From assembly GCA_017521195.1 (NCBI GenBank), contig JAFXGP010000085.1, positions 1 through 44,680 on the forward strand: DNA of 44,680 nucleotides. Reading direction: 5' to 3'. This DNA is from Lachnospiraceae bacterium. GTDB lineage: Bacteria; Bacillota; Clostridia; Lachnospirales; Lachnospiraceae. The notes beneath the pieces were generated by a model. That model did no database searches, was not told the origin of the DNA, and was given only the letters and a program-made list of their open reading frames with translations. Both the position numbers and the translations under genes were made by a program. Each line of letters opens with the position of its first letter. Positions within the stretch are counted from its first letter, which is position 1. Of the stretch, positions 1 to 44,680 are shown one piece after another.

Positions 1-140
1 AAACTTCGCTAATGCCTACCCTACATATATTTATCTGTCCCATCTGAAATACGGTGCATTCAGATGGTCTATTAAAGTTACCCTTTTTATAGCTTAATAT
101 TTTTATCAAAAACCTCTTGACTATTTATAGTTTGACACCT
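1..140. other. Non-coding edge region downstream of the DUF5058 gene
   Basis: I see no convincing gene, RNA or strong terminator hairpin in this AT-rich stretch at the window edge. It lies downstream of the minus-strand DUF5058-like gene, so it probably holds that operon's 3' untranslated region. The neighbouring gene on the left is outside the window. Confidence 0.4.
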
Positions 141-899
141 CTACATTACTAACTGAATCAAAACTGCAGCCGCCATAGCAATTAACATACTTGCAGCTAA
201 GCTGAAATTATCCAAAACCTTCATACCTTTTTTCTGGGTAAAGTATTCAAATACCGCCATGCAAAGTCCTGCAATAGCAGCTACAATTAGCGGCATCAAA
301 TCACCATCGTTTGGTGCAAATACTTTCCCGATATAAGAACCTATGTAAGATGCACAAAGCCCAACGAACATGGCTGTAGTGGCATAAGCTCCGAATCCAG
401 GTTTGCTTTCTGTATTTTCGTCCGCTGCTTTCTTTGGTTTTGCCTGCATTTTCCCTAAATATTTTTTCAGGAAGAAAATACAACAGAACACACCGCCTAA
501 AATACCAAATGTCATAACCAATGCAATAGTTACAAAGTGTTCTGTACTTAATAAATCTAATCTAAGTCCCGGAAGACCTAAACTCTGAGCTGCAATTTCC
601 GCAACGTTCAATTCATACTGTAATGCTCCGATTACAGATAAGCGCAACCAGGAAAATGGTACTCCCAAAGTACCGCTTAATGCAATTACTCCCAGTAAAA
701 TACTGATAGATGGTAATAATGTAAAGGTTGCACTGGAAATAATAGTTTTCTTCAATACCTGTTTATCCATCCCGATTTCAATTCCGGCTTTATAACTTTT
801 CACTAAAAAAATTACACACATCAAAGTTACAAACACCAACACGGCAGCTACTAACAGATAGAAAAAACCACTGTTTACATCGCTCAAATAAGTGTTCAT
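141..899 (-). CDS. DUF5058-like integral membrane protein
   Basis: A 252-residue, strongly hydrophobic protein with about six likely membrane segments: residues about 12-33, 55-75, 120-145, 170-190, 200-217 and 230-250. A charged loop near residues 150-168 follows the third or fourth segment. The overall look matches the DUF5058 family of clostridial membrane proteins, whose function is unknown; this is recalled, not searched. It begins 54 bases after coaX on the same strand, with an AAAGGA ribosome site about 9 bases before ATG, so it may be the last gene of the pantothenate/CoA operon. DUF5058 genes are often seen near peptidase and peptide-transport genes, which would also fit the dipeptide epimerase and DUF819 genes a few kilobases away. 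A transport role is only inferred. Confidence 0.6.
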   Translation of the reverse strand: MNTYLSDVNSGFFYLLVAAVLVFVTLMCVIFLVKSYKAGIEIGMDKQVLKKTIISSATFTLLPSISILLGVIALSGTLGVPFSWLRLSVIGALQYELNVAEIAAQSLGLPGLRLDLLSTEHFVTIALVMTFGILGGVFCCIFFLKKYLGKMQAKPKKAADENTESKPGFGAYATTAMFVGLCASYIGSYIGKVFAPNDGDLMPLIVAAIAGLCMAVFEYFTQKKGMKVLDNFSLAASMLIAMAAAVLIQLVM

Positions 900-953
900 T
901 TTTATTTTGTCCTTTCCCTCATTTAAATTGTTTTATTACTTCAATTATTTATC

Positions 954-1718
954 CTACTTGTTTTTTTGATAAATAACCAACAAACCTTTTAATAATAAAT
1001 CTTCATCCAAGATAATATCTTTTTTACATAACGGAACTACTTTTTTTGCCAGACCACCGGTAGCAACTACCGTAGTTTTCTGTCCCAATTCTTCTTCCAT
1101 GCGTTCAATAATACCATCCAGTGCCCCTGCATTACTGTAAAGTACACCACTTTTCATACAATCAATGGTATTTTTTCCAATCACACGTTTAGGAACATCC
1201 AAACTGATTCCGCTTAACTGGGAAGCTCTGGAAGTAAGTGCATCTAATGCCACCCTCATACCCGGCAAAATCATTCCGCCAATATAATTTTTCTTCTCAT
1301 CAATTACGGAAACGGTTGTTGCGGTTCCCATATCAATTACAATAAGCGGCACCGGATATTCCGCAATTCCTGCCACTGCATCCGCCACCAAATCAGCTCC
1401 CAGAGAAGCCGGCTGGTCCATCAAAATATTTAATCCGGTTTTGATTCCCGGTCCCAAGACCATGACATTCTTTTTAATAATCTTTTCTGCTGCCAGCTTT
1501 GCAATATTAGTAATCTGCGGTACTACGGAAGAAATAATTCCTCCTTCAATCGCATCATAATCTATTTCATAAATATCAAGTACTGTTTTGATATCGATGG
1601 CATATTCCAACTCTGTTTTTGTTCTTACAGTAGAAAGTCTTTCGATAAAATAGGTTTTCTTTTTATCAATACATCCGATTACAATATTGGTATTTCCTAT
1701 ATCAATCGCTAAAATCAT
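954..1718 (-). CDS. coaX: Type III pantothenate kinase
   Basis: Phosphorylates pantothenate to 4'-phosphopantothenate, the first committed step of coenzyme A synthesis, in the cytosol. The 254-residue length is normal for CoaX. The N-terminal DIGNTN phosphate loop (residues 6-11), the LGADL segment (106-110), DMGTATT (129-135) and GGMILPG (147-153) are the expected motifs of the ASKHA-fold type III enzyme, which usually needs a monovalent cation and is not feedback-inhibited by CoA. The LGAD motif is followed by Leu where many homologues have Arg; other substrate-site residues look intact. It sits 27 bases after a probable pantothenate ECF transporter gene and two genes after coaBC, so uptake, phosphorylation and the next two CoA steps are encoded together. 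Confidence 0.95.
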   Translation of the reverse strand: MILAIDIGNTNIVIGCIDKKKTYFIERLSTVRTKTELEYAIDIKTVLDIYEIDYDAIEGGIISSVVPQITNIAKLAAEKIIKKNVMVLGPGIKTGLNILMDQPASLGADLVADAVAGIAEYPVPLIVIDMGTATTVSVIDEKKNYIGGMILPGMRVALDALTSRASQLSGISLDVPKRVIGKNTIDCMKSGVLYSNAGALDGIIERMEEELGQKTTVVATGGLAKKVVPLCKKDIILDEDLLLKGLLVIYQKNK

Positions 1719-1745
1719 GCTTTTTATCCACCAAATTCCTTTACT

Positions 1746-2387
1746 TTATTTTCCTGTATTCTTCGCAGAAGAAACATAAATCTTAATCAGAATTTTACCT
1801 AAGGCAATGACTAAGATTGCTGCCGCTATTGCTTCCGGAATCCCCGAAGCTACCACTGTTCCCATAATCAAACCGAACACTGCCGTAACAGCCACTTCTT
1901 TTGCCTGAGCATATTGACTTGCAAAAAGAACATAAATACTACCCATTACAAAAATAGTATTAAACATAGAGCCTAAAAATCCGGTAACTAATAATGCCAC
2001 ATTCTGATTTACTTTCATTTTCTTTAATAAAATCCAAAGCCAACCTGCAGCAATTCCCATAGCCATTCTACATCCTACTGAAACCCAAATTGCTTTTAAC
2101 ACTCCCACCAGACCTGTGGTGCTCAAAAATGGAGAAAAAGCGAATGATAATAATGTAGGTGCCATAGTGTTACTAATCAAAGAACACACACCAAAGGTTG
2201 CTCCTAATATTCCTCCTGCAAAGGGACCAAGTACGATTGCCCCAATAATAACAGGAATATGTACAGTTGTTGCCTTTACTATCGGCAACTGAATCATTCC
2301 CAACGGTGTATTCGCCAGTAAAATCACAATAGCCATCATCAATGCTACTGTTACCGTCCAACGAGTGTCTCTTTTTTCTTTATTCAT
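1746..2387 (-). CDS. panT: ECF transporter S component, probably for pantothenate
   Basis: A 213-residue membrane protein with about six hydrophobic segments starting at residue 12. It shows the typical S-component style: a short charged N-terminus, an alanine/glycine-rich first helix and a conserved HIPVIIGAIVLGP region (residues 43-55). S components bind a vitamin and work with a shared energising module (EcfA, EcfA', EcfT), which is not in this window. Substrate cannot be read from the sequence, but the position between coaX and coaBC makes pantothenate (PanT-like) the best guess. The start is supported by AAAGGAGG placed 8 bases upstream of ATG. Niacin, riboflavin or folate cannot be excluded. 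Confidence 0.75.
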   Translation of the reverse strand: MNKEKRDTRWTVTVALMMAIVILLANTPLGMIQLPIVKATTVHIPVIIGAIVLGPFAGGILGATFGVCSLISNTMAPTLLSFAFSPFLSTTGLVGVLKAIWVSVGCRMAMGIAAGWLWILLKKMKVNQNVALLVTGFLGSMFNTIFVMGSIYVLFASQYAQAKEVAVTAVFGLIMGTVVASGIPEAIAAAILVIALGKILIKIYVSSAKNTGK

Positions 2388-2444
2388 TTTTCATATCCTC
2401 CTTGTTATCGCTCCCTTTAGGGATACAACACATTTTTTGATATC

Positions 2445-3638
2445 TTATGACATCATTTCCTTTATTTTGTCCAGAATGACTCCGGCTGCATCCTCTTTGC
2501 TCATCATATCGAGTGACACTTCCTCATTCTGTGTAATCAGAGTTAAAACATTGGTATCTGTCTTAAATCCTGCCCCTTCAACTTTCAAGTTATTGGCAGC
2601 AATCATGTCCAGATTCTTCTTTTCCAATTTTGCTCTGGAATTACTAATCATATTCTGGGTTTCCATGGAAAATCCGCACAAAAACTGCCCTTCTCTTTTA
2701 TGTTCTCCCAGATATTTTAAAATATCATCTGTCCGTTCCAACTCAATGGACATCTGGTCATCTTTTTTCTTCATTTTTTCATCACTGACAAAGGAAGGTC
2801 TGTAATCGGCTACTGCTGCCGCCTTAATAATAATATCCTGTTGGTCACTGACGGCTGTAACGGCATCAAACATATCCTTTGCAGAAACAATAGACACTAC
2901 TTTTACAAATGGCGGCGGTGCTATGGAAACTTGACCGCTTACCAAGGTAACTTCTGCTCCACGCATAGCCGCTCTTTTTGCCAAAGCATAACCCATTTTC
3001 CCGGAAGAATGGTTGGTAATGAATCTTACCGGATCAATTTTTTCCTGAGTCGGTCCTGCTGTAATCAGAATCTTTTTGCCTTTCAAATCTTTTTCAAAAG
3101 CAATCTCCTGCACTATATACTGTAACAAAGCTTCCGGTTCCGGCATTTTTCCTGCTCCGGTATCGCCACATGCCAAATATCCGCTGGCAGGTATAATAAT
3201 ATGATATCCGTATTTTTCTAATATTTTCAAATTATCCTGCAAAATCGGATTTTCATACATATTTGTATTCATAGCCGGTGAAATGTAAACCGGACATTTA
3301 CATGCCATAACTGTGGTAGTAAGCATATCATCCGCAATACCATGAGCAATTTTTCCAATCACATTGGCACTGGCCGGTGCAAGCATTACCACATCTGCTT
3401 TTTTCGCAATGGAAACATGCTCTACCTGAAACTGGAAATTACGGTCAAAGGTATCTACAAGACATTTATTACCTGTTAACGATTCAAAGGTAATAGGATT
3501 GATAAAGTTAGTTGCGTTTTGTGTCATTAACACATGCACATCTGCATGTAATTTCTTTAATGCACTTGCCAAGTTAGCAATCTTATAGGCCGCAATACTT
3601 CCCGTAATTCCTAAAAGAACTGTTTTATTCTTTAACAT
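2445..3638 (-). CDS. coaBC: Phosphopantothenoylcysteine decarboxylase / phosphopantothenate-cysteine ligase
   Basis: Bifunctional enzyme for steps two and three of CoA synthesis: CTP-dependent joining of phosphopantothenate to cysteine, then FMN-dependent decarboxylation to phosphopantetheine. The N-terminal flavoprotein half has GSIAAYK (13-19), the likely catalytic His in VEHVSIAKKAD (His74), PAMNTNMYENP (121-131) and the active-site Cys in YLACGDTGAGKM (Cys157). The ligase half begins near residue 187 with ITAGPTQEKIDPVRFITN (192-209), followed by SSGKMG. At 397 residues it is full length. It is the first gene of the minus-strand CoA cluster; a GGGAGAA ribosome site precedes ATG and a TATACT box lies about 35-40 bases upstream, though I see no good -35. 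Confidence 0.97.
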   Translation of the reverse strand: MLKNKTVLLGITGSIAAYKIANLASALKKLHADVHVLMTQNATNFINPITFESLTGNKCLVDTFDRNFQFQVEHVSIAKKADVVMLAPASANVIGKIAHGIADDMLTTTVMACKCPVYISPAMNTNMYENPILQDNLKILEKYGYHIIIPASGYLACGDTGAGKMPEPEALLQYIVQEIAFEKDLKGKKILITAGPTQEKIDPVRFITNHSSGKMGYALAKRAAMRGAEVTLVSGQVSIAPPPFVKVVSIVSAKDMFDAVTAVSDQQDIIIKAAAVADYRPSFVSDEKMKKKDDQMSIELERTDDILKYLGEHKREGQFLCGFSMETQNMISNSRAKLEKKNLDMIAANNLKVEGAGFKTDTNVLTLITQNEEVSLDMMSKEDAAGVILDKIKEMMS

Positions 3639-3693
3639 AAGGTTCTCCCTTCTGTTGTTTTTTATTTACTTCAACAATATAGTATATCACATA

Positions 3694-4425
3694 TTAATTC
3701 CTAAGAAAACCTTTTAAATACACTTCCACAGAACGGGACATTTCTTTAGAAAAATCAGAATTATATTTTCTTTCGCAGAATCTCTTCATCCATTCCTCAT
3801 AAGATATGGCAGTTGCCTTATCTTCCCACATTTCCCTACGATCCTCTGCATCCATGGTCCTATAAAAATTCTCATGTACTACATAAGATAATTCCACACG
3901 CTTCGGCTTTTCTCTTTCCTTCTGTTGCTGGGTTGGATAGCCAAATACTAACATAACTGCAGGGAAAGTATATTCCGGTAATTTAAAAATTTCTTTGTGT
4001 ATTTCCGCATTTTCCATAATATCCCCAATATAACAGCTGCCAATGCCAAGACTTTCTGCTGCTACTACCGCATTTTGAGCTGCAATGGCTGTATCTGTCA
4101 CCGCCAGCATCAAATCTCCTACTCCCGGATTTCTTGGTTGTGCTCCGTTATCCTTAAATCCTTCGTACCATTTCTGACAATCTGCCACAAAAACTAATAC
4201 CATATCTGCTTGTGCAATAAACGGCTGGTTATCACAGGTAACTGCTAATCTGTCTTTTAACTTCTGATCTGTAACATCAATGATAGTATATAATTGCTGA
4301 TTACCTGCTGTAGGTGCCTGGGTTGCTACTGTCAAAATCAACTCTTTATCTTCTTTTGAAATAGCTTTTCCTGTAAAAACCCTTACGGATTTTCTATCCA
4401 TCAATTCCTGAATTGTATTATTCAT
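3694..4425 (-). CDS. Nitroreductase family protein
   Basis: FMN-dependent oxidoreductase of the nitroreductase superfamily, 243 residues from the preferred start. The family signature is seen at the N-terminus (MDRKSVRVF, residues 8-16), where Arg and Ser contact FMN phosphate, in APTAGNQQ (about 36-43) and in GIGSCYIGDI (about 127-136). The C-terminal extension after PTQQQKEREKPKR resembles the NfsA/FRP-type group. An ATG 54 bases upstream is in frame, but that start abuts its purine stretch with no spacing; the ATG at 4425 gives the usual N-terminus, although its ribosome site (AAGAGA) is weak. The physiological substrate is unknown. It stands between the CoA cluster and the dipeptide epimerase on the same strand. 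Confidence 0.85.
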   Translation of the reverse strand: MNNTIQELMDRKSVRVFTGKAISKEDKELILTVATQAPTAGNQQLYTIIDVTDQKLKDRLAVTCDNQPFIAQADMVLVFVADCQKWYEGFKDNGAQPRNPGVGDLMLAVTDTAIAAQNAVVAAESLGIGSCYIGDIMENAEIHKEIFKLPEYTFPAVMLVFGYPTQQQKEREKPKRVELSYVVHENFYRTMDAEDRREMWEDKATAISYEEWMKRFCERKYNSDFSKEMSRSVEVYLKGFLRN

Positions 4426-4521
4426 ATTATTTCTCTTACATGCAAATGATGTATAATGCAAAATAACACTATACATCATCCTTTTTTTATCTCTGTTTCT
4501 GTTTACATATTATATATTATT

Positions 4522-5616
4522 TTATAAATATCTGATTTTGCCTGCTTCAATTCCTTTGATACCAAGTCCCGGTTCATCAGAAACCGTAATATCTTTTTCA
4601 TTAAATACGGCACCACCAATAATCGGATCTTCACTGCAAAGAACCGGTCCGTCCAAGTCAATTTTTGTAATAATCTGTTTTGCACATGCAAGATGTACTG
4701 CTGCATTTACACTGATTTTAGCTTCCAGCATACATCCAATCATACATTCCACACCATACACTTCTGCTGCAGATGCAATCTTAAGACCGTTGTAAAGACC
4801 GCCACATTTCATTAACTTAATATTAACCATATCTGCAGCTCTCATCTGCATGATTTTCAATGCATCTTCCGGAGAGAATACACTTTCATCCGCCAGAACA
4901 GGTACATAAGAACGTTCTGTTACATATTTTAATCCTTCAAAGTCGTGACCTTTAACCGGCTGTTCTACAAATTCGATATCCAGCCCCTTTTCCTGCATTC
5001 CGTTTAAGATGCGTACTGCTTCTTTTGGTGTCCATCCCTGATTTGCGTCAATACGGATTAAAGTTTCTTTTGGAACTACCTGACGGATTGCAGATAAACG
5101 TTCAATATCTTTTTCAGATTCTTTTCCAACTTTTACCTTCAGGCAATCATAACCTTTATTAATAGCATAAATAGCATCCTGAGCCATAGTATCAGGATCA
5201 TTTACACTGATGGTAATATCTGTAGTAATTGTTTTTCTGGCTCCCCCCATCATCTTATAAACAGGCACCTTATAAAGCTGTCCGTAAAGATCCCAGAGTG
5301 CCATATCCACAGCCGCTTTCGCACTGGTATTTTTCAAAACACATTTCTGTACATCCATCATCAGGTTTTCAAAATCATCCACGTCTCTGCCAACAATGGT
5401 TTTGGCAATATGATCTCTGATAGCACCGATAATTGCACCTGTAGTATCTCCGGTAATAACACCTGTAGGTGGTGCTTCTCCATATCCTACCGCTCCGCTA
5501 TCTGTATGTATTTCCACTACCACGTCTTCTACACTGTTCACGGTTCTGAGTGCTGTTTTAAAAGGCACCCTGAGCGGCACGGAAATCATTCCTAATTTTA
5601 CATCTGTAATTCTCAT
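4522..5616 (-). CDS. Dipeptide epimerase (enolase superfamily, L-Ala-D/L-Glu type)
   Basis: A 364-residue member of the muconate-lactonising subgroup of the enolase superfamily. From the ATG at 5616, which has GGAGGT 5 bases upstream, the catalytic set falls where B. subtilis L-Ala-D/L-Glu epimerase has it: Lys160 and Lys162 (KVKVG), metal ligands Asp190 (IDANQ), Glu218 (VEQP) and Asp243 (ADES), and Lys267 (NIKLMK). Such enzymes epimerise dipeptides, classically L-Ala-D-Glu from peptidoglycan, allowing their catabolism. An in-frame ATG four codons upstream overlaps the ribosome site and was rejected. The gene is divergent from the DUF819 membrane protein, a common pairing suggesting uptake plus epimerisation. 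Exact dipeptide preference cannot be read off. Confidence 0.92.
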   Translation of the reverse strand: MRITDVKLGMISVPLRVPFKTALRTVNSVEDVVVEIHTDSGAVGYGEAPPTGVITGDTTGAIIGAIRDHIAKTIVGRDVDDFENLMMDVQKCVLKNTSAKAAVDMALWDLYGQLYKVPVYKMMGGARKTITTDITISVNDPDTMAQDAIYAINKGYDCLKVKVGKESEKDIERLSAIRQVVPKETLIRIDANQGWTPKEAVRILNGMQEKGLDIEFVEQPVKGHDFEGLKYVTERSYVPVLADESVFSPEDALKIMQMRAADMVNIKLMKCGGLYNGLKIASAAEVYGVECMIGCMLEAKISVNAAVHLACAKQIITKIDLDGPVLCSEDPIIGGAVFNEKDITVSDEPGLGIKGIEAGKIRYL

Positions 5617-5760
5617 ATTTACCTCCATTTTTTAAAAAACAACAAAGTTTTCTTGCTTAGTATTCCGATTTTTGTTATTATTGTATCATTGTAAACAATA
5701 TCACGCAAGAATGCAAAGAGTATTGATGCAAATATTTACGAAACTGAAAGGAGATCTTAT
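5617..5760. promoter_or_regulatory. Divergent promoter region, epimerase and DUF819 genes
   Basis: On the minus strand a TTGCGT -35 (5703-5708) and a TACAAT -10 (5680-5685) are separated by 17 bases and point at the epimerase gene. On the plus strand AAAGGAGA sits about 6 bases before the DUF819 ATG; a -10-like element occurs in the same central AT-rich part but no clear -35. The shared 144-base region suggests co-regulation. Confidence 0.55.
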
Positions 5761-6924
5761 ATGATCACAAACGGATTTACTTACATTGCAGTTCTCATCT
5801 TTTTAGCTGCAATTCTGGTGTGGTTACAGAAATACACAAAGTCTAAATTCTTTGATTTTGTACCACCAATTGTTTTATTGTACCTGTTAACTATGATTTT
5901 CTGTACATTGGGAGTTTGGGATTTGGCAGAAACCAAACCTGCTTATTCCGCATTAAAGAATAATATCCTTTTTGCCATGATTTTCCTGATGCTCCTTCGT
6001 TGCGACATCCGTAAAATCCTGAAATTAGGCCCTAAGATGTTAGGTGGATTCTTCGCAGCTTCTGTATCCATCGGTATTGGTTTTATCGGTACTTATGCTT
6101 TACTTCACACTCAGTTAGGCGCTGATGCATGGAAAGCACTCGGTGCTCTCTGCGGAAGCTGGATGGGTGGTTCCGGTAACATGATTGCTGTTCAGGCAGC
6201 TTTTGATATCGGAGAAGCTGATATGGCTTATGCATTAGTTGTTGACTCTATCGACTATTCTATCTGGGTAATGTTCTTACTTTGGGCAATTAACCTTGCA
6301 CCAAAATTCAACAAATGGGTAAAAGCTGATACTTCTGCTTTAGATGAAGTTTCTAAACGTCTGGAAGAGGATGCAAAAGCTAACGAAGGACCTATCACAT
6401 TTGTAAACATTATCTTATTATTAGGTATGTCTTTAGTAGTATCTGCATTGGCTCAGAACTTCGGTGCTGCTGCAAGCGGTGCAATGTCCTTCCTTGACAA
6501 ATCCACATGGACTGTATTGTTCGTAACTTTAGCCGGACTTATCGGTGCTGTTACTCCGGTTGGAAAAATGGCCGGAACAACAGAATTATCCAATGTTATG
6601 CTCTACTCCGTAGTTGCATTACTTGCTTCCCGTGCAAGCTTCTTAGAATTAACCGATGCTCCTCTTTGGATCTTAGCAGGCTTCATGATTCTTGCAATCC
6701 ACGGAATCATCCTTGTTATCTTTGCTAAGATTTTCAAATTAGACATGTTCACTTGCGGTGTGGCTTCTCTTGCTAACATCGGCGGTTCCGCTTCTGCTCC
6801 TATTTTAGCAGGTGCTTACAGCGGTGCTTTGGTTCCTGTAGGTGTTCTTATGGCTTTGATGGGTTATGTAATCGGTACCGGCGGCGGTATCATTGTTGCA
6901 AGAATTATGTCTATGTTCGCATAA
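5761..6924 (+). CDS. DUF819 family membrane protein, possible dipeptide-related transporter
   Basis: A 387-residue polytopic membrane protein with roughly ten or eleven hydrophobic segments from residue 7 to the C-terminus, and a charged cytosolic-type loop near residues 182-212. The GSWMGGSGNM motif (about 137-146) in the first half is echoed by NIGGSASAPILAG (about 340-352) in the second, suggesting an inverted-repeat transporter fold. It matches the DUF819 (YjcL-like) family as I recall it; that family has no firmly assigned substrate. Divergent pairing with a dipeptide epimerase suggests it imports muropeptide-derived or other dipeptides, which is inference. A strong terminator follows 30 bases after the stop. 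Confidence 0.8.
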   Translation: MITNGFTYIAVLIFLAAILVWLQKYTKSKFFDFVPPIVLLYLLTMIFCTLGVWDLAETKPAYSALKNNILFAMIFLMLLRCDIRKILKLGPKMLGGFFAASVSIGIGFIGTYALLHTQLGADAWKALGALCGSWMGGSGNMIAVQAAFDIGEADMAYALVVDSIDYSIWVMFLLWAINLAPKFNKWVKADTSALDEVSKRLEEDAKANEGPITFVNIILLLGMSLVVSALAQNFGAAASGAMSFLDKSTWTVLFVTLAGLIGAVTPVGKMAGTTELSNVMLYSVVALLASRASFLELTDAPLWILAGFMILAIHGIILVIFAKIFKLDMFTCGVASLANIGGSASAPILAGAYSGALVPVGVLMALMGYVIGTGGGIIVARIMSMFA

Positions 6925-6954
6925 AAGAATTCAACAAAATTATCTTAAAAATCA

Positions 6955-6987
6955 AGAGCTGTTGCTTATGCAATGGCTCTTTTTTTG
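6955..6987 (+). terminator. Intrinsic terminator after the DUF819 gene
   Basis: An 11-bp stem (AGAGCTGTTGC / GCAATGGCTCT, including two G-U pairs) closes a four-base TTAT loop and is followed by seven T. It sits about 30 bases after the stop codon. Confidence 0.9.
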
Positions 6988-7067
6988 TTGTCTAACCTAA
7001 CAAACCATCGGGTAACCTTGAAAAAAAGCTTAAACAGGTATATAGTAAAACAGAATTAAAATTTGGA

Positions 7068-7073
7068 TATAAT
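7068..7073 (+). promoter_or_regulatory. -10 box for the prolyl-tRNA editing gene
   Basis: A consensus TATAAT lies 24 bases before the ATG, with GGAG between them. No convincing -35 is visible at 17 bases, so this is a tentative promoter. Confidence 0.45.
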
Positions 7074-7097
7074 ATATATTTTTATGGAGACAAACAG

Positions 7098-7649
7098 ATG
7101 GAATTAGTTAAGGGAAGACCTATAGATAATACAAACAGACTACAAAAAGAAATTGATACTTATGATTTTTTGGATTCTTTGGGTATAGAATATGATCGTA
7201 TTGACCATGAAGCCGCTTTCACCATGGAAGTGTGTGAAGAAATCGATAAAGTTCTCGGAGGTAAAACCTGCAAAAACCTTTTTCTTTGTAACCGTCAAAA
7301 AACAAACTTTTACCTTCTCTTGATGCCCGGAGACAAACCCTTTAAAACAAAGGATCTTTCTCAGCAAATTGGAAGTTCCCGATTATCTTTTGCAAACGAA
7401 GATGATATGCAGGAAATTTTAAACCTGACTCCCGGTTCTGTTACCATTCTTGGGCTAATGTATGACAAAGAAAAAAAGGTTAAATTACTGATAGACGAGG
7501 AAGTATTCCTTGATGAATATTTTGGTTGTCATCCATGTATCAACACATCCAGCATCAAGATGAAAACTTCAGATGTCTTCGAAAAAGTACTTCCTGCATT
7601 AGAAGTAGAATATCTGAAAGTATCTTTACCAAGATATGAAAATCTATAA
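7098..7649 (+). CDS. Prolyl-tRNA deacylase, YbaK/ProX type
   Basis: A 183-residue single-domain protein of the YbaK/ProX/INS superfamily, which hydrolyses misacylated tRNA, typically Ala-tRNA(Pro), in trans of prolyl-tRNA synthetase. Seen motifs are the catalytic-lysine segment GGKTCKNLFLCNR (about 54-66), LSFANEDDM (about 95-103), LTPGSVTILGL (about 108-118) and the GCHPCINTSSIKM loop (about 143-155), the GXXP-type motif of ProX proteins. The start has GGAG 10 bases upstream. The following gene begins 38 bases after the stop on the same strand but is functionally unrelated. Closely related domains (YbaK for Cys-tRNA(Pro), PrdX of proline reductase clusters) are alternatives, though no proline reductase genes are nearby. 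Confidence 0.88.
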   Translation: MELVKGRPIDNTNRLQKEIDTYDFLDSLGIEYDRIDHEAAFTMEVCEEIDKVLGGKTCKNLFLCNRQKTNFYLLLMPGDKPFKTKDLSQQIGSSRLSFANEDDMQEILNLTPGSVTILGLMYDKEKKVKLLIDEEVFLDEYFGCHPCINTSSIKMKTSDVFEKVLPALEVEYLKVSLPRYENL

Positions 7650-7687
7650 TTTATTATTTAGAACTTATTGATAAAAGGATATCCCAT

Positions 7688-9502
7688 ATGAAATTAAAAA
7701 ATATTACATCATACAAACAAAAATTTTCAAAATTTATATTATGTATGGAAAGCTTTTTTTCCACCTGGGCAATTATGAGAATTGCGAATCTTCATTCCAT
7801 GAATATTATTGCTTTTCTCTTCTTTCTATTAAGCCTGGTGTTTTTCTCTGCTTTAGAAAAAGAAATTTTCCTTCAAAAACAAGAAGATATTAAAATACAA
7901 TGTATTATTTCAGATATACTTGCTGTTATTCTTACAGTCTTTTATCTTTCAGATACCCATAAAGCATTAGTATCTGATCTAAACAACAAATTATTTCAAT
8001 TAGTTATTCTACTTGCAGTAGCTTTGGGATTATTCTTACTTCTTCGCAAAGGTATTCTCTATCTGATGTGTAAATTTTCCCGTTTTGAACTAAAGGACAG
8101 CTACAAAAGTCAAAAATTAATTTCTAAACTTCCGCTGATTAGCTTTGTGGTAATTGTGTTATGTAGAATTCCATGGTTGTTATATTCTTATCCGGGAATT
8201 ATGACCCCTGACAGCATTAACCAATTTAAGCAAGTTATAGAAATGTCCTCTTTCAGCAATCATCATCCTTGGATGCATACTATGACAATTTCCTTGTTCT
8301 ATCATGTTGGTAATTTATTTACTTCTAATACAAACGATGCTTTTGTATTTTTTACTATTTTCCAAATATGTTTTATGGCTTTTGCATCCTCTTATTTGAT
8401 ATGGGTAATTTCCAAATACACCAAATCACTTCCTCTGTTGTGTGGTATAATCGCTGTCTATGCGTTTTTACCTTACCATAATGTGATGGCAATCTGTATC
8501 TGGAAAGATGTTATGTTTGGCGGTACTTTGCTGCTATTCTGTACGTCACTCTTCTATTTATTAAAAGAAGGAATCTCGAAGAAAACATTACCTTCGACCA
8601 TACTCTATTTTATATCCGGATTTTTCATGTGTGTATATCGCTCAAATGGATGGTATGCGTTTATTTTAACTTTCCCATTCCTACTGATTGCGTTCCGCAA
8701 ACAATGGAAACTCTTATATCCGTTGCATTTTTTATTATTAGCTTTTGTCCTTGTAGTCAAAGGACCGGTTATGAATCACTATGAAGTAGAACAACCGGAT
8801 TTTATCGAATCCATCTCCATTCCTCTTCAGCAGGTGGGACGTGTTATCGCTACCGGTCAGGAATTGACCCCTGAACAAAATGAGCTGATTCGTAAAATCA
8901 TTAAAACAGAGCATGTTCCTGAATTGTATACAGAATACATTTCCGACAATATGAAGGAACTTGTTCGTACCTACAATCCTAATTATTTAACTTCTCATAA
9001 AAGTGAATATCTGAAATTATGGATAGAATTGGGGTTAAAATATCCTGATACTTATCTGGATGCTTACATTGCCCAAACAAGAGGTTATTATTCTCCTTCC
9101 GCTATTTATTCCGTAGCCGAAGTTGACAGTATTATCGATAACGAAACCGGTTTATATCGCGAATACTTAATTGGCGGAAAACTAATTGTTAAGCTTCGGG
9201 AGATTCTGATAAAACTTCAAGATATGGTCCCGCTTTACGGCGCCTTATGGAGTATGGGTTCTTTATTCTGGGGACTTTTGCTGTTCCTTGGTTTAACGAT
9301 TGGAAAAAATCTTAATTTTAACCTGAAAGCTAAGATGAATTTTTTGGATTTGATTACCGTCTGGATTCCAAATATTGCTGTCATCGGAACCTTACTGATT
9401 GCTACTCCCGTAGCCATTGAATTCAGATATGCTTATAATCTGGCTTACTGTATTCCACTGTATTTTGCCATTATGTTACTGTCAAAGGAAAATCGTTCAT
9501 AA
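7688..9502 (+). CDS. Large polytopic membrane protein, DUF6020-like
   Basis: A 604-residue membrane protein with around twelve hydrophobic segments. Early helices lie near residues 20-55, 70-90 and 95-125. A conserved-looking extracytoplasmic loop follows near residues 165-200, with YPGIMTPDSINQF and HHPWMHT. Further helices run to about residue 375, then a hydrophilic domain of about 150 residues (roughly 375-515), and final helices to the C-terminus. The aspartate, the His-His-Pro loop and a WKDVMFGG segment recall GT-C-fold glycosyltransferases and the Lachnospiraceae DUF6020 family; this is recognition from memory. A role in polymer or cell-surface glycosylation is plausible but unproven. 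No lipid-carrier or glycan genes are adjacent. Confidence 0.6.
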   Translation: MKLKNITSYKQKFSKFILCMESFFSTWAIMRIANLHSMNIIAFLFFLLSLVFFSALEKEIFLQKQEDIKIQCIISDILAVILTVFYLSDTHKALVSDLNNKLFQLVILLAVALGLFLLLRKGILYLMCKFSRFELKDSYKSQKLISKLPLISFVVIVLCRIPWLLYSYPGIMTPDSINQFKQVIEMSSFSNHHPWMHTMTISLFYHVGNLFTSNTNDAFVFFTIFQICFMAFASSYLIWVISKYTKSLPLLCGIIAVYAFLPYHNVMAICIWKDVMFGGTLLLFCTSLFYLLKEGISKKTLPSTILYFISGFFMCVYRSNGWYAFILTFPFLLIAFRKQWKLLYPLHFLLLAFVLVVKGPVMNHYEVEQPDFIESISIPLQQVGRVIATGQELTPEQNELIRKIIKTEHVPELYTEYISDNMKELVRTYNPNYLTSHKSEYLKLWIELGLKYPDTYLDAYIAQTRGYYSPSAIYSVAEVDSIIDNETGLYREYLIGGKLIVKLREILIKLQDMVPLYGALWSMGSLFWGLLLFLGLTIGKNLNFNLKAKMNFLDLITVWIPNIAVIGTLLIATPVAIEFRYAYNLAYCIPLYFAIMLLSKENRS

Positions 9503-9558
9503 GCAGCATAATTAATGGAACTGTTACGACTGACAAAAACAATATAATACCGCAGTTT

Positions 9559-9595
9559 AAAACCGGCTGTCACCATAGTTCACAGCCGGTTTTTA
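9559..9595. terminator. Bidirectional terminator between convergent genes
   Basis: A perfect 11-bp stem (AAACCGGCTGT / ACAGCCGGTTT) with an 11-base loop, with a T run on the plus side and an equivalent T-rich tail on the minus side. It can end transcripts of both the DUF6020-like gene and the convergent oxidoreductase. Confidence 0.9.
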
Positions 9596-9617
9596 TGTTC
9601 TGCATATTTTATATTCT

Positions 9618-10604
9618 CTAATATTGAATAGTCTTTAAAATCTGATCCATAAGTCTTGCATTTTTCAATGTAAATTCATGGGAAACATGAAGTTTTTCCC
9701 CATCCATAATACATCTTCCAAACTGTTCTACTTCCAAACAATAGTTTTGCGGAGTATCTACTACTTTCACTTCTTCTTTTCCGCCAACGGAAAGTACATA
9801 ACTTAATTCTCCACATTGATTAAATTGCACTTCTGAACGAATGGAACCTTTTGTACCATGAATACGGAAATTGTCAATTCGGTCAAATCTTTCCGGAGTC
9901 TCTGTATCCAGTACCATTCCGCAATTCATAACAGCTCTTTTTCCGCTTTTAAAATTCATAATTGCAGTTGTATATACATCTATTTTTTCTTCTGAGAAGT
10001 CACTCATTGCCTGAATCTTCTCCGGCTCTTCCTCCAACATCCACAAAATCTGTGTGGTATTATAGCATCCCAAATCATACAGACAACCACCTAAAGTTTC
10101 TCTTCTCATACGGATATTGCTGATATCATAATCAGATGTAACAAAGGTACTTTCCATATAAACTACATCACCAATAGTTTTATTATCAATTTCCTGCTTT
10201 ATAGCTTTTGTAAACGGACTGTGAAGATAAGCAAATGCTTCCATTAAAAGAACACCGTTTTTCTCCGCTGTTTCTATCATTTTTCTTACAATCTCTTCCG
10301 ATGGAGCCAATGGTTTTTCACAAAGAACATGTTTCTTTGCCTCCAATGCTTTTACTGTCCATTCATAATGCATTGTGTTTGGCAACGGAATATATACAGC
10401 TTCAACTTCTTCGTCCTTCAACAATTCTTCGTAACTTCCATATGCTTTTTTAAATCCAAATTCTGTTTGAAATGCTGTTGCTTTCTCCAAACTTCTTCCT
10501 GCGATAGCATACAATTCACAATTCTTAGCTTCTTTCATTCCCGGAATTGTCTGTCCCTTTGCTATTCCGGCTGTCCCTAATACACCCCATTTAACTTTAC
10601 GCAT
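9618..10604 (-). CDS. Gfo/Idh/MocA family oxidoreductase
   Basis: A 328-residue NAD(P)-dependent dehydrogenase. The Rossmann start is WGVLGTAGIAKG (residues 6-17), and the family's EKP motif, whose Lys is catalytic, is at residues 96-98 (CEKPLAPS). The C-terminal half carries the mixed-sheet substrate domain, including GGCLYDLGCYNT (about 173-184), where Asp and the following residues form the active site, as in 1,5-anhydro-D-fructose reductase or trans-dihydrodiol-dehydrogenase-like members. Substrate is probably a sugar or cyclitol but cannot be fixed. It is a single transcription unit with its own promoter and terminator. Confidence 0.9.
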   Translation of the reverse strand: MRKVKWGVLGTAGIAKGQTIPGMKEAKNCELYAIAGRSLEKATAFQTEFGFKKAYGSYEELLKDEEVEAVYIPLPNTMHYEWTVKALEAKKHVLCEKPLAPSEEIVRKMIETAEKNGVLLMEAFAYLHSPFTKAIKQEIDNKTIGDVVYMESTFVTSDYDISNIRMRRETLGGCLYDLGCYNTTQILWMLEEEPEKIQAMSDFSEEKIDVYTTAIMNFKSGKRAVMNCGMVLDTETPERFDRIDNFRIHGTKGSIRSEVQFNQCGELSYVLSVGGKEEVKVVDTPQNYCLEVEQFGRCIMDGEKLHVSHEFTLKNARLMDQILKTIQY

Positions 10605-10655
10605 ACGATATCCTCTCTTTTCTCTAATATCCGTTCTATTTTGATTGCAAAATTC

Positions 10656-10684
10656 ATTATAACATATTTTCTTTATTAAGTCAG
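10656..10684 (-). promoter_or_regulatory. Promoter of the Gfo/Idh/MocA gene
   Basis: On the minus strand CTGACT (10679-10684) and TATAAT (10656-10661) are 17 bases apart, about 50 bases upstream of the ATG; GAGAGGAT precedes the start. Confidence 0.6.
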
Positions 10685-10804
10685 GTGGTATATGCTACTT
10701 ATGTATCTAACTTTTTCTAAACAAAAATCCGGAAGTATGCTATTATAAATGTGCTTATTTTAGTAAATCAACACTATTATACTTGACTTTATAGGGAGAT
10801 TTTT

Positions 10805-11683
10805 ATGCCAAACATAATTCATATAACCGATTTTTCATCCACTGAACTGGATGTCTATGCCCGTCTTTCCGAAAATGACTTGCTTTGCCGCCACGAACCG
10901 GAAAAAGGCATCTTCATTGCGGAAAGCCCTAATGTTATTGAACGTGCTTTAAATGCAGGATGCGAACCACTTTCAATCTTGATAGAAACAAAAGAATTAG
11001 AAAAACATTTATCTCCTACGTTAGAAAATATTCCTATCTATACCGCACCATATGAAATCCTGTCACAACTTACAGGCTTTCAGTTAACCAGGGGAATGCT
11101 TTGTGCCATGAAACGCCCGGCACTTCCTTCCGTAGAAGAAATCTGCCAAAATGCCAGACGTATTGCAGTCTTAGAAAATGTGGTAAATCCTACTAATGTA
11201 GGTGCTATTTTCCGCTCTGCCGCTGCCTTAAATATGGATGCTGTTCTATTAACTGCAGGTTGCAGTAATCCTTTATACCGTAGGGCAAGCCGTGTCAGCA
11301 TGGGTACCGTATTCCAGATCCCCTGGACTTATATTTGTCCGGATATTCCTAAAAAATCACCGGAAAATCTAAAATATAAACAAACCAATACAAAACCTCC
11401 CGCGTGGGAAAAAGATGGAATCCGTCAATTACATGAACTGGGATTTAAAACTGTAGCAATGGCTCTGACCGACAATTCTGTCTCTATTGGTGATCCCGCT
11501 TTACAAAAAGAGGAAAAATTAGCCGTTATCCTGGGAACCGAAGGTGATGGACTTGCCGCCACTACCATTGCTGATTGCGACTATACCGTAAGAATACCTA
11601 TGTCTCATGGTGTTGATTCTCTTAATGTTGCTGCTGCCAGTGCAGTTGCTTTTTGGGAATTAGGAAAAAATGCCCCGGTCTGA
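10805..11683 (+). CDS. TrmH/SpoU family RNA 2'-O-methyltransferase
   Basis: A 292-residue SPOUT methyltransferase using S-adenosylmethionine to modify rRNA or tRNA ribose. An N-terminal substrate-binding domain (residues 1-110, including RHEPEKGIFIAESPNVIERAL-type sequence split around residues 30-50) is followed by the SPOUT domain. Motif 1 is NPTNVGAIFRSAAAL (about 128-142); the knot motifs are ILGTEGDGL (about 239-247) and IPMSHGVDSLNVAAA (about 261-275). Between them lies an unusual stretch rich in Lys, Pro and Thr (about 180-205), an insertion compared with shorter TrmH proteins. The target nucleotide is not predictable. The stop codon lies inside the loop of a terminator shared with the convergent ATPase gene. 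Confidence 0.9.
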   Translation: MPNIIHITDFSSTELDVYARLSENDLLCRHEPEKGIFIAESPNVIERALNAGCEPLSILIETKELEKHLSPTLENIPIYTAPYEILSQLTGFQLTRGMLCAMKRPALPSVEEICQNARRIAVLENVVNPTNVGAIFRSAAALNMDAVLLTAGCSNPLYRRASRVSMGTVFQIPWTYICPDIPKKSPENLKYKQTNTKPPAWEKDGIRQLHELGFKTVAMALTDNSVSIGDPALQKEEKLAVILGTEGDGLAATTIADCDYTVRIPMSHGVDSLNVAAASAVAFWELGKNAPV

Positions 11684-11698
11684 TGACCGAGGCATTTT
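11671..11698. terminator. Bidirectional terminator, TrmH-family and P-type ATPase genes
   Basis: TGCCCCGGTC and GACCGAGGCA form a 10-bp stem with one C-A mismatch around a TGAT loop that includes the TrmH-family stop codon. A-rich and T-rich flanks on opposite sides let it work in both directions. Confidence 0.85.
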
Positions 11699-11711
11699 CT
11701 ATCTGTATAAA

Positions 11712-14345
11712 TTATTTATTTGCTTTTCTCTGGAAGAATTTTACAATTTCAACTACAGGAATTACAAGTAAACCAAGTGCAATGGCAATAATATATTCCG
11801 CAAAGCTTACACTTGTAAATTCAAATGCATTAGCAAGGAATGGGATTTCACATACTAAAGTTGTTAAAATGACTGTTGCAATACCAGCAATAATCAATAC
11901 TTTATTGTTAGAACCCAATTTGAAAATGCTTCCTCTCTGGGAACGCATGTTGAAACTGTGGAAGATTTCTGCCATGGACATTGTTAAGAACGCCATTGTC
12001 ATACCATCCTGACTATTTGCAATTTCCCATACACCAGATTCCATATAATGTCCGATAAAGTAGGAAGTCATAACTAAAACAGTAACCAAAAGTCCCTGAT
12101 ATGCTATGTCAAAGCCCATACCGTCTGCAAAAATACCTGCTTTAGCATCACGTGGCTTACGCTGCATAATATCCGGCTCAGCTTTTTCCATTCCAAGCGC
12201 AAGCGCTGGGAAACAGTCTGTTACTAAGTTAATCCATAACAAGTGTACCGGTTTCAAAATGGTAAATCCAAGTAAAGTAGCCGCAAAGATACTTAATACC
12301 TCACTCATGTTAGAACCAAGCAAGAACTGGATTGCTTTACGAATATTATCGTAAATTCTACGTCCTTCTTCTACCGCACCAACAATAGTAGCAAAGTTAT
12401 CATCCGTAAGTACCATATCTGCAACATTCTTAGTTACGTCTGTACCTGTAATACCCATACCTACACCGATATCTGCAGATTTAATGGATGGGGCATCGTT
12501 TACACCGTCACCTGTCATAGCAGTAACGAAACCTGCATTTCTCCATGCATTTACGATACGGGTTTTGTGTTCCGGCTGTACACGGGCATATACACTGATG
12601 TTCCTGAATTCTTTTTCGAATTCTTCATCACTCATTTCATTTAATTTAGCACCTGTTAAAGCATAAGTACCTTCTTTTAAAATACCTAATTCTTTTGCAA
12701 TCGCACATGCTGTATCCACATGGTCTCCGGTAATCATAATTGCACGGATACCTGCACTCTTACACTCTACAATAGCATCTTTTACTTCCGGTCTCACCGG
12801 GTCAATCATACCGCAAAGACCTGTGAAACAGAGCTTCTGTTCCAAATCTTCCGGTTCGAAATCTGTAGGTTGTACATCCCAAAGTCTTTCTGCACAAGCA
12901 AGAACACGAAGTGCTTTGTCCGCCATATCTTTATTCGCTGTAAGAATCTTTTCTTCATATTCTTTTGTCATCGGAACCATTTTTCCATCTTCAAGATAGA
13001 AATCACATTGTTTGATGATTACGTCAGGAGCACCTTTTGTAAACTGAATAAATCCTTTTTCTATTTTGTGGACAGTAGACATCATTTTTCTTCCGGAATC
13101 GAAAGGAGCTTCTGCCACACGTGCCATTTTCACCTGTAAGTCTTTTTTCTTAAGACCTAACTTATCCGCCCATACTACTAATGCTGCTTCCGTAGGTTCT
13201 CCGGTTACATTACCTTCTTCATCTATCTGTGCATCACAGCAAAGTGCCATTGCTGTTGCAAGATGTATTTCATCACCACAGAAAGAATCCACTACTGTCA
13301 TTTTATTCTGTGTTAATGTACCTGTTTTATCGGAACAGATAATCTGGGCACAACCTAAGGTTTCAACTGCTGTAAGTTTACGGATAATCGCATTTCTCTT
13401 AGACATGTTCGTAACACCAATAGATAATACTACGGTTACTACTGCCGCCAAACCTTCCGGAATCGCTGCAACTGCTAAGGATACCGCAACCATAAAAGAA
13501 TTTAATACAAGTTCAAAGTCCAATCCGCCTGCTCTGATTAACTGAACAGCAAATACCAGAACACAGATTACTAATACTAATTTGGTTAAAATACCGGATA
13601 ACTGGCTTAATTTAATCTGTAATGGTGTCTGACCTTCCTGTGCCTGTGTTAAAGCATCTGCGATTTTACCCATTTCAGTATCCATACCGGTGGCTGTAAT
13701 TACAGCCTGGCCTCTGCCGTAAACAACTGTACTACCCATGTACATCATATTTTTACGGTCTCCTAAAGGAACATCTTTTTCCCCTTCCTTTAAGTTAATG
13801 ATATCAATAAATTTGGTAACAGGAACCGATTCTCCTGTTAATGCAGCTTCCTCTATCTTTAAGCTGGCATTTTCTATAATACGTGCATCAGCAGGAACTG
13901 CATCTCCCGCTTCCAACAATACAACGTCACCTACAACCAAATCTTCACTGTGTACTACCTGAACTTTTCCGTCACGTAATACTTTAGATGTGGCTGCAGA
14001 CATTTCCTGTAATGCTTCAATCGCCTTTTCCGCTTTGCTTTCCTGATATACACCAAGTACGGCATTAATAATTACTACAGCTAGAATAATAATTACATCT
14101 GCAAAACTATCATTTTCAATGACTGCAAGCACTCCACTGATAGCTGCTGCCGCAAGAAGAATAATAATCATTGGGTCTGATAACTGTTCTAGGAATCTTT
14201 GAACCAAGGATTTTCCTTTTGCCGCTTCCAAACGGTTCTTACCATTTTCTTCCAGACGTTTTGCTGCTTCGGCAGAACTTAAACCATTTTCAGAAGAATT
14301 CACTGCCTGCATAACTGCTTCTTTTTCTTCGCAATAAAATCTCAT
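11712..14345 (-). CDS. P-type cation ATPase (Ca2+/Mn2+, type II)
   Basis: An 877-residue P-type ATPase pumping divalent cations out of the cytosol. The N-terminal cation-ATPase domain and TM1-TM2 (about 55-110) lead to the actuator loop TGES (170-173), TM4 PEGL (296-299) and the phosphorylated Asp339 in DKTGTLT. The nucleotide domain follows, with the ITGDHVDTA and TGDGVNDAP hinge motifs, and six C-terminal membrane segments to residue 870. The PEGL motif and a C-terminal cation-ATPase domain place it with SERCA/PMCA-like calcium pumps; bacterial members may also export Mn2+. An Mn2+-type riboswitch in its leader points to manganese control and perhaps manganese as a real substrate. AGGAGGG precedes ATG by 6 bases. 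Confidence 0.95.
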   Translation of the reverse strand: MRFYCEEKEAVMQAVNSSENGLSSAEAAKRLEENGKNRLEAAKGKSLVQRFLEQLSDPMIIILLAAAAISGVLAVIENDSFADVIIILAVVIINAVLGVYQESKAEKAIEALQEMSAATSKVLRDGKVQVVHSEDLVVGDVVLLEAGDAVPADARIIENASLKIEEAALTGESVPVTKFIDIINLKEGEKDVPLGDRKNMMYMGSTVVYGRGQAVITATGMDTEMGKIADALTQAQEGQTPLQIKLSQLSGILTKLVLVICVLVFAVQLIRAGGLDFELVLNSFMVAVSLAVAAIPEGLAAVVTVVLSIGVTNMSKRNAIIRKLTAVETLGCAQIICSDKTGTLTQNKMTVVDSFCGDEIHLATAMALCCDAQIDEEGNVTGEPTEAALVVWADKLGLKKKDLQVKMARVAEAPFDSGRKMMSTVHKIEKGFIQFTKGAPDVIIKQCDFYLEDGKMVPMTKEYEEKILTANKDMADKALRVLACAERLWDVQPTDFEPEDLEQKLCFTGLCGMIDPVRPEVKDAIVECKSAGIRAIMITGDHVDTACAIAKELGILKEGTYALTGAKLNEMSDEEFEKEFRNISVYARVQPEHKTRIVNAWRNAGFVTAMTGDGVNDAPSIKSADIGVGMGITGTDVTKNVADMVLTDDNFATIVGAVEEGRRIYDNIRKAIQFLLGSNMSEVLSIFAATLLGFTILKPVHLLWINLVTDCFPALALGMEKAEPDIMQRKPRDAKAGIFADGMGFDIAYQGLLVTVLVMTSYFIGHYMESGVWEIANSQDGMTMAFLTMSMAEIFHSFNMRSQRGSIFKLGSNNKVLIIAGIATVILTTLVCEIPFLANAFEFTSVSFAEYIIAIALGLLVIPVVEIVKFFQRKANK

Positions 14346-14426
14346 GTTTTCCCTCCTGTTACATTTTCTTTACCTATCGTTTAACGTAAAGAGTTTTCAT
14401 TGCCATTTCTGTTTCAAAATATAAAC

Positions 14427-14460
14427 AAAAAACCCAAGTACAACCTCGGTTATACTTGAG
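14427..14460 (-). terminator. Riboswitch-associated intrinsic terminator
   Basis: On the minus strand the 12-base arms CTCAAGTATAAC and GTTGTACTTGGG pair around a four-base loop and are followed by TTTTTT. It lies about 80 bases before the ATPase start codon, so it acts as the expression platform of the leader rather than as a gene end. Confidence 0.85.
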
Positions 14461-14620
14461 TCTGATTTTTTATATGTTGACTCTTGTATAACATACGATA
14501 TACATGAGTCTGGCACTTTAAAGCAAGCCAGATTGTATGACAATCATGATGTTGACTTACTCCGTATTTCTACGCTTGCTACTCCCCCACGGGTATTTCA
14601 TTCATCTAGTATAATCCCAC
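14433..14620 (-). promoter_or_regulatory. yybP-ykoY-type Mn2+ riboswitch
   Basis: The minus-strand leader contains GGGGGAGTAGCAAGC (about 14574-14588), which matches the conserved GGGGAGUAGC loop of yybP-ykoY manganese riboswitches. The AGCAAGC segment can pair with a downstream GCTTGCT (about 14520-14526). A hairpin followed by ACAAGA (about 14479-14510) resembles the second conserved loop region of that class. An intrinsic terminator follows before the P-type ATPase gene, a known target class for this switch. In the family Mn2+ binding usually turns expression on. The exact P1 helix was not resolved by eye. Confidence 0.8.
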
Positions 14621-14639
14621 AATATTTCTACGTTGTCAA
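14608..14639 (-). promoter_or_regulatory. Promoter of the riboswitch-ATPase transcript
   Basis: A perfect TTGACA -35 (14634-14639, minus strand) precedes a TATACT -10 (14608-14613). The 20-base spacing is long; a GATTAT at 17 bases is an alternative -10. It lies just upstream of the aptamer, as expected. Confidence 0.6.
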
Positions 14640-14716
14640 TATGGATATTAGTTTATCATTCTTAAAATTTTATATACTTTCTTATATAAAATAAACTTCG
14701 ACACATATTTCTGAAA

Positions 14717-15781
14717 TTATACTTTACCGTATTTAAAATCCAGTGCTTCTTTTGCGGTATTGGCCAAATACCGTATTACTTCTGCCGGATATTTTCCTAC
14801 CGCTGTCTCTCCCGTTACCATAACTGCTTTAGCCCCATGATAAACAGCATGAAAAATATCAGATACTTCTGCTCTGGTTGGTACCGGATTTTGTTCCATA
14901 CTTGACAACATTTGAGTTACTACCATGTAAGGTTTTCCGTATTTTTTGCAACTGTTTTCTATTTTTTTCTGTATCACCGGAAGTTCCCAAAGAGGCATGT
15001 CATTACCCAAATCACCTCTGGCAATCACAATCAAATCCGCTTCCGGCAAAATATTATCCAGATTATCCACTCCGATACGGTTTTCTATTTTAGCAAAAAT
15101 CTGAATATGTTCTGCACTTTCTTCCCACAATATTTTGCGTACCTTTTTCAAATCCTCTCCTGAGAAAACAAAAGGTTGCATTAATGCCGTTACCCCATAT
15201 TCCTTAGCCATACGAATATTATGAAGGTCATGCTCTGTAAGTATCGGCATCTCTACATTTACGTCCACAATTTTAACACTCTTATGAGGTTTTAAAATTC
15301 CCCCTATAAGAACTTCTGCCTTGGCATACTTTTTGGTTACTCCCTGAATCCGAACACGGATTTTTCCGTCATCCAACAAAACTTCCATTCCGGAATTGAT
15401 AACCTGCATTACTGCCGGAGGTAGAGGAACTTCTTTCTCTATAGGAAGTTTTTCATCCTCATTGCTTATACCGTCCTCTGCATGAACTACCTTTTCAACA
15501 CTGACAAAACAGATTTCTTCTCCTTGGTTTAAAGTTATTTCATCCATATCTCCGACACGAAGTTCCGGACCCTGCATATCAATCAAAATCTGTGGAATCA
15601 CCTTTTGCTGTTTTGCTGCCAACCTATAATTCTCAATATACTCTTTGCTTTTTTCCAAAGTCGTATGAGACAAATTCAGACGCATGCCGGTCATACCGGC
15701 TTTTATCATTTCCTTCAAGACTTCTCTTGACTTACATGAAGGTCCAAAAGTACCATAGACTTGTGTTTTAGTTTCTTCCAT
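14717..15781 (-). CDS. Short pyruvate kinase-like protein lacking the C-terminal domain
   Basis: A 354-residue protein with the pyruvate kinase barrel and B domain but no C-terminal allosteric domain (usual enzymes are about 470-585 residues). Seen are the substrate/cation region MRLNLSHT (33-40), QGPELR (about 69-74), the catalytic Lys in IFAKIENRIG, the metal region ARGDLGND and MVTGETAVGKYP near the end. The ARGDLG motif is normally followed by VE; here it is ND. The conversion of phosphoenolpyruvate and ADP to pyruvate and ATP is plausible, but lack of the regulatory domain and the ND change make the activity uncertain. It lies 50 bases after the ABC-F gene, apparently in one transcript. 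Confidence 0.75.
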   Translation of the reverse strand: MEETKTQVYGTFGPSCKSREVLKEMIKAGMTGMRLNLSHTTLEKSKEYIENYRLAAKQQKVIPQILIDMQGPELRVGDMDEITLNQGEEICFVSVEKVVHAEDGISNEDEKLPIEKEVPLPPAVMQVINSGMEVLLDDGKIRVRIQGVTKKYAKAEVLIGGILKPHKSVKIVDVNVEMPILTEHDLHNIRMAKEYGVTALMQPFVFSGEDLKKVRKILWEESAEHIQIFAKIENRIGVDNLDNILPEADLIVIARGDLGNDMPLWELPVIQKKIENSCKKYGKPYMVVTQMLSSMEQNPVPTRAEVSDIFHAVYHGAKAVMVTGETAVGKYPAEVIRYLANTAKEALDFKYGKV

Positions 15782-15831
15782 TTCCTCTCTGCCTTTGTTC
15801 TTTTTTATATTTTCTGTAAAACTTCAACTGC

Positions 15832-17586
15832 CTATTTACACTTTTCCATTTTTATAATTACTTCTTCCAACTTTTCACAAAGTTCCTTTGCAGTCTCCGT
15901 ATTCTTATCCCTTAAGCAAGATGCAATTCTCGTTTCCAACTCTTTTTTCTTCTGCTCAAGTTCCAGGTAGTCCTTATTAAAATGTTTATCATAAATCATT
16001 TTTCTAAAGGAACGGATTCGCATTTTACGAAGTGTCTTATCTTCTACAAACATTACATAATCTGCCACATTTACAATATGATAGAAATCATGAGCTACCA
16101 TCAACACTGCACCTTTATAGTCTGCCAAGGCTTTTTCCAAGGCAATCTGGGAATAGGTGTCCAGATGACTGGTCGGTTCATCCAGCAATAATAAATCAGC
16201 ATTACTTAAAGCAATCTTCGCTAACTGTAATAAATTCTGCTCTCCACCGGATAACTGTCCTATCTTTTGTGTCAGAGTTTCATTTTCAAAGCAATATTCT
16301 TTCAAATATTCCTGAATATCGGCTTTTCTTTCGAATCCCAACTCTTCCATTTCTTCATATACAGTATTTTCTTCGTTTAACATTTCCCCATGAAGCTGGG
16401 ATAAAAATCCGATTTCTACATCCTCTCCGATTCGAATACTAGAAGATTCATTTTTATAAATATCTCTTAACAGAGTGGTCTTTCCGGTTCCGTTGGCTCC
16501 TACAATAGCAATTTTTTCTCCTGCCTTTAATTCCAAATCTACATTTTCCAATAATGTTTCATTGAAGGCTACTTCGTAACCGGAAATAGAAAGCACTTCT
16601 TCCGTTTCAGGCTTGTCTTCTATCTCAGGCAATGTAATCTTAGGTAATCGGATGTCCACAAAAGGTAACTTGATAGCTCTGGCGCGAAGTCTCTCCAAAT
16701 GAGTTACTTTGGCATTTAATGCTCTTCCCAAAGAAGCAATGTCTTTTCTGGTTGCTTCTTTCCGCATATGCTCTACCATTTTTTCTGTTCTTTCAATTTC
16801 TTCCTGATCTGCTGCCGCCAATTCTTGTAATTCTATTTTTTTCTGCAACAGGGCAAAATTGTACTCCGTATAATTACCGTCAAATTCCTGAATATCAGTA
16901 TTTTCCAAATGCAATATCTTATTAAAACAATGATTTAACAGATATCGGTTATGGGTAATTACTAGCATAGTTCCCTGATAGTTATTGATTAACCGACATA
17001 AATTATTGATATTTTCAAAATCCAAAAATACATCCGGCTCATCCATAACCAAAAGATTTGGCTGTAACAACATCTCCTTTACAACCTGGAGAAGTTTATA
17101 TTCACCACCACTAAGTTTGGATATTTCTATATTTTCATGGTCTTCCATTCCAATAAGATGTAACTGTTTCTTGATATTACTCTCGTAATTATCCCCGTCC
17201 ATGGCCTGAAATAAATCCAACAACTTCTGATATCGTTCAAACACACTATCCAAATCTTCTGCCGTAGCCATTTCATCACATACTCGGGCAGTTTCTTCCT
17301 GATTCTCAATAAACCTTTCACTTAAATATTCAAATACTGTTTTCTCCTGCTCTTTCTCAGATTTGGAAAACTGATTTACATATCCGATTCTGCATTCATC
17401 ACTTTTGATAATTTTTCCGTCATACAAATACTTTTCAGGATCAATAATCATATCCACCAATGTGGTCTTTCCGGTTCCGTTACTTCCGATAAAAGCACAG
17501 TGCTGTCCTTCTTCCAATGTAAAAGATATATTTTTATATAATTCCTTGGTAGGGAATTCATAAGATAAGTTTTGTACCTGAATCAT
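15832..17586 (-). CDS. ABC-F family ATPase
   Basis: A 584-residue protein with two ABC ATPase domains and no membrane segments. Walker A motifs are GSNGTGKT (about 34-41) and GANGTGKT (in the second half), each followed by an LSGGE-type signature and Walker B (LLVMDEPD, LLLLDEPTSHLD). A charged linker of roughly residues 240-320 separates them, and a C-terminal coiled-coil tail of Lys/Glu heptads runs from about residue 535. ABC-F proteins act on the ribosome as translation factors or antibiotic-protection factors. The first Walker B reads DEPDVFLD instead of DEPTNHLD, as in several clostridial resistance-type subfamilies. No drug specificity can be inferred. Confidence 0.9.
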   Translation of the reverse strand: MIQVQNLSYEFPTKELYKNISFTLEEGQHCAFIGSNGTGKTTLVDMIIDPEKYLYDGKIIKSDECRIGYVNQFSKSEKEQEKTVFEYLSERFIENQEETARVCDEMATAEDLDSVFERYQKLLDLFQAMDGDNYESNIKKQLHLIGMEDHENIEISKLSGGEYKLLQVVKEMLLQPNLLVMDEPDVFLDFENINNLCRLINNYQGTMLVITHNRYLLNHCFNKILHLENTDIQEFDGNYTEYNFALLQKKIELQELAAADQEEIERTEKMVEHMRKEATRKDIASLGRALNAKVTHLERLRARAIKLPFVDIRLPKITLPEIEDKPETEEVLSISGYEVAFNETLLENVDLELKAGEKIAIVGANGTGKTTLLRDIYKNESSSIRIGEDVEIGFLSQLHGEMLNEENTVYEEMEELGFERKADIQEYLKEYCFENETLTQKIGQLSGGEQNLLQLAKIALSNADLLLLDEPTSHLDTYSQIALEKALADYKGAVLMVAHDFYHIVNVADYVMFVEDKTLRKMRIRSFRKMIYDKHFNKDYLELEQKKKELETRIASCLRDKNTETAKELCEKLEEVIIKMEKCK

Positions 17587-17926
17587 TTGCTTTCTTTCTT
17601 ACTTCCTGCTTTATGGAAGTTTTCCTTTCTGTTATTTCTTAATCTATGTTTTTATTTTCGTTTCACTTCATAAAATTCTAAATTATTTTAACACATTTTC
17701 GTCCGATTTTAAATTTAACCATAGTATTTTACCATAGCTTAACAACAAAATGCTATTTTAATTATTTTTAAATTAACATAAAAAGTAGTTCTTCCATCCA
17801 TATTTGTGGTATGATGTTTTTTAACAATATTATATTTTATATTCAATGCTATGCATATACGAGTGAGCATATATTTTTTATCCTAACCCGTCATATGTAA
17901 ATCAAATTTATCACGAGGAACAACTT
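17587..17926. other. 340-base divergent intergenic region, ABC-F / SGNH hydrolase
   Basis: Very AT-rich. On the plus strand a TATGAT box (17810-17815) has a poor -35 (TAGTTC) 18 bases upstream, giving a long leader of about 110 bases before the hydrolase ATG. The leader contains a short hairpin (TATGC / GCATA) followed by six T near 17850-17880, which might be a weak attenuator. A direct repeat ACCATAG occurs twice near 17720-17742. No ORF with a ribosome site and no known riboswitch were recognised. Confidence 0.4.
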
Positions 17927-19060
17927 ATGACTCCAAACAATACTCACTGGACTTCCATATGGGGAAATGCGGTTTCCATCGCAGAAAACAGACCAGAAGG
18001 CTACAGCAAAAATATTACACTACGTTACCCCATTTATTCTCATTTTTCCGGAGAATCTCTCCGCATTACCTTTGATAATTACTGCGGAACCGAAGCCATT
18101 ACTATTAATAAAACAACCTTACTCATCAACAATGAATTTGTAACAGTTTCTTTTCACGGAGAACCGGCTGTTACCATCCCTGCAGGAGAGAGAATGGTTT
18201 CCGATGAAATCATATGCCATGTAACTGCCAAAAGTATCTTTTTTGTAAGCTTCTATTTGGAAAGTTATACCCAGATGCGTTCCATGGTTTATGCCAGTGG
18301 TCCTTTATCTACCGGTATTTATGCTATCGGTGACATGACAACCGAAAAAGATATTCCTATTAATATCTCCCGCAATACAAATAATTTCTACTTTTTAAGT
18401 AATGTTTCTGTTCTTACAGAAAGCAATAACCGTTGTATTGTCTGTTATGGTGACTCGATTACAGCCCAGGACTGGCCGAACTATCTTTCCTTACGTTGTC
18501 GTGAAGAAGGTTATAACCATACATCTGTTATCCGACGTGCTACAAGCGGTTCCCGAATTTTACGGGAATACAACAATATCACTTATGAATCTTACGGTTT
18601 GAAAGGTACTAACCGTTTCGAACATGAAGTGCCTACCGATGGTGCTGATACCGTCATTATTCAACAAGGAATCAACGATATTATTCATCCTGTAGGTGTG
18701 GAAATCAATCCTTTCCGCCCGATGAGCGATATGCCGACTCTGGAAGAATTAATCGATGGTATGAAATACTATATTTCAAAAGCCCGTTCCTACGGATACA
18801 AAATCTATTTGGGAACTCTTCTTCCTATAGAAGGTTGGAGAACTTATGCTGACTTCAGGGAAAAAATAAGAAATGAATTTAATGACTGGATGCGTACTAC
18901 GGATTTGGTAGATGGATGCATTGATTTTGACAAAGCTCTCTGCGATCCTGATAATCCAAGTGCTTTTCTCCCTATCTATGATAGCGGTGACCATCTGCAT
19001 CCCAGTAAGGAAGGCTACAAGAAAATGGCCGAGACTGTGTTTGCGGAAATCTTATATTAA
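17927..19060 (+). CDS. SGNH/GDSL hydrolase with N-terminal beta domain
   Basis: A 377-residue serine esterase of the SGNH type. Block I is GDSI with the nucleophile Ser167; block II and III residues are Gly in ATSGSR and Asn in GINDI (248-252); block V is DHLHP with Asp355 and His358. Residues 1-155 form a beta-rich region before the catalytic domain. This two-part design resembles secreted carbohydrate esterases, but no signal peptide is present, so it should be cytosolic or released by another route. Typical substrates are acetyl groups on plant or host glycans. The ribosome site CACGAGGAAC precedes ATG. It ends at a strong bidirectional terminator. Confidence 0.85.
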   Translation: MTPNNTHWTSIWGNAVSIAENRPEGYSKNITLRYPIYSHFSGESLRITFDNYCGTEAITINKTTLLINNEFVTVSFHGEPAVTIPAGERMVSDEIICHVTAKSIFFVSFYLESYTQMRSMVYASGPLSTGIYAIGDMTTEKDIPINISRNTNNFYFLSNVSVLTESNNRCIVCYGDSITAQDWPNYLSLRCREEGYNHTSVIRRATSGSRILREYNNITYESYGLKGTNRFEHEVPTDGADTVIIQQGINDIIHPVGVEINPFRPMSDMPTLEELIDGMKYYISKARSYGYKIYLGTLLPIEGWRTYADFREKIRNEFNDWMRTTDLVDGCIDFDKALCDPDNPSAFLPIYDSGDHLHPSKEGYKKMAETVFAEILY

Positions 19061-19090
19061 TTACATAAACACATAAATTTTTAACATCAT

Positions 19091-19126
19091 AAAATGGCAG
19101 GGACAAACGTCTCTGCCATTTTTTAT
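19091..19126. terminator. Bidirectional terminator, SGNH hydrolase and tyrA
   Basis: A 14-bp stem (AAAATGGCAGGGAC / GTCTCTGCCATTTT) closes an AAAC tetraloop with T runs in both directions. It separates the convergent hydrolase and aromatic operon. Confidence 0.92.
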
Positions 19127-19148
19127 CATATCTATATTCTTATAATAC

Positions 19149-20006
19149 TTATTTTTTATCAAACAAAGCTCTTCTTTCTGTAGAATGACGCATCATCTTC
19201 CGCATCCCTTCAATGTCCTCGTTTTCAAGCATCAACTTTAACTCATTGAATTTATTTATGAACATATCCATCTGCTCCAATAAAGCTCCTTTGTTAGCCA
19301 CAAACAACTCGCTCCACATAAGATCATTAATACGGGCGATACGGGTAAGGTCCCGAAATGAATCTCCGGTAAATTTTTCCATGTTTTCTTTGTCATTACA
19401 GGTCATCAATGTAACCGCAATGCAATGGGTCAACTGTGACAGAAAACCTATCATTTCATCATGTTCTTCCGGCGACAATGTGGTAACATTGGAAAATCCC
19501 AGAAGTCTTCCCAGTTCCATACATGTTCTGATAGCCTCAGGAGTATTTTTTTCTGTTGGTGTTACGATGTAATTGGCTCCTACAAACATTTTGTCAGTGC
19601 TGTTTTCCACACCGGAAACTTCGCGTCCTGCCATTGGGTGAGCCGCAATAAATTCCACATCTTCACGAAGCATATCCTGTATCTTATATACAATACTTCC
19701 CTTTACACCTGTAACATCAGTAATTAATGCTCCGCTTTTCAGGAGTCCCTGATTCTGCTCAATCCATTCCACAAATATGTGCGGATAGAGTGCAAAAATC
19801 ACAAGGTCAGCTTCCCCTATTATCCTTTCATCAAGGTGCACGGATCCTTCATCTATCAAGCCTTCTTTAAGTGCATAATCTATGGAACTTTGCTCCTTGG
19901 TAATAGCACTTATATGAAATCCAAATCGTTTCAACACTTTGGCATAACTACCACCTAACAAACCAAGCCCTATAATTAATATTTTTTTGCTTACATCAAC
20001 TATCAT
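19149..20006 (-). CDS. tyrA: Prephenate dehydrogenase
   Basis: Oxidative decarboxylation of prephenate to 4-hydroxyphenylpyruvate, the tyrosine branch. The 285-residue protein has the Rossmann motif IIGLGLLGGSYAK (about 11-23), the TDVTGVKGSIV segment (about 100-110) and the catalytic-histidine region AAHPMAGREVSGVENS (about 121-136), followed by the helical dimer domain. There is no fused ACT domain, so feedback regulation must be elsewhere. It is the last gene of an aroF-pheA-tyrA operon, 60 bases after pheA. The arogenate dehydrogenase alternative cannot be excluded by eye. Confidence 0.93.
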   Translation of the reverse strand: MIVDVSKKILIIGLGLLGGSYAKVLKRFGFHISAITKEQSSIDYALKEGLIDEGSVHLDERIIGEADLVIFALYPHIFVEWIEQNQGLLKSGALITDVTGVKGSIVYKIQDMLREDVEFIAAHPMAGREVSGVENSTDKMFVGANYIVTPTEKNTPEAIRTCMELGRLLGFSNVTTLSPEEHDEMIGFLSQLTHCIAVTLMTCNDKENMEKFTGDSFRDLTRIARINDLMWSELFVANKGALLEQMDMFINKFNELKLMLENEDIEGMRKMMRHSTERRALFDKK

Positions 20007-20066
20007 TTTGTTTCTATTCCATTTCCGATTGTTTCCATAACTCCATGAGCCATTTCTTCTAACCTA

Positions 20067-21155
20067 TTAAATCTCAACATGCGAACCAAAAGTTCCTACT
20101 ACTTTCAATTCATCACACACTTTACTCAATTCATCCAACATTTGTTTACCTTTGTCAGTATCTGTGGAACCATCAATTTCAATATAAAAATAATACTGCC
20201 AAGAATGCTTTTTCAAAGGTCTGCTTCTGAGAGCTGTCATATTGAAACCATATTTTCCGATAATACTGATTGCCGTCGCAAGAGAGCCTGCCTCATGCTT
20301 AACAGTAAACATCAAGACTGAATTGAAAAGTGAAGGAGAACTTGCCCGTACTCTTGAAAGTACAGCAAAACGTGTAGTATTCTCACCACTTTTATTTATG
20401 TTCATTTCCAAAACTTTAAGACCATATATCTCTGCTGTTTCCACACTTGCGATGGCACCTATGGATTTATCCTTTGCTTCAGCCACATTTCTGGCAGCAA
20501 AAGCAGTATTGTTTGCTTCCACGGTTTCCAGCTGTTTTCTCTCGATATAATCATGGCACTGACTAAGTGCCTGAGGATGACTGATTACTTTCTTAATATC
20601 ATCAACTGTTGCACCTTCAACCCCAAGAAGATTCTGATGAATTTCAAGTTCATAAATTCCATTGATAAAAAGAGAGCCTGAAAAGATAAGGTCCATTGTC
20701 TGTCCTACTTCACCTGCATAACTGTTCTCAATAGGAAGTACCACTGCATCGTTTTCCCCATTCACAACAGAATCATAAGCTTCCTTAAAATCTCTACAGG
20801 AAATCCTGTTACTTTCCGGAAAAATTCGTCCTGCAGCTATATGAGCAAATGCTCCTTCCACACCACTGTATGCGATTCTAAGACCACTTTGCAGACGATA
20901 TTGGTACGCGCGTGAAACCGACATCGTATTTTTAATGTAGTCAATATAATACTCTTTTAAAACCTCGTCTTTGATAAGTTCTACATTTTTTTCTATCACA
21001 GCATTTTCTCTTGCCTGATCCAGAATCGGTAATCCATACTTTTTCTTGTGCTGATAAACCATTTCAGCTGCTCTCATTCTCTTTACAAAGAGTTCCGCCA
21101 TCTCCCGGTCAACTTCATTTATAATTTTTCTTGCTTCTTCTAACATGTTTTCCAT
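20067..21155 (-). CDS. pheA: Bifunctional chorismate mutase / prephenate dehydratase
   Basis: Converts chorismate through prephenate to phenylpyruvate, the phenylalanine branch. Three domains are seen in 362 residues: AroQ-type helical chorismate mutase (1-90, with KRMRAAEMVYQHKK), prephenate dehydratase (about 108-285, with ISHPQALSQC and NTTRFAVLSR), and a C-terminal ACT domain (about 287-362) for phenylalanine feedback. In the ACT domain the usual ESRP allosteric motif reads RSRP (ALRSRPLKK), a change at a residue linked to Phe binding in other PheA proteins; whether this group is still inhibited is open. AAAGGG precedes the ATG. It lies between aroF and tyrA and should share their attenuated promoter. 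Confidence 0.94.
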   Translation of the reverse strand: MENMLEEARKIINEVDREMAELFVKRMRAAEMVYQHKKKYGLPILDQARENAVIEKNVELIKDEVLKEYYIDYIKNTMSVSRAYQYRLQSGLRIAYSGVEGAFAHIAAGRIFPESNRISCRDFKEAYDSVVNGENDAVVLPIENSYAGEVGQTMDLIFSGSLFINGIYELEIHQNLLGVEGATVDDIKKVISHPQALSQCHDYIERKQLETVEANNTAFAARNVAEAKDKSIGAIASVETAEIYGLKVLEMNINKSGENTTRFAVLSRVRASSPSLFNSVLMFTVKHEAGSLATAISIIGKYGFNMTALRSRPLKKHSWQYYFYIEIDGSTDTDKGKQMLDELSKVCDELKVVGTFGSHVEI

Positions 21156-21197
21156 TTTTATATCCCTTTGGCAAATACCTTATTATCATTTTTTCTT

Positions 21198-22226
21198 TTA
21201 AAGTTTATCAGCAATATCCAAAATTAATCTCTCTGTTTTCTCCCAACCAAGGCAAGGATCTGTAATAGATTTACCATATACATGTTCTCCGGCTCCTTGG
21301 GCACCATCCTCCAGATAACTTTCTATCATAAGTCCTTTAACCAATCTCTTGATATCTTCATTTTGACCGCGGCTATGCACAATATCCTTTGCAATTCGTA
21401 TCTGTTCCAAATATTGTTTTCCTGAGTTATTATGATTGGTATCTACAATTACAGAAGCATTGGTCAGGTTTGATTTTTCATAAAGTTCCTTAACTCTCAA
21501 AAGTTCTTCATAATGGTAATTGGAAACACTTCTTCCCGTATAATCCACATATCCGCGAAGAATTGCATGAGCATAAGGATTTCCTTCGCTTGTTACTTCC
21601 CATCCACGATAAATGAATGTATGGCTCGACTGAGCTGCCAAAATAGAGTTCATCATAACTCCAAGATCTCCTCCGGTAGGATTCTTCATACCTACAGGAG
21701 TCCCGATTCCACTGGCGGTAAGTCTATGCTGCTGGTTTTCTACAGAACGGGCACCTACAGCAACATAAGATAATAAATCGGAAAGATAACGATAATTTTC
21801 CGGATACAGCATTTCATCCGCACAAGTAAAATCATAATCCCTTAAAGCTGATAAATGTAAATCGCGGATAGCTACAATTCCTTTATACATATCCGGTTTT
21901 GCTTCCGGATCCGGCTGATGCAACATTCCCTTATATCCCTGACCTGTAGTTCTTGGTTTATTGGTATAGATTCTTGGAATAATAATAATTTTATCTGATA
22001 CCTGTTCTTCTATTTTACGAAGTCTGGAAATATACTCAAGAACCGGTTCTCTATGATCAGCAGAGCAAGGTCCGATGATTAAAATAAATTTATCGGAATT
22101 ACCTTCAAAGACAGCGCGAATCTCTTCATCACGCTTATTTTTTACCTGCTCCATACGTTCTGTTAACGGAAATTCTTTTTTTACCTCCTTCGGGATTGGA
22201 AGCTTTCTGTGGAAATTCATTTGCAT
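21198..22226 (-). CDS. aroF: 3-deoxy-7-phosphoheptulonate synthase, type I alpha (AroF/G/H-like)
   Basis: Condenses phosphoenolpyruvate and erythrose 4-phosphate, the first step of the shikimate pathway. The 342-residue length and the motifs IGPCSADH (about 51-58), PRIYTNKPRTTGQGYKG (about 83-99), TPVGMKNPTGG and VDTNHNNSGK are those of the E. coli AroF/AroG group, with metal ligands in the Cys (GPCSADH), His and Asp motifs. The start at 22226 has AGAGG 9 bases upstream. It is the first structural gene behind a Phe/Tyr leader peptide and terminator, so transcription is expected to respond to charged tRNA(Phe) and tRNA(Tyr). Allosteric class (Phe or Tyr) was not determined. Confidence 0.95.
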   Translation of the reverse strand: MQMNFHRKLPIPKEVKKEFPLTERMEQVKNKRDEEIRAVFEGNSDKFILIIGPCSADHREPVLEYISRLRKIEEQVSDKIIIIPRIYTNKPRTTGQGYKGMLHQPDPEAKPDMYKGIVAIRDLHLSALRDYDFTCADEMLYPENYRYLSDLLSYVAVGARSVENQQHRLTASGIGTPVGMKNPTGGDLGVMMNSILAAQSSHTFIYRGWEVTSEGNPYAHAILRGYVDYTGRSVSNYHYEELLRVKELYEKSNLTNASVIVDTNHNNSGKQYLEQIRIAKDIVHSRGQNEDIKRLVKGLMIESYLEDGAQGAGEHVYGKSITDPCLGWEKTERLILDIADKL

Positions 22227-22254
22227 TACTAATTACCTCTTTTCCTATTTTTTT

Positions 22255-22309
22255 CAAAATAAAAAGTTCGCTTTCATAGCTACTCTTTAAAGCACAATGA
22301 AAACGAACT
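22255..22309 (-). terminator. Attenuator terminator before aroF
   Basis: On the minus strand AGTTCGTTTTCAT pairs with ATGAAAGCGAACT over 13 bp (one G-U) around a 19-base loop, followed by TTTTTATTTT. It ends about 30 bases before the aroF ATG and lies within the operon leader, so it is a regulated terminator. Confidence 0.9.
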
Positions 22310-22384
22310 GTCCGTCTTGTGTTATTTTATCCCTTAGTATAATATCTATACCTTGGTTGTCACAAAAAGCGGGCAGCTCTTCTT
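22300..22384 (-). promoter_or_regulatory. Predicted antiterminator pairing segments
   Basis: AAGAAGAGCTGCCCG (22370-22384), directly after the Phe/Tyr codons, is complementary to CGGACAGTTCGTTTT (22300-22314) at 13 of 15 positions with two G-U pairs. The second segment covers 10 bases of the terminator's left arm, so the two helices exclude each other. Position of the control codons fits ribosome-stalling control. Confidence 0.7.
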
Positions 22385-22417
22385 AAAATAATAAAAGTAA
22401 AACTTCTGATTAAACAT
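22346..22417 (-). CDS. Leader peptide for the aromatic operon, Phe/Tyr-rich
   Basis: A 23-codon ORF too short for ordinary gene calling. It has AAGGAGG 8 bases upstream of ATG and starts about 30 bases after the -10 box. Residues 6-11 are FYFYYF, and Phe also occurs at positions 2 and 18; eight of 23 residues are Phe or Tyr. It ends in TAG 37 bases before the terminator. The run of control codons in front of alternative antiterminator/terminator helices is the arrangement of classic his, phe and trp attenuators. The peptide itself need have no function. The downstream operon makes phenylalanine and tyrosine precursors, which fits the sensed amino acids. Confidence 0.85.
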   Translation of the reverse strand: MFNQKFYFYYFKKSCPLFVTTKV

Positions 22418-22450
22418 ACAAACTGCCTCCTTTTTGATTCGTTGTTTTGG

Positions 22451-22479
22451 ATTATAGCACGTTAATGTGGCAAAGTCAA
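22451..22479 (-). promoter_or_regulatory. Sigma-A promoter of the aromatic operon
   Basis: TTGACT (22474-22479) and a perfect TATAAT (22451-22456) are separated by exactly 17 bases on the minus strand. It is the best promoter in the window and starts the transcript just upstream of the leader peptide. Confidence 0.92.
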
Positions 22480-22540
22480 CCGGTCCTATTACGAAATTAG
22501 AAATTATTTTTCGACAATTATCAGAAAACTCGTCGGTGAT

Positions 22541-23020
22541 TTACCATATAAACGGTATCAGTCGATATTTAACTTTTTGCTTATATTCACTATAGCCGCT
22601 AAGTTCTTTTTCAAGGAATGCCTCTTCGCTTTTAATTCTCTTTGCAATTATCAATGGATATGTAAGGAAAATAATAAATGAATAAATAGAACCCAATACA
22701 ATAGGCATTGACAAAAACAAAAGCAACGTAGCACTATACATCGGATGTCTGACAATACCATAAAGTCCGGTATCTATTACTTTTTGATTATCCTGCACTT
22801 CAATAGTGCGGCTAAGGTAGGTGTTTTCTCTTAGCACCTCTGCATATAAAATATATGCAATTAGAAACACAACCATGGCAATAATTACAGTCACTTTTGG
22901 CAAGGTATACCAACCATTAAAAAACAAAAGTGTACCTGCCGGTAAGAAAATCACTAAACCTACCAACACAAAACCTAATAAAAACTTCGTTATAGCCTGG
23001 ATAAATAAATTTGTCGTCAT
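22541..23020 (-). CDS. Isoprenylcysteine carboxyl methyltransferase-like membrane methyltransferase
   Basis: A 159-residue protein with about four membrane segments (about 8-28, 36-58, 95-120) and a C-terminal amphipathic region. The signature GIVRHPMYSA (about 90-99) followed by a C-terminal EEAFLEKELSGYSEYKQKVKYR-type segment (from about residue 132) is that of the ICMT/phospholipid methyltransferase family; the RHPxY and the E-x8-Y-x3-Y pattern form the S-adenosylmethionine site. Substrate in bacteria is unknown. It stands in a variable stretch between the aromatic operon and spoIVB, reading in the same direction as its neighbours but with a separate upstream region. Confidence 0.82.
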   Translation of the reverse strand: MTTNLFIQAITKFLLGFVLVGLVIFLPAGTLLFFNGWYTLPKVTVIIAMVVFLIAYILYAEVLRENTYLSRTIEVQDNQKVIDTGLYGIVRHPMYSATLLLFLSMPIVLGSIYSFIIFLTYPLIIAKRIKSEEAFLEKELSGYSEYKQKVKYRLIPFIW

Positions 23021-23130
23021 AATAGTGCTCCTTAAAAATTGAAATTCTTCCGCTTTGATTTTGTCATACTAAACTCTATTTGAAAACCAATCAAACAGAT
23101 TGGCATTAGGGACAACAGTTTTTAGGTATA

Positions 23131-23159
23131 AAAGAGCCATGCACTTGAAATGCATGGCT
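23131..23159 (-). terminator. Terminator after the GNAT gene
   Basis: A perfect 9-bp stem AGCCATGCA / TGCATGGCT with an 7-base loop; in the minus direction it is followed by CTTTTATA. It lies about 50 bases downstream of the acetyltransferase stop. Confidence 0.7.
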
Positions 23160-23206
23160 GATTATGTATTATGTTTATTCGGCTTGAAAAATTGGAATTG
23201 AGCGGC

Positions 23207-23755
23207 TTATAGTTTCTTCATCATCCAGTCAGCACTTGCGTATGTCCCATCTGCATATTTCATATTATTGGGGAACGTGCCATATTTTTCAAACCCCAAA
23301 TTCCTATACAATGCAATAGCTTTTTGATTGTCAGAAATTACTTCCAGTTCAGCTTGCTCATAACCGATGTTTTTTGCCACATCAAGAACGGTCTGCATCA
23401 TAACCTTACCAATACCGCAACCGCAATACTCTTGGTATAGTGCAATAGCGAGTCCACATCTGTGACCATATCTCTTGTACGAAGCAATGTTCATAAGTGA
23501 ACAGTTTCCTATATGTTTTCCATCTATTTCAGCTATGAGTAGTAATTCTCTTTCTGCATCCTTTACTCGCTGAATGAAACATTTTTCTTGCTCAAGTGAT
23601 ATTGTGACTTCATCTGACTCTCTAATCAAATATGGTGTTTCGGCTGTTGTAATCCTAAGATAATCAATTAACGCGGCAGCATCCGCTTCTTCTGCATTTC
23701 GCAAACATACTTTTCTTCCAAGCTTATCAATAAATTGTATGGTATCAAACTTCAT
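23207..23755 (-). CDS. GNAT family N-acetyltransferase
   Basis: A 182-residue single-domain acetyltransferase. The acetyl-CoA-binding motif A is CGLAIALYQEYCGCGIGKVMM (spread over about residues 104-124, with the Q/R-x-x-G-x-G/A core as YCGCGIG), followed by LEVISDNQKAIALYRNLGFEKYG (from about residue 137), the usual motif B. Substrate is unknown; the ALYRNLGFEKYG ending is common to ribosomal-protein, spermidine and antibiotic GNATs. It lies immediately downstream of the spoIVB relic in the accessory stretch and is separated from the next gene by its own terminator. Confidence 0.88.
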   Translation of the reverse strand: MKFDTIQFIDKLGRKVCLRNAEEADAAALIDYLRITTAETPYLIRESDEVTISLEQEKCFIQRVKDAERELLLIAEIDGKHIGNCSLMNIASYKRYGHRCGLAIALYQEYCGCGIGKVMMQTVLDVAKNIGYEQAELEVISDNQKAIALYRNLGFEKYGTFPNNMKYADGTYASADWMMKKL

Positions 23756-23814
23756 TATTCTGTACCTCGTATGTCTAATTCAGGTTTATCGAACTCATCA
23801 TAGCACATACAACA

Positions 23815-23844
23815 GTAAAATGACAGGGGCAATTTACCCCTGTC
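23815..23844 (-). terminator. Relic terminator of the former spoIVB 3' end
   Basis: On the minus strand GACAGGGG and CCCCTGTC form an 8-bp stem with a 7-base loop and are followed by ATTTTAC. It sits 6 bases after the stop codon of the spoIVB-like fragment, where a native terminator would be. Confidence 0.75.
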
Positions 23845-23850
23845 TTCAAA

Positions 23851-23972
23851 TTACCCCGCCGCATCCAGCATATTTTCAATAAATATCCATATCCTCTCGT
23901 CGGGTCATTCACCAAAAACATGGGTCACGGCACCCACCAGTTTGCCATCCTGGATAATCGGACTGCCGCTCA
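23851..23972 (-). pseudogene. Remnant of the spoIVB 3' end
   Basis: The minus-strand sequence encodes SGSPIIQDGKLVGAVTHV, identical to the C-terminal catalytic region of the intact SpoIVB at 27119-28381. One extra T in a five-T run then shifts the frame; removing it restores NDPTRGYGYFIENMLDAAG and a stop codon. It has no start, and the similarity stops abruptly near 23972 just before the catalytic serine region's GM. The intact gene ends differently (NMLEHN). It therefore looks like the displaced original end of spoIVB, left behind after an insertion or recombination. Confidence 0.85.
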
Positions 23973-24039
23973 CCTTCGTGTCAAGTAGGGAGCAACAATT
24001 TTCTGCAAAATTTGATATTTTTCCATAAAAGGAAATGTC

Positions 24040-24076
24040 ACTACTAAATTCTGTGCACTGCACGGAATTTAGTAGT
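24040..24076. repeat. Perfect 12-bp inverted repeat
   Basis: ACTACTAAATTC and GAATTTAGTAGT flank a 13-base spacer. It could end the Fic-OLD transcript, but the T tail on the minus strand is poor, so it may instead mark the end of the inserted segment. Confidence 0.6.
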
Positions 24077-24081
24077 ACTTG

Positions 24082-25806
24082 TCAATCCATCTCTAGCCCC
24101 ATTACTAATTGCGATATAATGTCACTTATTTCTGCACAAATATCTTCTGCTCTAAAAGTTGTCAATAATATGTTAAGTGTACATTTCACTCCATATTCTT
24201 TATTCATCCACTGATTTATCTTTTTTAACAACTTTTTACCACTAACCAATGCTAGTTTATTATCAAGTCCCTTCCACTTTTTTTTCATAAATTCTCTAGC
24301 TTCCTTATTTGCAGTGCTATGATCAATTTTTCTGTACTTCACGATATGTTCAGCATATTGGTCAAACACATCATCACTAAACGTATCCACCAAATCTTCC
24401 AAATTTTTAAGGAACTCTTCATATCCACTTGTGCGAACGGGTAACAACCTAAAAAGTACTTTAGGCTCAATAATATAATTTTCTATTTCTTTTCGTTCCC
24501 AAATATGTAACATTAATTTGTTTTTTTTCGCCATTCGCATTTTTTCTTCTAACAAATCTGCCGGAAAATAATCCCTATCTAGAATGCACATACACGAGAT
24601 ACTCCCCCGTGTTTCCTCATAAAACAATTTAGAAGCTCCAAATGCTTCCTGTAAATTATTAAATCCGCCTAATGATACATGCGGAAGATTATTAATTGAT
24701 TCTGCCAACTTGGGATATAATATATCTGCATATTTAGCTAATATCTTTAAATCATCCCCCTCTACAAAAATACATTTTCTTGCATTTCCTATTCTTGTCA
24801 ATGACAAATTATTTATTGAACCAATATTGTCAACAATTTTTTGAACTGCTTTCATATCTGTCGCATAAGACATTTGACGTTTTCTTTTATCTATCGTGAT
24901 AATATTTTTAGACTCAACTTCCGCAATTATTTCTACTGAGTGAGTTGCTATAATTGTCTGTGGATATCTCTTTTGTATTATTCTTATTAGTTTGCGCTGT
25001 AAATCAGGGTGCATATATACATCCGGTTCATCTAAAATAATTGTAGTACAGCCTTTCGTTCTGCTTAAAAACCACATTATTTGTAACCACATTTGCAAGC
25101 CACTTCCCATCAAACCCAATTCAGCTAAAAATCGTGAATCACTAACGAATAGTTTTATAAATTCGTCCTCAGCAAAATTATATATAATCTCTTTAATTTT
25201 AAGACCAGGCCACGTTCTTTCTGACAAGTCTACAAACTCTTTCCAATAATCTTCTTTATATTGATAAATTTCATTTCTAAAATGTCTAGAAAACAAGTAA
25301 CTGTCTTTATCACTTTCCACTGTATCAGAAGCAAGACGCTTTTCATTTTCCTTAATTAATCCCAATTGCGGCATAATTTCAACTGATTCAATTTCACATA
25401 ATTCCGCTTTACTTTTACTTGTAATATTTCTGCCATCAATATCATAAACACAAGCATACGCATAAGATGAATTCAAATAAATAATTATTTTATTTCCACT
25501 ATCTAAAAACACCGTGATTTTTGCGATTTTGTCTTCATACAGATAAACTATTCCTCTTAAATCAATTTTTATTTTTTCTACATCAAGTTTAAATCCTTTG
25601 ATTTTTAAGCCTGTACCAAACTCCCCCGGTAATTCTTTATAAATTGCTTTTGTTGATTTTCGTATTGCCAACGCAACTAGTCTTAATGCCTCAATCAAAG
25701 AAGACTTTCCTGCATTATTTTTTCCAACAAACACTGCTATTTCTTTAAGTTTAATTTGTGTTTTTTCAAAACATCTATAGTTTTCTAATTGTATAATATC
25801 TATCAC
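24082..25806 (-). CDS. OLD-family AAA ATPase with TOPRIM nuclease domain
   Basis: A 574-residue protein with an ABC/SMC-like ATPase head and a C-terminal TOPRIM domain. Seen are Walker A GKNNAGKSS (28-36), a signature-like GLMGSGLQ (231-238), Walker B TIILDEPD (255-262) and the H-loop THS (288-290). The TOPRIM residues are Glu349 in FVEGDD and the acidic pair in ILDRDYF (Asp410, Asp412). This layout is that of overcoming-lysogenisation-defect (OLD) nucleases, including anti-phage types such as GajA. No UvrD-like GajB partner is present; instead a Fic gene ends 15 bases upstream on the same strand. The roughly 130-residue C-terminal tail is helical and unassigned. Nuclease activity is inferred. 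Confidence 0.85.
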   Translation of the reverse strand: MIDIIQLENYRCFEKTQIKLKEIAVFVGKNNAGKSSLIEALRLVALAIRKSTKAIYKELPGEFGTGLKIKGFKLDVEKIKIDLRGIVYLYEDKIAKITVFLDSGNKIIIYLNSSYAYACVYDIDGRNITSKSKAELCEIESVEIMPQLGLIKENEKRLASDTVESDKDSYLFSRHFRNEIYQYKEDYWKEFVDLSERTWPGLKIKEIIYNFAEDEFIKLFVSDSRFLAELGLMGSGLQMWLQIMWFLSRTKGCTTIILDEPDVYMHPDLQRKLIRIIQKRYPQTIIATHSVEIIAEVESKNIITIDKRKRQMSYATDMKAVQKIVDNIGSINNLSLTRIGNARKCIFVEGDDLKILAKYADILYPKLAESINNLPHVSLGGFNNLQEAFGASKLFYEETRGSISCMCILDRDYFPADLLEEKMRMAKKNKLMLHIWERKEIENYIIEPKVLFRLLPVRTSGYEEFLKNLEDLVDTFSDDVFDQYAEHIVKYRKIDHSTANKEAREFMKKKWKGLDNKLALVSGKKLLKKINQWMNKEYGVKCTLNILLTTFRAEDICAEISDIISQLVMGLEMD

Positions 25807-25821
25807 TGTTCTCTTCCTCTC

Positions 25822-26961
25822 TTACGTATCCTTCCTCAATATCCCTAAATACTCCTCATACGCAAACACCCTATTTCTCGCCGCATTGGTTGTTTCCTGC
25901 AAAATATCAAGTTCCACAAGCTTCTTCACAGCCGTAGCTACTGTATTATAACTAATATCTAATTCCTTAGCAGTTCTCTTAATATCAATAATAGGATACT
26001 GCTCGATATAATCAAACACAGCTCTTAAATTATCTTTACTTCTAGTCGTTTTCGGAAGTTTTTCTATATTTGTATCATGCAACGTAGAAAGCTGACGAAT
26101 TGCTTCCAAAGAATCCGATGCTGCTTTACTCACTGCCTCCAAAAAGAATCTTATCCATTGTTCAAAGTTTCCACTTCTTCTAACTTCACTAATTCGATCA
26201 TAATATTCTATCTGGTTCTTTTTCAAAAAATACGATATATAAATGACCGGTTTAGCAAGCAATCCCTGCTCCATCAGATAAAGGAGTATCAAAAGTCTTC
26301 CGATTCTTCCGTTGCCGTCCAAAAACGGATGTATTGTTTCAAACTGATAATGAATCAATGCAACTCTAATCAATGGATCATAATCCGTATTCTCATTAAT
26401 ATATTTTTCCAAATCAGACATTGCGTTTTGCATATCTTCTACATTTGGCGGAATATATCTTGCATCTTTTAATGAACAGTTGGCAGGCCCAATCCAATTC
26501 TGAGAATGTCTGAATTCTCCCGGAGTTTTATCCTGTCCGCGAACATTCTCCATTAATACTTCATGTATTTCTCTTATTAATCTGCAACACAAAGGTAATC
26601 TTTCCAGACGTTTCAATGCATACTGTGTTGCTTTCACATAATTAATAACATCTGAAACGTCAAGATTTGCGTTTGCTTCCACCTCTGGATCTAATACATC
26701 ATCAAGAGTACACTGTGTGCCTTCTATTTGTGAGGAAATTAATGCTTCTTTTCTAACATACATTGATATAAACAAATCCGCATTAGAAATTAACTGTGAT
26801 GCAGTATCAAGTTTTACAAGTTGTTTATTGGCATCTATTAAAAGTTTTACAATCTCTTCATCCATTTCAATTTCAGGCATAGGTGGTAGTGGATTTGGTT
26901 TAAAAGATTGATAAGTAGCCTCTCCTGTTAAATTGTCAACATATATTCCTGCTCGATTCAT
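25822..26961 (-). CDS. Fic family protein with C-terminal winged helix
   Basis: A 379-residue Fic (AMP-transferase-type) protein. The N-terminal Fic_N region carries the class II inhibitory helix SSQIEG (76-81), whose Glu normally blocks ATP binding. The active-site motif HPFLDGNGRIGR is complete at 211-222, so AMPylation chemistry should be possible. Residues about 310-379 form a helix-turn-helix/winged-helix domain that could bind DNA. It is the first gene of a two-gene operon with the OLD-like nuclease, with a TATAAT promoter bracketed by four repeat copies. GAGGTG lies 8 bases before ATG. Target protein is unknown; an autoregulatory role for the winged helix is inferred. Confidence 0.9.
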   Translation of the reverse strand: MNRAGIYVDNLTGEATYQSFKPNPLPPMPEIEMDEEIVKLLIDANKQLVKLDTASQLISNADLFISMYVRKEALISSQIEGTQCTLDDVLDPEVEANANLDVSDVINYVKATQYALKRLERLPLCCRLIREIHEVLMENVRGQDKTPGEFRHSQNWIGPANCSLKDARYIPPNVEDMQNAMSDLEKYINENTDYDPLIRVALIHYQFETIHPFLDGNGRIGRLLILLYLMEQGLLAKPVIYISYFLKKNQIEYYDRISEVRRSGNFEQWIRFFLEAVSKAASDSLEAIRQLSTLHDTNIEKLPKTTRSKDNLRAVFDYIEQYPIIDIKRTAKELDISYNTVATAVKKLVELDILQETTNAARNRVFAYEEYLGILRKDT

Positions 26962-26973
26962 ACATTTTCACCT

Positions 26974-27071
26974 CTTTTTGAAATAACTACATTTATTATA
27001 TCTCTTTTATTTCAAAAAGTCATTATGTTTTTGAAATAAAAACGCTTATTTCTGTATTTTATTTCAAAAAG
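26974..27071. repeat. Four operator-like repeats at the Fic promoter
   Basis: Copies of CTTTTTGAAATAA or its reverse complement occur at 26974-26986, 27007-27019, 27028-27039 and 27059-27071, in alternating orientation. They form two inverted pairs with 20- and 19-base gaps, separated by 8 bases. The first pair brackets the -10 box of the Fic gene. Confidence 0.88.
26995..27000 (-). promoter_or_regulatory. -10 box of the Fic-OLD operon
   Basis: A consensus TATAAT on the minus strand, 33 bases before the Fic ATG. The -35 region (ATGACT at 17 bases) is weak and lies next to repeat copy 2, so repressor binding would block it. Confidence 0.6.
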
Positions 27072-27118
27072 TCCCTTTCACAAATGTTATAACTGCCTTT
27101 GTAATATCTGCTTATTTC

Positions 27119-28381
27119 TTAATTATGCTCTAACATATTCTCTATAAAAATCCCATACCCTCTCGTTGGATCATTCACCAGCACATGCGTGACCGCACCC
27201 ACCAGTTTGCCATCCTGAATAATCGGACTGCCGCTCATCCCTTGCACTATTCCACCGGTCAAATCTAATAATCTCTCATCTGTAACTTTCAGTTCTAGTC
27301 CCCGATTAATATTTTCATCTTCCTGATGAATAGACGTAATTTCCACTTCAAACAATTCAGGTTCTGTAGACAATGTACATAAAATCTGTGCTTTTCCTTT
27401 TTTAATTTCCTGTTTTAAGGCGATTGGCACCGCTGTCTCTTCCAAGCCAATCTTTTGCTGCTCCAAAAATCCATAGACACCCTTTTCGGTGTTATGATAG
27501 ATTTCTCCAAGTTTATATTTATTGGAATAGGCAATTACTCCTGTCAGTTCTCCCGGACTTCCTTTGCTTCCTTTGGTAATGGATATAATGTCCGCTTTGT
27601 ATAAACCACCTTCTTTCATTTCCATAAGATTGGTGGTATCTGTATCATTAATCCCATGTCCCAAAGCCCCGAAATACCCGCTTTCATCAGCAAAAGTAAG
27701 GGTTCCGATTCCTTGGGCATTATCTCTTATCCAAATTCCCAATTTATATTCTCCTGTTTTATCTTCTATCGCTTGTACCTCTACATACTGATAGTTCTCC
27801 TCCCTACGGACTCCCAAAACCATTTTTTTCCCTTCACATTCTTCAATCATATTTATTAACGATTCTTTATTTTCCACCTTTTGCTGATTTACTTCACAGA
27901 TATAGTCTCCGGGCAATAATATGTTTTTTGCAGGCGAAACTTTTTTACCATTGACAGACTGAAAACTTCCCGTATCAATTACTAAAACACCTTCCGTTTG
28001 AACATATATCCCCACAGGATATCCTAATGGTGTTACTTTTTTTCCTTGAATGACACTAACTGCAGTCTCTTTAAATGGAATGAAACCAAACAAATCTACT
28101 TCCATAGTGTAAGTATCCTCTGCTTCTCCATAAAAAGTAATCTCCCGGTTCAAATCTACATTTACCTTCCCTTGCGATGCATTTTTATATATCGTTGCCG
28201 TTGCCGGAACATAAAATTCCAAGCCTTGTTCAACACCGGCTCTCACATGTATGTTGGAAGGTACCCTATTCCATGTATCCCAGATCCAAAAAACACCGGA
28301 AAATAACACAATTAAACAAAGGCAGAAATATAAAAACAATTGATATGTCCTTCCTTTTTTCGTTCTCTTATCAATTTTCAT
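27119..28381 (-). CDS. spoIVB: SpoIVB serine peptidase
   Basis: Forespore-secreted protease that signals to the mother-cell sigma-K/SpoIVFB checkpoint or, in clostridia lacking it, to late spore maturation. The 420-residue protein, from the ATG with AGGAGG 9 bases upstream, has one N-terminal membrane anchor (13-32), a PDZ domain (about 120-205) and the S55 peptidase domain with catalytic His242 (ALGHGI) and Ser383 (GMSGSP). Two in-frame upstream starts overlap or precede the ribosome site and are rejected. The last 40 codons are unusually GC-rich and are duplicated as a relic at 23851-23972. A terminator separates the gene from recN, so it is probably transcribed by its own sporulation promoter. 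Confidence 0.93.
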   Translation of the reverse strand: MKIDKRTKKGRTYQLFLYFCLCLIVLFSGVFWIWDTWNRVPSNIHVRAGVEQGLEFYVPATATIYKNASQGKVNVDLNREITFYGEAEDTYTMEVDLFGFIPFKETAVSVIQGKKVTPLGYPVGIYVQTEGVLVIDTGSFQSVNGKKVSPAKNILLPGDYICEVNQQKVENKESLINMIEECEGKKMVLGVRREENYQYVEVQAIEDKTGEYKLGIWIRDNAQGIGTLTFADESGYFGALGHGINDTDTTNLMEMKEGGLYKADIISITKGSKGSPGELTGVIAYSNKYKLGEIYHNTEKGVYGFLEQQKIGLEETAVPIALKQEIKKGKAQILCTLSTEPELFEVEITSIHQEDENINRGLELKVTDERLLDLTGGIVQGMSGSPIIQDGKLVGAVTHVLVNDPTRGYGIFIENMLEHN

Positions 28382-28422
28382 CGCCGTCATCCTCCTACTG
28401 TATCCTGAAACAGACTTTCCCA

Positions 28423-28452
28423 CAAAAAAAGGATGTACTCTCGTACATCCTT
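28423..28452 (-). terminator. Terminator after recN
   Basis: AAGGATGTAC and GTACATCCTT form a 10-bp stem around a 4-base loop, followed by eight T on the minus strand. It lies between recN and spoIVB and uncouples the housekeeping operon from the sporulation gene. Confidence 0.9.
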
Positions 28453-28477
28453 CATAGTATGTGAAACTATTCTGTTT

Positions 28478-30172
28478 TTAATTTAAATTCTGTTTTGTTT
28501 TTGTTGCCAAATCTTTCAACTCTTTTGCATTACTGATTACAGCCTCTGTTACTTCCGAGCCACTAAGCAATCTGGCAATTTCTTCCAAAATCTGCTGTTC
28601 TTGTAACTCAAAGATTTCCGTAACACTTCTTCCCTCTTTTGCGCTCTTTTCAATCATAAAATGAGCATCTGCCATAGCTGCAATCTGAGGCAAATGTGTA
28701 ACACAAATCAACTGATGTTCTTTTCCGAGAACTGCCATTTTTTCAGATACCTTCCAGGCTGTCTTACCACTGATTCCTGCATCAATTTCATCAAAAATTA
28801 ATGTTCCGATATCCTCTTTATCTGCCATAACAGATTTAAGGGCAAGCATAATTCTGGAAAGTTCACCTCCGCTGGCAACCTTACTGATGGATTTCATCGT
28901 TTCCCCCGGATTTAAAGAAATTATAAAATCTACATCATCATATCCGTCACTTGAAATAGTCTGCTCATCCACAATTACCGGAATTTCAAATTCTACAGAA
29001 AGAAAATTCAAGTCCAGCAATGCATTTTTCAATTTCTCCTGCAACTGCACTGCATTTTCCTTACGGCAATCAGACAACTCTTTACATAATTCGATAACTT
29101 GATCATATTTCTTCTGTTTTTCATTTTCCAGATTTAAAATATAATTTTCATAATCAGCAAGTTGCTGTAGTCTGGCTTCCTTTTCTTCTTTATATTCAAA
29201 GATTTCCTCTACCGTATTTCCATACTTATCTTTTAAATAATTATACAAATTCAATCTTCTTTCAACCAAGTCAAACTCACCCGGTTCAAATTCCAAACTG
29301 TTCTGATAATCTACAAGACTTCTGTTAAAATCATTTAACAGGTTATCTATTTCTTCTAGCTGCTCTGTTAATTCCTGCACTTTTTCATCATAAGATGCTG
29401 CCTGTTTTAATTCTTTCACTGCTCTGCCAATGCTATCCCCGGCTGCATTTCTTCCGGTATAACCGGTACAATCATAGGCAACAGACACATTTTCTGCAAT
29501 TCTCTTGCTGTTTACCATTTTATGGTATTGCTCTTCCAAATCTTCGTCTTCTCCGTTTTTAAGAGCCGCATTTTCAATTTCTTCAATTTCATAAGTAATC
29601 AAAGAAATCTCCCTTGCTCTTTCTTTTTCATCTACCACGGATTCGTCCAGTTCTTTGCATACTTTTTTGTATTCTGCATATGCTGTTTTTAATTTTTCTT
29701 TTATATTGCCTAATTTTTCTCCGCTATATTCATCCAGAATCTGGGAATATCTTTTAACATTTAAAAGTTCTTTGTTATCATGCTGACCATGAATATTAAT
29801 AAATAACGAAGCTAATTCTTTTAACTGTTTTTGACTGACCGTAATGCCGTTTACCTTGCACAAACTTCTTTCCGGCATTAATTTACGCATAATAATAACC
29901 ATTCCGTCATCTTCTAACGGAATGTCCATTTCTGTCAATATCTGTTCTTGTTCTTTAGAATCGGTTTGGAAAACCAACTCCACCAAAGCATATTCAGCAC
30001 CATTTCTTATTAAAGTTTTATCTGCTTTTGCTCCCAATGCAAGATTTACGGAACCCATGATAATAGATTTTCCCGCACCGGTTTCACCGGTCAAAATATT
30101 TAAACATTTTTTAAAAAACACTTCTGTTTCATCGATTAGTGCCAAATTCTTAACATGTAAACTAATTAACAT
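28478..30172 (-). CDS. recN: DNA repair protein RecN
   Basis: SMC-like ATPase that gathers DNA ends during double-strand-break repair. In 564 residues it has Walker A GETGAGKS (29-36), a long coiled-coil middle (about 160-370) with a hydrophobic break, then the signature VASGGELSRIMLA (about 447-459) and Walker B LIFDEIDAGISG (about 475-486). This is the full RecN plan. It lies 39 bases after argR, as in most Firmicutes, and ends in a strong terminator. SOS control cannot be judged; no LexA box was identified. Confidence 0.97.
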   Translation of the reverse strand: MLISLHVKNLALIDETEVFFKKCLNILTGETGAGKSIIMGSVNLALGAKADKTLIRNGAEYALVELVFQTDSKEQEQILTEMDIPLEDDGMVIIMRKLMPERSLCKVNGITVSQKQLKELASLFINIHGQHDNKELLNVKRYSQILDEYSGEKLGNIKEKLKTAYAEYKKVCKELDESVVDEKERAREISLITYEIEEIENAALKNGEDEDLEEQYHKMVNSKRIAENVSVAYDCTGYTGRNAAGDSIGRAVKELKQAASYDEKVQELTEQLEEIDNLLNDFNRSLVDYQNSLEFEPGEFDLVERRLNLYNYLKDKYGNTVEEIFEYKEEKEARLQQLADYENYILNLENEKQKKYDQVIELCKELSDCRKENAVQLQEKLKNALLDLNFLSVEFEIPVIVDEQTISSDGYDDVDFIISLNPGETMKSISKVASGGELSRIMLALKSVMADKEDIGTLIFDEIDAGISGKTAWKVSEKMAVLGKEHQLICVTHLPQIAAMADAHFMIEKSAKEGRSVTEIFELQEQQILEEIARLLSGSEVTEAVISNAKELKDLATKTKQNLN

Positions 30173-30211
30173 ATGTACTCCTTACTCTTCTCTCCAGTAA
30201 GTCACATGATT

Positions 30212-30661
30212 TTATTTCAGCATCTCTGCTATCTTATTCATAACACTCTGGGTATCCTCATTGGTACGCAATGCAGCCATGATAGTGTCGTCCCCTGCTA
30301 TACTTCCTACTACCTCTTCCATTTCCATGGCATCAATTGCTGCTGCTACGGCCATTGCCATACCGCTTACAGTTTTAATCACCAAAATATTCTGTGCTTT
30401 ATCCATGGAAACAAAACCATCTTTTAATACCCTGATATACTTTGCACTTAAATGAGTCTCTTCTTGTTTAAGTACCACATATTTTTGTCTTCCTTTTCCA
30501 CAAGACACTTTGGATAATTTCAAGGCCCTGATATCTCTGGAAACGGTTGCCTGAGTTACCTGAAACCCTTCCTTTCTCAGTCTGTCTGCCAATTCCTCCT
30601 GGGTTTCAATTTCATACTTATCTACTAATTCCACAATTTTCTGATGGCGATTACTCTTCAT
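30212..30661 (-). CDS. argR: Arginine repressor
   Basis: A 149-residue ArgR/AhrC regulator. The N-terminal winged helix (1-70) includes the recognition-helix segment QVTQATVSRDIRAL (34-47). The C-terminal domain (about 80-149) makes the arginine-binding hexamer, with the GTIAGDDTI-type motif seen as GSIAGDDTIMAAL (118-130). It represses arginine biosynthesis in the presence of arginine. It occupies the conserved site between nadK and recN; no arginine genes are in the window, so its targets are elsewhere. Confidence 0.96.
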   Translation of the reverse strand: MKSNRHQKIVELVDKYEIETQEELADRLRKEGFQVTQATVSRDIRALKLSKVSCGKGRQKYVVLKQEETHLSAKYIRVLKDGFVSMDKAQNILVIKTVSGMAMAVAAAIDAMEMEEVVGSIAGDDTIMAALRTNEDTQSVMNKIAEMLK

Positions 30662-30718
30662 TTAAAACCTCTCTCATCGTTTGTAACTATTCAATCCCAT
30701 CCTGAAAATCATCCATAG

Positions 30719-31534
30719 TTACATTTTTTTATGTAAAATTTCAAGAAAACTTTCTTTGCTTAATTTTACAATTTTTGTTGTATTCTCAGCCTTGGAAATG
30801 ATGATTTTATCTCCTGTTTCCATCGGAATTCTGCCACTTCCATCAGAATTAGCTTCCAACTGCAAAATACTTCCATTATGCCCATTATCTATCTCTATTT
30901 CCACACAATCCTCTACCTTAAGTATAATACTTCTGGCATTTAAAGTATGGGCACAAATCGGCGTAAGAACAATTAATTTTGCTTCCGGCTCTACTATCGG
31001 GCCCCCGGCAGACATATTATATCCGGTGGAACCTGTAGGAGTAGAAATAATAATCCCGTCAGCTTTCCATTTACACAAAAACTGACCATTAACAAATATT
31101 TTCAATGGTACAATTCTTAAAGGGCCGCATCTTGAAATGGTAATATCATTTAAGGCCGGTGAAAGTTCTTCTACACAACCTTTTCTTTCGATACGCCCCT
31201 GTAGCATAATTCTTTCACCCAAAGCATATTCATCACAAATTAATTGTTCCAGTGCTTCTTCCAGATTATCCAATTCCATCTCTGCTAAATATCCCAGTGT
31301 TCCCAAGTTAACACCAATCATAGGAATATTTTTCCCGGCAATCCCACCGGCAGCCTGTAACATAGTTCCGTCACCGCCCAGAACCAACATACAATCCACA
31401 TCTTCTTCCAAAGCTCCGGCAGCTTTTAAGGTGATACACCTTGCTCCCCGGCTTTCCAAATACGAACTGATTCGATTGGTAACCGTCATATCCGGGTCCT
31501 TTGTTTCGTTTATTACTATTCCAAATTTCTTCAT
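30719..31534 (-). CDS. nadK: NAD kinase
   Basis: Phosphorylates NAD to NADP with ATP or polyphosphate. The 271-residue protein has the GGDGTM motif (53-58), the conserved NLGTLGYL segment (about 75-82) and the TPTGSTGYNMSAGGPI region (about 164-179) that holds the NAD site. It starts 12 bases before the end of tlyA on the same strand and is followed by argR after 57 bases. This placement between tlyA and argR is standard in Firmicutes. Confidence 0.96.
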   Translation of the reverse strand: MKKFGIVINETKDPDMTVTNRISSYLESRGARCITLKAAGALEEDVDCMLVLGGDGTMLQAAGGIAGKNIPMIGVNLGTLGYLAEMELDNLEEALEQLICDEYALGERIMLQGRIERKGCVEELSPALNDITISRCGPLRIVPLKIFVNGQFLCKWKADGIIISTPTGSTGYNMSAGGPIVEPEAKLIVLTPICAHTLNARSIILKVEDCVEIEIDNGHNGSILQLEANSDGSGRIPMETGDKIIISKAENTTKIVKLSKESFLEILHKKM

Positions 31535-31545
31535 TATTTCCTCAT

Positions 31546-32430
31546 TTATAAGGACGTATGTGCTTTTGTCACCGTCTCTTTTATCAAATATAAATTCTTC
31601 TCTTCTCTGCCAAATCCCTCTCGTTTTTCTAAAGCTTCCTGTAGGGCAGACTCTACATAACTTTCGGTATAATCAATTACCTCTTGATTCTTTTCCGGAT
31701 TTTTTTCGATATAAATCAAATATTCAATATTTCCTTCCGGTCCTTTAATAGGAGAATACTCCAGACCAAGAACCTGAAATCCTAAGATATCTGCCAAAGT
31801 GTATATTTTCTCTATCACTTCCTGATGCACACTTTGTTCTCTGACAACACCTTTTTTACCAACTTTCTCTTTCCCTGCTTCAAACTGGGGTTTAATTAAG
31901 CAAACCATCTGACCATGGTCCTTCAAAATTTTTCTGGCAGGCAACAAAATTTTACTTAAAGAAATAAAGGATACATCCACCGATGCAAAATCTAAATCAT
32001 CCTGAATATCTTCTCTGGTAAGATAACGGAAATTTGTTTTTTCCATACATACAACACGTTCATCATTTCGCAGGCTCCAAGCCAACTGACCATGTCCTAC
32101 ATCTACAGAATATACTTTTCTTGCCCCGTTCTGAAGCATACAGTCCGTGAAGCCTCCTGTGGACGCACCAATGTCCATACAAACTTTACCTTCCAACGTA
32201 ATCGTAAACTGAGCCATTGCTTTTTCTAATTTCAATCCGCCACGGCTTACATACTTCAAAGTATGTCCTTTTACTTCAATCGTAGATTTTGCCGGATCAA
32301 AAGTAGTTCCTGCTTTATCTTCTCTCTGTCCATTTACAAATACATTGCCGGACATAATGATTGCTTTTGCTTTTTCTCTGGATGCTGCAAATCCCTGCTC
32401 TACCAGCAATACATCTAATCTTTCTTTCAT
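31546..32430 (-). CDS. tlyA: TlyA family rRNA 2'-O-methyltransferase
   Basis: A 294-residue protein: an S4 RNA-binding domain (residues 1-62, with LVEQGFAASREKAKAIIM) followed by an FtsJ/RrmJ-like SAM methyltransferase domain (about 70-260). The SAM motif is MDIGASTGGFTDCML (about 81-95), and the KDKE-type catalytic residues can be placed around Lys residues in LEKAM, the Asp in DVSFIS and the Lys in IKPQFEAGKEKVG. In other bacteria TlyA methylates 16S and 23S rRNA and affects capreomycin susceptibility. It directly follows dxs with no gap, so translation is likely coupled. Confidence 0.93.
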   Translation of the reverse strand: MKERLDVLLVEQGFAASREKAKAIIMSGNVFVNGQREDKAGTTFDPAKSTIEVKGHTLKYVSRGGLKLEKAMAQFTITLEGKVCMDIGASTGGFTDCMLQNGARKVYSVDVGHGQLAWSLRNDERVVCMEKTNFRYLTREDIQDDLDFASVDVSFISLSKILLPARKILKDHGQMVCLIKPQFEAGKEKVGKKGVVREQSVHQEVIEKIYTLADILGFQVLGLEYSPIKGPEGNIEYLIYIEKNPEKNQEVIDYTESYVESALQEALEKREGFGREEKNLYLIKETVTKAHTSL

Positions 32431-34293
32431 CTATAACTCCGCGTAAATTTTCTCTACTTTGTTTACTACGGTCTGAGCATCAATTCCCACTTCTTTTTTC
32501 AGAATATCCACATTTCCATGCTCTACATATTCATCCGGAATCGCAATGGTAAGTACTTCTGCCTTTAATTCTTTGTTATCTACAAAAGCTCTTACTTTTT
32601 CCCCATAGCCACCGCTGGCTACGTTTTCTTCCATAGTAACCAGTAATTTATGATTTTTACATAATTCTACGATATTTTCTTCATCTATCGGTTTTACAAA
32701 ACGGGCATTTACCAAGGTACAGGAATAACCTTTTTCCTTTAAACTGTCTCTTACCTGTTCCGCAGTCTGTACCATGCTTCCTACTGCCAACAAAGCAATA
32801 TCCTTTTCATGGTAAATCATTTCACTTTTTCCATATTCTATCGGTGTACGATATTCTTCTAACCCATCGTAAGCCTCTCCTCGAGGATAACGCACCGCAA
32901 TAGGACCATTGAATTTAACAGCAAACTTCATCATATCAGAAAGTTCCCATTTATTCTTTGGTGCCATAATCTGCATATTTGGAATAGAGGAAAGGAAACT
33001 CAAATCAAAGATTCCCTGATGAGTCTCTCCATCACTACCTACGAGTCCCGCCCTGTCAATGGCAAAAACCACAGGCATATTTTGAATACATACATCATGC
33101 AAAATCTGGTCATATGCTCTCTGCAAGAACGAAGAATATATCGCTACAATCGGACGCAATCCTCCTGCTGCAAGACCTGCCGCAAAAGTAACCGCATGCT
33201 GTTCTGCAATTCCTACATCAAAAAATCTGTCAGGATATACGTTTCTAAATCTCTTCAGCCCTGTTCCGTCCGGCATCGCTGCTGTAATGGCAACCACTTC
33301 CGGATTTCTTCTGGCCAACTTAATCATAACTGTAGAAAATACATCTGTATAATTTGCTTTTGGTTTTAATTTTTTAGGTATCCCGGTTTCAATATCAAAA
33401 GGTTCTGCGCCATGAAATCTTGCCGGATGTTTTTCTGCCGGCTCAAAGCCCTTTCCTTTTTTAGTTTTCACATGAATTAAAACTGCTGTTTTACAGCGTT
33501 TTGCCTCATTGATTACTGTCACCAAACCTTCAATGTCATGTCCGTCAACAGGACCCAGGTAGGTAATTCCCATATTTTCAAATAACATTCCCGGAACAAA
33601 TAACTGTTTCACACTGTTTTTTGCCCTGCGGATGGTATCTACAATTTCTTTACCATGCTTTTTCTTTAACAAAGAAGTATATATTCCATCCTTAGTATTA
33701 CGATAATTCTCCGCAGTACGGATACTGTTAAGATACTTTGACATGCCTCCTACATTTTCGGAAATAGACATATTATTATCATTTAAAATAATAATGAAGT
33801 TAGTATCCATTCTTGATGCATTATTCAATGCTTCATACGCCATACCACCAGTTAAAGAGCCGTCACCAATGACAGAAACGACACAGTTGTCCTCTCCTTT
33901 AATATCTCTGGCCTTCACAAATCCAAGTCCTGCTGAGATAGATGTGGAACTGTGACCGGTATCAAAACTGTCACATTCACTTTCACATCTCTTAGGGAAT
34001 CCACTCATTCCCCCATATTTACGTAAATTATCAAATCCGTCTTTTCTTCCGGTCAAAAGTTTATGTGTATAAGACTGATGTCCTACGTCCCACACAATCT
34101 TATCTTTAGGCAAATCCAATGCCAGATGAAGTGCCATGGTTAACTCTACCACACCCAGATTGGAACCTAAATGACCACCTGTTTTGCTAATAGAATGAAT
34201 CAAAAACTGTCTGATTTCCTCTGCAAGCTTGTCATAATCTTTGGGGTCTATTTTTTTTATATCATTTGGTTTCTTAATTGACTCAAGAAGCAT
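32431..34293 (-). CDS. dxs: 1-deoxy-D-xylulose-5-phosphate synthase
   Basis: First enzyme of the methylerythritol phosphate route to isoprenoids, joining pyruvate and glyceraldehyde 3-phosphate with thiamine diphosphate. At 620 residues it is complete. The Mg2+/ThDP motif GDGSLTGG is at 143-150, the transketolase pyrimidine domain carries DRAG (near 405) and the GIAEQHAV segment (near 355), and the C-terminal transketolase domain runs to the end. It lies between ispA and tlyA, so precursor supply and prenyl chain synthesis are co-transcribed. Confidence 0.97.
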   Translation of the reverse strand: MLLESIKKPNDIKKIDPKDYDKLAEEIRQFLIHSISKTGGHLGSNLGVVELTMALHLALDLPKDKIVWDVGHQSYTHKLLTGRKDGFDNLRKYGGMSGFPKRCESECDSFDTGHSSTSISAGLGFVKARDIKGEDNCVVSVIGDGSLTGGMAYEALNNASRMDTNFIIILNDNNMSISENVGGMSKYLNSIRTAENYRNTKDGIYTSLLKKKHGKEIVDTIRRAKNSVKQLFVPGMLFENMGITYLGPVDGHDIEGLVTVINEAKRCKTAVLIHVKTKKGKGFEPAEKHPARFHGAEPFDIETGIPKKLKPKANYTDVFSTVMIKLARRNPEVVAITAAMPDGTGLKRFRNVYPDRFFDVGIAEQHAVTFAAGLAAGGLRPIVAIYSSFLQRAYDQILHDVCIQNMPVVFAIDRAGLVGSDGETHQGIFDLSFLSSIPNMQIMAPKNKWELSDMMKFAVKFNGPIAVRYPRGEAYDGLEEYRTPIEYGKSEMIYHEKDIALLAVGSMVQTAEQVRDSLKEKGYSCTLVNARFVKPIDEENIVELCKNHKLLVTMEENVASGGYGEKVRAFVDNKELKAEVLTIAIPDEYVEHGNVDILKKEVGIDAQTVVNKVEKIYAEL

Positions 34294-34312
34294 ATCCTTG
34301 CCTCCTTACATT

Positions 34313-35209
34313 CTATTTTTCCCTGGTAATTAATTCTTCAATCAGTTGATTTAAAAACTCATTTTTATTCTCAAAAGAATCCAACAAGTCAATTGCTTCT
34401 TTTGAAAGTTTCTCTACATCTTCTTTAGATTTTTCCATTCCGTTTAAAGTTACATAGGTTACCTTATTATTCTTTTCATCACTTCCGGTCATTTTTCCTA
34501 ATACTTCTAAGGAACTGGTTATATCTAAAATATCATCTTGAATCTGGAATGCAATACCTACATTGTATGCAATTTTTTCCACCGCTGCTACCGCTTCTGC
34601 GGATGCTCCTGCAAGGATTGCACCAATCATCATGGAACTTTGAATTAAAGCAGCAGTCTTATTTTCGTGAATAAACAACAATAACTCATTAGTCACCTTG
34701 CTTTGATCCATATCTTCAGCCTGAATATCCGCAGTCTGACCGCCAATCATTCCATACACACCTGCTTTTTTTGCCAATACCTGCATTGCTTTTCCTATAG
34801 CAGGGTTTGCAGGCTCCATATCAAAGGCTTTTAATGCCGTTTCAAATGCATAATTTAAAAGACCGTCACCGGCTAAAATCGCCATTCCTTCACCATATAC
34901 TACATGGGTAGTCTTTCTGCCTCTTCTATACTCATCATTATCCATAGAAGGTAAATCATCATGGACTAAAGAATAGGTATGTATCATTTCAATGGCTGCC
35001 ATAAATGGCTCTACAATTTTACTGTTTCCGCCAAACAAACGATAAGTTTCTTCCATCAGCATTGGGCGGAGTCTTTTTCCGCCTGCAAGGACACTATAAT
35101 TCATTGCCTCTAATACTGTTTTCTGGTATCCTGTTTCTTCCGGTAAATATTTCTGAATAACGGCTTCAACTTCAGCCACTCTTTCCTTCAATTTAATCTC
35201 CCAACTCAT
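34313..35209 (-). CDS. ispA: Polyprenyl (farnesyl) diphosphate synthase
   Basis: Short-chain trans-prenyl transferase, 298 residues. The first Asp-rich motif HDDLPSMDNDE (83-93) has the two-residue insertion typical of bacterial farnesyl-type synthases; the second, QDDILD, lies near residue 222. GGKRLRP (43-49) binds isopentenyl diphosphate. The length of product is most likely C15, inferred from this motif pattern. The start overlaps the last 17 bases of xseB, suggesting coupled translation. Confidence 0.93.
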   Translation of the reverse strand: MSWEIKLKERVAEVEAVIQKYLPEETGYQKTVLEAMNYSVLAGGKRLRPMLMEETYRLFGGNSKIVEPFMAAIEMIHTYSLVHDDLPSMDNDEYRRGRKTTHVVYGEGMAILAGDGLLNYAFETALKAFDMEPANPAIGKAMQVLAKKAGVYGMIGGQTADIQAEDMDQSKVTNELLLFIHENKTAALIQSSMMIGAILAGASAEAVAAVEKIAYNVGIAFQIQDDILDITSSLEVLGKMTGSDEKNNKVTYVTLNGMEKSKEDVEKLSKEAIDLLDSFENKNEFLNQLIEELITREK

Positions 35210-35417
35210 CCAGTTTTCCCTCCTGATTCAGCATAAGTACTTTTTTCTCTACCTGTTCTATCGTTTCACTGCAAAGTTTCACAAAATCCATTCCTTCTTT
35301 GTATAATTCAAAAGATTCTTCCAAAGAAACTTCTTCTGACTGCAATTTTGTAATTGTCTCTTCTAATTTTCCTAAAGCTTCTTCCAAAGAAAGCTTTTCT
35401 TCCTGTTTTTTTGCCAT
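35193..35417 (-). CDS. xseB: Exodeoxyribonuclease VII small subunit
   Basis: A 74-residue helical protein forming XseA-XseB exonuclease VII, which degrades single-stranded DNA. The conserved LEEALGKLEETITKLQSEEV-type heptad pattern (from about residue 10) followed by SLEESFELYKEG is the family signature. The chosen ATG at 35417 has GGAGG 6 bases upstream; an in-frame ATG four codons earlier overlaps that ribosome site. It overlaps the start of ispA by 17 bases and follows xseA by 26 bases. Confidence 0.94.
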   Translation of the reverse strand: MAKKQEEKLSLEEALGKLEETITKLQSEEVSLEESFELYKEGMDFVKLCSETIEQVEKKVLMLNQEGKLDELGD

Positions 35418-35443
35418 CTCTGCCTCCATGCCATACCGGATGT

Positions 35444-36649
35444 CTAATACTGAAGGGGTATTGTACTATCAACTTTAGTCACAATTTTTCCATCAGTCAT
35501 ATATATTTCCAACATATCCTCCGGAATCACCTGAGAAATACTCCTTACATTCTTTCCTTCACTTCCGACAACGTAAGAATACCCCTGTTGCAATTTTTGT
35601 AATGGTGACAATCCGGACAATCGTTCTATCTGAATCTGTAATTGATATTTTTTTCTATCTAAAATCTTCCAAAAAGCCTCTTCCAAAAGTTCTTCGCTTC
35701 GAATACACTGATACTTCTTTTCCCGAACTTTTGCCATGGGACTTAAGCTGTTCAAAAGCTGTTTCTTCTGCTCCGTCTGCATCTTAAACATTCGAAGACG
35801 CCTGTCCATAAGCATTGTTAACTGCTCCTTTGTTCCTGCCAGCTGTTCCATTAAAGCATTTACATCATAGACCGCCAATTCAGCGGCTGCCGAAGGGGTT
35901 GGTGCTCTCAAATCAGACACATAATCAATAATTGTAGTATCCGTTTCATGTCCTACAGCTGAAATAATGGGGACACTGCAATCAAAGACTGCCTGTGCTA
36001 CCATTTCTGTATTAAATGCCCATAAATCCTCCAGCGATCCCCCTCCACGGCCTACAATCATAACATCCACACCCATCTGTTCTAATGCACGTATTCCCTG
36101 AACAATACTGGGAGCTGCTGCATCCCCTTGTACAATAGCAGGATACAGAATAATTTGAACATATGGATTTCTTCGTCTTGTGATATTAATAATATCTCGG
36201 ATAGCTGCCCCTGTAGATGCGGTTACCACACCCAAGGTGCGTATATACCTCGGAATCGTTTGTTTATATTCTTTGGCAAAAAGCCCTCTTTCCAACAATT
36301 CTTGTTTCAAACGTTCGAATTGTTCAAACAGGGCTCCGGCTCCATCTTTCTTTATTTTTCTGGCATATAATTGATATTTCCCGTCTCTTTCATAAATATC
36401 AATACTGCCTTCCACAATTACCTGCTGACCCTCCGTTAATGTAAAATCCATGTTTTTACGGTTGCCCGCAAACATAACACAACTGAGAGTTCCTTTTTTA
36501 TCTTTTAACGTAAAATAAATATGTCCAGACGAATGATATTTGCAGTTACTGACTTCTCCTTGAACGTTCACTTTCTGCAACAAATAATCCTGCATGAACA
36601 TATTTTTTATATACGTATTCACTTGTGCAACGGTATAAACATTCTGCAT
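35444..36649 (-). CDS. xseA: Exodeoxyribonuclease VII large subunit
   Basis: Catalytic subunit of exonuclease VII, 401 residues. The N-terminal OB-fold (about 1-100, with NVQGEVSNCKYHSSGHIYFTLKD spread over residues 22-44) binds single-stranded DNA. The nuclease domain (about 120-310) carries the conserved GRGGGSLEDLW (about 182-192), SAVGHETDTTIIDYVSDLRAPTPSAAAEL region (about 214-242), then a coiled-coil to the C-terminus where XseB binds. A GTG two codons upstream is in frame, but AGGAG lies directly next to it and only the ATG at 36649 has proper spacing. Confidence 0.96.
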   Translation of the reverse strand: MQNVYTVAQVNTYIKNMFMQDYLLQKVNVQGEVSNCKYHSSGHIYFTLKDKKGTLSCVMFAGNRKNMDFTLTEGQQVIVEGSIDIYERDGKYQLYARKIKKDGAGALFEQFERLKQELLERGLFAKEYKQTIPRYIRTLGVVTASTGAAIRDIINITRRRNPYVQIILYPAIVQGDAAAPSIVQGIRALEQMGVDVMIVGRGGGSLEDLWAFNTEMVAQAVFDCSVPIISAVGHETDTTIIDYVSDLRAPTPSAAAELAVYDVNALMEQLAGTKEQLTMLMDRRLRMFKMQTEQKKQLLNSLSPMAKVREKKYQCIRSEELLEEAFWKILDRKKYQLQIQIERLSGLSPLQKLQQGYSYVVGSEGKNVRSISQVIPEDMLEIYMTDGKIVTKVDSTIPLQY

Positions 36650-36672
36650 GATCACTCCTGCACTATTTCCGG

Positions 36673-37083
36673 CTATTCTGCTTTTTCTACAAATTTGGCC
36701 AATACACCATTGATAAATCCCGCAGACTCATCCTGTCCAAACTTTTTAGCCAATTCTACAGCTTCATTGATAGCAACTCCTTCCGGAATTGTATCATCGA
36801 ACTTCATCTCATATACTGCAAGACGAATAATGGTTAAATCTACTTTACCCATTCTGTCTGTAGACCATCCTTTGGCCTTCTCATTAATCATACTGTCAAT
36901 TTCTTCTAACTTTTCATGGATTGCAGTATATTTTCCAACAATGTATTCCGCATCCTGTTCTTCAATCTCGATATCTTCATGTTCCAGGAAAAGACGGCAC
37001 TGTTCCTCCATCTCCTCTTTTAAATTAAATTCCACACGGAACAACAATTTAAAAACCTGTTCTCTCAAACTTCTTCTGTTCAT
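36673..37083 (-). CDS. nusB: Transcription antitermination factor NusB
   Basis: An all-helical protein of 136 residues that binds boxA RNA with ribosomal protein S10 during rRNA transcription. The C-terminal signature RLAVYEMKFDDTIPEGVAINEAVELAKKFG (spread over about 89-118) with DESAGFINGVLAKF is clear. The ATG at 37083 follows GGAG by 9 bases; an upstream in-frame TTG was rejected because it would place the ribosome site inside the gene. It is 15 bases from the Asp23 gene. Confidence 0.96.
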   Translation of the reverse strand: MNRRSLREQVFKLLFRVEFNLKEEMEEQCRLFLEHEDIEIEEQDAEYIVGKYTAIHEKLEEIDSMINEKAKGWSTDRMGKVDLTIIRLAVYEMKFDDTIPEGVAINEAVELAKKFGQDESAGFINGVLAKFVEKAE

Positions 37084-37098
37084 TCTATATGACTCCAA

Positions 37099-37482
37099 TT
37101 ATTTTTTTTGCATATCCACACTGGCAATACGAATATCAACATCTGTTACAGTAAGGCCTGTCATATTTTCTACAGCATTTTTTACTTTATCCTGAACCTT
37201 ACTGCATGTTCCGGGAATATTATATCCATATTCCATCATAATTGCCAAAGCAATTTTTACACATTTTCCGTTAATAGAAATCTTCACACCTTTGGAAAGA
37301 TTCTTTCTGCCAACTTTGCTCATAATTTCATTCGTAATATTTCCGGCCATTGCTGCCACACCTTTTACTTCCGTTGCAGCAAGTCCTGCAATTACTGCCA
37401 CCACATCATCAGCAATCTGTACAGTTCCTTTGTTATCGTCATCCTGTAATACATACGTATTTCTATTATAATCTTTTTCCAT
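37099..37482 (-). CDS. Asp23/Gls24 family protein
   Basis: A 127-residue alkaline-shock/general-stress-type envelope protein. The Asp23 domain spans about 14-125, with GTVQIADDVVAVIAGLAATEVKGVAAMAG (from about residue 19, showing the IADDVVAxIAxxA core) and a C-terminal VNVxVxGI-like strand pattern ending TVTDVDIRIASV. Members are often made in high amount near the membrane. The gene is first before nusB-xseAB-ispA-dxs and may share that transcript. AAGGAGGT precedes its ATG. This is a standard neighbour of nusB in clostridia. Confidence 0.92.
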   Translation of the reverse strand: MEKDYNRNTYVLQDDDNKGTVQIADDVVAVIAGLAATEVKGVAAMAGNITNEIMSKVGRKNLSKGVKISINGKCVKIALAIMMEYGYNIPGTCSKVQDKVKNAVENMTGLTVTDVDIRIASVDMQKK

Positions 37483-37519
37483 AAATAACCTCCTTGTTTT
37501 CTCGGTTACAGTTTCTACT

Positions 37520-37525
37520 ATTATA
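37520..37525 (-). promoter_or_regulatory. -10 box of the Asp23-nusB operon
   Basis: A consensus TATAAT on the minus strand 38 bases upstream of the Asp23 start. The -35 at 17-18 bases (TAGGCA) is weak. It likely drives the run of genes down to recN. Confidence 0.55.
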
Positions 37526-37579
37526 CCATTGTATAATTTTTTTGCCTAGTATTTTATTTTTGCCCAACCTCAATGAATG

Positions 37580-38839
37580 TTATAACCAGAATGTAATACT
37601 ACGTTGTTTGGGCAAATCCGTATACATAATACTGTTATTCTCACCCTTTATATATCTGAATATTTTCTGTTCTCCCAATAACTCATTCCACATCTGTTGA
37701 TAAACAGTATCATTACTGCATCTGATAGTCACTGTTTCCCTATTTTCTGCATAATATCGCTCCACCAAACCCGCCAACTGTTCATAATCAGCCTCTAAAA
37801 AGTAAGCACCTTCTCTCACGTAATAATTCGCGTCAAGACTATCACATAACGGCATAGGTACTATTTCCGACAAACTGTGGGTTCTGCTTAACTCCTCCGT
37901 AGAAACACATAAATAGTCATAACTTATGGAAGGTGTATTGGAAATTAGCTGCGGTTCATCATTATTCTGAATCCGATAAGAGGCATCTCCCCAAGTTGCA
38001 TCCACGTAATAATATTCATTCTCTATCTTTACCATATTCCAGGCATGTCCGTCCCCATTTTCTACAGTTCCCAAAACAAGAGTTGTTGGTATATTTAACT
38101 TATTTAACAAATACTGAACTGCCTTAGCATAACCTTGACATACAGAAGCATGATTCAAAAAGACAGAGCATATATTCTGATTATCTACAGCTGCCATATC
38201 ATATTCAGTCGTATGAATCATGGTTTCGTATACATATTTTACTTTTTCATAATCAGTACATTCCAAATCTAAATTTGTAAGAAATACTTTCACAGCCTCT
38301 TCTATCTGCAATTCCCTATGTTCTTTTTCTTCCTGATTATATATATAGGTTCCTTTAAAAACAATTTTCCTAACCTCATCACCCAAAGCATACTTTACAA
38401 AAGAATATCCACTAACATAGAATATTTCCGGATGATCCATCATTACACATTGAAATACCTTGTCAATTTCATCCGTATCCGTAGTAGATACTTCCATCTC
38501 TTCAACATAATTCTCCAGAGCATATAATATTTCTACATATAAGTTCTGCTGTGTAATCTCTAACTTAGAAAAATAAAATAACTCCTGCTGTTTACGCAGC
38601 ATGTCCGATTTTTCTTCGTCTGTAAATTCTCTTTTTTCTCCCTTCAATGATTCCTGACTTTCTTTCTCTGAATCCGTATCCCGGGTATCAGAATATAGCT
38701 GTGTATCTTCTTCATAAGGAAGAGAACTTTCTGTTACAAAATTGTATTTTTCTGTAATTGTATTCCTGGTTGTTTCCCCCGGCATACTGCACCCATTTAT
38801 CACCAAAGAACACAACAATATGCAACCTATTTTTTTCAT
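37580..38839 (-). CDS. Transglutaminase-like domain lipoprotein
   Basis: A 419-residue exported protein. A signal with lipobox VINGC places the lipidated Cys at 17. A charged region (about 20-95) is followed by a transglutaminase-core domain with the catalytic triad readable as Cys in SVCQGYAKA (near 229), His in GHAWNMV (near 264) and Asp in YVDATWGD (near 281). In bacteria such domains act as cysteine proteases or as peptide cyclotransferases of the cell envelope; specificity is unknown. It lies between prfC and the Asp23 gene on the same strand, an insertion relative to the usual spoIIIAH-Asp23-nusB order. Its expression may be linked with either operon. Confidence 0.85.
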   Translation of the reverse strand: MKKIGCILLCSLVINGCSMPGETTRNTITEKYNFVTESSLPYEEDTQLYSDTRDTDSEKESQESLKGEKREFTDEEKSDMLRKQQELFYFSKLEITQQNLYVEILYALENYVEEMEVSTTDTDEIDKVFQCVMMDHPEIFYVSGYSFVKYALGDEVRKIVFKGTYIYNQEEKEHRELQIEEAVKVFLTNLDLECTDYEKVKYVYETMIHTTEYDMAAVDNQNICSVFLNHASVCQGYAKAVQYLLNKLNIPTTLVLGTVENGDGHAWNMVKIENEYYYVDATWGDASYRIQNNDEPQLISNTPSISYDYLCVSTEELSRTHSLSEIVPMPLCDSLDANYYVREGAYFLEADYEQLAGLVERYYAENRETVTIRCSNDTVYQQMWNELLGEQKIFRYIKGENNSIMYTDLPKQRSITFWL

Positions 38840-38881
38840 GATGCTACCTTTTTTACCGATTGCTTCGGTCTTAGATGCAAC

Positions 38882-40480
38882 TTAATTATTTTTTCCGAAT
38901 TCAGATAACTGTAATCCCGGATTACGGTCCAAAGTCATTCCCACACTCCATGGATTTACAAATAATAATAAAGGATTTCCCTTCATATCTTTTACTTTCT
39001 TCATATCTGAAGTTCCTGTTAACCTGTCCACATTAACTTCTTCTTTATTTTCAATCCAACGGATATGTTCATATGGAAGTCTTTCTAAACGGATTTCTAC
39101 ATTGTATTCATTTTCCAAGCGATACTTTAATACATCAAACTGAAGTACCCCTACAACGCCTACAATAATTTCTTCCAAACCGGTATTAAATTCCTGGAAA
39201 ATCTGAATTGCACCTTCCTGGGCAATCTGAGTAATACCTTTTACAAATTGTTTTCTTTTCATAGTATCCATCTGACGTACTCTGGCAAAATGTTCAGGAG
39301 CAAACGTCGGAATACCTTCATATCTAAACTGGGCTTTTGGCATACTAATGGTATCCCCTATGGAGAAAATACCCGGATCAAACACCCCAATAATGTCCCC
39401 TGCATAAGCCTCGTCTAAAATCTTTCTTTCGCTGGCCATAATCTGCTGTGGCTGGGAAAGTCGCATTACTTTATTTCCCTGAACATGTTTTACTTCCATA
39501 TTTGCATCAAATTTGCCGGAACAAATTCTCATAAAAGCAATTCTGTCTCGATGTGCTTTATTCATATTTGCCTGAATTTTAAATACAAATGCAGAAAAAT
39601 CCTCTTCTACAGGATCAATGAAACCTTTATCTGACTTACGTGGTAATGGAGTGGTTGTCATTTTCAAAAAGTGCTGTAAGAAAATTTCCACACCAAAGTT
39701 TGTCAAAGCAGAACCAAAAAATACCGGTGTTAAATCTCCACTCTGTACCGCTTCCAAATCAAATTCAGCGCTGGCTCCATCCAACAATTCAATTTCATCC
39801 ATTAAAATACCTTTGTTCTCAGCACCAATATGAGCCAAAAGTGCCTCTTCATCTGCGATTGGAATAATCGATGTTTCTCCTTCTTTTGTACCTTTCTCAG
39901 TATCAGAATATGTTACTACCGTCTGAGTTTCTCTATCATAAACCCCTTTAAAATTCTTTCCGCAGCCGATTGGCCAGTTTACAGGACATGTTGCAATTCC
40001 CAATTCCTTTTCAATTTCGTCTAAAAGTTCGAATGTATCATTAGCTTCACGGTCCATTTTATTGATAAAAGTAAAAATAGGAATCTTTCTCATAACACAA
40101 ACCTTGAACAATTTTCTTGTCTGTGCTTCTACACCTTTGGATGCATCAATTACCATTACAGCCGAATCGGCAGCCATCAAAGTTCTATAGGTATCTTCTG
40201 AGAAGTCCTGGTGTCCCGGAGTGTCCAGAATATTAATACAATAATTATCATAATTAAACTGCAGTACGGAAGAAGTAACGGAAATACCTCTTTCCTTTTC
40301 AATTTCCATCCAGTCGGAAACCGCATGTCTTGCAGTTGCTTTCCCTTTTACGCTTCCCGCCAGGTTGATGGCACCTCCGTATAACAGGAATTTTTCTGTT
40401 AAAGTTGTTTTTCCTGCGTCAGGATGTGAAATAATCGCAAAAGTACGTCTTTTATTTATCTCGTTTGCATAGTTAGCCAT
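38882..40480 (-). CDS. prfC: Peptide chain release factor 3
   Basis: GTPase that recycles RF1/RF2 after termination. In 532 residues it has G1 HPDAGKTT (19-26), the DTPGHQDFSEDTYR G3 region (about 85-98), the NKMDREANDT G4 region (about 139-148), and the domain II/III order of RF3 rather than EF-G or tetracycline-resistance TetM. The full G domain motifs match PrfC. AGTGGAGG precedes ATG. It sits between spoIIIAH and the transglutaminase gene, and its upstream region has a TATACT box but no clear -35. Confidence 0.95.
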   Translation of the reverse strand: MANYANEINKRRTFAIISHPDAGKTTLTEKFLLYGGAINLAGSVKGKATARHAVSDWMEIEKERGISVTSSVLQFNYDNYCINILDTPGHQDFSEDTYRTLMAADSAVMVIDASKGVEAQTRKLFKVCVMRKIPIFTFINKMDREANDTFELLDEIEKELGIATCPVNWPIGCGKNFKGVYDRETQTVVTYSDTEKGTKEGETSIIPIADEEALLAHIGAENKGILMDEIELLDGASAEFDLEAVQSGDLTPVFFGSALTNFGVEIFLQHFLKMTTTPLPRKSDKGFIDPVEEDFSAFVFKIQANMNKAHRDRIAFMRICSGKFDANMEVKHVQGNKVMRLSQPQQIMASERKILDEAYAGDIIGVFDPGIFSIGDTISMPKAQFRYEGIPTFAPEHFARVRQMDTMKRKQFVKGITQIAQEGAIQIFQEFNTGLEEIIVGVVGVLQFDVLKYRLENEYNVEIRLERLPYEHIRWIENKEEVNVDRLTGTSDMKKVKDMKGNPLLLFVNPWSVGMTLDRNPGLQLSEFGKNN

Positions 40481-40601
40481 TTTTATTCCTCCACTAGGTA
40501 TATTATTTCCATTTTTTTACCATAAAATACTAAAATTTTTTTGCAATAATCTGTATCACACAGTTCTCAATAGTATACCATACTTTCCCTCAAAAACAAA
40601 A

Positions 40602-41294
40602 CTATTTCTGGCCAACTCTGCTAATAATTATATTTTCTTCTTTAATTTGAGTTTTGCGGGTTACAATATCCATAATCTGTGCCAACTGTGCATCATTTAA
40701 AGTCTCTGCATATACAACCACATCAACACTGTTGTCTCCAATACTTACAACCGTTTCCGTAAATCCTTTTGTTGAAAGTAAAATCTCCGCCTCCATTTCC
40801 TTCTCATTTCTGTCAGTCATAGCCACCATACTCTCTACAGCTTCCTCTTTTTGAGCCGAATCTAAAATCTCATTGTTCACAATTTCCTGTAACATTTCTT
40901 TGTTTCGCGCTCGCGTCTGCTCCTTCAGCAATCTGGCTGCTGACAGCGTAGATACTGCCTGTGTACTGGTAAAAACTGCCTCCCCGGGAGTTCCTTCGAT
41001 TACATCTTCTCTACTCTCTTCTCCACTGCCACTCATATCTACCATAATCTCAGAATATTCCATATCTTCATCCAGATAATTCTCAACAAGTCCGGCTTCA
41101 TCTTCTAAATCTCCAATATCAGAATATATATCTTCTTCCGACAAATCCAGAAGCGCAGTCATTTCCTCTTCTGTCATAAGTTCATCTGTTACTACCAGCG
41201 ATTCTTCACCGATTTTGTTACCTGCAAAATTCAAATACCCTGCAATAGCAATCATTACTGCCAGTGCAGTAATCATAATTTGATTTTTTTTCAA
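40602..41294 (-). CDS. spoIIIAH: Stage III sporulation protein AH
   Basis: Mother-cell part of the SpoIIIAH-SpoIIQ channel joining mother cell and forespore. From a TTG start at 41294 it is 230 residues, with one N-terminal membrane segment (about 7-26), an acidic linker (about 35-110) and a C-terminal YscJ/FliF-like ring domain that ends with TRKTQIKEENIIISRVG. The TTG has AGGAG 8 bases upstream; an in-frame ATG eight codons earlier overlaps spoIIIAG and has no ribosome site. It is the last gene of the spoIIIA operon, driven by sigma-E in other spore formers. Confidence 0.92.
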   Translation of the reverse strand: MKKNQIMITALAVMIAIAGYLNFAGNKIGEESLVVTDELMTEEEMTALLDLSEEDIYSDIGDLEDEAGLVENYLDEDMEYSEIMVDMSGSGEESREDVIEGTPGEAVFTSTQAVSTLSAARLLKEQTRARNKEMLQEIVNNEILDSAQKEEAVESMVAMTDRNEKEMEAEILLSTKGFTETVVSIGDNSVDVVVYAETLNDAQLAQIMDIVTRKTQIKEENIIISRVGQK

Positions 41295-41305
41295 CTTCTC
41301 GTCTC

Positions 41306-41992
41306 CTATTCTTCCCATTTCATCTTTACTACTTTAATTTTATGAGCTTCTATCCCAAATAATGCCTGAATCACATCACTAATATTTTTTTGGACATCAG
41401 CATCTCCTCCGCCCTCAGCTACTACACTGACTCCCTCAACTCTGGCACTATTTTCCTTAATTACATAAGGAACTTTATCACCGTTTGAATTAGTACTGTA
41501 TACTGTCTCTTCCTGACTATACATTTCATTGGTACTGCGGTTCCCTCCCGTAGAATCATTTTCAACAATACTATTTCTTTCCAGAGGAATATCCTTTTCT
41601 ACAATCTTTTCCCCACTGGAAGATAATGTAATCATAACTTTAACACTTCCTACACCTTGCACCGCTGACAATATCTCTTCCAGCCGTTCCTCTAAATTGC
41701 TTATAATATATTCTTCCCGAAAAATTCCCGAATCTGTTGCAATTCCATCATTCAAAAAAATTTCTTCATCAAGCGTACTTTCTACTGTATCCTTATTATT
41801 TTGATATATATTACTCTTGCCTTTGTCCCATAATTTGTACTCAGAAGATACTTTTTCTTTTTCACTTTCTATCGGCCACGCAATAACCAGCATAAGAATT
41901 CCTGTTAAAACAATGATAATCAGATTATCTTTTCTTAACAAAAAATCTTTTATCTTTTCCACACTTTCAGGGTATGATGATTTTTTCCACAT
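41306..41992 (-). CDS. spoIIIAG: Stage III sporulation protein AG
   Basis: Ring-forming protein of the feeding channel, 228 residues from the ATG at 41992. One membrane segment (about 24-42) is followed by a variable linker with Asp/Ser/Thr-rich parts (about 45-120) and a ring-building domain that includes LEEILSAVQGVGSVKVMITLSSSGEKI (spread over about 99-125) and the C-terminal DVQKNISDVIQALFGIEAHKIKVVKM (from about residue 200). A GGAG only 3 bases from ATG is close, but the upstream candidate is far inside spoIIIAF. Overlaps spoIIIAF by 26 bases. Confidence 0.92.
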   Translation of the reverse strand: MWKKSSYPESVEKIKDFLLRKDNLIIIVLTGILMLVIAWPIESEKEKVSSEYKLWDKGKSNIYQNNKDTVESTLDEEIFLNDGIATDSGIFREEYIISNLEERLEEILSAVQGVGSVKVMITLSSSGEKIVEKDIPLERNSIVENDSTGGNRSTNEMYSQEETVYSTNSNGDKVPYVIKENSARVEGVSVVAEGGGDADVQKNISDVIQALFGIEAHKIKVVKMKWEE

Positions 41993-42347
41993 AAACTCCA
42001 CCACTCTCTTCTTTTTCAGCCTGATTTGTCTGATATTCTGATTCCTCAAATTCTTCTTCCAGACTTTCCGACAGTTGCAAATTATATTCCTTAATTTTTT
42101 CTTCTACTTTTTCCATATTAGCTTCCCATTCGTTCTTATATTCACTGCCGGACATAAATATCCCTCTGCTCTTAAACTGTTTTATATAAATGCCAAAGGC
42201 AAAGGTAATCTGTGCCACAACTATAATGGAAATCATAAATTTCATATATTTTTCATATTTTTTGCTAATACCAAAATGTTGTATTGTTTGTCCTATAATT
42301 ACAAAAATGCCCACCTTTTTCACTAATTCCAGAAAAACCAAAAGCAA
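41967..42347 (-). CDS. spoIIIAF: Stage III sporulation protein AF
   Basis: A 126-residue membrane protein of the SpoIIIA-SpoIIQ complex, with two hydrophobic segments (about 10-24 and 36-54) and an acidic soluble tail. Family identity rests on this layout and on its position between AE and AG; the ending TYLEEKIIIP-like YVEKIIIP is not diagnostic. It starts at TTG with GGAGGG 9 bases upstream, three bases after the spoIIIAE stop. Confidence 0.85.
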   Translation of the reverse strand: MLLVFLELVKKVGIFVIIGQTIQHFGISKKYEKYMKFMISIIVVAQITFAFGIYIKQFKSRGIFMSGSEYKNEWEANMEKVEEKIKEYNLQLSESLEEEFEESEYQTNQAEKEESGGVYVEKIIIP

Positions 42348-42350
42348 TTT

Positions 42351-43409
42351 TTAAATCCCTCCGTTTGTTGTATATATTGTTATAGCTACCAACACTACAA
42401 AAAAAAGTATTCCGTAACCTACCGTTTGCAATACCAAAAAAATTCCGTCTCCTACCTGATTAGTACAACTTATCATCCTTTTTTCACCTACAACACTAAG
42501 AATGGCTGCTACTATCTTAAAGAGACTTCCTACCAAAGCAATCTTAATTATGGGAGCGATACACAAAAGCACCATCAGAATACATCCCGCAATCCCGATA
42601 CTATTCTTAATTAAAACCGTACTTCCCATCCATATGCGTAAAGCTCCCTCTGCTACGTCTCCAATCCCCGGAATTCCTTCTATAGCCTTATAAACTGTCT
42701 CTCCTTTAATCTTGTCTATAATAGGAACTATCATGGACTGCATCATTCCTGCTCCTGTTAAAATTCCCAATAATAACTTCAATACAAATTTTAACCCTTT
42801 TTGAAACAAATCCAGAAGATAGGATAACCGCTCTTCTTCCCATACTCCATTCATCAGCACAAATAACATATATGCACTGATCGCCGGTAAAAGAATAGAT
42901 AAAAGACACCATTCTACCAGATAAATAACAACGCCTGCCAACTGGAAATATGCCAGTCCGCTGCTTATCCCCTGAGTACTCCCCACAATTAAAAAGAATG
43001 TAGGAAAAAAAATACTCATAAAATCTTTCATATTTCTCAAGGAATTCTCACCCACAGCAAGGATACTTCCAAACAAATTGATAAATATTACACTTAGAAG
43101 CAGATAATTAATATAAAAAGATATCTCAGCAATTTGTGCATTTTGAAATGCATCCTTAAAGGTTGACAAAATCGCCGATACAAGAATTATGATAACAACT
43201 GTTATTATAATATTTTTTATATCAAACCATTGATTTTTTATTTCACCTTTTATCCTATTTATAAAAACAGATAATAGACCTTTGGGATTTCCTGTATATA
43301 TTTCTTCCACTAATTCCGAAAACGAAATTTCTAATTGAAATGTAATGTTTTGGAGATTTTTCTCTAATTCCTTCAAATTCATATCCCCATAAATTTTTTC
43401 AAACTGCAT
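42351..43409 (-). CDS. spoIIIAE: Stage III sporulation protein AE
   Basis: Polytopic membrane protein of the feeding channel, here 352 residues with about eight hydrophobic segments beginning near residue 62. Motifs such as GLKFVLKLLLGILTGAGMMQSMI (from about residue 207) and EGIPGIGDVAEGALRIWMGSTVLIKNSIG (about 243-271) are typical of SpoIIIAE. Homologues usually have about 390 residues with an N-terminal signal peptide; here the protein starts MQFEKIYGDMNLKE, a TAG stop lies four codons upstream in frame, and AGAGG precedes the ATG, so the signal peptide is truly absent from this copy. Confidence 0.92.
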   Translation of the reverse strand: MQFEKIYGDMNLKELEKNLQNITFQLEISFSELVEEIYTGNPKGLLSVFINRIKGEIKNQWFDIKNIIITVVIIILVSAILSTFKDAFQNAQIAEISFYINYLLLSVIFINLFGSILAVGENSLRNMKDFMSIFFPTFFLIVGSTQGISSGLAYFQLAGVVIYLVEWCLLSILLPAISAYMLFVLMNGVWEEERLSYLLDLFQKGLKFVLKLLLGILTGAGMMQSMIVPIIDKIKGETVYKAIEGIPGIGDVAEGALRIWMGSTVLIKNSIGIAGCILMVLLCIAPIIKIALVGSLFKIVAAILSVVGEKRMISCTNQVGDGIFLVLQTVGYGILFFVVLVAITIYTTNGGI

Positions 43410-43442
43410 GGCAATCCTCTAATATTAAATTTAGATATAATT

Positions 43443-43829
43443 TTAAATATTGTAATTTTTAATTGTTTCGATAACAGCAATAAGAACAGGTATTCCGGAC
43501 AATAAAACCAGCATTTTACCTACAATTTCTATTTGAGACGAAATAGCAGAATACCCCGCATCCTTGCAGATTCCGGAGGCAAATTCACATATATATGTAA
43601 TCCCCATAATTTTAAACAGAATCTCATAAAAAGATTTATTTTCTTCCAATTCTTTTGTAATAACACCAAATTGTGTCTGCATCTGTCTAAACACTTCCAA
43701 CATCCAGCTTAAAAACATCAATGATAATACAATAACAATAAACAAACCTATCTCGGGCTTGTACCCTTTTAAAATAACAGCCGCTATTACACCAATTATT
43801 GATACAAAGCATATACCAATTATATTCAT
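43443..43829 (-). CDS. spoIIIAD: Stage III sporulation protein AD
   Basis: A 128-residue membrane protein with three or four hydrophobic segments (about 3-22, 27-47, 68-85, 100-120), matching SpoIIIAD in length and pattern, including GKMLVLLSGIPVLIAVIETI (about 102-121). ATG at 43829 has AAGGAG 9 bases upstream; an ATG three codons earlier lies directly against that ribosome site and was rejected. It is 33 bases before spoIIIAE and 41 after spoIIIAC. Confidence 0.92.
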   Translation of the reverse strand: MNIIGICFVSIIGVIAAVILKGYKPEIGLFIVIVLSLMFLSWMLEVFRQMQTQFGVITKELEENKSFYEILFKIMGITYICEFASGICKDAGYSAISSQIEIVGKMLVLLSGIPVLIAVIETIKNYNI

Positions 43830-43870
43830 ACCCTTCATCTCCTTATCCGGTTTCTCTTATGACTAATCCT

Positions 43871-44065
43871 CTACAAGCGGAACATGGTCTGAATTGATTG
43901 AAACAAGTTATAGATATAAGGAAGTATCCAGGATAACACAACAATAAGTCCTGCCAAAGAAATCAAAAAAGCATGTTCCTCCCTGCCACTATGTTTTAAT
44001 ACCTGTCCTAAAATAGTAATCAGAATTCCCACTGCCGCAATTTTAAATATCAACCCTATTTCCAT
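43871..44065 (-). CDS. spoIIIAC: Stage III sporulation protein AC
   Basis: A small 64-residue membrane protein. The sequence MEIGLIFKIAAVGILIT (1-17) followed by LGQVLKHSGREEHAFLISLAGLI (from about residue 19) is the strongly conserved SpoIIIAC core. The reading frame is open for a further 39 codons upstream, giving 103 residues, but that extension overlaps spoIIIAB and would be out of line with the family's 65-residue length. The short start lies 8 bases after the spoIIIAB stop; its ribosome site (AAAG) is weak, suggesting translational coupling. Confidence 0.9.
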   Translation of the reverse strand: MEIGLIFKIAAVGILITILGQVLKHSGREEHAFLISLAGLIVVLSWILPYIYNLFQSIQTMFRL

Positions 44066-44073
44066 TATCTGCT

Positions 44074-44499
44074 TTACCACAAAAGCAATATTATCATCAT
44101 CCCCAAACAAGAACTCAATGTTAATATTACTTTTTTCCTTTCTAAAAGTTCCTCCTTCATCCTCAATCTTTCGTTCGTCCATTTTTCTTTTTGTATTTCT
44201 ATCATCTTTTTTTGCACATCATCATCTTCAAATCCGGTCATTTTTCCAAATTCTTTTATTAACTCTATTGCCTTAACCGGTAATTTTTCCTCTTGGCAGT
44301 ACTTAATACACTCTTCCTCCCATATTTGATAGAAATTTCCTCTTTGATCTCCCTCTGTTTTCTTACAAATCTTTTCTAAAAGTTTCCCTTCTTTTCCTCC
44401 TATCTTCTCTCCTATTTCATAACAGGCGTATCCTAATGTCTCCTTCTTATATGTAATTTCACTGACAAACATCTGTAAAATATATTCCCAAGTTTCCAT
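44074..44499 (-). CDS. spoIIIAB: Stage III sporulation protein AB, main open part
   Basis: The open frame gives 141 residues from an ATG with no ribosome site. Sequence such as FVSEITYKKETLGYACYEIG (from about residue 11) and a C-terminal hydrophobic anchor LSSCLGMMIILLLW is typical of SpoIIIAB, which normally has about 170 residues and an N-terminal membrane segment. That missing part is found upstream in the same frame (codons spelling CIWIGTGYGIIRR), but its natural start at 44573 is out of frame by one base. The gene is thus frameshifted or needs slippage; with the shift it would be 166 residues. It precedes spoIIIAC by 8 bases. Confidence 0.85.
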   Translation of the reverse strand: METWEYILQMFVSEITYKKETLGYACYEIGEKIGGKEGKLLEKICKKTEGDQRGNFYQIWEEECIKYCQEEKLPVKAIELIKEFGKMTGFEDDDVQKKMIEIQKEKWTNERLRMKEELLERKKVILTLSSCLGMMIILLLW

Positions 44500-44564
44500 T
44501 ATAAGAATTATTTTATTATTTCTTCTTATTATTCCATATCCTGTACCAATCCAAATACACCTTG

Positions 44565-44586
44565 TTTTTTCATAATGATATCCTCC
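44565..44586 (-). other. Likely spoIIIAB start with A6 slippery tract
   Basis: GGAGGA (44581-44586) lies 7 bases before ATG (44571-44573), followed by six A. Reading straight through gives only a 14-codon peptide; one more A would enter the spoIIIAB frame at ACA AGG TGT. Confidence 0.75.
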
Positions 44587-44603
44587 AAAAATTGAATTTA
44601 AAT

Positions 44604-44680
44604 TTATTTGTTTTCTTTTTTTATAAGCTCTTTAACTTCGAGAAGGTCCTTACAGGTTGCAAAGCACAGCCTGTCGGTCT
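44604..44680 (-). CDS. C-terminal end of an upstream gene, truncated by window edge
   Basis: The minus-strand frame ending in TAA at 44604 encodes a charged tail (DRLCFATCKDLLEVKELI, then KKENK) with sensible codons. By synteny spoIIIAA would be expected here, but I could not match this tail to the SpoIIIAA ATPase. A second frame, ending at 44621, is also open over this short stretch, so the reading frame itself is uncertain. Confidence 0.3.
   Translation of the reverse strand, partial: TDRLCFATCKDLLEVKELIKKENK

Follow-up and report, generated by a model that had tools for sequence, protein, structure and literature searches.

The aroF-pheA-tyrA operon in the window, by which we mean the whole 44,680-nucleotide stretch of Lachnospiraceae DNA analysed here, is very probably controlled by a ribosome-mediated transcription attenuator that would tie transcription of the operon to the charging of tRNA-Phe and perhaps of tRNA-Tyr. 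The parts of this element, their conservation among relatives and the co-variation of three helices are read from the DNA itself and from its comparison with other genomes. The element belongs to a known class of regulators, our literature search found no earlier report for this lineage and these genes, and its first pairing arm and its tandem forms are unusual. Amino-acid genes of Firmicutes are usually assigned to T-boxes, and with no Rfam family matching this element, what is probably a Phe/Tyr regulon has gone without a label in gut Clostridia.

All parts of the element lie on the minus strand. A promoter (22451..22479; TTGACT-17-TATAAT with TG before the -10, 11/12 consensus matches) is followed by strand 1 (22420..22436), which the fold and an arm-swap test assign as the Shine-Dalgarno arm of a helix denoted 1:2; its pieces are CAAAAAG (22436-22430) and GGCAGUUU (22427-22420), with AAGGAGG at 22432-22426. 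The leader peptide ORF (MFNQKFYFYYFKKSCPLFVTTKV, 23 codons, 22346..22417), identified as an open frame and through its relatives, carries the control codons Phe-Tyr-Phe-Tyr-Tyr-Phe (FYFYYF) at codons 6-11 (22385..22402). Strand 2 (22363..22379) and strand 3 (22305..22314) were both assigned from covariation and the swap test; strand 2 pairs through 22379-22370 with strand 3 to give the antiterminator, and through 22379-22372 and 22369-22363 with strand 1. Strand 3 shares bases with the 5' arm of an intrinsic terminator hairpin (22265..22309, a 13-bp pairing of 22309-22297 with 22277-22265, from fold and covariation) that runs into a T-rich tail visible in the sequence (22256..22265). As predicted helices, antiterminator 2:3 and terminator 3:4 are mutually exclusive. 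The three genes span 22226 down to 19149: aroF (21198..22226) encodes a 342-aa 3-deoxy-7-phosphoheptulonate (DAHP) synthase matching TIGR00034 above cut-off; pheA (20067..21155) a 362-aa chorismate mutase/prephenate dehydratase with Pfam CM_2 and PDT above cut-off and NCBIfam models below theirs; and tyrA (19149..20006) a 285-aa putative prephenate dehydrogenase hit by many models for that enzyme, below their cut-offs.

The preliminary description of this region had named the promoter, the AAGGAGG, the 23-codon leader and its FYFYYF run, and all of these were confirmed on the minus strand. Its antiterminator, for which we counted 13/15 pairs by hand between 22384-22370 and 22314-22300, and its 13-bp terminator with T tail likewise stood up to hand count and folding; its account of two helices was right about both of them and missed a third, helix 1:2, in which the leader's own Shine-Dalgarno region (22436-22420) pairs with 22379-22363. 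The leader RNA folded at -52.1 kcal/mol (z -3.90), a value as low being reached by 0/200 shuffles, and the opposite (plus) strand, folded as a control, was unremarkable (z -0.28). A simple consensus terminator scan that allowed loops of 3-8 did not list the leader terminator. At the Rfam gathering score neither a T-box nor any other family was found in the window, and at E up to 10 the leader had no T-box (RF00230) and no amino-acid leader family, which we take to be the Phe, Trp, His, Leu and Thr leaders; the seven leader matches at that threshold, weak PyrG_leader and patAB among them, all fell under their gathering scores. The absence of a T-box, claimed at the outset, held at both thresholds.

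Relatives of aroF were drawn from the best 80 of a longer list from genome contigs, from 200 genomes of the family (30 loci) and from the genus (a match in 6/7 genomes). Upstream scans of these relatives yielded 23 leaders of one type at 21 loci, L002 and L006 having two each, and the leader type is common to the window and 20 other aroF loci. All 23 aligned leaders, which were chosen by such an ORF, have a translatable leader ORF with a ribosome-binding site, that of L006b beginning with GTG, and their peptides have a common pattern, as in MTMNKFFYFFYYFVKGCPLSVISKV. Phe or Tyr accounts for 161/165 run codons in these leaders, and all four codons are used (TTT 77, TAT 42, TAC 29, TTC 13); because runs were trimmed at their first and last aromatic codons, the run ends are aromatic by construction. 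Conservation of the Phe/Tyr run among homologues was a test that the preliminary description had itself proposed, and the comparison of leaders supports its reading of the region as a ribosome-mediated attenuator. In 22/23 leaders the last aromatic codon falls two codons ahead of a [GDS]-C motif that opens strand 2, the Gly-Cys-Pro behind the run being the coding of strand 2. The distance from the run to strand 2 is nearly fixed, and the 23-leader alignment shows little conservation and a variable length between strands 2 and 3. Trp occurs in 0/23 leaders; among 21 leaders found later, L180 and L204b have one Trp each, outside the run.

To evaluate the helices we used a MAFFT alignment of the 23 leaders and 500 shuffles, and observed compensatory changes in both the antiterminator and the terminator, the second test named beforehand. 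Helix 2:3 was paired in 90.9% of cells, with changes on both sides in 4/10 pairs, and was matched by 0/500 shuffles on four of five measures and by 35/500 on the number of pair types; one of its ten positions is mismatched in 20/23 rows. Helix 3:4 was paired in 98.1% of cells with 4/7 pairs doubly changed, and 0/500 shuffles did as well on any of the five measures. Sliding the partner by 1-3 columns lowered pairing to 20-48%. The window's own row departs from the others at linked places, with A for G in strand 2 (column 73) and U for C in strand 3 (column 145), as well as A for G in strand 4 (column 184) and the opposing U in strand 1; all three helices are therefore kept through linked substitutions in strands 1-4. 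In a second alignment of 45 matches to covariance model R2, the structure of which does not contain 2:3, helix 2:3 was paired in 84.6% of cells with 14 double-change cells versus 5.2 in shuffles (0/500), its number of doubly changed pairs being unexceptional (54/500 shuffles). Helices 1:2 and 3:4 together, to which this alignment was fitted, gave 40 double-change cells versus 21.8 (0/500), and 1:2 alone was paired in 65.6% of cells.

We also compared the mean pairing energy of each leader's own arms with that of arms swapped in from other leaders, using 5000 permutations and 44/45 leaders (L205, with its 5' end cut, was omitted). Swapped arms were as good in 0/5000 permutations for each of 1:2, 2:3 and 3:4. 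The control pairings 1:3 (4157/5000) and 2:4 (1358/5000), through which alone the test controls for relatedness, exhibited no own-arm preference. Among the 30 aroF-type leaders alone the preference for 2:3 was weaker (56/5000).

From these parts we infer a start site, ribosome stalling, steric exclusion of helix 1:2, read-through and the part that either amino acid plays. RNA polymerase would start near 22444, and a ribosome would then begin the leader peptide. When charged tRNA-Phe (or tRNA-Tyr) is scarce, the ribosome would halt in the run at codons 6-11, where, lying between strands 1 and 2, it would keep helix 1:2 open, leaving strand 2 to take strand 3 so that no terminator forms and the operon is transcribed. 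With ample charging the ribosome would cross strand 2 and reach the stop codon; strand 2 would be covered or re-paired with strand 1, strand 3 would be free, and the 3:4 terminator would stop transcription. Should no ribosome arrive in time, the transcript would fold 1:2, hide its own ribosome-binding site and terminate.

We modelled this switch under a steric rule, by which no helix may close round a ribosome, in 42 leaders (L013 and L183, which have no run by the script's rule, stood outside the scoring). A ribosome at the run start gave a 2:3 probability above 0.5 in 40/42 leaders, compared with 16/42 without a ribosome. The exceptions, L184 (0.00) and L188 (0.49), have arms that the model did not align, and each folds its own terminator plus an alternative. 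Without a ribosome, 1:2 exceeded 0.4 in only 21/42 leaders and 2:3 often won instead; once a ribosome stood at the stop codon, 1:2 and 3:4 averaged probabilities of 0.42 and 0.53, respectively. A plain footprint model of the window leader, which forbids only pairing under a 27-nt ribosome, let 1:2 close round the ribosome with the A site at codons 6-9 (0.98-0.99, with 2:3 at 0.00-0.01) and gave 2:3 for codons 1-4 only. This model fails to reproduce the switch, and the steric rule is therefore needed, steric exclusion being an assumption. Even for codons 1-4, at which 2:3 can form, the full-length terminator kept an equilibrium probability of 0.54-0.96. Given that the terminator wins or draws at equilibrium, the choice must be kinetic, as it is in known attenuators.

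We considered whether the region might be an ordinary promoter and terminator with a short ORF arising by chance. When the 400 bases before aroF were shuffled, 5/5000 sequences did contain an ORF of 12-35 codons that follows a Shine-Dalgarno site and has five or more Phe/Tyr in seven codons; the same kind of ORF is present in 20/21 leader loci (all but L013) and in 0/90 other aroF upstream regions, of which 283-400 bases were examined. Homologues with compensatory changes and the same kinds of downstream genes argue strongly against chance, which we regard as wildly improbable. A riboswitch-like leader, in which a small molecule or protein selects 2:3 or 3:4 and the peptide ORF is incidental, would fit the switch helices by themselves equally well, and no Rfam family covers the leader; this reading nevertheless appears very unlikely, as the run is kept at the amino-acid level (161/165 codons), strand 2 stays at its nearly fixed distance from that run, and the interval between strands 2 and 3, poorly conserved and varied in length, is unlike an aptamer.

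A reading closer to our own keeps the same attenuator and has it sense Phe alone, with the Tyr codons as passengers and Tyr starvation without effect on termination. We consider this a genuine possibility, if one we would not bet on. Phe is the commoner residue, with 90 of the 165 run codons versus 71 for Tyr; it occupies position -3 before the Cys motif in 22/23 leaders; and both L013, with its broken run (FTFIF), and L183 dispense with Tyr. The T-boxes on sister aroF genes appear by eye to bear the Phe codon UUC, and the C. glutamicum aroR leader (Phe-Tyr-Phe, before aroF) answers only to Phe according to the available part of its description (PMC11802643). Against a sensor of Phe alone, Tyr is kept at 2-4 codons in 22/23 leaders and is missing from just 1/21 further leaders (L183), tyrA is part of the operon, and the leaders of transporter genes are rich in Tyr (FFYYYYYYF, FYFYYYYF), which such a sensor would not need. 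The attenuator itself, whichever of the two amino acids it answers to, is common to both readings.

Closer inspection of strand 1 relates it to the promoter. In 20/23 leaders a promoter-like site with 17-bp spacing has its -10 ending 28-41 bases before the leader ATG. A bare promoter score of at least 9/12 was obtained for 21 leaders including L002b and was reached by 307/920 shuffles, and, the bare score being so common in shuffles, the argument depends on the constant spacing and position; the 9/12 site of L002b was set aside from the promoter count, and L011 likewise scores 9. In all 20 leaders with their own promoter the 1:2 duplex lies at or below -13.3 kcal/mol; L002b, L006b and L018 are without a strong one (-3.6 to -4.6 kcal/mol). 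L002b and L006b are each the downstream member of a tandem array, and the leader of L018 (3282-3457) has its ATG one base past the stop of a degV gene (L018:2438-3301) and no clear promoter of its own. The 1:2 duplex of L083 was no better than shuffles (47/200). Two promoter-borne leaders, L009 and L019, did not form 1:2 (0.0) when the full nascent RNA was folded without a ribosome, and reached 0.80 and 0.58, respectively, with a ribosome at the stop codon.

Two attenuators stand in tandem before a single aroF in three places (L002:683-1037, L006:3077-3452 and L204:1320-1684, minus strand); tandem attenuators with leader ORFs have reportedly been seen for Salmonella mgtCBR. In all three arrays the downstream copy is without the Shine-Dalgarno (1:2) arm, and in L204 the 1:2 probability is 0.76 in the upstream copy and 0.0 in the downstream one. 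We tentatively suggest, as a rather doubtful extension, that these leaders form a distinct attenuator family of Clostridia in which the role of protector arm falls to the leader's own Shine-Dalgarno region, so that the gate would ask both whether a ribosome has loaded in time and whether Phe/Tyr-tRNAs are charged, and in which the arm goes with promoter autonomy. If so, tandem copies would be two gates in series with opposite default states, and the family would be one that swaps places with the T-box before one and the same gene.

Two covariance models, R1 (23 leaders) and R2 (26 leaders), were run on genomes, with stricter filters in searches over more than 40 genomes, so that weak matches were lost there. 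The family search matched 5/397 genomes at E <=0.01, with a leader in G000, G125, G175 and G189 and not in G115; the order search matched 3/295 and the phylum search 2/378 (E <=0.001), only G000 being real in either. The 28 genomes behind L002-L030 gave 19 matches, of which L145 and L146 did not belong to the training set. The class search matched 10/391 genomes, seven with a leader, one of which (G796) is the L019 genome, the match L179 being the L019 element; and the family of G674 gave 16/246 genomes, fourteen with a leader and three of these in the training set. Every match at E 3e-5 or better has a Phe/Tyr-rich leader (Phe only in L183), and among weaker matches only L124 has such a leader before a fitting gene. 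Judged by these matches, the element has a patchy distribution: the class search found it in five families of Clostridia, and it was not seen in the genomes sampled outside that class. Matches L125, L127, L185, L186, L187 and L203 were rejected as chance, having no aromatic leader. Also rejected were L202 (an ORF MAFYCFTTGCPPF... without Shine-Dalgarno, E 0.007), L207 (a partial match with an 8-codon ORF ending KFFY) and L126 (an FVFYFFFFY ORF within an opposite-strand gene).

The matches, which were found regardless of genes, mostly precede genes of the aromatic pathway. Behind the new leaders we observed aroF (L180, L191, L193, L195, L196, L204) and pheA (L182, L183, L192, L198, L199, L200, L201, and with CM_2 plus PDT L124 and L146), a CM_2 chorismate mutase fused to 3-dehydroquinate synthase (AroB) with a Tyr-rich leader ahead (L145:189-1472, minus strand), and a PLP-dependent aminotransferase (L181, NF005305 above cut-off). 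In L184 and L188 the leaders MKRRFFYYYYYYFSPAVECCAANI and MKNRFYFYYYYFRDAAKRCTADTL, with runs FFYYYYYYF and FYFYYYYF, precede genes for ABC substrate-binding proteins; the L184 protein scores 305 bits against TrpX, under the cut-off of 390, and that of L188 matches ABC_sub_bind. One genome, G1048, has two leaders, one before pheA and one before a TrpX-like gene. Such leaders yield substrate predictions, here that the TrpX-like ABC importer behind FFYYYYYYF (L184, L188) would carry Tyr/Phe rather than Trp. An exception to genes of the sensed pathway is the acyl-CoA ligase of L194/L205, whose leader peptide is identical in L194, L205 and L197; because this gene has its own promoter-like site about 400 bases on, the leader with its terminator looks orphaned. 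L026 was not counted as a member, having a separate Phe-rich leader without Tyr and with its own terminator: at about 2083-2276 the leader MNNKLNFNNNFAFSFSFFGFTAEGVNLLCKNV and a 13-bp terminator stand before aroF, and Phe attenuation may have arisen independently there.

In a T-box the tRNA binds the RNA directly and there is no leader peptide. Such an element, absent from the window's aroF leader, precedes the same gene in L005, L014 and L022 (Rfam gathering score), the AroF proteins of which are 85-89% identical to that of the window; the likely specifier on these aroF genes, read by eye, is UUC, a Phe codon. A Phe/Tyr leader persists in the L005 genome, ahead of a chorismate-mutase/AroB fusion, and the window's own genome has a T-box ahead of pheS (L111:1501-1922); a Clostridiales-1 RNA match was also seen at L111:1754-1922. 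Depending on the species, AroF orthologues with 85-91% identity are preceded by an attenuator or by a T-box, which makes them a natural experiment on why one tRNA-charging sensor is exchanged for another.

The AroF tree (43 rows) is poorly resolved, with 5/40 inner branches starred; on it the leader label needs 8 changes versus 14.6 in shuffles, and the three T-box rows need 3, the same as shuffles. The window's AroF is 83-89% identical to its counterparts in 20 genomes, with which its genome shares RecN at just 34-52% identity. Among genus mates, G203 has RecN at 80% and AroF at 87%, and G201 RecN at 70% and AroF at 61%. AroF identity of at least 80% with RecN below 45% occurs in 170/253 genome pairs. 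This discordance between the two proteins argues for exchange of aroF, with unequal loss of old copies as an alternative. Third codon positions approach saturation, with identities of 0.35-0.54 in 12 comparisons and 0.50 in a same-genus pair, and, AroF being slow, any transfer would therefore be old. Misbinning of the contig was considered and rejected, its RecN being nearest to the genus (62-80% in six other genus genomes).

Among known systems, the helix design of E. coli pheL-pheA has strand 1 in the codon region, whereas strand 1 of the window is the leader's own ribosome-binding site; the window also differs in its mixed Phe/Tyr run and its aroF-headed operon. The two are alike in a leader peptide with end-product codons and in being ribosome-mediated, the consulted portion of the source describing for pheL-pheA a Phe leader peptide through which tRNA-Phe charging controls the CM-PDT gene (PMC11802643). 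Likened by description, Corynebacterium glutamicum aroR-aroF has a Phe/Tyr (Phe-Tyr-Phe) leader before a DAHP synthase operon and a ribosome stalling model; unlike the window it belongs to the Actinobacteria, and the same partial source reports a response to Phe and not to Tyr (PMC11802643). The uORFC-13-1 motif, also compared by description, resembles the window in an ORF with Phe codons before aroF: the accessible part of its report gives an upstream ORF with at least one Phe codon, a possible promoter and terminator before Acholeplasma aroF and a proposal of attenuation, but places the motif in Acholeplasma and environmental sequence only (PMC8632094). The statement in the preliminary description that Firmicutes mostly use T-boxes is fair, and the contrast holds within this group (three aroF relatives, pheS), except that ribosome-mediated leaders have, as far as excerpts of the reports go, already been published for Firmicutes: His attenuators in the Bacillus cereus group, Eubacteriales and Erysipelotrichales (PMC9413887) and branched-chain attenuators in S. 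aureus and L. monocytogenes (PMC6123439). Like the window's leader, these are found in places where others use T-boxes, but they serve other amino acids and other genes. Further surveys, consulted in excerpt, cover attenuation in Actinobacteria (PMC1262725) and T-boxes (PMC2494555). Our literature search, which had most subscription papers outside its reach, recognised no earlier description of a Phe/Tyr leader in Clostridia. Elsewhere in the window, 14717-15781 (minus strand) encodes a 354-aa protein with a pyruvate kinase barrel domain as its sole above-cut-off match, and 24082-26961 (minus strand) encodes an AAA_15-type ATPase beside a Fic-domain protein.
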